Assembly (NCBI GenBank): GCA_937902985.1
Contig: CALFNG010000107.1
Location: forward strand, 1 to 36,405
DNA: 36,405 nucleotides
Direction of reading: 5' to 3'
From: an uncultured Myxococcales bacterium
GTDB lineage: Bacteria; Myxococcota_A; Polyangia; Polyangiales; Polyangiaceae
Within the stretch, counting starts at the first letter, position 1, and every line of letters starts with the position of its first letter. Shown piece after piece: positions 1 through 36,405 of the stretch. The notes under the pieces are model-generated. The model worked only from the letters and a program-made list of their open reading frames with translations, made no database searches and was not told the origin of the DNA. The position numbers were made by a program, and so were the translations under genes.

Positions 1-1
1 C

Positions 2-1597
2 GTGCAGGCGCAGGCGCAGGCGGCGCGCTCCTGGGGGGGCGAGGGGGGCGCGCCGCCGGCGAGCGAGCGGGTCGGAGACGACGGAGCGAGCCCCGCTCCT
101 CCCGAGCCGCCGCCGGCGACCATGGGGACCCCGGCGCCGGGTTCTACAGCCGCTCCGGGCGAGCCGCCCACGACCGTGGCAGCGAACCCCGGCGGCGGGG
201 TCGTTCGCGCGGCGGGGTCCGTCGGGCTGAAGTACACGCTCGAGGGCATCGAGGTCCGCGGCAACACGACCACGCTCGCGCGCGTCGTCTTGCGATACGT
301 CCCGTTCCGAGCCGGCGACGTCCTCGACGTCAACGATCCGGAGCTCGAGCTCACTCGCTTCCGCCTGCTCGGCACGGGCTTCTTTCGCGACGTGCAGCTC
401 TCGCTCCGGCGCGGCACCCAGCGGGGGTACATCGTCCTGGTCGTGGACGTGGCCGAGCGCAACACGCTCGTCGTCGACGATCTCTGGCTGGGGCTCTCTG
501 CCGATGCCGATGTCGGCGGCACCCAGCGGCCGCTGACGGCTTACGGCGGCGCCAAGATCACCGAGACCAACCTCGCCGGCAGCGGCATCGCGCTCGGCGG
601 CGCGTTCGCCGTGGCCGACAGGCAGCTCGGGCTCCGCGCGCGCCTTTCCGACCCGCAGTTCGCGCGTTCGAGCTGGACGGCCGAGACCGAGCTCCTCTAC
701 AACGCCGCGCGCGACTTCTTCGGCCTGGGCGACGTGCTTGTCGGCGATCCGACCCAGCCCGCGCAGGATTTCGCCATCCTCACGTACAAGCGCTTCGGCG
801 CGCGCATCGGGTTCGGCCACGATCTCGGCGTCTCGTCGCAGATCTTTTTCGACTACCGGCTCGAGAAGATCGACGCGACCGTGCCGCTCGCCGCCAGCGA
901 CCACCGCGGGCTCGACGTCGAACCAATAGACTTCATGCTCTCGCCCGGGTCGAGCGTCCTGTCGACGCTGCGGATCACCGTCGCCCACGACACGCGCGAC
1001 GAGCCTTTCTTGCCCACCCGCGGCCACGACCTCACCGCCAGCGCCGACGCCTCGCTGACGCCACTCGGGAGCGACTATCCTTACGCGAAGGTCGTCGTCC
1101 ACGGGAGCCAGTGGTTCGCGCTTCCCTGGGGTCACGTGCTCGCGGTCGACGCGTTCGTGGGAGGCATCTTCGGGAACGCGCCGCTATTCGAGCGGTTCTA
1201 CGTCGGAGATCTCACCGACCTCCTGCCCGATCGGGTCCTCGACCTCAACTTCGATCGCCGCCCGGCGCCGAACTACCTCAACACCGACATCGTCGAGATC
1301 CGGTACGGGAACTACGCGGCGAAGGTCGACGCAGAGTACCGCATCCCCGTATACCGCGGCATCCGCTCGATCTACGGCGTCGATCTCTTCGGGAGCTTCG
1401 GCGTCTTCGGGCTCGCCAGCCAGGAAGACTTCGTCGACCGGGCGCGGGGCTACCAGGGCTTCGGCACGCTGCCGATCGGCCTGACGTTCAACGCCGGCCT
1501 CCGGCTCGACACGCAAGCCGGTGGTTTCACGATCGGCATCGCGAACCTCATCGGCCTCATCCCCGTGCGCGGTGCGGACGGGGCGGCGCGGCCATGA
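2..1597 (+). CDS. Omp85/BamA-like outer-membrane beta-barrel protein, 5' partial
   Basis: The reading frame is open from the window edge, so the true start and signal peptide probably lie upstream; the GTG at base 2 is only the first possible start here. Residues 1-70 are a low-complexity Ala/Pro/Gly linker. Residues about 76-154 look like one POTRA domain: 'LEGIEVRGNT', the 'GDVLDV' turn, 'RLLGTGFFRDVQLSL' and 'VVDVAERN'. The rest has alternating hydrophobic/aromatic strands typical of a 16-strand Omp85 barrel, including 'DTRDEPFLPTRGHDL', which resembles the conserved 'D.RD....PTRG' motif of the surface-antigen domain. Omp85 proteins insert or secrete proteins at the outer membrane. With only one POTRA visible it may be a BamA paralogue or a TamA/secretion-type member rather than essential BamA. 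It overlaps the next gene by 4 bases (ATGA), which suggests translational coupling. Confidence 0.8.
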   Translation: MQAQAQAARSWGGEGGAPPASERVGDDGASPAPPEPPPATMGTPAPGSTAAPGEPPTTVAANPGGGVVRAAGSVGLKYTLEGIEVRGNTTTLARVVLRYVPFRAGDVLDVNDPELELTRFRLLGTGFFRDVQLSLRRGTQRGYIVLVVDVAERNTLVVDDLWLGLSADADVGGTQRPLTAYGGAKITETNLAGSGIALGGAFAVADRQLGLRARLSDPQFARSSWTAETELLYNAARDFFGLGDVLVGDPTQPAQDFAILTYKRFGARIGFGHDLGVSSQIFFDYRLEKIDATVPLAASDHRGLDVEPIDFMLSPGSSVLSTLRITVAHDTRDEPFLPTRGHDLTASADASLTPLGSDYPYAKVVVHGSQWFALPWGHVLAVDAFVGGIFGNAPLFERFYVGDLTDLLPDRVLDLNFDRRPAPNYLNTDIVEIRYGNYAAKVDAEYRIPVYRGIRSIYGVDLFGSFGVFGLASQEDFVDRARGYQGFGTLPIGLTFNAGLRLDTQAGGFTIGIANLIGLIPVRGADGAARP

Positions 1598-2316
1598 GTC
1601 GCGAGAGTCGCGCCCGTCGACCGTGCTCTCGCGCGTCTCTCGCGCGAGTGCGGGTCTCCTCGTTCGCGGCGCTGGTGGCCACGCTGTGCGCGCTCGCGCC
1701 GTTCGGCGCCTTCGCGCAGGGGCAGCCCCAGGCCGCGCAGATCGCGCATCCCGCGTCGCTCCCGCCGCGGCAAGCCAACTACGCGTGGGACTTCGATCTC
1801 CTCCGCGGCAGCTTCTCTTATCGCGACGTCCTCTCCGATCCGGAGCTCGTGAAGAAGCTATCGAGCGGCCTGCCGATGGTCATCGCGATGCGCGCCTACG
1901 TAGTTCGCGAGGGGCAGGACGCCCCCGTCGCGCTGGCGCCGCGCGTGTGCCGGGTCGTTTACGACCTCTGGGACGAGGTTTATCGCGTGCACGTCAGTGA
2001 ACCAGAGCGCGAGCGCGATCAGGCGGCCGTTCTCGACGGCGTCATTCGCATCTGCACGGAAGCGCGCGACCTGCCCGTCGTGCGCCGGAGTCTCCTCGAC
2101 GTCAAGCAGGCGTATTTCCTCGCGGTGGTCGTCGACGTGAACCCCGTGGTGCCCGAGATCGTCGACCAGATGCGGCGCTGGATGTCGCGACCGACGGGGA
2201 GCACCGGGATCGGACCGAGCGACGCGCTCTTCGGGAGCTTCGCCCAGCTCTTCGTTCGCCAGATTGCGACGAGCGACCGCACGCTCACCTTCCGGACGCA
2301 AGACGTCGTGCCCTGA
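1594..2316 (+). CDS. Secreted protein of unknown function, possibly DUF4390-like
   Basis: The ATG overlaps the stop of the Omp85 gene (ATGA), so the two are almost certainly co-translated. The 240-aa product starts with an Arg-rich stretch, then a hydrophobic core ('FAALVATLCALAPFGAFAQG') that reads as a signal peptide with cleavage near AFA-QG, giving a periplasmic protein. The mature part begins 'YAWDFDLLRGSFSYRDVL', then 'LSSGLPMVIAMRAYVVREG' and 'CRVVYDLWDEVYRVHV'. A 'subunit ending in a generic SGLP/V turn followed by a beta strand and W/D...YRV' pattern recalls DUF4390 proteins, but I place it there only tentatively. Context suggests a soluble partner of the outer-membrane protein. No catalytic motif is visible. 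Confidence 0.7.
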   Translation: MSRESRARRPCSRASLARVRVSSFAALVATLCALAPFGAFAQGQPQAAQIAHPASLPPRQANYAWDFDLLRGSFSYRDVLSDPELVKKLSSGLPMVIAMRAYVVREGQDAPVALAPRVCRVVYDLWDEVYRVHVSEPERERDQAAVLDGVIRICTEARDLPVVRRSLLDVKQAYFLAVVVDVNPVVPEIVDQMRRWMSRPTGSTGIGPSDALFGSFAQLFVRQIATSDRTLTFRTQDVVP

Positions 2317-2353
2317 GGCCCGCGAGGCCCTCGAGTGGTGGGCGGGAGACGGT

Positions 2354-2380
2354 TTGCGGCGTTCGCCGCGCACGGGGGGT
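2354..2380 (+). terminator. Weak hairpin after the Omp85 pair
   Basis: Between the two genes there is a perfect short inverted repeat, GCGGC-GTTC-GCCGC (2356-2369), followed by a G-run and TTTG. The stem is only 5 bp (6 with a 2-base loop) and there is no real T-tract, so it is at best a weak terminator. Confidence 0.2.
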
Positions 2381-2422
2381 TTGACTACCCGGCGGGCGGG
2401 CGCCTACCAATCATAAAGGTCC

Positions 2423-4906
2423 ATGCAGCGTCATGATCAGATCGACGCGGCGCGCGCGAAGCACTTCGCCTGGCGTTTTCTGCGCCCGGGCGACAATCAT
2501 GCCATCGCCGTGCTGCTTCGCGCTGCCGAGGCCGGCGAAGAAGGGACGTTGCATGCTGCCCCCGAGCTCCCGGCGCCTCTCTCGGAGGGGCAGCTAGAGC
2601 GGTCGCGAGAGAAGGCACGCCTCGGGTGCCGCGCGCTGGCCGTCGCCGTCAACGAGATGTGGGCGTCGTGGGCCGTCGACGACGACGAAGCCTCGGTGCG
2701 TCCCGTCAAGCGCCTGCTCGCCCGCGCCGATCGTCTCGGCATCGCGCTCGTGGGCATGGAAGCGCATCCCACCGAGGCGGTCCGCCTCCTCCGGCTCTTC
2801 GTGCGTCACGCCGGGCGCATGACCCGCCGCCAGCGCGAGCGCGCGGCCTGGGTCGCGGCCGCGGTGCCTCTCGACCACCCGGAGACCGCCGATCTGCTCG
2901 TCGAGATCGCGCGCGCCGGCGATCGCTCGACGGCCGAGGTCCTGCTCGAAGACGACGAGTGGAGCCCCGAGGTGGGCGACGTCGACGCGCTCGTCGCCCG
3001 TCTGGCCGACGTCGTCGACGAGGGGCCGACCGATCTGGCGCGCGCCGTGGCCGTCGATCTCCTGGCCCGGCTCGAGCGGCGCGGCGCGGTCGTGCTGGCG
3101 CTTCGGCGCGCGCTGCGGCAGCCGTGCTTCGCCGTCCGGGCCCACGCGCTCTATGCGCTGGCGATACCCGCGAGCACGGTGCCCTGCGGCGTCACCGACT
3201 ACGACCTCGTGCTCGTCTTGCGCGATCTCGTCGCCAACGCGCCGCCCGACGCGCTTCACGGCGACGAAGGCCAAGAAGAAGACGAGCGAATGATGGCGGA
3301 CGCCGTGATCGCCTCGCTCGCCCACGTACAGCCGGCCGAAGCCGAAGAGGCGCTGCTCGATCTCATCGACGCCGAGCACGACGCCATCTGGCTCGATGCG
3401 GGCTGGGCGACCGAGGCGCTCGCGGCGGCGTTCCCCGAGACGGCCGCTGCGATGGTGGACCACTGGCTCAAGTGTGCACGGTCGCACGAGCGCGTTCGTG
3501 CTCTCGCCGCGCTCGAGCGGCTGCCCCTCGACCTGGCCGAGCCGCGGCTGCGGCTCGCGGCCGCGGATCCGGCGCTCGCCGTGCGCGAGGGCGCGCGGCG
3601 CCAGTGGCTCCAACGCTTCGGCCAGGCCTGCCCGGTCGGCCCAGGCGACGTGGTGGGCGCGCAGTGCCTCACGGAACCGCCGAGCGAGCGCTTCGTCTCG
3701 CGACTCGCCGTCATGCAAGGCCGGGTCAAAGAGGCCCGCAAGGCGATGGCGCGAGCGCTCCTCGGCGAGGCGCCGGATCCGGAGGCCCTGGTGCTGCTGC
3801 TGCAGCTCGTCGGCGACGACGCCGAGTCGGGCGAACCGAAGCTCTCGTCGCGCGACGAGGCGCTGGGGCAGACGGTCGTCGAACGCTTCGGAGCGATCGG
3901 CGTCCGGGCGCTGTGCCTCGTCGCCGACCGATTCCCCGAGCCCGAGAGCTTCGGTTGGATGCGCAGGCTCGGCGATCTGCTCGAGCGGGGCGTGATCGCG
4001 CGAGAGCACGCCGCGCCCGTTCGGGAGCTCGCGACGCGCCAGGTCCGCTCCGAGGACGCGGGTCGCGTCGACGACGCGCTGCGCGTCCTGGCTATCGTGG
4101 GCGCGCCACTCGACCTCATCGAGCGCGTGCTCACCCTGGCCCTCGACGACGACCTCGGCGCATCCGAAGCGCGGAGCCTCGTCGTCACGTGGTCCGACCG
4201 CGCCATCGACGCGCGGCTCGCGTCGGAGATGGCCCTGGGGCTTGCCGGCCGCGAATGGACTCGCCTGCGCCACGCAGCCTGGATGGGGCTCGAGCGAGCG
4301 TCGCCCGCCGCGCGCGTCATCGCCCAGCGCGTGCTCGAAGTCGCCGAGCGCGATCCCGACGCGATCGACGCCGCCGTCGAGTGCGCGCGCCGGTTGCGCG
4401 AAGCGGGCGCACTCGACCGCTCCTGGGCTCTGGCAGCCCTCGCCCGTCCTGCGTCGCCGATCTTCGCGGTCGCCGCGCGGGCGTGGCGGCGTGACGACGG
4501 CATCCGTCCGGCGCTCGAGGCCGCGCTCGGGTCCACGGCGCGGGGCGGTGCTTCGGCCGTGCAGGCCGCCATCGCCTTGCTCCAGGGCGATCCCGTCCTG
4601 AGTCCGCGGGACCGCCGCCTGGCCGCGGTCCTCGAGTCGGCGGGCGCGTCTCAGCGCGCGGAGCTCGTTCACGTCATGTGCGTCCAGGGCGCGCCGCTCG
4701 GCCTGGTCGCGACCCACCTCGAAGAGCTCCTCGTTTCGCCGGATCCCAACGTGAGCGGCGCGCTCATCGGAATATCGGCGTGGCTTCGCTCGTCGAAGGG
4801 CCGTGCCCTCCTGCGGTCGGTTCTCCCACGCGTCGTCGATGTCGAGCTCCGCACGGACATCGAAGACGGGCTGGCAACGAATGACTCTTACCGGGCCTTG
4901 CGCTAG
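2423..4906 (+). CDS. Large helical-repeat (HEAT/ARM-like) protein of unknown function
   Basis: The ATG has an AAAGG element a few bases upstream (around 2415). The 827-aa product has no signal peptide and no membrane segment, so it is probably cytoplasmic. It is Ala/Leu/Arg/Glu-rich and built almost entirely of short amphipathic helix pairs such as 'AVAVDLLARLERRGAVVLAL', 'AVRAHALYALAIPAS', 'RSHERVRALAALERLPLDL' and 'PALAVREGARRQWLQRFG', which look like degenerate HEAT or ARM repeats. This implies an alpha-solenoid scaffold for protein-protein contacts. No enzymatic motif is recognisable. The gene ends about 10 bases before the next ORF, so the two may be co-transcribed. The long open frames on the opposite strand are composition shadows of this gene. 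Confidence 0.75.
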   Translation: MQRHDQIDAARAKHFAWRFLRPGDNHAIAVLLRAAEAGEEGTLHAAPELPAPLSEGQLERSREKARLGCRALAVAVNEMWASWAVDDDEASVRPVKRLLARADRLGIALVGMEAHPTEAVRLLRLFVRHAGRMTRRQRERAAWVAAAVPLDHPETADLLVEIARAGDRSTAEVLLEDDEWSPEVGDVDALVARLADVVDEGPTDLARAVAVDLLARLERRGAVVLALRRALRQPCFAVRAHALYALAIPASTVPCGVTDYDLVLVLRDLVANAPPDALHGDEGQEEDERMMADAVIASLAHVQPAEAEEALLDLIDAEHDAIWLDAGWATEALAAAFPETAAAMVDHWLKCARSHERVRALAALERLPLDLAEPRLRLAAADPALAVREGARRQWLQRFGQACPVGPGDVVGAQCLTEPPSERFVSRLAVMQGRVKEARKAMARALLGEAPDPEALVLLLQLVGDDAESGEPKLSSRDEALGQTVVERFGAIGVRALCLVADRFPEPESFGWMRRLGDLLERGVIAREHAAPVRELATRQVRSEDAGRVDDALRVLAIVGAPLDLIERVLTLALDDDLGASEARSLVVTWSDRAIDARLASEMALGLAGREWTRLRHAAWMGLERASPAARVIAQRVLEVAERDPDAIDAAVECARRLREAGALDRSWALAALARPASPIFAVAARAWRRDDGIRPALEAALGSTARGGASAVQAAIALLQGDPVLSPRDRRLAAVLESAGASQRAELVHVMCVQGAPLGLVATHLEELLVSPDPNVSGALIGISAWLRSSKGRALLRSVLPRVVDVELRTDIEDGLATNDSYRALR

Positions 4907-4916
4907 AAAGCGCCGC

Positions 4917-5843
4917 ATGCGCGACATGGGGAATCTCCGGGCCGCTCCTTGCGCCGCGTTCGGCCTGGCCCTCCTGGCTTCAGGCGCTGGGTGCGCGCGC
5001 CGCGAGCCGTCTAGCGCGGCCCTGTCGGCGTCTGCAACCGTCGCATCCTCGGCGCCCGAGCCGGCGGCTTCGGCTCCGGTCGTCTCGCCGATTCCGCAGG
5101 AACTTGTCGACAGGACCCTCAATCCGAACCACCTGCCGGTCTACGACGGGCCGACCGGCAGCGTCGAAGGGACGATCCTAGTCACCGGCCCGGCTTCGCC
5201 CGACAACCATGTCGAAGCGCACTCGTGCCCCGCGGCTATCGACATCTACGGCAAGCTCTTTCGAGAGGGGACGCCAGGGACGCCGGGGGGGCCGCGGCCT
5301 CTGGCCGACGCCATCGTGATCGCGGTCGGGTACGGCGGCTACTATCTCGCCGAGAAGAACCCGGTCAAGAGCATCAACATCAGCGTGAACTGCGGCTATC
5401 CCGAGCGGTCGATCGCCATGACCTACGGGCAGCGCATCGAGGTGGCGAACGCTTCGAAGTACCCTTTCGCGCCGATGATCGACACCGACCCTTCTCCTGC
5501 CGTGATGATGGCCGCGCCCCTGGGAGCGGGAGATCCGATCCGCCTCTACCCGCGCCGCCCGGGCCATTCGGTCATGGGCGATCTCATGCAACCCTACGTG
5601 CGCGAGGACCTGTACGTGCTGCGCCACCCCCTCCACGCCGTGAGCGGTCTCGACGGGCACTATCGCATCGACGGCGTCCCGGTGGGCAAGATGTCGGTCG
5701 CGGCGCAACACCCGACGGTCAACAGCCAGGCGCAGGCCCAGGTGAGCATCGAGGCCGGCGTGGTGCAAAGGGTCGATCTGACGCTCGAGTATTCGCCCAA
5801 GGCGCCCCAGCCGACCGACAAGCACGACCTGATCCTGCGCTGA
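4917..5843 (+). CDS. Lipoprotein with cupredoxin-like / carboxypeptidase-regulatory-like domain
   Basis: The chosen ATG (a second one lies at 4926) gives 308 aa with a lipoprotein signal: hydrophobic 'AAFGLALLASGAGC' with the lipid-carrying Cys at about residue 26, then an Ala/Ser/Pro linker to about residue 60. The mature domain carries 'GSVEGTILVTG', 'CGYPERSIAMTYGQRIEVAN' and a C-terminal part with 'LRHPLHAVSGLDGHYRIDG' and 'VPVGKMSVAAQHP'. That resembles periplasmic proteins in which a plastocyanin-like fold is followed by a 'dG.f.i.gvP.G' carboxypeptidase-regulatory segment. The usual copper-site motifs (H-N-V, and C-D-V-H-P-W-M near the end) are missing; the corresponding place reads 'GDLMQPYV'. 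It may therefore bind no copper. Exact function is unknown. Confidence 0.7.
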   Translation: MRDMGNLRAAPCAAFGLALLASGAGCARREPSSAALSASATVASSAPEPAASAPVVSPIPQELVDRTLNPNHLPVYDGPTGSVEGTILVTGPASPDNHVEAHSCPAAIDIYGKLFREGTPGTPGGPRPLADAIVIAVGYGGYYLAEKNPVKSINISVNCGYPERSIAMTYGQRIEVANASKYPFAPMIDTDPSPAVMMAAPLGAGDPIRLYPRRPGHSVMGDLMQPYVREDLYVLRHPLHAVSGLDGHYRIDGVPVGKMSVAAQHPTVNSQAQAQVSIEAGVVQRVDLTLEYSPKAPQPTDKHDLILR

Positions 5844-5926
5844 GCGCCGTCGACCGCACGAGGCGCGCCCGGTCGAGGTCCGGTCGGTGAGCCAGCGGCG
5901 GACGTCGACCCGGCGAGGTATGTTCG

Positions 5927-8161
5927 GTGGCGCGGATGCTCCCCGATTCCGTGGTCCAGAAGCTCGACGCGCTGCCGGCGCAGCCCGGCGTCTACCTGTT
6001 CAAGGACAAGAAGGCGGTCGTCGTTTACGTCGGCAAGGCGAAGAGCCTGCGCGCGCGCGTGCGGAGCTATTTCCAGGATGCCCTCGGCGACGAGCGCGCG
6101 TTCATCCCCGTCTTGCAGCGGACCATCGGTGACCTCGAGACGATCGTCACGGCCAACGAGAAAGAGGCGACGATCCTCGAGAACAATCTCATCAAGGAGT
6201 ACCGGCCCCGCTACAACGTCAAGCTCCGCGACGACAAGGACTTCATCACGCTGCGGCTCGCTGGCTCGGTGCGCCAGCCGCGGCCGGGCGGGGCCACGGC
6301 GCTCCCCGCGCTCCCCGAGGGGAACGGGGCGACGGCGATTCTGGCCGAGACCGTCGAACGGCCCTTCGGCGAGCCGACCGCGCCTGCCGAGGGGACCGAG
6401 GCGCTCGGGTCGGCCGGGCAAGTCGGGGCCGTCGCGCCCAGCGAGCGAATCGCGACGCGAGCGGCCGACTGGCCCCGCCTCGAGGTCGTGCGCAGGCCCA
6501 CGCCCGACGGCGCTCGATACTTCGGCCCTTACCACTCAGCGACGGCGGCGCGGCGGACGCTGCACCTCGTGAACAAGTATTTCCAGCTCCGCACGTGCAG
6601 CGACGTCGAGTTCGCGAGCCGGCGGAGGCCGTGCTTGCAGCACCAGATCAAGCGCTGTCCGGCGCCCTGCGTGCTCGCCGTCGATCGGGGCTGGTATCGC
6701 GAGCAGGTCGACGCCGTCGGCAAGTTCCTCGAGGGCCGCCACGACGAGCTCTCGAGCGAGCTCGTCGAAAAGATGCGCCAGGCCGCGCGCGACATGCGGT
6801 TCGAGCTCGCCGCCGTTTACCGTGACCAGCTGCGCGCGATCGAGAAGGTGCGCGAAGAGCAGCGCGTGGTCACCATCGACGACGTGGACCGCGACGTCCT
6901 CGGGTTTTACCGGGAAGGCGAGCTGGTCGAGATCGCGCTGCTGTACGTGCGAGCCGGCAAGCTGGCAGACGTCGTGACCTACTCGATCAAGCAGGCGGAG
7001 ATCCCCGACGAAGAGATCGTCGCGGCCTTCTTGGCGCAGCACTACGGCTCGTCGCTCACGTCGTCGCTCGCCCGGCCCGGGCACGACGGCGACGACGAGG
7101 CGGTCACGACGCTCGTGCCCGACGAGATAATCTTGCCGCGCGAGCCCGAAGGCGTCGACGGCATCTCCGAGTGGCTGTCGGACCGCGCCCGGCACAAGGT
7201 CGTCCTGCTCTTTCCGAAGCGCGGTCACCGCGTCGAGCTCCTCGCGATGGCGAACGACAACGCGCGGCACTCGTTCGCCGAGAAGCAGCGCCGCGCCGAC
7301 GACGTGCAGGAGCGACTGCGCGATCTTCAGGAGCGCCTGAGGCTGCCGGTCGTGCCCAGGCGCATCGAGTGTTGCGACATTTCCCACCTCGGCGGCGGGG
7401 ATACGGTGGGCGCCGTGGTCGCGATGCTCGAGGGCGAGCTCGACAAGAAGCGCTACCGCACCTTCAACGTCCGCGGTGACGCCGTGCGCGATCAGGCCGG
7501 ACAGATCAACGACGACTACGGTGCCATGTACGAGGTGCTCGCCCGCCGCTTCCGGCGGGCGCTCGCGGCGCCGCCCGAGACCGCAGCCGTGGACGCGGGG
7601 TTGGCGCCCGCGTCTGCCGGCGAAGGCGACGAGAGCCAGGCGCGCGACAACGACTGGGACCTGCCCGACCTCTTCGTCGTCGACGGCGGGCGAGGCCAGC
7701 TCGCGGTGGCGATCGCGGCGGCCCACGATCTCGGGCTTCACGATCTCTGCATCGTCGGCCTGGCCAAGGAGCGAGATATGCCCGGCCTAGAAGCGCCGGC
7801 CTCGGCCGGATCGGGGGGTCCGAAGGAGAAGCTATCCGACCGCGTGTATCTGCCGGGTCAGAAGAACCCGATCCCGCTCAAGAGCAACACCACGTCGCTC
7901 TTCCTCCTGGCGCGCCTCCGTGACGAGGCCCATCGCTTCTCGAACCGGGCGCGCATGCGGCTCGGCAAGAAGCGACGTTTCGGCTCGCCGCTCGACGAGG
8001 TGAAGGGCCTCGGGCCGAAGGCGAAGAAGGCTCTCCTCACGCACGTCGGCAACCTGGCCGCGATCCAGGCGGCCGACGACGCGACGCTGCTGGCGGTCCC
8101 TGGGGTCAAGGCTCGCCACGTCCGGGCGCTTCGGGCGGCGTTCCCCGGCGCAACTCCCTGA
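5927..8161 (+). CDS. uvrC: UvrABC excinuclease subunit C, with insertions
   Basis: UvrC makes both incisions in nucleotide-excision repair. From GTG 5927 (alternative ATG at 5936) the product is 744 aa, longer than the usual ~600. Order of domains: GIY-YIG nuclease at 20-100 ('PGVYLFKDKKAVVVYVGKAK'); four Cys at 224, 236, 244 and 248, with spacing C-x11-C-x7-C-x3-C as in the Fe-S site of E. coli UvrC; UVR (UvrB-contact) motif at about 273-308; RNase H-like nuclease with the apparent Asp-Asp-His triad D484, D586 and H669; C-terminal helix-hairpin-helix pair from about 690. Extra material: a low-complexity stretch at 113-180 inside the N-terminal region and a smaller one at 546-578. Both keep the frame and start and end between conserved strands, so they look like real insertions. 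All catalytic residues are present. Confidence 0.97.
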   Translation: MARMLPDSVVQKLDALPAQPGVYLFKDKKAVVVYVGKAKSLRARVRSYFQDALGDERAFIPVLQRTIGDLETIVTANEKEATILENNLIKEYRPRYNVKLRDDKDFITLRLAGSVRQPRPGGATALPALPEGNGATAILAETVERPFGEPTAPAEGTEALGSAGQVGAVAPSERIATRAADWPRLEVVRRPTPDGARYFGPYHSATAARRTLHLVNKYFQLRTCSDVEFASRRRPCLQHQIKRCPAPCVLAVDRGWYREQVDAVGKFLEGRHDELSSELVEKMRQAARDMRFELAAVYRDQLRAIEKVREEQRVVTIDDVDRDVLGFYREGELVEIALLYVRAGKLADVVTYSIKQAEIPDEEIVAAFLAQHYGSSLTSSLARPGHDGDDEAVTTLVPDEIILPREPEGVDGISEWLSDRARHKVVLLFPKRGHRVELLAMANDNARHSFAEKQRRADDVQERLRDLQERLRLPVVPRRIECCDISHLGGGDTVGAVVAMLEGELDKKRYRTFNVRGDAVRDQAGQINDDYGAMYEVLARRFRRALAAPPETAAVDAGLAPASAGEGDESQARDNDWDLPDLFVVDGGRGQLAVAIAAAHDLGLHDLCIVGLAKERDMPGLEAPASAGSGGPKEKLSDRVYLPGQKNPIPLKSNTTSLFLLARLRDEAHRFSNRARMRLGKKRRFGSPLDEVKGLGPKAKKALLTHVGNLAAIQAADDATLLAVPGVKARHVRALRAAFPGATP

Positions 8162-8226
8162 GTCGTCCGAAACGGCCGCATTCTACGAGCGACCCGCGAT
8201 CTGCGGTATAGAGGGGGCCGGACCCC

Positions 8227-8919
8227 ATGCTGACGGTGAAACGGACGGTGCTCGTCGTCGATGACGAGCCGCATCTCGTGCTCGGTCTGCGCGACGCGCT
8301 GGAGTTCGAAGGGTTCCGCGTGATCGCCGCCGGCGACGGCCGGGGGGGAATCGCGCTCGCTCGAAGCGAAGCGCCCGACGCCATCATCCTCGACCTGATG
8401 CTCCCCGACATGAACGGCTACGCCGTTTGCGAGCAGCTCCGCAGGATCAACGCGCAGGTCCCGATCGTGATGCTGACCGCGCGCTCGCAGGAGACCGACA
8501 AGGTCCGCGGCCTCGACGCGGGTGCCGACGACTACGTGACCAAGCCGTTCGGCGTGAACGAGCTCATCGCCCGCATGAGGGCCATCCTGCGCCGCGCCTC
8601 GCGGGGCGTCGCGACCGCTCACGAGACGCTCACGATCGGCGACGCGTCGGTGAACTTGACGTCGCAGATCGTCCGGGTCGCGGGGCGCGACCACAGTCTC
8701 TCGTTCTACGAAGTGGAGCTCTTGCGGATGCTCGCCGAGCGCGGCGGTCAGCCGGTCTCGCGTGACGAGATCCTCTCGAAGATCTGGGGGCTCGAGGCGT
8801 CGTCGACCAACCGTACGGTCGACAACTTCATCGTGAAGCTGCGGAAGAAGATCGAGAAGAGCCCGGATCGCCCGCAGCACATCCTGACCGTGTACGGCTA
8901 CGGCTACCGTCTGGCGTAG
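8227..8919 (+). CDS. OmpR/PhoB-family response regulator (orphan)
   Basis: The 230-aa product has an N-terminal receiver domain: acidic pair D12-D13, phosphoacceptor D56 in 'IILDLMLPDMNG', Thr in 'VMLTARS' and Lys in 'VTKPFG'. The C-terminal domain (about 130-229) is a winged helix with 'LSFYEVELLRMLAERGGQ', 'SRDEILSKIWG', 'NRTVDNFIVKLRKKIE' and the terminal 'VYGYGYRL', all typical of OmpR/PhoB DNA-binding domains. It should activate or repress transcription after phosphorylation. A purine-rich AGAGGGGG lies about 12 bases upstream of the ATG. No histidine kinase gene is adjacent; the gene is flanked by uvrC and a convergent lipoprotein gene, so its partner kinase and target genes cannot be read from the context. 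Confidence 0.95.
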   Translation: MLTVKRTVLVVDDEPHLVLGLRDALEFEGFRVIAAGDGRGGIALARSEAPDAIILDLMLPDMNGYAVCEQLRRINAQVPIVMLTARSQETDKVRGLDAGADDYVTKPFGVNELIARMRAILRRASRGVATAHETLTIGDASVNLTSQIVRVAGRDHSLSFYEVELLRMLAERGGQPVSRDEILSKIWGLEASSTNRTVDNFIVKLRKKIEKSPDRPQHILTVYGYGYRLA

Positions 8920-8954
8920 TCGACTGGGCGTGCTCCACCCGCCCGAGAGCGGCT

Positions 8955-10100
8955 CTACCCGCCCGTCACGAAGACCACGTCGACGCGTTCGTTGCGATCG
9001 CGAAGACGGCCGTCGTACGGGTCGACCAGGGGCGTTCGGTTCCCGGCTCGCTCCGTCTTGAGGCGCGCGGCAGGCGCTCCACCCGCGACGAGCGCCTTCG
9101 CGACGGCGTCCGCGCGGCGATTGTCACGGTCGGCGTGGCCGTCGTCTCTGGCCCCGGGGGCCTGCGCGTCGTGCACGATCAGCTGGACGCCGACGCCCGG
9201 GTGGGCCGCGGCGACGCGGCCGAGCTTCTCGAGCTTCGCGGCGCCGTCGTCCGTGAGCATCGTCCCGGCGAACCCGCCTGCGAACACGCCCCGCACCGTG
9301 ACGACGATGCCGCGCTCGTCGCGGGTCGGATCCCACCCCCCGCTGGCCGAGAGCTCGGCCAGCAGTGTATCGGCGGGGCCGTCGCCGTGGCCGCCCGAGC
9401 GCTGCGCGCGAGTGAGTACGTCCAGGCAACGAGCGCGCGCCGCGCCGGCCTCGTCGACGAGCGGCGGGACCACCCCCTTCGACGCCGGGGGTTGACCGAG
9501 CTTCGCGTCGAGCGCGTCGACGTTGCATTCGGCGTCGGCTAGGCCTGCGGCATCGGCCGTGACGAGGCGGGCCGCTCCGCACAGGAGTCGGGCCTCGACG
9601 GCGAGTGAGCGCGCCGCGCTCGAGCGGGCGGCGTCGCGATCGGCGGCGGCCTCGAAGCTGCGCGCCGGCAAGAGTCGGTCTCGCGCTACCTGCGCGCGGC
9701 GCTCGAGATCTTGAGCCTCGAACTCGAGCTTCGCGCGGATCGCGGCGAGCGACTGCTCCTGGGAGGTCGCGTCGTCGATCGCCTTCTGGGAGTCGGCGAG
9801 GTTGGCGATTGCCACTGCGAGGCGCCTCGTCGCGCGAGCATGTCCGTAGGCGGCGATCGCCCGCTCGGCATGCAAGTTCGCGGTGACGTCGTCGCCCCGC
9901 TCGTGGGCGGTGCGCGCCAGCGATCGCTCTCGCTCCGCGCGCGCGTAGACTTCCGGCGCTTGCACAGCCGCGGCATGCGCGTCGTCGGTCGCACGAACCC
10001 GCTCGAGCTCATCGAGCGATGCCACCCGCATGGTCGAAGCGCTGCATCCGCCCGTCGCCGCGGTCAGGCCGACGATCGCCAGCAAGGCCGCGGCCCTCAC
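8955..10100 (-). CDS. OmpA-like lipoprotein with helical DUF4398-like region
   Basis: The start is taken as GTG 10100 because it overlaps the stop of the upstream gene (GTGA) and gives a lipoprotein signal, 'AALLAIVGLTAATGGC', with Cys at residue 19. The frame is open further upstream but that part overlaps the neighbour and is Arg-rich. Residues about 25-200 are helical and Ala/Glu-rich ('RAERERSLARTAHERGD...LHAERAIAAYGHA'), resembling DUF4398-type regions found beside OmpA domains. The last ~115 residues look like an OmpA C-terminal domain: 'LTDDGAAKLEKLGRVAAAHP', then 'DNRRADAVAKALVAGG' and 'RNERVDVVFV', matching the family's 'RRAeaV...L' and 'NRRVeivf' motifs. It should anchor the outer membrane to peptidoglycan. 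The total is 381 aa. It converges with the response-regulator gene. Confidence 0.85.
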   Translation of the reverse strand: MRAAALLAIVGLTAATGGCSASTMRVASLDELERVRATDDAHAAAVQAPEVYARAERERSLARTAHERGDDVTANLHAERAIAAYGHARATRRLAVAIANLADSQKAIDDATSQEQSLAAIRAKLEFEAQDLERRAQVARDRLLPARSFEAAADRDAARSSAARSLAVEARLLCGAARLVTADAAGLADAECNVDALDAKLGQPPASKGVVPPLVDEAGAARARCLDVLTRAQRSGGHGDGPADTLLAELSASGGWDPTRDERGIVVTVRGVFAGGFAGTMLTDDGAAKLEKLGRVAAAHPGVGVQLIVHDAQAPGARDDGHADRDNRRADAVAKALVAGGAPAARLKTERAGNRTPLVDPYDGRLRDRNERVDVVFVTGG

Positions 10101-10741
10101 GGCGCTGCCCCCGTGTCTGCGGTCGCCCGGGGCCCCGCGGCGGTCGTCGCCGGCCTGTTCGCGTGGTCTCGCGCGCCATCGGGCGCCCCCTTGGGCGTCG
10201 CGTCGGATCCGGCGGCCGCGGCGCCGGCGGGTCGCCGCGCCTCCGGAGACAGCGCGTCGAGCTCCGCGCGCAGCCGCCCGAGCCGGGCGATGCTTTCTTC
10301 GACCAGCGCCTTGGTGCGCTGAAGTTGCGCCTGGGCCTGGATCGCCTGACGCTTCCGGTCGTCGGCCATCTTCTCGGCCGCCGCCGCCAAGCCCAGGTCG
10401 CGCGCCGTTTCGGCCCACTCCCGGGCGAGCCCGTCGGCGGCCATGGCGTGCGACTCATCGCCGGCTGCCCGAAATCGCGTCGCCCGCTCGAGCGCGTCGC
10501 TGGTTTGCTCCACGGCCTCCGCCGTGACTGCGGCGGGGCCGAGCGGCGCGGCGGGCTTCACGAGCGCTTCCGCGACCCCGCGATCGTCGCCGTCGGCCTG
10601 GCCGGGTCGAGCCGAGACGGCAAGGCCGCCGAACGTGGCGAGCACCGTCAACGCCGCCAGGCTCGGCAGCGTCGCGCGCGAAGCGATGGCACGGGTCCGG
10701 CGACGAGGTCTCGCGCCGGAGCGGCTGGCTGAGCGAGGCAT
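10097..10741 (-). CDS. Membrane-anchored coiled-coil protein, partner of OmpA-like lipoprotein
   Basis: ATG 10741 was chosen because the sequence then starts with a basic N-terminus (many Arg) followed by one hydrophobic segment 'LPSLAALTVLATFGGLAVSA' (about 25-44), a signal peptide or signal anchor. The longer open frame upstream would overlap the divergent gene's leader. The 214-aa product continues with a long helical stretch rich in Ala, Glu, Arg and Gln ('AAAAEKMADDRKRQAIQAQA', 'VEESIARLGRLRAELDAL') that probably forms a coiled coil, and ends in a disordered Ala/Pro/Gly tail. It overlaps the OmpA-like gene by 4 bases, so the two are translationally coupled and probably work together in the periplasm. 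No family is recognised. Confidence 0.75.
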   Translation of the reverse strand: MPRSASRSGARPRRRTRAIASRATLPSLAALTVLATFGGLAVSARPGQADGDDRGVAEALVKPAAPLGPAAVTAEAVEQTSDALERATRFRAAGDESHAMAADGLAREWAETARDLGLAAAAEKMADDRKRQAIQAQAQLQRTKALVEESIARLGRLRAELDALSPEARRPAGAAAAGSDATPKGAPDGARDHANRPATTAAGPRATADTGAAP

Positions 10742-10809
10742 CCGGCCGAGTAGTAGCAAGACTCCGCGCCTTGTGCATGCGCCTGGTCGGGCGTTATACG
10801 GTGAAGACG

Positions 10810-11286
10810 ATGTCCTCGGAGTCGCCGCCGGCGAAAACGGTCGGGCGCGTGCGCGCGTCATGGGACGAGTATTTCATGAACATCGCGCGCGAAGTCTCGA
10901 CGCGCTCGACGTGCGACCGCAAGTTCGTCGGCGCGGTGGTCGTTCGCGACAAGAGCATCCTGGCCACGGGCTACAACGGCAGCGTTCGAGGTCTCCCGCA
11001 CTGCGACGAGGAGGGCCATCTCATGGAAGACGGCCACTGCGTTCGCACCGTGCACGCCGAGGCCAACGCCATCGTGCAGGCCGCACGCCACGGCGTCCGC
11101 ATCGAGGGGGCGTCGATCTACGTGACCGCGAGCCCTTGCTGGGGTTGCTTCCGCCTCATCGCGAACGCGGGCATCGCGCGCATCGGCTTCGGCGAATTCT
11201 ATCGGGACCAGCGAATCTTCGAGATTGCGACGCGTCTCGGGATCGAGCTGGTCGACATGTCGCGGGCCGTCAAGGCAGACACCTAG
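10810..11286 (+). CDS. Deoxycytidylate (dCMP) deaminase family protein
   Basis: dCMP deaminase converts dCMP to dUMP, feeding dTMP synthesis. The 158-aa product (from ATG 10810; GTG 10801 and TTG 10771 are possible earlier starts) carries the zinc site of the cytidine-deaminase fold: H82-A-E84 in 'TVHAEANAI', and C110-x2-C113 in 'SPCWGCF'. The segment 'GLPHCDEEGHLMEDGHCVRT' just before the HAE motif is typical of dCMP deaminase/ComE-type proteins and may hold a second metal site. 'WDEYFMNIAREVSTRSTC' matches the family's N-terminal helix. The gene starts divergently from the coiled-coil/OmpA pair and lies 16 bases before ddl, so it is probably co-transcribed with ddl. Confidence 0.92.
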   Translation: MSSESPPAKTVGRVRASWDEYFMNIAREVSTRSTCDRKFVGAVVVRDKSILATGYNGSVRGLPHCDEEGHLMEDGHCVRTVHAEANAIVQAARHGVRIEGASIYVTASPCWGCFRLIANAGIARIGFGEFYRDQRIFEIATRLGIELVDMSRAVKADT

Positions 11287-11302
11287 CGAAGCGAGGCCCG
11301 CC

Positions 11303-12301
11303 GTGACGCAGCGAGCGCGAACCTTGTCCGTGGCGGTGATCCAGGGCGGCCCGTCGACCGAGGCCGAGGTGAGCCGCGCGTCGGCGCGTGGCGTGGCGAA
11401 GGCCCTCGCCGAAGGTGGCCACGGCGCCGTGCGCCTCGAGCTCGACGGGTTCCTCCCGGAGTCCTTGCGTACGGGGGGCTACGACGTGGCGTTTCCGGTC
11501 GCGCACGGCGCCGTGGGCGAAGACGGCTCCCTCCAGGGGCTCCTCGAGGTCCTCGAGCTGCCTTACGTGGGCTCGGCGGTCCTCGCGAGCGCGCTCGCGA
11601 TGGACAAGCGGGTGGCTCGAATCCTATTCGAGCGCGCCGGCCTGCCGGTCGCGAGGGGCATGACGTTCGAGCGAACCGACGCGCTCGCCGCGGCCGCCCG
11701 TGCCCGGCACGACGTGGGCGGCTCGCTCGTCGTGAAGCCATCGTCGCACGGGTCGGCCATCGGGGTAGTGCGCATCGAGGCCGACGCTCCTCTCGCAGAG
11801 GTCGCCCGCGCGCTCGAAGCGGTCTGGGAGATCGACCGCGTCGCGCTCGTCGAGCACTTCGCGCGCGGTCGCGAGATCACCTGCGGCGTGCGCGACGCGG
11901 ATTCGCCCGTGGCCCTCCCGCCAACGGAGATCTTCTCGCCTCACGACCCGTTTTATACCTACGAAGCCCGGTACGCGCCGGGCCGCAGCAGGCACGTCTG
12001 CCCCGCTCGGCTGCCCCCGGCGGTCCTGGCGCGCGTTCAAGGAGTCGCCGTCGCGGCCCACGTCTCCCTGGGCTGCCGAGACCTGTCGCGGGTCGACATC
12101 ATCGTCGGAGACGACGGCGAGGCGAGCGCCGTGACGCTCCTCGAGGTCAACACCTTGCCGGGAATGACCGCGACGAGCCTCTACCCCGAGGCCGCGGCGG
12201 CGGCGGGCATCTCGATGCCCGCACTTTGCGGCGGCCTCGTTGCTCGAGCGCACATTCGCGGACCTACGCGTCGTCTTGCGACACGGCCCATGCCGGGCTG
12301 A
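11303..12301 (+). CDS. ddl: D-alanine--D-alanine ligase
   Basis: Ddl joins two D-alanines with ATP to make the dipeptide that ends the peptidoglycan stem. The start is GTG 11303, preceded by GCGAGG; the product is 332 aa, near the family norm. Visible motifs: N-terminal 'IQGGPSTEAEVSRASA' (the family's GG.S.E.EVS), 'PVAHGAVGEDGSLQGLLE' (HG..GEDG..QG), ATP-grasp residues in 'LVVKPSSHGSAIGV', and 'LLEVNTLPGMTATSLYP' (E.N..PGMT..S..P). All core residues are present, so it should be active. It stands apart from any mur/fts cluster and follows a nucleotide-metabolism gene, an arrangement without an obvious functional reason. The last ~20 residues are a poorly conserved tail. Confidence 0.95.
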   Translation: MTQRARTLSVAVIQGGPSTEAEVSRASARGVAKALAEGGHGAVRLELDGFLPESLRTGGYDVAFPVAHGAVGEDGSLQGLLEVLELPYVGSAVLASALAMDKRVARILFERAGLPVARGMTFERTDALAAAARARHDVGGSLVVKPSSHGSAIGVVRIEADAPLAEVARALEAVWEIDRVALVEHFARGREITCGVRDADSPVALPPTEIFSPHDPFYTYEARYAPGRSRHVCPARLPPAVLARVQGVAVAAHVSLGCRDLSRVDIIVGDDGEASAVTLLEVNTLPGMTATSLYPEAAAAAGISMPALCGGLVARAHIRGPTRRLATRPMPG

Positions 12302-12531
12302 GGCGCCGTGCCCCTGCGCGAGCCACTGCGAGCCACTACTAGCCGAGGGGCGGGTCGCGCAGCAACACCCCTCGAGCATCGCGGGCCGGTCGAGTCTTTG
12401 GGGCGTCCGCTGAGCGCGGAGACTGATCTGAAATCGATCCGCGCGCCCACTGATCCTACTGACGAGGAAGAACGGCTGAAGCCTGGACAGTCCGGGTGGA
12501 GAGCCGCATTCTCATACTGAGAGGAATGTAG
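12302..12531 (+). other. Intergenic region before the PH-like membrane protein
   Basis: About 230 bases with no gene. It holds a tandem pair of a 10-base repeat (GCGAGCCACT at 12318-12337) and lower-GC patches around 12420-12440 and 12510-12530. A purine-rich GAGAGGAA near 12520 is the probable ribosome-binding site of the next gene. I see no tRNA, and no clear sigma-70 promoter. Confidence 0.4.
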
Positions 12532-13608
12532 ATGGCCCGTGACTCGCTCTTCGGCGAGCGCATCGTCTGGCAGGGGCGCTGCCGTGCGTTGGCGGCACCC
12601 TTTGCACAGAAGGTGGTGGCTGTCGTCTCGGCCGTCGTCTCGGTGGTTTCGCTCTGCTTTGCGGTCGTCGTCACCCGGTCTCTCGATATCCCCGTCGGCG
12701 GAATGGTCCTCTTCGCGGGCTGGTGCGCCGCGCTCGCGCTCGGCGCCTGGCGCTTCCCGATCTGGTGGCGCTCCAAGCTCGAATACGTGGTCACCGACCG
12801 GCACGTGATCTGGCGGCGGGGCCGGATCCGACGCTCTATCGAGATCCGCCAGATTAGCTACGCGCTCGTCCGCTGGAGCACCCACGACGCGTCCACGGGG
12901 GACCTCGTGCTCGTGCGCGCCGTGCCCACGGGCGCGCTCCGGCGCACCCTGTCGTTGACTCTACAAGACGTCGAGGGCCCCGATCGGCTCTGGGCCATCG
13001 TCCGCGGGGTCGAGCCGAGCGCTCCGCTCGGAAGCAGCGACCGCCCGCTGAGCCAGCGGCTCGACGTCGGCGAGCGGGTCTTGTGGTCGGCGGCGCCCCT
13101 CGCGTCGACGTGGACCACGAAGCGATCGCTGACAGCGTTCGCGGGGGCGGCTCTGGCCGTGACCTTCGAACGGTCCCTCGCGCGGTCGGTGCCGTCGCTC
13201 GCGCGCGTGGTCCGGATGCATGCCCTGTCGCCGACGCTCGCCATCATGCTCGTGGGGGCGGTCGGCGTCGGAATGTTGCTTCTCCTCGCCGTGTCCGCGG
13301 GTGCCGGCTATGTGGCCCTCGTGCAGCCGTCGCGCCTCGCCCGCCGTACGCGCTACTTCGTCACCAACGCGCGCGTCCTCATCCGTCGCGGAAACGAAGA
13401 GCTGGCGCTCGATCGCTCCCGCATCGCCTACGTCATCGACGCCCCATCGCGAAAGCTCCACGACGTGTTTCTCGTGCTCGACGGTCCGCAGGCGCGTGCC
13501 CTCGCGCCCAGCGGCGCCTTCGGCGGCGACGACGCGAACGACGCCCTTCGGCCGGTGTTCTCCGCGATCGACGACGCAGACACGGTGGGCCGCATCCTGC
13601 GCGCCTGA
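12532..13608 (+). CDS. Membrane protein with two bacterial PH-like (bPH2/DUF304-like) domains
   Basis: The 358-aa product has hydrophobic segments at about 27-48 and 58-72, a soluble PH-like stretch, then a further membrane region around 235-262 and a second PH-like stretch. The halves are alike: 'YVVTDRHVIWRRGRIRRSIE' near residue 85 and 'YFVTNARVLIRRGNEELALD' near 280, each followed by 'R.I.Y'. The pattern 'Y.vT..RvlirrG' is the hallmark of bacterial PH domain family 2 (DUF304). This looks like an ancient internal duplication. Such proteins are membrane-associated and of mostly unknown function. The ATG follows GAGAGGAATGTAG. Nothing in the neighbourhood fixes a role. Confidence 0.8.
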   Translation: MARDSLFGERIVWQGRCRALAAPFAQKVVAVVSAVVSVVSLCFAVVVTRSLDIPVGGMVLFAGWCAALALGAWRFPIWWRSKLEYVVTDRHVIWRRGRIRRSIEIRQISYALVRWSTHDASTGDLVLVRAVPTGALRRTLSLTLQDVEGPDRLWAIVRGVEPSAPLGSSDRPLSQRLDVGERVLWSAAPLASTWTTKRSLTAFAGAALAVTFERSLARSVPSLARVVRMHALSPTLAIMLVGAVGVGMLLLLAVSAGAGYVALVQPSRLARRTRYFVTNARVLIRRGNEELALDRSRIAYVIDAPSRKLHDVFLVLDGPQARALAPSGAFGGDDANDALRPVFSAIDDADTVGRILRA

Positions 13609-13722
13609 CGGCTACGAGGCTCGCGCGCCGCGCAGCGCGGGCTCCATACGCTGCCGCTCCGGCCCGCGCCTCGACGGGCGCGTCTTGTCCGCGTGGGTGC
13701 GGTGCTAGGCTGGCCCCGACTC

Positions 13723-15366
13723 GTGATTGACATCGGCAGCGTCGTCAACGGCAAGTACCGGCTCGTCCGCATTCTCGGGGATGGGGGAATGGGATCGGTC
13801 TACGAAGCCCAGCACGCCGTGCTCAACACGCGCGTCGCCATCAAGGTCCTGCACCCGGAGCTCGCGCGACGGACCGGGCTGGTCGAGCGCTTCCTGCAGG
13901 AGGCGCGGGTCGTCGCCCAAATTCGCAGCCCGCACGTCGTTCAAGTCATCGACGTGGACCGTACGCCCGACGCCCACGCCTACATCGTGATGGAACTGCT
14001 CGAGGGCGAGCCGCTCTCGAGCGTACTGGACCGCCAGCGCAAGCTCCCGATCGCTGCGGCCTGCGAGTACACGATCCAGATCCTCGAGGCGCTCGAGGCC
14101 GCTCACGCCCTCGGCGTCATCCATCGCGATCTCAAGCCCGAGAATGTCTTCGTCACGTTCGCGGCCGGCCGGCCGGTGCTCAAGCTGATCGACTTCGGCA
14201 TCGCCAAGGCCCGCCGCGTCGATCCGAACGCGAAGAACCTCACGGTGGCGGGGGTCGTCATGGGCACCGCCGAATACATGGCGCCGGAGCAGGCGCGGAG
14301 CGCGGACGCGGTCGATGCGCGCGCCGACCTCTACGCGGTGGGCGTTCTCCTCTACGAGATGATCGCGGGGGCTCGCCCCGTGCTCGGCGACAGCGGCGCA
14401 GACGCGCGCGTCATCGCGCTCAAGGTCGAGCGCGGCGAGGTCGTTCCGCTCGTGCAGGCCGCGCCCGAGACCCCGCGCGACATCGCGGGGCATGTGCACC
14501 GCGCCATGGCGGCGCGGCCCGAGATGCGATTCGCCACCGCCACCGAAATGCGCCTGGCGCTCGAAGGCGCTGTCCGTGGCAAACGTCCGCAGACGAGCGC
14601 GCGGCCGTCGCTTGCTCCCGGGCAGCCGTCGAGCACGGTCGCGATGGCCGCGGCCGACGGGGCCCATGTCGCGACGCCTTTTCGGAGCACCGAGGCCGTC
14701 GCCATAATGCCCGGCGCGCCCGAGGTCGAACCCCACGTCGACACGCTGAGAGCCGTGCCCCTCGCGACCGCGCTCGCGCCCGTCGCGTATGCCGGCGCCG
14801 CCACCGCGGGCGGTGCGATGGGCGCGCCACCGGTCGGGTTCACGTACAGCCCGGCGCGGCGGCACGGGGTATCCATTCCGGCGCTCGTCGGTCTCTCGCT
14901 GTTGCTCGGTGCGAGCGTCGTCGGGATCCTGGTGGGGACGGGCACGCTGGCGTTGAGTTCGTCGCCCCCCGAGCCGCTCTCGACGGGCTCGTCCCCGGCT
15001 GCGACGTCGGTCGCTTCGCTCCCGACCGGCGCGAGCGCGAGTCCGCCGCCGGCGTCGCCGACCGCCGTGCCGACGCTGGTTCCACCCCATGCGGCCCCCG
15101 CGCCCACCACGCCCAAGCCCGCTCCCACGCCCGTGCCCACGTTTAGGCCGGCGCCGCAAGAGGGGGCCGACGCAGGACCGCCGCCGTTCACGTTTCCGAC
15201 GGCGTTTCCTAGCGGCTTCTCGCTGCCGCCGGGCTTTCCGACCTCGCTGCCGAGCGGCTTCCCGACGGCGTTCCCGAGCGGCTTTCCGACCTCCTTGCCG
15301 GGCTGGCCCCCGCTACCGGTGCCCCTTCCGGCCCCGAAGGCGTCGTCCAACCCCGCCGGGTCCTGA
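13723..15366 (+). CDS. Membrane-anchored Ser/Thr protein kinase (Hanks type)
   Basis: Start taken as GTG 13723 so that the protein begins 'VIDIGSVVNGKYRLVR', the usual N-terminus of myxobacterial kinases; GTG 13693 would add 10 residues. The 547-aa product has the Gly-rich loop 'GDGGMGSVYE' (20-29), K41 in 'VAIKVLH', catalytic D136 in 'HRDLKPEN', D157 in 'DFG', 'MAPEQ' (186-190) and 'DLYAVGVLLYEM'. All catalytic residues are present. After the kinase domain (about 12-283) comes a disordered linker, one membrane helix at about 384-411, and an extracytoplasmic Pro/Ser/Thr tail ending in tandem 'GFPT(A/S)(F/L)PS' repeats. There is no PASTA or other sensor fold. It is the first gene of a tight trio with the DUF4175-like and metallopeptidase genes. 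Confidence 0.95.
   Translation: MIDIGSVVNGKYRLVRILGDGGMGSVYEAQHAVLNTRVAIKVLHPELARRTGLVERFLQEARVVAQIRSPHVVQVIDVDRTPDAHAYIVMELLEGEPLSSVLDRQRKLPIAAACEYTIQILEALEAAHALGVIHRDLKPENVFVTFAAGRPVLKLIDFGIAKARRVDPNAKNLTVAGVVMGTAEYMAPEQARSADAVDARADLYAVGVLLYEMIAGARPVLGDSGADARVIALKVERGEVVPLVQAAPETPRDIAGHVHRAMAARPEMRFATATEMRLALEGAVRGKRPQTSARPSLAPGQPSSTVAMAAADGAHVATPFRSTEAVAIMPGAPEVEPHVDTLRAVPLATALAPVAYAGAATAGGAMGAPPVGFTYSPARRHGVSIPALVGLSLLLGASVVGILVGTGTLALSSSPPEPLSTGSSPAATSVASLPTGASASPPPASPTAVPTLVPPHAAPAPTTPKPAPTPVPTFRPAPQEGADAGPPPFTFPTAFPSGFSLPPGFPTSLPSGFPTAFPSGFPTSLPGWPPLPVPLPAPKASSNPAGS
15193..15303 (+). repeat. Tandem ~24-bp repeats in the kinase gene
   Basis: Near the 3' end of the kinase gene a 24-base unit (TTTCCGACGGCGTTTCCTAG and variants ending GCGGC) recurs four times, with an 18-base degenerate unit between the first and second copies: 15193-15216, 15235-15258, 15259-15282 and a shortened copy at 15283-15303. 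It encodes the GFPTAFPS/GFPTSLPS tail. All units are multiples of 3, so copy-number change would alter the tail length without breaking the frame. Confidence 0.85.
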
Positions 15367-15369
15367 GGT
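15365..15369 (+). promoter_or_regulatory. Shine-Dalgarno deciding the start of the DUF4175-like gene
   Basis: GAGG overlaps the kinase stop codon (TGAGG). It ends 7 bases before GTG 15376 but only 1 base before TTG 15370, so GTG 15376 is preferred as start. The overlap of stop and Shine-Dalgarno implies translational coupling. Confidence 0.6.
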
Positions 15370-15375
15370 TTGCCG

Positions 15376-18273
15376 GTGCGCTCGCCTTTGGTCGAACCGC
15401 TCAACGTACTGGCCGACAGGTGGGCCGCCGCGCTCCGTCCTTCGGGTCGCCGGCTGGCCGCCGCGCTCGTCTCGACCGCGTGGGTGTTCGCTCTGCTTCT
15501 CGCGCGCCAGGGAACCGCGCGCACACGATTCGCCGCCGGAGCCGTAGGCGTCGCGAGCGTCGCGCTCGCGATCGGATGGGACGCCCTCACGCGCCGCCGC
15601 GCGCGCGAGCCGATGCGCATGCTCCAGGGCCCCGCCCGTCGGGTCGACGTCGTCCGCGCCGATCGTGCGCTCCGCGCGCTGGCGTTCGTGGGCCCGACCG
15701 GTGAGGTGCGGGCCGACGGCATATCGAGCGAGCTCGTCATGCTGCACGTGTCTCGCGCTCTCGCGGCCCTTCCACTCGATCCCATCGTCGAGCGCGGCGT
15801 CCGTCTCGCGAGCCGGGTGAAGCTCGCAGCGGCGATACTCGGCGTCGTCGTCCTCGGCGTCGTCGCGACGCGCCCCTGGTCGGTGCTCGAGGGCGCGGAC
15901 ATCGTGGTGGCGCGTGGCGCGGTCGCCCCGGTGTCTATGACGTGGCTCGAGCACGTCGAGGTGTCGGCTCGCCCGCCCGACTACCTGCACGAGAACGAGA
16001 TCCACGAGATCGAGATGACGTCGCTCGCCCTCCCGTTCGGGACGGCGATCACCGTTCGTGGGGCGCCCGTACACGCCGGTCGACTCGTCCTCCTGAGCGA
16101 CGGACAGAGCGAGGTGCCCTTCGTGGAAGACGGCGCGGGCGCGGTCGTCGCCCGCTGGCTGCTCGGCCCGAGCGCGACACTGCGCGTCGTTGCCCGCTTC
16201 GGCGAGGTCGTCATCCGGCAAGGCGAGGCGTTCGACGTGAAGTCCATACCCGATGACCTGCCCGTCGTACGCCTCGAGGGAGCGCCGCGCCAGCTCCGCC
16301 TCGTCGATGAGGTCGAAGACATCGCCGTCAAGTACGAAGCCAGGGACGACCACGGGCTCCGCGAAGTGCACCTCGTTCTTCGCTCCGGCGCGCGTGAAGA
16401 GCGCCGCGTGCTCGCCCACCTCGACGGAGAGACGAAGACCGACGCGGGGGGACAGATCCTCAAGCTCCGCGATCCGTTCCTCAAGAAGAGCCACGCGCCC
16501 GTCGAGGTCACGGTTGAAGCGAAAGACAACGATCCCCTGAACGGCCCGAAATGGGGGGCGAGTCCGGCCATCACCGTGGTGCCGCCCGATGTCGGCGAGC
16601 CCGAGGCCCGCCGCCTCGACGCCCTCCGAAAGCTCCGCGACGCCTCGGTCGACTCGCTCGCGTGGCGACTCGATCGTGCCCCTCCGGTGGCCGCCGCGGA
16701 TCGCAAGGCCTTCATCGCGGACGAGAAGAAGCGACGCGACGACGATGAACACCTCCTCGACGCCACCGTCGCCGAGACGTACGCGGGGGTGAGGGTGCCG
16801 GCGCGCACACGCGCGATGCTGCAAGCCCAGGAGCTGACGATGCGCAAGGCGGTCGACGCCGAGCTCGCTTCGCCCTCGACCGATGCGCACGCGGGCGTCG
16901 TGAAGGTCAACGAGCATCTGGTCCTCGTCATCGACGCGGTCGTCCGCGGCCTCGGCGTACGCGACTCGCGCGACTCGGCGAAGCAACTCGCCGACGTGGC
17001 CGACGACCTGGCGGCCGGGGCCGACGGAATGCAAAGGGCGGCCGAGGGGACGCGCTCGCGGAGCGTCACGCGCATGGATGTCTCGACGCAGGTCCTCGCT
17101 GCCGGCGGACACGTCCTCCAGAGGCTCGGCGCGCTCGGGCGCGATCTCGGCGAGATCGTCGACGCCGACTTGCGGCGCGTCCGGCGCGCGCGCGACGCCT
17201 CGGACTTCGGGCACGCCGAGCTTGCGGCGCGCGATCTGGCGACGAGGCTACGTCAACCCGATCCGTCGTTCGGCTCGCGCGGCAGCGGAGGCCGGGCAGG
17301 GGGCGAGTCCGGCGGTGGGCGGGGCACGCCAGGCGACGAGGAGCAGGCGCCCGACGACGTCGAGCAAGCGTTCGACGAGGCGGCCAACGATCTCGAGCGC
17401 CTGTCGCAGGAGCACGCCGGCGAGATGAGCAAGATGGAGCAGGCCCTGGCCGGGGCGACGAGCGACGAAGAGGTCAATCAGATGCGCGAAGAGTCGAAGC
17501 GCCACGCAGAGGCGATCCGGGACGCCGCGCGCTCTCTTCCGGCGGTCGGGCTCGGCAGCGACTCGTGGACGAGCAAGGGCGCCGCGGCGCGCGAGCTCGC
17601 CGAGCAAACGGCCCGATCGCTCGAGCAGGGCCGGCCCGAAGAGGCGGTACAGAGCGGGCGCGGCGCGCTGGGCTCGCTGGACGAAGCGAAGCGCCTCCTC
17701 CAGAACGGGGGGGCGTTCGACGATCCGACCGGCAGCGGCGAACGTCGCGTCGACGACGCCCGGCGCAAGCTCGAGGCCGAATCGAAATGGATGTCGGAGC
17801 AGCTGCGCCAGCTCCGAAAGCGCGCCGCCGAGCGCGCTCGCGATCAGCTCGAGCGGGGAGGAGACGAAGAAGGGCAGCTCGCCGACCGCGCGCGAGAGCT
17901 GGGCCAGAAGGGGCGCGACCACGGCTCGCTCCCGCAGCAGGCGATCGAGTCGATCGACGACGCGGAGCGCGCCGCACGCCAGGCGTCCGAAGCCTTGAAG
18001 GAGGGGGACGCCGACAAGGGGCTCGAGCGCCAGCGCGAGGCTCAGCGACACCTCGAAGCCGCGCGGGAACAGCTCCAGGGAGAAGACGACGGCGGGGGCA
18101 ACTCGCCGTCCGGTGGCAGCGAGGGGAGTCACTCCGAAAACCACGTGGACGTACCCAACGATCACAAGGGGCCCGAGGAGTTTCGCCGTCGGGTGGTGCG
18201 CGGGCTCGGGCAGGCGACGAGCGGGTCGTTGAAGGGCGCCGTGCAGCGCTACGCCGAGGGTCTGCTGCGATGA
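15376..18273 (+). CDS. Large DUF4175-like membrane protein with coiled-coil C-terminus
   Basis: The 965-aa product has hydrophobic segments near residues 26-42, 50-66 and 148-165, followed by extracytoplasmic beta-rich domains: 'MTWLEHVEVSARPPDYL', then 'DDLPVVRLEGAP' and 'YEARDDHGLREVHLVL'. The 'D.lP.v.l......y.a.DDyGl..v.L' pattern is typical of the DUF4175/TIGR02302 type of protein. Residues from about 390 to the end are mostly charged helices with Glu/Arg/Ala heptad character ('ARRKLEAESKWMSEQLRQL', 'ERARDQLERGGDEE'), interrupted by a Gly/Ser-rich linker around residues 630-650. The role is unknown; an envelope scaffold is likely. It sits between the kinase and the peptidase, with a shared stop/start (ATGA) to the latter. 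Confidence 0.8.
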   Translation: MRSPLVEPLNVLADRWAAALRPSGRRLAAALVSTAWVFALLLARQGTARTRFAAGAVGVASVALAIGWDALTRRRAREPMRMLQGPARRVDVVRADRALRALAFVGPTGEVRADGISSELVMLHVSRALAALPLDPIVERGVRLASRVKLAAAILGVVVLGVVATRPWSVLEGADIVVARGAVAPVSMTWLEHVEVSARPPDYLHENEIHEIEMTSLALPFGTAITVRGAPVHAGRLVLLSDGQSEVPFVEDGAGAVVARWLLGPSATLRVVARFGEVVIRQGEAFDVKSIPDDLPVVRLEGAPRQLRLVDEVEDIAVKYEARDDHGLREVHLVLRSGAREERRVLAHLDGETKTDAGGQILKLRDPFLKKSHAPVEVTVEAKDNDPLNGPKWGASPAITVVPPDVGEPEARRLDALRKLRDASVDSLAWRLDRAPPVAAADRKAFIADEKKRRDDDEHLLDATVAETYAGVRVPARTRAMLQAQELTMRKAVDAELASPSTDAHAGVVKVNEHLVLVIDAVVRGLGVRDSRDSAKQLADVADDLAAGADGMQRAAEGTRSRSVTRMDVSTQVLAAGGHVLQRLGALGRDLGEIVDADLRRVRRARDASDFGHAELAARDLATRLRQPDPSFGSRGSGGRAGGESGGGRGTPGDEEQAPDDVEQAFDEAANDLERLSQEHAGEMSKMEQALAGATSDEEVNQMREESKRHAEAIRDAARSLPAVGLGSDSWTSKGAAARELAEQTARSLEQGRPEEAVQSGRGALGSLDEAKRLLQNGGAFDDPTGSGERRVDDARRKLEAESKWMSEQLRQLRKRAAERARDQLERGGDEEGQLADRARELGQKGRDHGSLPQQAIESIDDAERAARQASEALKEGDADKGLERQREAQRHLEAAREQLQGEDDGGGNSPSGGSEGSHSENHVDVPNDHKGPEEFRRRVVRGLGQATSGSLKGAVQRYAEGLLR

Positions 18274-19970
18274 GCCGGCGACGCCGAACGGCCGGAGCGC
18301 TCGGACGGTTCGCCCGTCGCGCCGTCCTCGCAGTACTAGCTGTACTAGCTGTGGGCGCGCCCGCCTCTTCGAGCGCGCAGCTCGACGCTGCGAAGCGCGC
18401 GCAGATCCTGATCGCGGGGCTCGATCTCGATGACGCGCGTCGCGTGCTCGCGTCGGCCGACGCCGACGACCCTCGCGTCCTGCTCGAGCGCGCGCGGCTC
18501 GCCCTCTACGAGCTCGATTGCGACGGCGCCGCGGCCATCCTCGGCCGCCCCGAGGTCGAGCATGCTGACGGTGGCGACCAGCTCGCGGACATCGCGCACG
18601 GCTGCCAGCGAGTCACCGCGGCGCTCGCGGCGGATCGCGATCCGGCGCGAGGCATCGAGGTCTCCTGGCAAGACGAGCATGATCGGGCGCTGGCCCCCTT
18701 GCTGTTCGACACGATCGCCAAGGCTCGCGAGGCCCTGACCCGCGATCTCGGGGTCGACTGGCCGTTGCCCACGCGCGTCGTCGTGGTGCGCGACCTCCTT
18801 TCGCTGTCGGCGATGACGGGCCTGCCCTATTCGAGCGCTCAGACGACCGGCACCGTGGCCGTCGCCAAGTGGGGCCGCGTCACGCTCCTCAGCCCTCGCG
18901 CGAGCCATCACGGCTACCCGTGGCGAGACACGATCGCGCACGAGCTCACGCACCTCGCCGTCACGCGGGCGTCGCGAGACCGCGCCCCGCTTTGGTTGCA
19001 AGAAGGCGTCGCCAAGCGCGAAGAGGTTCGCTGGCGCGAGCCCGGCCCCTTCGACGATCGGCCGCCGGCAGAGGCGGTCGTGCAGCGCGGCTTCGAGCTC
19101 GGTCTCACGCTGCCGCTCGACAAGCTCGGACCGAGCATCGCGATGCTCCCGAGCGCAGACGCGGCGATGATCGCCTTCGCCGAGGTCACGAGCTTCGTTC
19201 GCTACTACGCGCAGATGGTGGAGACCGTCGGCGGGCAAGCGGCGTTGCCGCGACTCCTCGCCGAGCTTCGCGACGGCAAGGATCCGGATCAGGCGCTCGC
19301 CGCGGCCAGCGAAATCGACCTCAAAGGGTGGGACACGAAGTGGCGAGCGTACATGGCCACACGCCCGGCCGTCGCGGTGCCGTCGCTGCTCGGCCTCGGA
19401 GCGGCCCACGAGGCGCCCCGCGAGGCCGATCGACTCCGCGATCTTCGGGACCGCTCTCGGCTGGCGCAGCTCCTCCTCGCGCGCGGTCACGCTCCCGGAG
19501 CGATCGAAGAGCTCGACAAGATCGAGCTCTCGCACGCGCCGGTCTCGAACGCCGGCTGGGACCGCGCCACGGGGGACCCGAGCGTCCGCTGGCTTCGCGG
19601 GCGGGCTCTCGAAGAAGTGGGCCGGCGCGACGAGGCTGACCCCCTCATGGGCGATCCCGCGCAGGTTTTCTCCTCCTATGGGCCATGGTGGGCAACCCGC
19701 GGCCGATGGGCGCGAATCCGCGGCGAAGAGCCCGTCGCCCTGGGCTCGTTCTCGGAGGCGGTTGCAGCCGATCCGTTCGGCGCGGAAGGCGCGTGCGAGA
19801 CGCTGGACCCGGGTCCGCCGCTCGCCGCGGCCTCGTCGCCGCTGGCTCCATCCGCGGTCGTTCCACCAAAAGACCGCGCGAACGGGGGCCCGAACGGCGC
19901 GAACGAGGCGAGCGTAGACCTCTGCGCAGCGGCTCGGGCGGCCGAGGGACCGCCGTACGACTCCGACTGA
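18270..19970 (+). CDS. Secreted HExxH metallopeptidase (peptidase MA-like) with TPR-like region
   Basis: ATG 18270 overlaps the preceding stop codon. The 566-aa product begins with a basic stretch and signal peptide 'AVLAVLAVLAVGAPASSSA' (cleavage near residue 36). The zinc site is H224-E225-L-T-H228 in 'TIAHELTHLAV', with a probable third ligand E245 in 'WLQEGVAKREE', the HExxH-x16-E gluzincin layout seen in peptidase MA-like proteins. Helical repeat segments flank it on both sides ('DDARRVLASADADDPRVLLE' before and 'RSRLAQLLLARGHAPGAIEE' after), which read as TPR-like. The C-terminus is Ala/Pro-rich. It probably works in the periplasm on an envelope or protein substrate. As third gene of the trio it may be the effector of the kinase/DUF4175 pair. 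Confidence 0.85.
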   Translation: MSRRRRTAGALGRFARRAVLAVLAVLAVGAPASSSAQLDAAKRAQILIAGLDLDDARRVLASADADDPRVLLERARLALYELDCDGAAAILGRPEVEHADGGDQLADIAHGCQRVTAALAADRDPARGIEVSWQDEHDRALAPLLFDTIAKAREALTRDLGVDWPLPTRVVVVRDLLSLSAMTGLPYSSAQTTGTVAVAKWGRVTLLSPRASHHGYPWRDTIAHELTHLAVTRASRDRAPLWLQEGVAKREEVRWREPGPFDDRPPAEAVVQRGFELGLTLPLDKLGPSIAMLPSADAAMIAFAEVTSFVRYYAQMVETVGGQAALPRLLAELRDGKDPDQALAAASEIDLKGWDTKWRAYMATRPAVAVPSLLGLGAAHEAPREADRLRDLRDRSRLAQLLLARGHAPGAIEELDKIELSHAPVSNAGWDRATGDPSVRWLRGRALEEVGRRDEADPLMGDPAQVFSSYGPWWATRGRWARIRGEEPVALGSFSEAVAADPFGAEGACETLDPGPPLAAASSPLAPSAVVPPKDRANGGPNGANEASVDLCAAARAAEGPPYDSD

Positions 19971-20048
19971 AATGGAAAACGGCCACGAACGATAACGCGG
20001 CGAATCGAGGCAAGGCAGAGCTCCTTCGCTCGCGGGGCCAGCGTGACA

Positions 20049-20078
20049 TTGACCCGATTCGATCGTGGCAGGTACGAT
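20049..20078 (+). promoter_or_regulatory. Candidate sigma-70 promoter of psd
   Basis: TTGACC (20049-20054) and TACGAT (20073-20078) are 18 bases apart. They match 5 of 6 and 4 of 6 bases of the consensus boxes and lie about 95 bases before psd, inside a 200-base gap that is less GC-rich than its surroundings. Chance matches cannot be excluded. Confidence 0.4.
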
Positions 20079-20171
20079 AGAGATCGGGCGTCCAATCGCT
20101 TCCGAGCCGTTGACGCTACCTCTCCATTGCGGGCGGCCTTCGCTCGTCGCGTGCGAGGGGCGCCCCGACCC

Positions 20172-21080
20172 ATGAGCGCCGTCACTTACGCTACAGCCCA
20201 GATCTTGCGCGTCTTGCCGCGTCAGCGCATCGGCCGCGCCCTCGGTCGTCTGGCCGACTCCAAGTGGCCTGCCCCCGTGGGCCGTGCTGTCGTTGGCCTC
20301 TATTCGCGCATCTACGACGTCTCCCTCGCGGACTGCCTCCCGTCGGGCAAAACGGCGACCGCGTGGCCGAGCTTCGACGCGTTCTTCACCCGCCGATTGC
20401 GCGACGGCGCTCGCGACATCGATCGCGATCCGCGCGTCATAGCCAGCCCGGCCGACGGCCGCATCGACTCGATGGTACGCATCGACGAGGCAGGCACGTT
20501 CGTCGTCAAGGGCCGGCCATACGCGGTCGACGAGCTCGTGGGAGACGCGCGAGAGGCGAAGCGCTTCCTCGGCGGCGCCGGGTTCGTCGTCTACCTGTCC
20601 CCGCGCGACTACCATCGCGTGCATGCGCCGGTGAGCGGACAGATTCGCCGGATGCGGTCGATGCCTGGCGACTACTTTCCCGTCAACGCCATCGGAATGC
20701 GCCACGTGCCCAACTTGTTCTGCCGGAACCGACGCGTGGCCGTCGAGATTGACGCCGACGGCGGGCTGGGACGGGTCACGGTCATCATGGTCGTCGCGAT
20801 GATCGTCGGCCGCATCACCACGATCGGGAGCGACGCGCACGACCTCCCGTTCGGAGAGCACATCTTCGACCCGCCGCTCAAGGTCGCGCGCGGCGACGAG
20901 CTCGGAATTTTCCACCTCGGGTCGACGGCCGTGGTCCTCGTCGAGGGGGGACGCGACCGGCGCGCCGCGGGGTGGCTCGTCGAGCCGGGCCCGGTGCGGT
21001 ATGGCCAGGCGCTCTACCGCGTGGGCGAGACCCCCGCCGCGAGCGACGCTCTGCGTCGCACGAACGGGGAGGCGGGATGA
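20172..21080 (+). CDS. psd: Phosphatidylserine decarboxylase proenzyme
   Basis: Psd converts phosphatidylserine to phosphatidylethanolamine at the inner membrane, using a pyruvoyl group made by self-cleavage. The product from ATG 20172 is 302 aa; upstream codons in the same frame look non-coding (Arg-rich). Key features: 'ASPADGRIDSM' with D95, 'YLSPRDYHRVHAPVSG' with H151, and the cleavage motif L-G-S251-T in 'FHLGSTAVVL' near the C-terminus. D95, H151 and S251 form the expected self-cleavage triad, and cleavage between G250 and S251 would give the large beta and small alpha chains. It overlaps the following methyltransferase gene by 4 bases (ATGA). Confidence 0.95.
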   Translation: MSAVTYATAQILRVLPRQRIGRALGRLADSKWPAPVGRAVVGLYSRIYDVSLADCLPSGKTATAWPSFDAFFTRRLRDGARDIDRDPRVIASPADGRIDSMVRIDEAGTFVVKGRPYAVDELVGDAREAKRFLGGAGFVVYLSPRDYHRVHAPVSGQIRRMRSMPGDYFPVNAIGMRHVPNLFCRNRRVAVEIDADGGLGRVTVIMVVAMIVGRITTIGSDAHDLPFGEHIFDPPLKVARGDELGIFHLGSTAVVLVEGGRDRRAAGWLVEPGPVRYGQALYRVGETPAASDALRRTNGEAG

Positions 21081-22759
21081 GCGAAGAGCGGCGCGCGGCG
21101 CCCGGCCCCAGCACCGCCGAGGCGAGCGTCGTCGAGCCCGAGCTGGCCCGGCCGATCGTGGACGATGTGTCGTCGATCGACGGCGACGCTTCCCCGGTGC
21201 GCGCCGCTGCTCGCGATTCGTCTCCCGCCGCCAGGCGACGCGGGCGAATGACGCTCCGCATTCCTGACGATGAAGTCGCGCGACCTCAGGTCGAGAGCGC
21301 GGCCCCGCCCTCGGTGCGAATGGTATCGCTGCCCCCGCCGACGCCGGAGCCGGCGGCCGTCGCGCTGACCCCGATGCGCATCATCTCGATCGAATCCGAG
21401 CCGCATCAAGCTCCGTTCGTCGACAGCGATGCGGGTCCGGTACTGGTCGCCTTCGACGAAGAGTGGCTCCCGCAGTCCGGATCGCTCGATGACGGAGCCG
21501 ACGTCGAGGTCGTCTCGAACATCCAGATCGACAACGCTTTGTCCGAGTCCGAGCCTCCATCCGCGGCGCTGCTCGAAGAGCCAACGACCGAACCGGTCCT
21601 CCCCGCGGCGCCGTCGAGCCCGCAGGCAATCGCCCCCGCCGACGCCGACGACGAAGAGGTCCGCTTCGACGACGACGTGCCTACCCCGGCGCTCCCACGC
21701 GTCGAGGTGGCGCCGGCGTCCGACGAGCGTCGCTCCGATCCGGGCGACGCTCCGGAGATCTCGCCCGAAGACATGGTCGCCGTCGAGGTCGCTCCACCGG
21801 TTCGTGCCGCGCTCGACTTGCCTCCGATGCGTGCGCGGCTTCCGTCGCAGCCCGGCGTCGAGCTGCCACCGATACGGTCGCACCTGCAGCCGCAGCCCAT
21901 CGCTCCGCCGCCCGCGAAGCCCGCGCCCCCTCTACGAACGCCGCTCGTCATCGTGCCGCCGCACGTGGGGAACATGGGTCCTCAGGGTGCCGAGAGCCTC
22001 GGCCCCCGCCGCAAAGGCCGCCACTGGTGGGAAGATCTGTTCAACGACGATTACGTCCGGACGATGGAGAGGATGACCGATGCGCAGGTCGCGCAAGAGG
22101 TCGACTTCATCGAGACGAGCCTCGGCCTCGAGCGGGGGGGCGCCATGCTCGATCTCGCCTGCGGCACCGGCCGCCAGGCCATCGAGCTCGCGCGCCGTGG
22201 ATACGAGGTCGTCGGCTTCGATCTCTCGCTGCAGATGCTCGCGCGCGCGGGAGACGACGCGCAGGAGCTCTCGGCCAAGCTCAACTTCGTGCAAGGCGAC
22301 ATGCGCGAGATGACCTTCGCAGAGCAGTTCGACGGCGTGTACTGCTGGAACACCGCATTTGGCTTCTTCGACGAAGAGAAGAACGCGAACGTCATCGATC
22401 GCGTCCACAACTCGCTCAAGAAGGGGGGCCTCTTCTTGCTCGACGTCGTGAACCGCGACTTCATCGTCGGCCAGTCGCCGTCGCTCGCGTGGTTCGAGGG
22501 CGACGGCTGCGTCTGCATGGACGAGATGACGGTCGACTTCATCACGAGCCGCATGAAGGTGAAGCGAACCTTGATGCTCGACGACGGTCGCTCGCGCGAG
22601 ACCGAGTACTCGATGCGCGTCTACAGCCTGCACGAACTCGGGAGGATCCTCCACGAGCACGGCTTCAAGGTGTGCGAAGTGAGCGGTCGCGTGGCGACGC
22701 CCGGAGTCTTCTTCGGCAACGAGTCGCCGCGGACGATCATCCTCGCAGAGAAGCGATAG
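21077..22759 (+). CDS. SAM-dependent methyltransferase with long disordered N-terminus
   Basis: ATG 21077 overlaps the psd stop. The 560-aa product has two parts. Residues 1-310 are Pro/Ala/Glu/Asp-rich with no recognisable fold ('DADDEEVRFDDDVPTP', 'PPPAKPAPPLRTPLVIVPP'). Residues about 315-560 form a class I methyltransferase: 'HWWEDLFNDDYVRTM', SAM-binding motif I 'LDLACGTGRQAIELARRG' (358-375), acidic motif II end 'VVGFDLS', 'VQGDMREMTF', and 'DGVYCWNTAFGFF' in the motif IV place. Typical relatives are ~250 aa, so the N-terminal half is an addition. The substrate cannot be read from sequence. The coupling to psd makes a lipid substrate such as phosphatidylethanolamine conceivable, but this is only a guess from position. 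Confidence 0.85.
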   Translation: MSEERRAAPGPSTAEASVVEPELARPIVDDVSSIDGDASPVRAAARDSSPAARRRGRMTLRIPDDEVARPQVESAAPPSVRMVSLPPPTPEPAAVALTPMRIISIESEPHQAPFVDSDAGPVLVAFDEEWLPQSGSLDDGADVEVVSNIQIDNALSESEPPSAALLEEPTTEPVLPAAPSSPQAIAPADADDEEVRFDDDVPTPALPRVEVAPASDERRSDPGDAPEISPEDMVAVEVAPPVRAALDLPPMRARLPSQPGVELPPIRSHLQPQPIAPPPAKPAPPLRTPLVIVPPHVGNMGPQGAESLGPRRKGRHWWEDLFNDDYVRTMERMTDAQVAQEVDFIETSLGLERGGAMLDLACGTGRQAIELARRGYEVVGFDLSLQMLARAGDDAQELSAKLNFVQGDMREMTFAEQFDGVYCWNTAFGFFDEEKNANVIDRVHNSLKKGGLFLLDVVNRDFIVGQSPSLAWFEGDGCVCMDEMTVDFITSRMKVKRTLMLDDGRSRETEYSMRVYSLHELGRILHEHGFKVCEVSGRVATPGVFFGNESPRTIILAEKR

Positions 22760-22775
22760 GCGCCTCGCGGACCGG

Positions 22776-23142
22776 TCAGCCGTGGAAGACGGCCTCGATA
22801 TCGTGGCCGTCGGGATCGAGCACGAAGGCGCCGTAGTAGTTGGGGTGATAGTGCGCGCGCACACCGGGCGCGCCGAAGTCTTTGCCGCCCGCGGCGAGCG
22901 CCGAGGATCGCGGCCACGAAGGCGACGTGCACGAGGGCGTGATGTTCCGCAGATGCTCTGCGCGCTGGAACGACGTCGGGCCCGTTCCGAGCCAGAACTC
23001 CGGTTTGCCGGCGACCGAAGCCGCACGCCTGTCCGAACTCCATCAATCGAGCGATTCCGAGCGGAGCGAGCGCCTTCTCGTAGAAGGCCTTCGAGCGCGT
23101 GTAGTCGCCGACGATCAGGGTCACGTGATCGAGGATGGCCAT
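22776..23142 (-). pseudogene. VOC/glyoxalase-family gene broken by several frameshifts
   Basis: From ATG 23142 frame 1 reads 'MAILDHVTLIVGDYTRSKAF' and on to 'MEFGQACGFGR' (residue 44), the normal start of a small VOC (glyoxalase/bleomycin-resistance) protein. Near base 23010 the homology jumps to another frame: 'GKPEFWLGTGPTSFQRAEHL'. A short 'VHVAFVAA' piece lies back in frame 1, then the rest, 'LAAGGKDFGAPGVRAHYHPN' and 'YYGAFVLDPDGHDIEAVFHG', is in the second frame and ends at TGA 22776. About ten or more residues between 'HVAFVA' and 'ALAAGG' are missing compared with family members. The span is 367 bases, not a multiple of three. At least three lesions argue for a decayed gene; draft-assembly error is the alternative. 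Confidence 0.85.
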
Positions 23143-23188
23143 GCCTCGTGGCGTACAACAGCGAGCGTCGGCGGTCGAGGGGGCGCGG

Positions 23189-23764
23189 CTACGATCCGAA
23201 GCGCGCGACCAGAGCCTTTGCGCGAGCGACGAACGCGTCGCGATGGAAGCGGTCGTAGTCGGCCCAGGTGCAGAGGGTGCGCGTGTCGGCCACCCGGTCG
23301 ACGAACAGCGTGCCGTCGAGGTGATCGATTTCGTGCTGGAACGTACCCGCGGTCAGCCCCTTCACCTCGAAGTCGACGTCGTTCCCCTCGCGGTCCCACG
23401 CGCGGATCCGCACCGCCGTCAACCGCGGGACCTGCCCACGGAGGTTCGGTACGCTGAGACACCCCTCGTAGTTCATGAACGTCTCGTTGGTTCGAGCTTC
23501 GACGCGAGGATTCACGAGGACTGTCAGCGACCAGTCGGGCTTGTACGGATACCGCGGATTCCTGTCGACTTCGACGACGCAGATGCGGACCGGCTCGTGC
23601 ACCTGATTTGCGGCGATCCCGGCGCCGTTCGCGTCGCGCATCGTCTCGATCATGTCCGCAATGAGCTGTCTGACGGGCGCTGTCGCGAGCTCGTCGCGCG
23701 AGAGCTCGCGGGCTGTCTCGCGCAGCACCGGGTGTCCGATCGTGGCGATCTTGCGGAGCGGCAT
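23189..23764 (-). CDS. def: Peptide deformylase
   Basis: Def removes the formyl group from the initiator Met of new proteins. ATG 23764 gives 191 aa, the usual size; the open frame continues upstream but that part has no family similarity. The three metal-site motifs are intact: 'GAGIAANQ' (47-54, usually GxGLAAxQ), 'EGCLSVP' with metal ligand C102, and 'QHEIDHLDG' with ligands H144 and H148 and catalytic E145. It has the start 'MPLRKIATIGHPVLRETAR', common in proteobacterial Def. It is not next to fmt; the neighbours are the VOC pseudogene and, upstream, a gap and greB. It should be functional. Confidence 0.97.
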   Translation of the reverse strand: MPLRKIATIGHPVLRETARELSRDELATAPVRQLIADMIETMRDANGAGIAANQVHEPVRICVVEVDRNPRYPYKPDWSLTVLVNPRVEARTNETFMNYEGCLSVPNLRGQVPRLTAVRIRAWDREGNDVDFEVKGLTAGTFQHEIDHLDGTLFVDRVADTRTLCTWADYDRFHRDAFVARAKALVARFGS

Positions 23765-24148
23765 CGTGACGAAGCTAACGCTCGGTCGAGCCCCTCGCCA
23801 TCGTCGCCAGACTTCCGCCAGGAGCCGTCGCAGCGGGGTCTCTGTCCCGACGCCGCCTCTGATCGGCGCGCTTTCCCGCGCAGCGGGGGGGAACGACATG
23901 TCGCCGGAGCACGTCAGCGCAGGGCGAGACCCATCGGTACCAGAGCGTCGCCGAGCTGCCCGTCGAGCGGGGGCGTTCGCCCCGAGGTCGAGCGCGGCGT
24001 CCGTCGAACGGATCGTCGGGGTGCTTCGCAACGCGGGGGCGACCCCAAGCCCCCCGTCGGGCAAGCGAGGAACGGCCGACGGGCTCGACGCGCTCCGGAC
24101 TCTTGCGACCCAGACCGCGTGGGGAGGACCGCCTTCCACGTCTTCCCC
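23765..24148. other. Gap of ~380 bases before def without a convincing gene
   Basis: Open frames exist on both strands but are Arg/Pro/Ala-rich, resemble nothing I recognise, and either run antisense into greB or are upstream extensions of def. The region probably holds the def promoter; I could not pick out convincing -35/-10 boxes. A short functional RNA cannot be excluded. Confidence 0.4.
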
Positions 24149-24191
24149 TGAAGCCACCCGACGCGCGCCGGGCGCATCGGGTTCGGCTTCA
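24149..24191 (-). terminator. Long hairpin containing the greB stop codon
   Basis: On the minus strand the sequence TGAAGCC-GA-ACCCGA-(15-base loop)-TCGGGT-GGCTTCA forms a 13-bp interrupted stem with a 2-base bulge. The first three bases of the stem are the greB stop codon TGA (24191-24189). There is no T-tract after it, so it could be a U-less terminator or an RNA 3'-end stabiliser. The arms pair perfectly on both sides of the bulge. Confidence 0.5.
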
Positions 24192-24665
24192 GTACCGGAC
24201 GGAGATGATCGTCACTTCGACTTCGCCGCTCGGCCGCCGGAAGACAACGGCGTCGCCCTCCTTGCGCTTCAGCAGCGAGCGGCCGAGCGGCGAGCGCCAG
24301 GAGATGTGAAGCTTCGCGAGATCGATCTCGTCTTCACCGACGATCCGGTACGTCGTGCGGATGCCGTCTCCGTCCTCGACCTCGACGTACGCGCCGAAGA
24401 ACACGGCGGTCGCGCCGTCTTCGCGCTGTCCAACGACCGTTGCGCTCTCGAGCCGCCTCGTGAGCCAGTGCATGCGGCGGTCGATCTCGCGGAGCTTCTT
24501 CTTTCCGTAGATGTACTCGGCGTTCTCGCTTCGGTCGCCCTGAGCCGCCGCGTCAGCCACGTCTTGCACGACGACCGGTCGCTGCTTCGACCGCAGCTCG
24601 CCGAGCTCTTTCTGGAGCCGCTTGGCTCCCTCCGGCGTGATGTAGTTCGGCGTGCTGTCCTTCAT
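24189..24665 (-). CDS. greB: Transcription elongation factor GreB/GreA family
   Basis: Gre factors enter the RNA polymerase secondary channel and rescue backtracked complexes by stimulating transcript cleavage. The 158-aa product has an N-terminal coiled coil with 'YITPEGAKRLQKELGEL', the acidic tip region 'AAAQGDRSENAEYIYGKKKL', and a C-terminal FKBP-like domain with 'YRIVGEDEIDLAKLHISWRS', 'PLGRSLLKRKEGD' and 'GEVEVTIISV'. 'ENAEYIYGKKKLREIDRRM' is closer to GreB than to GreA (which usually has 'NAEYhaAKE'). It lies 18 bases after an unknown small gene and is the last gene of a three-gene operon ending in a hairpin. Confidence 0.93.
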   Translation of the reverse strand: MKDSTPNYITPEGAKRLQKELGELRSKQRPVVVQDVADAAAQGDRSENAEYIYGKKKLREIDRRMHWLTRRLESATVVGQREDGATAVFFGAYVEVEDGDGIRTTYRIVGEDEIDLAKLHISWRSPLGRSLLKRKEGDAVVFRRPSGEVEVTIISVRY

Positions 24666-24683
24666 GCGAGCATCCGGCGAACG

Positions 24684-25088
24684 TCACGCGATGGGCCGGG
24701 TCGGCTCCTCGCCCCCCGGCAGCTCCGCGAGCGCCGCTTCGTGGATCAAGACGTCGAGCGCGTAGGCGCGCGCCCCGTGGGCGAGGCCGGCCACCGCGAG
24801 GGCGATCGCGCGTCTCGACGCATCGGCCGGAATGGCGAGCAACGCCCACCGCTCTCCGCTCTCGTCGGGGTCGCGCGGAACCGGCTGCGGGCGACCCCAC
24901 AAGCGCCCCGACTCGACCCGAAGGCGCGTCGCCCCCTCGCAGATGGCCACGGTCGTGCGTCGCGGGCGAACGAGCTCGACGGCTCGCCGCGCGAACGCGC
25001 CGCGATCGAAGCGCTCTTCGCTGGTCTCGTCGACGGCGCGCTCCGACCAGATATCGAGCACGTTCTCGGATTTGAAGAGGGGCGGCAT
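24684..25088 (-). CDS. Small protein of unknown function upstream of greB
   Basis: The 134-aa product has no signal peptide or membrane segment. It begins 'MPPLFKSENVLDIWSERAVD' and has beta-type stretches ('TTVAICEGATRLRVESGRLW', 'RWALLAIPADASRRAIALA') followed by helical 'AHGARAYALDVLIHEAALAE'. I do not recognise a family. The ATG overlaps the stop codon of the larger upstream gene by one base (TGATG), and greB follows closely, so the three are one operon. The tight coupling suggests that it works with the TPR-like protein. Composition is the same as the neighbours', with no sign of recent transfer. Confidence 0.6.
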   Translation of the reverse strand: MPPLFKSENVLDIWSERAVDETSEERFDRGAFARRAVELVRPRRTTVAICEGATRLRVESGRLWGRPQPVPRDPDESGERWALLAIPADASRRAIALAVAGLAHGARAYALDVLIHEAALAELPGGEEPTRPIA

Positions 25089-26974
25089 CAGGGATGGCGC
25101 GAGCGGGCTTCGAGCTCCAGATAGTAGCTCACGAGGTCTCTCTCTCTGTGGCCCATGGCAACGAAGCGCAACACCCTGGCGAACGGCCAGACGTGTGCCG
25201 GCTCTCGCGGACCGAGGGCGTCGGGCAGCACCGGTTGCACCGGCGGGATGAGCATGGCCCAGCGCACGGACTCGGTCGAGTCGAGATCCGCCCAGTGCGC
25301 GCCAAGACGGCGCGCCAGGAGCTCGCTCAAGAAGGCGCCGTTGCGCATGAGCTCTCGCTCGTCTTCGCGCGAACGAACGCGGCCGTCGGAGAGCTTCTCT
25401 CGCAGATAGCGCTGCGCGACTTCGAGGCCCTCGAGATCGGTGTGAAGCTCGACGCCGTGTCGCATCCGCAACTCGCGCCCGAGCTCTCGCGAGAGGAAGG
25501 TGAACGCCAGCCTGGCGGCGGGGGGGGAGCGGGGGGGTTCATCGGTCGCGGGGGCCGGCATTCCCTGGAGGCCTGCCGGAAGGCTCAGCATCTCGACGCG
25601 CTCGACTTCGACCGATGGCGGCGATGACGGCGGCGCGGGCGCAGAAGAGCTGCGCCCCGGAGCGCGATCCGTTGCGCGCGTCGACCAGGCCGCGGTGGCC
25701 GGCACGGGTGCTGGGGGAGGACGGCTCGACCGCGTGATCTTCAGCGCGGCGCGCTTTTCCCGCCCGGACGACGGCGGCGGATCCGCCCCGACGCCCGAAG
25801 GCGCCCGCGGCGCGCGGGGGATGCGGAGCGGCACGCTCGGGATCGCGGCGCCCGCCCCCGCAGAGTGCGTGTTGCTCCGCCCTTCGAGCTCCTCGAGGAT
25901 GAGACGCGCCTGGAGCCTGACCGTCTCGAGGGCCGTCGTGTTGTCGAGGAGATCGCGCGCAAACGCCTTTGCGCGCCGTCCGTCGCCCGCCGCCGCCCAC
26001 GCCTGCGCCGCGAGGAGCTCGAGCTCGTGGAACGTCGGCATCGACGTCGAGAGCGCAGAAATGCGCTCGGCGATCTCGCGAGGTTCCTCCGGGTGCATCC
26101 AGAGCTCGGCCCTCGCGCGGAGATAGGCGGTCCCGGGCAACCGGCCGCTCCGCCTCTCGAGAGCGTCGAGCTCTTCGAGGACCCCATGCACGTCTCCCTG
26201 AGAGAGCCGAACCTCGATCGCCCAGAGCTCCGGATCCGCGAGCGGCCCCTGAAGCGGCTGCTCCCGCGCGGCGAGCGCGGCCTCGAGCCCCGGCAGCAGA
26301 TCGCGGGACGCTGGCGTCCGGTCCGCGCGCTGGCGGAGCCGATCGACCACCTGCTGCCGGTTCGGGCCGGAGCTCGTTCGAAGGCGAGGCGACGCAGGAC
26401 CGAGCCCGCGCATGACGGGTACGAGACGGGGCACGTTTTCGAGAACGACGCGGCGGAACGTACGCTCACCGGGCCGCCGCATCGCCATCAGGTCGACGGT
26501 GGAGAGCAGGACCGGCTCGTCGTCGGCTCGCTCGGCCAGCAGAGCGGCCAGGTGCAGCGCCTGGAGCGTCGCCGGCGCGCCGGCGAGACCGAGATCAGCG
26601 ACGAGCGCCGGGAGATCGAGCCACGCGCCCCGGTAGAGGCCCGTGCCGGGATCGAAGATCTGACCCTCGAAGAGCTCCGCGGGGCCGATTCGATCGACGA
26701 TGCACCGTACGGCGGCTCCCCGCGCATAGCTGCCGACGATCGGCGCGAGGGCGGCGGCGGCCTCCTCCGCGAGGGCCGCCGTGACGCCCTGCTCGGCCAG
26801 TCGAGACTGCGCCTTGCCTGCCGTGGTGCGGTAGGCGGCCTCGCGGTTCGTCCCGGGCCCGGTCGACTGGAGCTCGATATCGCCAGCGTCGAAAAGGGTG
26901 TACTCGGCCTCGAGAAGGCCGCCTTCCGCAGCGACGACGACATGCGCTGCGAGCTCCAGCGTGCAGCGGGACAC
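25088..26974 (-). CDS. TPR-like helical protein of unknown function
   Basis: Starts at GTG 26974; the 628-aa product has no signal peptide. Residues 1-75 may be a small beta-rich domain ('EAEYTLFDAGDIELQST'). The middle (about 200-370) is Ala/Leu/Glu-rich helical repeats resembling TPRs ('LWAIEVRLSQGDVHGVLEEL', 'TAYLRARAELWMHPEEPREI', 'LAAQAWAAAGDGRRAKAFAR'). Residues about 375-475 are a disordered Pro/Ser/Arg-rich linker, and the last ~130 residues are a conserved-looking helical domain with 'LAFTFLSRELGRELRMRHG' and 'VLRFVAMGHRERDLVSYYLE'. No enzyme motif is visible. It is the first gene of the operon with the small unknown gene and greB. The start is uncertain because no good Shine-Dalgarno precedes GTG 26974. 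Confidence 0.65.
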   Translation of the reverse strand: MSRCTLELAAHVVVAAEGGLLEAEYTLFDAGDIELQSTGPGTNREAAYRTTAGKAQSRLAEQGVTAALAEEAAAALAPIVGSYARGAAVRCIVDRIGPAELFEGQIFDPGTGLYRGAWLDLPALVADLGLAGAPATLQALHLAALLAERADDEPVLLSTVDLMAMRRPGERTFRRVVLENVPRLVPVMRGLGPASPRLRTSSGPNRQQVVDRLRQRADRTPASRDLLPGLEAALAAREQPLQGPLADPELWAIEVRLSQGDVHGVLEELDALERRSGRLPGTAYLRARAELWMHPEEPREIAERISALSTSMPTFHELELLAAQAWAAAGDGRRAKAFARDLLDNTTALETVRLQARLILEELEGRSNTHSAGAGAAIPSVPLRIPRAPRAPSGVGADPPPSSGREKRAALKITRSSRPPPAPVPATAAWSTRATDRAPGRSSSAPAPPSSPPSVEVERVEMLSLPAGLQGMPAPATDEPPRSPPAARLAFTFLSRELGRELRMRHGVELHTDLEGLEVAQRYLREKLSDGRVRSREDERELMRNGAFLSELLARRLGAHWADLDSTESVRWAMLIPPVQPVLPDALGPREPAHVWPFARVLRFVAMGHRERDLVSYYLELEARSRHP

Positions 26975-27080
26975 GATGCTTCATCAAAGCACGGCGCCGA
27001 TCCGCTCGTCTTCTCCAAAACGGCCCGCGACCGCCATCGATTGCCAGCCGACCCGCTGGGAGCCGGCCGGGCAGGTCCAT

Positions 27081-27098
27081 GGCGGGCCATGGCCCGCC
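27081..27098. repeat. Perfect 18-bp palindrome between topA and the TPR-like gene
   Basis: GGCGGGCCATGGCCCGCC is its own reverse complement. It lies 11 bases from the 23-bp tandem repeats, in the gap following topA. As RNA it would have no loop, so it is more likely a DNA site or part of the repeat cluster than a terminator. Confidence 0.7.
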
Positions 27099-27108
27099 GA
27101 TGGCGCGA

Positions 27109-27177
27109 GGCTCGGACGGGCGCGAGCCTGCGGCTCGGACGGGCGCGAGCCTGCGGCTCGGACGGGCGCGAGCCTGC
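27109..27177. repeat. Three exact copies of a 23-bp hairpin-forming repeat
   Basis: The unit begins GGCTCGGACGGGCGCGAGCC and ends TGC; copies occupy 27109-27131, 27132-27154 and 27155-27177, followed by a 6-base partial copy. Each unit contains the inverted repeat GGCTCG-(8)-CGAGCC, so each can form a 6-bp stem. The array lies about 48 bases beyond the topA stop and about 135 bases before the next start, and may stop or stabilise topA mRNA. The identity of the copies points to recent expansion. Confidence 0.9.
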
Positions 27178-27224
27178 GGCTCGACGGCCGGCTGCGCCTC
27201 CCTTCGATGGGGCGTCTCAGTTCT

Positions 27225-29714
27225 TCAGAGAGCCGCGGGCGCGGCGGCGGGCGCCGATGCGTGGTCGCCCGCCGGGCCAGCGCCGGGCCCATCGCCCTCG
27301 GAGGCCTCGACCACGGCCCGCTTGTACCCGCACTCCTTGTTGGCGCACGCAATCATCGGCTTGGCGCGCGTACCGCCCATGATGAGGAACGGCGCGGCGC
27401 AGTTGGGGCACGGCTCGTCGATCGGCTTTTGCCAGAGCTTGAAGTCGCACTTGATCGACTCGTTCGTGTAGTTCGAGCAGCCGTAGAACGGGCGCCCGCC
27501 ACGCTTTTTCGAGCGGATCTCGATGATGTCGCCGCCGCACTTCGGGCACTTGACCCCCAGCGGGATCGGCTTGGCGTTCTTGCACTCCGGGTAGCCGGTG
27601 CAGGAGAGGAACTCGCCGAAGCGACCGCTCCGGATCACCATCGGCTTGTTGCACTTGTCGCACGAGATTCCGGTCTCGCGCGGCTGCGTGGGGTTGCCGT
27701 CGGCGCCGAGGTCGCGCGTGCTCTTGCACGCGGGGTAGTTGGCGCAGCCGAGGAACCACCCGTTCTTCGACCAGCGCTTGAGCATCACGCCGCCATCGAG
27801 CTCACACTTCTCGTCGGTCGGCTCGGGATCGGGGTTCCAGCGTTTGCCCTTCTTGCTCAGATCGAGCTGCGACCGGAAGCGCTTGTAGAAGCGCTTCAGC
27901 AAGTCGACCCGGTTCTCTTTGCCCGCTTCGACCTCGTCGAGCTCCTCTTCCATCTTCGACGTGAAGGTGGGATCCATGAAATCGAGCTCGCTCCGGACCA
28001 GCCCGTCGACCACGAACTTGCCGAGCAGGGTGGGCCGGAACCGCGCCCCGTCGATCTTCTCGACGTAGTCGCGCGCCTGCACCTTGCTGATGATCTCGGC
28101 GTACGTGCTCGGTCGGCCGATGCCGCGCTCCTCGAGCTCCCGCACGAGCGTGGCCTCGCTGTAGCGCGGCGGGGGCTGCGTGAACTTCTGTTCGGTGATG
28201 ACCCCGGGAGGCGTGACGAGGTTCAGCGCCTGGCCCTCGTCGAGCTCGGGCAGCGTGGCCTCGGCGTCCTCGGCGAGCAGGTCCTTCGCGCGCGCCGCCT
28301 CGGTGCCGCTGGCGCCGTCGGCGGCCTTCGAATTCGAAGCGCCGTTGGTCTCGGCGTCGCCCTTTTCGTCGTCGCCCTCGCCGGCGAGGGGCGTCGGCTT
28401 CGCGGTCTCGGCCTTGCCGTACGCCTCGAGCCAGCCGCTGAACTTGAGGATACGACCGCTCGCCCGGAGGCCGTATGCAGACGGACCGGAGGCGGGCTTC
28501 GCGTCGATGTCGATGCTCGTCTGGTCGTAGACCGCTTGCGACATCTGCGACGCGACGAAGCGCTCCCAGATCATCTTGTACAGCTTGAACTGCTCGTCCT
28601 TGAGGTGCTTGCGCACGCTCTCGGGGGTCAGGTCCATACCCGTCGGGCGGATGGCTTCGTGCGCGTCCTGCGAGTTCTTCTTCGACTTGAAGACGTTCGG
28701 CTGCGCCGGGGTCCACTCTTTGCCGTACGTCTCGACCACGTAGTCGCGCGCGGCGTTCACGGCGTCGGGCGAGAGGCGCGTCGAATCGGTACGCATGTAT
28801 GTGATGAGGCCGACGGGCCCGCCGTCTTTGCCGAGGTCGATGCCCTCGTAGAGGCCCTGCGCGATCTGCATCGCGCGCTTGGCGCCGAAGCCGAGCCGGT
28901 TCACCGCGTCTTGCTGAAGCTTGCTCGTGGTGTACGGAGCCGGCGCGTTCCGCTTGCGCTCGTTCTTGGTGACCTTGGCGACGGAGAAGCGGGCCTTCTC
29001 GAGATCGGCGCGTACCCTGGCTGCATCGTCGCCGTTCTTGACGGCGAGCTTCTCCCCGTCGCGCGACACCAGGCGCCCGACGAAGGGGCGCGCCGACTCT
29101 TTCGTGTCGCCCGCCCGCTCGGGGATGAGGGACGCCCCGCAGTTCCAGTACTCCTCGGGGACGAACGCCTCGATCTCGCGTTCGCGGTCGACGATGAGTC
29201 GGAGCGCCACGCTCTGCACACGCCCAGCGCTCAGGCCGAAGGCCAGCTTGCTCCACACCAGCGCCGACACGTCGTACCCGACGATGCGGTCGAGAACGCG
29301 CCGGCAGCGCTGCGCGTCGTAGAGGTCTTTGTCGAGCTCGCGCGGGTGCGCGACGCCGTACTCGACCCCCTTCTTGGTGATCTCATGGAACTCGACCCGC
29401 TTCGTCTTCTTCTTGGCTGGCCTGAGCTCGTCGGCGATGTGCCAGGCGATGGCCTCGCCCTCGCGGTCGGGGTCGGTCGCCAGCAAGATTTCGTCGACAT
29501 TTCGGGCGGCCTCTTTCAGGTCCGCGACGACCTTTTCCTTGCCCGGGACGACCTCATACGTCTCTTGAAAGCCCTTTTCGATGTCGATGCCGAGCTTCTT
29601 CGGCAGGTCCTTGATGTGCCCCTTCGATGCAATGACGTCGAACCCCGACCCGAGATACTTCTTGATCGTCTTCGCCTTTGCAGGCGACTCGACGACTACG
29701 AGCGTCTTTGCCAT
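27225..29714 (-). CDS. topA: DNA topoisomerase I
   Basis: TopA relaxes negative supercoils. The 829-aa product starts 'MAKTLVVVESPAKAKTIKKY' (toprim), has the acidic site 'TDPDREGEAIAWHI' (80-93), catalytic Y306 in 'YMRTDSTRLS', and 'EERGIGRPSTYAEI' (528-541). The C-terminus has four topoisomerase zinc ribbons: first C637/C657/C663 (the second expected Cys is D640), then C685/C688/C705/C711, C723/C726/C746/C756 and C769/C772/C790/C795. A charged low-complexity insertion fills about 433-488, between two conserved parts of the core. An AGAGAAG lies upstream of the ATG, and a perfect AT-rich palindrome lies 19 bases before the start. It follows dprA directly, a gene order found in many bacteria. 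Confidence 0.97.
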   Translation of the reverse strand: MAKTLVVVESPAKAKTIKKYLGSGFDVIASKGHIKDLPKKLGIDIEKGFQETYEVVPGKEKVVADLKEAARNVDEILLATDPDREGEAIAWHIADELRPAKKKTKRVEFHEITKKGVEYGVAHPRELDKDLYDAQRCRRVLDRIVGYDVSALVWSKLAFGLSAGRVQSVALRLIVDREREIEAFVPEEYWNCGASLIPERAGDTKESARPFVGRLVSRDGEKLAVKNGDDAARVRADLEKARFSVAKVTKNERKRNAPAPYTTSKLQQDAVNRLGFGAKRAMQIAQGLYEGIDLGKDGGPVGLITYMRTDSTRLSPDAVNAARDYVVETYGKEWTPAQPNVFKSKKNSQDAHEAIRPTGMDLTPESVRKHLKDEQFKLYKMIWERFVASQMSQAVYDQTSIDIDAKPASGPSAYGLRASGRILKFSGWLEAYGKAETAKPTPLAGEGDDEKGDAETNGASNSKAADGASGTEAARAKDLLAEDAEATLPELDEGQALNLVTPPGVITEQKFTQPPPRYSEATLVRELEERGIGRPSTYAEIISKVQARDYVEKIDGARFRPTLLGKFVVDGLVRSELDFMDPTFTSKMEEELDEVEAGKENRVDLLKRFYKRFRSQLDLSKKGKRWNPDPEPTDEKCELDGGVMLKRWSKNGWFLGCANYPACKSTRDLGADGNPTQPRETGISCDKCNKPMVIRSGRFGEFLSCTGYPECKNAKPIPLGVKCPKCGGDIIEIRSKKRGGRPFYGCSNYTNESIKCDFKLWQKPIDEPCPNCAAPFLIMGGTRAKPMIACANKECGYKRAVVEASEGDGPGAGPAGDHASAPAAAPAAL

Positions 29715-29732
29715 CAGTAGCTTCTCTTTCGA

Positions 29733-29748
29733 AATATCGTGCGATATT
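29733..29748 (-). promoter_or_regulatory. Candidate operator palindrome before topA
   Basis: AATATCG-TG-CGATATT is a perfect 7+2+7 inverted repeat, markedly AT-rich in this GC-rich DNA, ending 18 bases before the topA ATG and touching the dprA stop codon. A dimeric regulator, or a supercoiling-sensitive element, could act here. No matching second copy was noticed in this window. Confidence 0.5.
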
Positions 29749-30659
29749 CAGCGATTGTGAGCATCTCGTCGGCGGAAGAAGCCCGGCGGGCCCTCTACTA
29801 GTACGTTCTCCAAAGCAAGCGTCAAGAGCGCGGCGGTGGTCGCCTGGGGGGATAACCCCGCATCTTCGGCGATCGCGTCGGTGTGCCGAGGTTTCGGGGA
29901 CGTCGCCCGTAACGTTGCGGATTCGTGATCAGAAAGCGGCGGCGGCGGCTGCAGTGCGGGAGCGCCGGGGAGGGCATCGGCGCCGCAGTCTGACCGGGGG
30001 CGAATTTGGGCGCGGAGACCGAGCGATTCGAAGAGCGGGGCAAAGGATCGGAGCGGCAGAGCTCCCTCATCGAGGAGCCGGCCCGAACCGTCGAACCTCC
30101 TTAGCCAAGGCGCCGCCGCAACGACCCACAAGGGCTTGCTCGTTCGCTGAGCCCATACGGCGGCGTTGAGCGCCCCCGACGGCTGACCGGCCTGAACGAC
30201 GACTACGGCGTCCGACATTCCGACCAGGTACCGATTGCGGGTGAGGAACGCGCTGGGGGCCGAAAAGGCCTCGCCGAATGGCCAGATCATGGCGCCGGGG
30301 CCCTGGGCAATCTCATCGAACAGGGCCCTGTTTTTTTTCGGAAAACAGCGCTTGTGACCCGTGCCGGCGACGACCCAGGTACGTCCGTTGCTGCTCATGG
30401 CGCCGCGGTGCGCGGCCTCGTCGACGCCGTGCGCCCCGCCCGATACCACCACGACATCGGCCGCCGCGAGCATGGCGGCAAGCTCGTGAGCGAAGCGCTT
30501 CGCGCCCGGGGTCGCAGCCCGCGAACCAACGATGGCGACCGTCCGCGCCGCCTCGATCGTGCCCCCGCTCACCATGATGGAGGCGGGGGGCCGCTCGATG
30601 TTGCGCAGGCGGGAAGGGTACCGGGGATCGAGCAGCGTGAGCTGAACGGGAGGGGCCAT
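29748..30659 (-). CDS. dprA: DNA processing protein DprA/Smf
   Basis: DprA loads RecA on incoming single-stranded DNA in transformation. The 303-aa product has the Rossmann-like core 'TVAIVGSRAATPGAKRFA', 'VVVVSGGAHGVDEAAHRGAM' (usually SGLARGID..AH.GAL), 'TWVVAGTG', 'PSAFLTRNRYLVGMSDAVVV' (P..F..RNR.i.glsd..vV) and 'PSGALNAAVWA' (SGAL.TA...A). The N-terminal SAM/HhH domain is short or absent, since the core begins about residue 9. The end has a DML1-like winged-helix stretch ('DAIAEDAGLSPQATTAALLTL'). The Gly/Val/His changes in the SGLARGID motif make it a divergent member. A run of eight A's encodes 'PKKN' near residue 108. It is 33 bases upstream of topA, on the same strand. Confidence 0.92.
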   Translation of the reverse strand: MAPPVQLTLLDPRYPSRLRNIERPPASIMVSGGTIEAARTVAIVGSRAATPGAKRFAHELAAMLAAADVVVVSGGAHGVDEAAHRGAMSSNGRTWVVAGTGHKRCFPKKNRALFDEIAQGPGAMIWPFGEAFSAPSAFLTRNRYLVGMSDAVVVVQAGQPSGALNAAVWAQRTSKPLWVVAAAPWLRRFDGSGRLLDEGALPLRSFAPLFESLGLRAQIRPRSDCGADALPGAPALQPPPPLSDHESATLRATSPKPRHTDAIAEDAGLSPQATTAALLTLALENVLVEGPPGFFRRRDAHNR

Positions 30660-30753
30660 CTCCTCTCATCGACCGTCGGTCGCGCCGGTTGCCGCTCGGC
30701 CCTCGATCGCGCGCCGCCGAAGCGCGCCCGCAGCCGGGATCGCGCGCCGCTGC

Positions 30754-31548
30754 TTACTTGTTCTTCGAGTAGACCTGGACCGCGACCGGACCGCTGCCCG
30801 CTTGCGCGAACACATCGAGCCGGTACTGCAGCGGGAACATCAGGACGGGGCACATCGGGCTCGGCGCGCCGCCGATGACGGGCGTGTTGTTGTGGGTCAA
30901 GTCCTGCCCGGCCAGGGTGTTCACCAGCGTCAACAAGTTGAGGTCCAGGTTCTTCACGGCGCCGAGCGGCGAGAAGCCGACGACCGTGTAGCACTTGCCG
31001 GCTTGCATCGTGACCAGCATGACCACGTGCTGGCCTTCGGTCATGTTTTGCTTCAGCTGGTCGCCTTCGGGCTGCATGCCAGGCGCGAGACGGAAGGCCT
31101 GGGCTTTCAGGCCGACATCGGTGAGATCACCGATGCCGCCCGGCGTCACCGTCTGGCCGCCGAGCGCACCTTGCAGGCCGTTGAGGATACCCTGCAAGCT
31201 GTTGGGGTCGGTGGGCGCGAGCGTCCCGGTGGGCGCTGCGGTCGGCGCGGTCTGCGCCTGTTGAGGCATCGGCTGGGCGGTCGGGTATCCCGCGGGCTGT
31301 GTCGGATACCCTTGTGGCTGCGCCGTGTATCCCGCGGGCGGCTGCTGCGCGGGATAGCCGGGCGGGTAGCCCGGCTGCGCCGGATATCCAGCGGGCGGCT
31401 GGCCGACCGTCGCCGCGCCGTTGGCCGTCGTGGGCTGCGCGTTGCTGCTGCCGCCGCACGCCGCGGCGAGCGGAACGACCGCCATCGCGCCGAGCGCGAC
31501 CACCGACCAAGCCTTGACGCGTCTTCCTCGACCTGCATTCTCGTTCAT
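30754..31548 (-). CDS. Lipoprotein with YPxQP-type repeats
   Basis: ATG 31548 has a very good Shine-Dalgarno (GGAGGAGG) 8 bases upstream. The 264-aa product has a lipoprotein signal, 'AWSVVALGAMAVVPLAAAC', with Cys at residue 31. Residues about 45-90 are Gly/Tyr/Pro/Gln-rich short repeats ('GYPAQPGYPPGYPAQQPPAG', 'YTAQPQGYPTQPAGYP'), probably a flexible surface-reaching linker. The C-terminal ~130 residues are a compact domain with 'QHVVMLVTMQAGKCYTVVGF' and 'CPVLMFPLQYRLDVFAQAGS', two Cys possibly forming a disulphide, and a terminal beta strand 'GPVAVQVYSKN'. No family is recognised. The next gene upstream on the same strand, 150 bases away, is the zinc-ribbon/GYF protein. Confidence 0.75.
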   Translation of the reverse strand: MNENAGRGRRVKAWSVVALGAMAVVPLAAACGGSSNAQPTTANGAATVGQPPAGYPAQPGYPPGYPAQQPPAGYTAQPQGYPTQPAGYPTAQPMPQQAQTAPTAAPTGTLAPTDPNSLQGILNGLQGALGGQTVTPGGIGDLTDVGLKAQAFRLAPGMQPEGDQLKQNMTEGQHVVMLVTMQAGKCYTVVGFSPLGAVKNLDLNLLTLVNTLAGQDLTHNNTPVIGGAPSPMCPVLMFPLQYRLDVFAQAGSGPVAVQVYSKNK

Positions 31549-31556
31549 TGGAAAAG

Positions 31557-31564
31557 CCTCCTCC
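31557..31564 (-). promoter_or_regulatory. Strong Shine-Dalgarno of the YPxQP lipoprotein
   Basis: GGAGGAGG, complementary to the 16S rRNA 3' end over its full length, lies 8 bases before ATG 31548. It is the best Shine-Dalgarno noticed in the window, suggests high expression, and settles the start against the upstream in-frame GTG/ATG region. Confidence 0.75.
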
Positions 31565-31698
31565 GATCGCCTTCGATTCGCGGCACGATGCACGGCCGAA
31601 CCGCGGGCGAAACGATACCTGTCGTTCGACGTGACGGCGAGGGTCCGATTCAGTTGGCTGACCCGGTGCCCGACTCGACGGCCCCGCGTCGTCGCGGC

Positions 31699-33291
31699 CT
31701 ATTGACGCACGAACTTGTACGAGAAGCTCGTTTTCTGGGCGCAGCCCATCGCCGGAAAGCGCCAGCCCCGGACGTCGTTCTCGATGCACTTGGCAACGGA
31801 GAGCTCGTCGCTCGAGGCCGAGACATTCTGCGCGCTGCCGTCCGAGCCGACCGTCATAGTGACGCTGACGTTGACGCTCGGCTTCGTCGTCGGACTGCGT
31901 TCCCAGCACGTGCGCCGAATGGCGACCGCGTGGAGGCTCATGACCTGGCTCACCTGGCCGCTCGAGAGGCACTGTCCGGGCGCGGCGGGCTCGCCCCCGC
32001 CGGGGTCTTCGCCCGGCGCAATGTTGGCGCCCTGCGAGAGGCCGTGGAGATCGAGCGACCGCCCCGTTGACGTCGGCGCGGCGGGCGCCGCGTGCGACCC
32101 GCCGTTTCCGGCGCGCGGGGCCGTCGTGTTCATGCCGAGGGACACGCTCGCGGCCGGCTCGGACGCCGCGGTCGCGGTCGGCGCGGCCTGCGCTGCGGCG
32201 GCCTGAGGAGCGGCTGGGCTCGCGGGCACTTGCACGACGACCTGCGCGGGCGGCGATTGCTTGAAGAAGACCGAGATCCCGAACACCGTGCCGAAGGCCA
32301 CGGTGCCTGCGATCATCGCTATGGCCATCCACGGCGGCTGCTTTCGAGCTGGCGCGTAAGGTGGCGGCAGCGACGAAGCGACGACCGCGGGTTCGCCGGG
32401 CGGCGCGATGGTGGCCGGCGATAGCGCTGTCGCAACCGGAACCGCGAACGGATCGGGCGCTGCTGCGAACGAGGGGAGCGCGCCGATCTCGGTAGGCGCG
32501 TCGTCGAGCCGCTCGGCGGTCGCGAGGCGTGCGGTGAATGGCACGACGTTGCTTCGCGGCGCCGGCCCCGGCGTCTGCAACGGCCGCGACGAGATGGCGC
32601 GCGCGACAGGGATGCCCCCGCTCACGCCCCCCGAACGGGGTGGCGGGCGCGGGGCGGGAGGAACTTGGCTGTGCCTCGCGTCCGGCGGCGGGGGCGTGAT
32701 GGAGATGCGTCCGCCCGCGGCGGCCTCGCGAACGTTGGCCGCCAGATCGGGGAAGGTCTTGAGCGGGCGCCACTCGTCGAGGCCCTCTTGCCAGACGAGC
32801 GACTCTTCGGTGACGGCGCCGAGGGCGGCCTTGCGCCGCACTTCGGCGACGCGGATCGGCCCGACGGGCACGCCGTTGACGGCGACGTACCAGTCGTCGC
32901 CCGGTGCCAGATCGGCCATGTCGAAGGGCGCGGATCCCTCGTCTTCGCGCTGCACGTTGCTCTTGAACGCGCCCGCGAGCGCGCCCCCGGAGCGCTCTGG
33001 CTTCTGAGGGGCCGGCTTGGCGGACGTGAGGCTCGTGGCGAGGGCGCTCGGCTTCGGCGGCGGCCGCGCGGGGGGCTTTGGCGGAGCGGGTCTAGAAGGC
33101 GTCACGGCCGTACCGCCGACGGCAGACGCCTGGCCGCCAGGGCTGCTGCCAATGGCGCTCGATTCCGTGATTTCGGCTCGAAGCTCGATGAGATGCCCGC
33201 ATTTGCGGCACTTCATCCGCACCGTCTTGCCGGCGACCTTGTCGTCGGCGATCTGGTATTTCGCCTTGCACTGTTCGCAGAAAAACTTCAC
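31699..33291 (-). CDS. AgmX/GltJ-like protein: zinc ribbon, GYF, one TM, TonB-like C-terminus
   Basis: GTG 33291 starts 'VKFFCEQCKAKYQIADDKV', an MJ0042-type zinc ribbon with C5, C8, C28 and C31. A Pro-rich linker follows, then a GYF_2-like domain at 134-180 ('WYVAVNGVPVGPIRVAEV', 'LVWQEGLDEWRPL'), a disordered part, one membrane helix at about 322-343, another Pro/Ala linker, and a periplasmic C-terminal domain with 'SVNVSVTMTVGSDGSAQNVS' and 'CIENDVRGWRFP', the pattern of TonB/AgmX C-terminal domains. Cys 441, 462, 502 and 517 may form disulphides. The order of parts is that of Myxococcus AgmX/GltJ, whose cytoplasmic zinc ribbon and GYF regions contact the small GTPase MglA. No other gliding genes are nearby, so this may be a paralogue with another envelope role. 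530 aa. Confidence 0.85.
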   Translation of the reverse strand: MKFFCEQCKAKYQIADDKVAGKTVRMKCRKCGHLIELRAEITESSAIGSSPGGQASAVGGTAVTPSRPAPPKPPARPPPKPSALATSLTSAKPAPQKPERSGGALAGAFKSNVQREDEGSAPFDMADLAPGDDWYVAVNGVPVGPIRVAEVRRKAALGAVTEESLVWQEGLDEWRPLKTFPDLAANVREAAAGGRISITPPPPDARHSQVPPAPRPPPRSGGVSGGIPVARAISSRPLQTPGPAPRSNVVPFTARLATAERLDDAPTEIGALPSFAAAPDPFAVPVATALSPATIAPPGEPAVVASSLPPPYAPARKQPPWMAIAMIAGTVAFGTVFGISVFFKQSPPAQVVVQVPASPAAPQAAAAQAAPTATAASEPAASVSLGMNTTAPRAGNGGSHAAPAAPTSTGRSLDLHGLSQGANIAPGEDPGGGEPAAPGQCLSSGQVSQVMSLHAVAIRRTCWERSPTTKPSVNVSVTMTVGSDGSAQNVSASSDELSVAKCIENDVRGWRFPAMGCAQKTSFSYKFVRQ

Positions 33292-33381
33292 CGTCCGCTC
33301 CCGAGGACCCACAGTACCTGAACGTGACCGTAGCAAGGAAGGGCGAGCCGCCGCGAAGCCTTGCATGGGTACCCGGAGCGC

Positions 33382-34884
33382 TCAGATGAGCTGGCGCAAG
33401 TGGACTCTGACCGACGCGGCGGTCTCCTCGTCGGGCGCCAGAACTACGCAGCGCGCCCACATCTCGATGGCCTTGTTCTTGAAGCCGGCCTTTTCGTAGA
33501 GCACGGCAAGGTTCTTCAGCGCCGCGAAGTGCTTGGGGTGAAGCTCGATGGCGTGTTCGAGCTCCTGGATCCCCTCGTAAATCTGGCCCTTCTTGCCGAA
33601 AAGCAACGCGAGGTGGAAGTGGAGGCGATAGGACAGCGGGTCGATGCTCACTCCGCGTTTCAAGTGCTCGATCGCCTCGTCCATCAGGCCACCCTTGTAG
33701 GCGACGATGCCATCGCGTAGGGCCCTCTCGGCCTCGGCCGAGAGGTACTCCGGGTCGCGCGACTGCGAAGAGGGCTCGTTGCGCGCGTTTCCCTCGGCCT
33801 CCTCTTGCCGTGAACGGAGCAGTCGGCTCACGACCTCGAGGATGCTCGCGATGCGGAACGGCTTCTCGAGGTACTCTTCGACGCCGTAGTTTTGCTTCAA
33901 GTCGTCGGCGACGCGCGGCCCGCGGTAGACGGCGCTCACCATGACGATCGGGATGCGCCCGTACTTGGCGCTTCCCTTGATCCTGCGCGCGATGTCGAAC
34001 CCGTGGAGCTCCGGGAGCATCGCGTCGAGCACAATGAGATCGGGGAGGTGCTCCTTGACCATGCGAAGGGCGAGCAAACCCCGGTCGGCTTCGATGACGC
34101 GATAGCCTTGTTGTGCGAGGACTCGCCCGAGGAGCAGGCGGATGTCTTCTTCGTCGTCGACGACCAAGATCAACTTGCCGCCGCCTGCGCGAGCAGCGAT
34201 TGCTTGGTTTGCGAGCGCGCGCGGGTCCTCGGGCAGGCTCGCGACCTGCGACACCTCCTCGCCGATGACGCCGAACTCGCTGGTCGAGACCTCGGACTCG
34301 CGCGAAGCCGCTTCGACCGCCTCGTCGACGACCACCTCCGGTGAGGCCGGGGCCGCAGCCTCCCCGGGCACCGGCAAGCCTAGGGAGCGCAAGGTCTCCG
34401 CCGGCGCGCGGGGGCCGATGTAGTGGAGCGCGTTGTTCGCCTTCGCGTCGTACGCCGCAGCGATGGCTTTCGTCAGCGTCGAGTGCACCGCGATGTACGA
34501 GTAGACCTTCTTGCCCGTAACGAACTCGAGCTCGTCGACGACGCGCTTCTCGTGCGGGTCGGCGGCCGCGAGGAAGATGCGGTCTCCGCGCACGAGCACG
34601 GGCAAGATGAGGTGCGTCTGGGCGAGGTCGCGGGGGACGACGTCGAGGTGCTCGAGCGCGATCACGATCTGCGTGAGGTCGATCCCGGGGACGCCGTACT
34701 GCTCGGACAGCGCCCGGAGCGCATCGACCTCATCGACGGTCCCGTCGTCGACGAGCTGAGAGGCGAGCGGCGTCGGCGTCACGGCCCGCTTCTGCTCGCG
34801 CAGCGCCGCGTCGAGCTCCTGCTGAGACACCAGCTTTCGCTGGAGAAGGATCTTGCCGAGAGGCCGCTTCTCGTCGCTGGACAT
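33382..34884 (-). CDS. MshEN-like domain + receiver + TPR protein
   Basis: ATG 34884 gives 500 aa. Residues 5-145 resemble the N-terminal domain of type II/IV secretion ATPases (GspE/PilB/MshE, MshEN): 'RPLGKILLQRKLVSQQELDA' and 'VVPRDLAQTHLILPVLVRGD'. The key MshEN motif is RLGxxL..xG; here Arg is displaced (R-P-L-G) and the Gly is a Lys, so cyclic-di-GMP binding is doubtful. A disordered linker follows. Residues about 236-357 are a receiver domain: acidic pair D243/D244, phosphoacceptor D287 in 'LIVLDAMLPELHG' and K341 in 'EKPF'. The C-terminus (383-490) holds about three TPRs ('GIVAYKGGLMDEAIEHLKRG', 'LFGKKGQIYEGIQELEHAIE'). There is no ATPase domain. It probably acts as a phosphorylation-dependent adaptor. 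It sits between tgt and the AgmX-like gene. Confidence 0.88.
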   Translation of the reverse strand: MSSDEKRPLGKILLQRKLVSQQELDAALREQKRAVTPTPLASQLVDDGTVDEVDALRALSEQYGVPGIDLTQIVIALEHLDVVPRDLAQTHLILPVLVRGDRIFLAAADPHEKRVVDELEFVTGKKVYSYIAVHSTLTKAIAAAYDAKANNALHYIGPRAPAETLRSLGLPVPGEAAAPASPEVVVDEAVEAASRESEVSTSEFGVIGEEVSQVASLPEDPRALANQAIAARAGGGKLILVVDDEEDIRLLLGRVLAQQGYRVIEADRGLLALRMVKEHLPDLIVLDAMLPELHGFDIARRIKGSAKYGRIPIVMVSAVYRGPRVADDLKQNYGVEEYLEKPFRIASILEVVSRLLRSRQEEAEGNARNEPSSQSRDPEYLSAEAERALRDGIVAYKGGLMDEAIEHLKRGVSIDPLSYRLHFHLALLFGKKGQIYEGIQELEHAIELHPKHFAALKNLAVLYEKAGFKNKAIEMWARCVVLAPDEETAASVRVHLRQLI

Positions 34885-34956
34885 GTCTCGCCGACTCTGG
34901 CCCAGGCTACGCGGACCGGGAACCCCGCACAACGCCCGGCGCGCGCCGCTTTCGCT

Positions 34957-36150
34957 TCAGATGACGGCGTCGCCGCCCGGCGAGTGCACGCCGCTCGCGG
35001 CGTCCGTGCTGCCGGCCTCTTGCATGTTCTCGAGCAGTCGGTTCGCCCAGGCGTCGAAGCGCCCCGCCTCGATTGACGCCCGCGCGCAGGCCACGATCTC
35101 GCCATAAAAGTGGAGGTTGTGAAGCGACAACAGGCGCAGGCAGAGAATTTCTCCCGCGATGTAGAGGTGCCTCAGATACGCGCGCGAGAAGCCGCCCGCG
35201 CAGCACTCGCAGGCGCAGGCCTCGTCGATGGGGCGCTGGTCGTCCTTGTAGCGGGCCTGTTTGATCACGACGCGGCCGGCTCGCGTGAGCGCCTGGCCGT
35301 TTCGCGCGTTTCGCGTGGGCAAGACGCAGTCGAACATGTCGGCCCCGGCGCGGATCGCGACGAGGAGGTCGAGGGGCGTTCCCACGCCCATCACGTAGCG
35401 CGGGCGAAGCTCGTCGAGCGTCGAGGTCACCTCGGCGAGCGTCTCGTGCATCCGAGCGAGTGGCTCTCCGACGGAGAAGCCTCCGAGGGCCAGTCCGTCG
35501 AACGGGAGCGCCCCGAGCTCGTCGGCGTGGGCCCGGCGAAGATCGGCGAAGCACCCGCCCTGAACGATCCCGAAGAGCGCCTGGCTCTCGCGTCGCGGCG
35601 CCGCGAGAGCGCGCTTCGCCCAGCGGGTCGTCCGGGCCACCGCCTCTTCGACCACCGCCCGAGGCGAGTCGCCGGGCGGGCACACGTCGAGCTGCATCTG
35701 CACGTCGGCGCCGATGAGTCCCTGCACGCGGACGGCGTCTTCGGGCGTGAGCGTGTGCTTCGACCCGTCGAGGTGGGACTTGAACGCGAAGCCCTCTTCG
35801 GCCAGCGTGACCAGCGACTTCGGCCCCACCGCCGAGAGCGAGTACGCCTGGAAGCCGCCCGAGTCGGTCAACATCGCGTGCGGCCAACGCGTGAACGCGT
35901 GCAGACCGCCTGCATCTGCGATTGCCTGAGCGCCGGGCCGCAGCATCAGGTGGTAAGTGTTGCCGAGCACGACGCGCGCGCCCGTCGATGCGACCTCGCG
36001 GGGCGAGAGCGTCTTGACGCTCCCCTGGGTCCCGACTGGCATGAACGTCGGCGTGTCGACCGGGCCGTGCGGCGTCTCGAAGACCGCGCGTCGCGCGTGC
36101 CCGTCGCGAGCGATGACGCGGAACGTGAACCCGGCGGTCGGCGGGATCAA
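34957..36150 (-). CDS. tgt: tRNA-guanine transglycosylase
   Basis: Tgt exchanges guanine-34 of certain tRNAs for preQ1 in queuosine synthesis. The start is TTG 36150, overlapping the queA stop (TTGA), with GGAGAG six bases upstream; there is no in-frame ATG before the conserved '[20 protein letters not shown]'. The product is 397 aa. Motifs: '[17 protein letters not shown]', '[10 protein letters not shown]', '[12 protein letters not shown]' (first catalytic Asp; usually GGFQVFSL), '[12 protein letters not shown]' (usually DECTP or DVC.p), 'FGIVQGG', '[10 protein letters not shown]', '[11 protein letters not shown]', second Asp in '[15 protein letters not shown]', and the zinc site C-x-C-x2-C...H ('CACECC' with a His about 25 residues on). 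It should be active. Confidence 0.96.
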
Positions 36151-36371
36151 GCGTCTCTCCAGAGGAGCATTGCGTCGCCGTAGGAGAAGAACCGGTAGGC
36201 CTCGCGGACCGCGAGGCCGTAGGCGTCGAGCGTCCGCTCTCGACCGGCGAACGCGGCGACGAGAGCGAGCAAGGTCGACGACGGCAAATGGAAATTCGTG
36301 AGCATTCCGTCGACGACGCGCCAACGGTAGCCCGGCTGGATGAGCAGCCGCGTCTCGTTCTCCGCGACCTT
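36147..36371 (-). CDS. queA: QueA (S-adenosylmethionine:tRNA ribosyltransferase-isomerase), 3' fragment
   Basis: Only the C-terminal ~74 residues remain: '[20 protein letters not shown]', '[20 protein letters not shown]' and '[17 protein letters not shown]', all strongly QueA-like. The open frame appears to start with 'MLFRS' upstream, but those codons come from the adapter at the end of the window and are not biological. QueA transfers the ribosyl part of SAM to preQ1-modified tRNA, the step after Tgt, and the two genes overlap by 4 bases, so queuosine genes are co-expressed here. The rest of the gene lies beyond the true contig end. Confidence 0.95.
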
Positions 36372-36405
36372 AGATCGGAAGAGCACACGTCTGAACTCCA
36401 GTCAC
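36372..36405. other. Illumina TruSeq adapter left at the contig end (artefact)
   Basis: The last 34 bases begin AGATCGGAAGAGCACACGTC and end AACTCCAGTCAC, which is the standard TruSeq read-1 adapter in full. Read on the minus strand it adds false residues such as MLFRS or CSSDL to open frames. It should be removed before any annotation of the end. Confidence 0.98.

Follow-up and report, generated by a model that had tools for sequence, protein, structure and literature searches.

The closest described counterpart of the protein considered here is GltJ (AgmX, MXAN_4862), a component of the Agl-Glt machine of Myxococcus in which a zinc ribbon, a GYF domain, a single membrane helix and a TonB-type tail follow one another. 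Attia et al. are said to have shown in 2024 that GltJ binds MglA-GTP and AglZ via cytosolic motifs. According to the accessible part of PMC12288465, GltJ is one of the effectors of MglA on the gliding machine. GltG (PglI) and GltJ are both termed TolA/TonB-like in the accessible sections of PMC5349195, which place GltG in contact with the motor protein AglR of the Agl-Glt machine. GltG likewise has a TonB-type C-terminal domain after one helix, as TonB and TolA do, and it also possesses an FHA domain (accessible text of PMC3169522). The same text reports a gltJ-holding gene group in Myxococcales, for example in Sorangium and Haliangium, on the basis of blastp and PSI-BLAST, and describes the nfs sporulation cluster, a close relative of glt, as being without GltI, GltJ and GltK. 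Therefore, glt-like gene sets that lack GltJ are known.

The window (the whole stretch of DNA analysed, 36,405 nucleotides from the draft genome of an uncultured Myxococcales bacterium) encodes a protein of this layout, together with the following features.

31699 to 33291, minus strand: GltJ/AgmX-like membrane protein of 530 amino acids, with a GTG start at 33291 and the stop at 31699
33187 to 33291, minus strand: zinc ribbon of this protein, residues 1-35 (Pfam Zn_ribbon_4; GltJ structure 7zok)
32743 to 32892, minus strand: GYF domain, residues 134-183 (Pfam GYF_2; GltJ structure 7z3c)
32272 to 32331, minus strand: single membrane helix, about residues 321-340 (320-339 in the AlphaFold model, pLDDT about 64), its core free of His and charged residues
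31708 to 31959, minus strand: TonB-type C-terminal domain on the periplasmic side, in which two Cys are invariant (NCBIfam myxo_SS_tail, under its cut-off in the whole protein and over it in the genome search; structure model, Foldseek, Cys columns)
33382 to 34884, minus strand: MshEN-receiver-TPR protein (Pfam; ATG at 34884 chosen by eye, reading frame open to a TTG at 34932)
30754 to 31548, minus strand: Pro-rich putative lipoprotein, a neighbor only (lipobox by eye; no Pfam family)
34957 to 36324, minus strand: tgt, queuine tRNA-ribosyltransferase, the upstream neighbor (Pfam TGT; start approximate)

The start of the 530-residue protein was set at the GTG at 33291 rather than at an in-frame ATG at 33366, which would add 25 residues, because the GltJ relatives that were read open at the zinc ribbon, where the pattern M-[KR]-[FV]-x-C is the protein start. 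Downstream of the lipoprotein gene lie dprA (29748-30659) and topA (27225-29714), a housekeeping setting, and the upstream side holds tgt and a queA fragment recognized by eye.

Several comparisons agree on the domains of this protein. First, the zinc ribbon scored 42.3 bits against Zn_ribbon_4 (cut-off 30.3) and the GYF domain 55.9 bits against GYF_2 (cut-off 25.8), and a search of PDB sequences returned both solved domains of GltJ, its zinc ribbon at E 8.7e-9 (7zok) and its GYF domain at E 2.5e-6 (7z3c). The AgmX/PglI C-terminal domain model (NCBIfam NF033768) matched residues 445-528 with 35.9 bits in the whole protein and 40.2 bits in the genome search, around its cut-off of 40. Second, a full-length AlphaFold model (mean pLDDT 62.7, pTM 0.32) has ten-residue blocks at 80-92 in the zinc ribbon, 93-96 in the GYF domain and 87-94 in the C-terminal domain; the membrane helix reaches only about 64, and the linkers are mostly below 55. 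Alignment of the full model with VIA-align gave Z 7.7 for the Tic56 GYF domain 7vcf, 6.9 for the GltJ GYF domain 7z3c, 6.6 for the TonB C-terminal domain 9ddz and 4.2 for the ZitP zinc finger 2nb9, values which are middling on their own. Third, when a separate model of the C-terminal domain (pLDDT 81.7) was submitted to Foldseek, 17 of the 19 highest-ranking rows were TonB, TolA, FusB or HasB domains, the other two being a DUF5043 protein. The best E was 0.012 and no row reached E <= 0.001, so that the TonB-type assignment of the modelled domain is clear by the kind of match rather than by E-value; the helix-strand-strand-helix-strand fold of TonB and TolA is present in the models and is retrieved by both Foldseek and VIA-align. 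Collectively, these comparisons bear out the preliminary description of a GltJ/AgmX-type architecture, its GYF fold included, and the order of zinc ribbon, GYF domain, one membrane helix and TonB-type tail is the same as in GltJ. Compared to ZitP, the protein has a zinc-ribbon fold in common; ZitP is not known to carry a GYF or TonB domain.

This likeness is not due to chance. Matches to the protein at E <= 0.001 were found in 56 of 58 related genomes, many of them paralogues. A search of genome contigs with the whole protein as query returned no relative, and an Rfam scan of the DNA gave nothing at the gathering score.

Despite the shared architecture, the protein is set apart from GltJ itself. 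The NCBIfam model of GltJ (NF033761) gave it 83.4 bits, far under the 450-bit cut-off; the model exceeded that cut-off in none of the 188 genomes of the phylum, a result of little weight since matches there were scored piecewise (60.8 bits for the window's protein when scored piecewise). Named GltJ loci were identified via PDB sequences instead (76 loci, including that of M. xanthus AM003). A zinc ribbon and a GYF domain occur in 65 open reading frames of these loci, and 43 of the 65 also have a tail and are adjacent to gltI, that is, accompanied by a GltI match of more than 150 bits within the same locus.

Trees built from 187 columns of three domains separated the two groups. In a tree of 88 rows, from which the long or doubtful rows L161, L175, L177 and L086 were omitted and in which the GltJ rows had been thinned to 15, the family of the window's protein (32 rows) and the GltJ clade (23 rows) each received support of 99/98. 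An earlier tree of 100 rows, with GltJ rows thinned to 27, gave 99/86 for the window's clade (96/85 with the long row L161, which stands at its base on a branch of 1.86) and 98/94 for the GltJ clade. Proteins without a detectable tail were omitted from the trees, as were those with a tail match shorter than 65 residues in the 100-row tree. An AU test rejected, at p 1e-4, a grouping of M. xanthus GltJ with the window's family apart from the other GltJ rows, the group having been named only after the tree was seen. When the window's family and GltJ were set against 30 rows of other paralogues (L319, L326 and L336 left out), the branch uniting them received 85/82, which is not decisive in an unrooted tree. 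The window's family is therefore no more than a possible sister of GltJ.

The same separation is seen along the protein. Three conserved stretches of GltJ, before the GYF domain, after it and in an acidic periplasmic region, are present in 41, 43 and 41 of the 43 GltJ proteins, counts that are not independent since the models were built from 40 of these 43; none of the three was found in 29 members of the window's family or in 13 members of a second paralogue family. The periplasmic part has a median of 197 residues (154-238) in the window's family versus 274 (226-307) in GltJ. The gene is also not next to gltI, the GltI homologue of this genome being on contig C527 and the window on C107. An identification as true GltJ was rejected on the missing stretches, the separate clade and the low model score. 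The preliminary description had put the gene away from a gliding cluster, and it is indeed not beside glt genes; the placement outside the GltJ clade also agrees with that description.

Gliding-type genes are nevertheless present elsewhere in this genome, in which both mglA and further glt genes had been proposed as a check. An open reading frame on contig C510 matches the solved MglA structure with 361 bits, and a Roadblock-domain (mglB-like) frame of 67 bits directly precedes it; mglBA is the known gene order. A full-length GltG homologue lies on C375 (296.6 bits, below the model's 650 cut-off, in a search of eight genomes), and C527 encodes a GltI homologue, roughly 3,800 residues long, after a TPR frame recognized with Pfam. 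GltI was identified by its matches in the named GltJ loci, and GltG by its model, below cut-off. In related genomes, the gene set around the GltG homologue, including GltI, stands in conserved order; GltD and GltE are names given there by position only. GltJ was not found in the window's genome, a draft of 563 contigs and 96 % completeness in which an assembly gap may account for this. Two relatives assembled in one contig, G022 and G047, give the same picture, with GltG and GltI homologues and no GltJ: their GYF_2 places belong to the window's family, to the second paralogue and to frames that the models do not recognize as full zinc-ribbon/GYF/tail proteins. In none of seven genomes (G000, G018, G022, G025, G028, G037 and G047) do the 11-18 kb that follow gltI contain a zinc-ribbon/GYF gene. 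The three GYF_2 places of the window's genome are this protein, a tail-less paralogue and a short weak frame.

Because homologues of mglA, GltG and GltI are present and no GltJ was found, a role in a Glt complex is possible. One alternative explanation is that the protein is the GltJ counterpart of its lineage. It would derive from the same ancestral gene, would have moved away from gltI and changed its linear motifs, and would continue to serve a gliding machine of the Agl-Glt type, with the GltG and GltI homologues encoded elsewhere. The mglA and Roadblock genes, the absence of GltJ from the GYF_2 places of G022 and G047, the seven gltI loci without a zinc-ribbon/GYF gene and, though not decisively, the 85/82 branch are in keeping with it. 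However, all 29 family members examined are without the three GltJ stretches, their periplasmic part is shorter, their conserved neighbor is a different one and the model score is far under the GltJ cut-off, and we regard this explanation as somewhat unlikely. Nor is the architecture peculiar to gliding: M. xanthus AM003 has four GYF_2 places, among which GltJ and a 649-residue protein both carry zinc ribbon, GYF and tail by the models and another carries GYF and tail (three of the four places were read). The published blastp and PSI-BLAST survey of gltJ-holding genomes may include hits to families like the one described here.

A recurrent neighbor at the locus is the MshEN-receiver-TPR gene. 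In 18 of 20 loci that contain a GltJ-like gene, tblastn placed this partner directly upstream on the same strand, with 21-170 nt between its stop and the start of the zinc ribbon; the two exceptions are L102 and L103. Conversely, in 27 of the 29 loci fetched by the partner, the GltJ-like gene begins 5-246 nt downstream, and the remaining two (G239 and G032) run off their contigs yet still show a piece of it; eight genomes are common to the two sets. Among 12 further, mostly weaker, partner loci, seven have no GltJ-like gene, including both Anaeromyxobacter loci, and five are paired, three of these being genomes already counted. The 88-row tree gives a similar result: 27 of the 32 rows of the window's clade are adjacent to an MshEN gene, and for the other five no partner was detected, some of which may sit at contig borders. 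The partner was found at E <= 1e-30 in 41 of 282 genomes, and neighbors were read in 30 listed loci, the window included, and in the further loci. In six Myxococcaceae or Archangiaceae genomes, the partner matches listed span the receiver or the MshEN part only. The link with an MshEN-REC-TPR protein is thus a gene pair that is conserved in most related loci.

Gene order inherited next to tgt, with two proteins doing unrelated jobs, could in principle give the same pattern, as tgt too was matched in 13 of the 20 loci; but the pair also stands without a tgt match, for example in L099, L100 and L101, and its short gaps recur across several family codes, which leaves such an explanation improbable. 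The lipoprotein gene downstream, which the preliminary description had correctly named as the other neighbor, was matched in just 4 of 20 loci, and as a poorly conserved neighbor it was rejected as a core part.

The partner's own domains give some indication of what it could contribute. The phospho-acceptor Asp of the receiver is kept in 36 of 36 rows, as is the Lys. By eye, both Arg and two Gly of the c-di-GMP-binding MshEN motif (a pair of RLG...Q motifs), as defined in the accessible text of PMC5013675, are changed in the partner, in which the domain itself is present, and the motif is largely missing in several of its relatives. Because of this degraded motif, the case for c-di-GMP as part of the signal appears weak. 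Bd2402, an MshEN-receiver protein in the same portion of PMC5013675, also combines these two domains; compared to such proteins, the partner adds TPR and has the degraded motif. A ligand of a GYF domain would be Pro-rich, and so is the linker of the partner, but no fixed Pro motif that could serve as a candidate ligand was seen in it.

The membrane helix bears on whether the protein is energised or passive. No His, Asp, Glu, Lys or Arg occurs in the helix core of any of 29 members of the window's family, a property shared with 38 of 39 GltJ proteins (one has such a residue). The S-x3-H motif is important in TonB. It was seen by eye in six of seven GltG segments, the script having taken another stretch in the seventh, and it is absent from the membrane helix of the window's protein, which has neither this motif nor the FHA domain of GltG. 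Because its helix is without the GltG-type S-x3-H, the protein is, as far as its sequence tells, probably not itself coupled to a proton-driven motor. The TonB/TolA C-terminal fold would fit a TonB-like energy transducer that is powered by a channel of the ExbBD/TolQR type and serves either transport across the outer membrane or a motor in the envelope. With a helix core free of His and charged residues in 29 of 29 members and no such channel gene among the 15 open reading frames of the window scanned against Pfam, this explanation is most improbable and was rejected on the helix.

We consider it about an even chance that the protein is a non-energised trans-envelope scaffold with GltJ architecture, belonging to a family separate from GltJ and working with a phospho-receiver partner. 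Its branch is separate and usually stands beside a signalling gene, so the protein probably represents a related scaffold that spans the envelope and has a controller of its own. Such a scaffold would sit in the inner membrane, with the zinc ribbon and the GYF domain serving as docking sites in the cytosol; the Pro-rich linker, the one helix and some 190 periplasmic residues with a TonB-type end could bring it into contact with the periplasm or the outer membrane. Its most likely cytosolic partner would be the co-encoded MshEN-receiver-TPR protein, and phosphorylation of the receiver may decide when docking takes place, a control suggested by the kept phospho-acceptor Asp. Like GltJ, the scaffold would link or position other components, with force supplied by a separate transducer. 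The domains with their order and folds, the clade, the gene pairing and the lack of the GltJ stretches and of S-x3-H are observed; binding of the two proteins, phospho-control and outer-membrane contact are what we infer, and the process served might be polarity, gliding or envelope assembly. A more specific version, in which this protein, as a sister of GltJ, fills the GltJ slot of the gliding machine in its lineage, the receiver-TPR partner replaces the cytosolic control that MglA exerts via GltJ in Myxococcus and assembly of the trans-envelope complex is switched by phosphorylation, seems to us rather unlikely.

The suggestion of a different trans-envelope device is thus borne out in part: the MshEN-REC-TPR pairing is conserved in most related loci, but the lipoprotein is a poorly conserved neighbor and, with gliding-type genes elsewhere in the genome, a role in a Glt complex is also possible. 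The same layout with a different conserved neighbor suggests a trans-envelope scaffold that can be reused, and it raises the question of whether a stand-in for GltJ operates where homologues of MglA, GltG and GltI are kept but GltJ is not. A survey of the openly accessible literature on GltJ/AgmX and MshEN proteins, which took in few subscription papers, turned up no description of the window's family, and this silence is a weak argument for novelty.

Several minor observations were also made. The last 34 bases of the contig (36372-36405, minus strand) are an Illumina adapter-like sequence, which we take to be such an adapter and which looks like an artefact. Two relatives encode an MglA-like GTPase, about 55 % identical to the MglA of the window's genome, at some distance past the end of gltI: about 7 kb in G047 (L242:8169-9017) and about 9.5 kb in G037 (L244:5789-6562). 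In the window's own genome, a frame about 16 kb beyond gltI on C527 (L308:17599-19001) appears MshEN-like by eye, with the partner model silent. A paralogue on C132 of this genome (L003, L256) has a zinc ribbon, a GYF domain, a hydrophobic helix and a short Cys-rich tail, with no detectable TonB-type domain. Other Myxococcota paralogues, including the M. xanthus 649-residue protein, have the same zinc ribbon, GYF, membrane helix and tail domains as the window's family; the second family of this kind in the relatives (L257-L272) differs in a shorter spacing between zinc ribbon and GYF and in its neighbors, with a gene for a double-zinc-ribbon membrane protein just upstream in both loci checked (L258 and L266).
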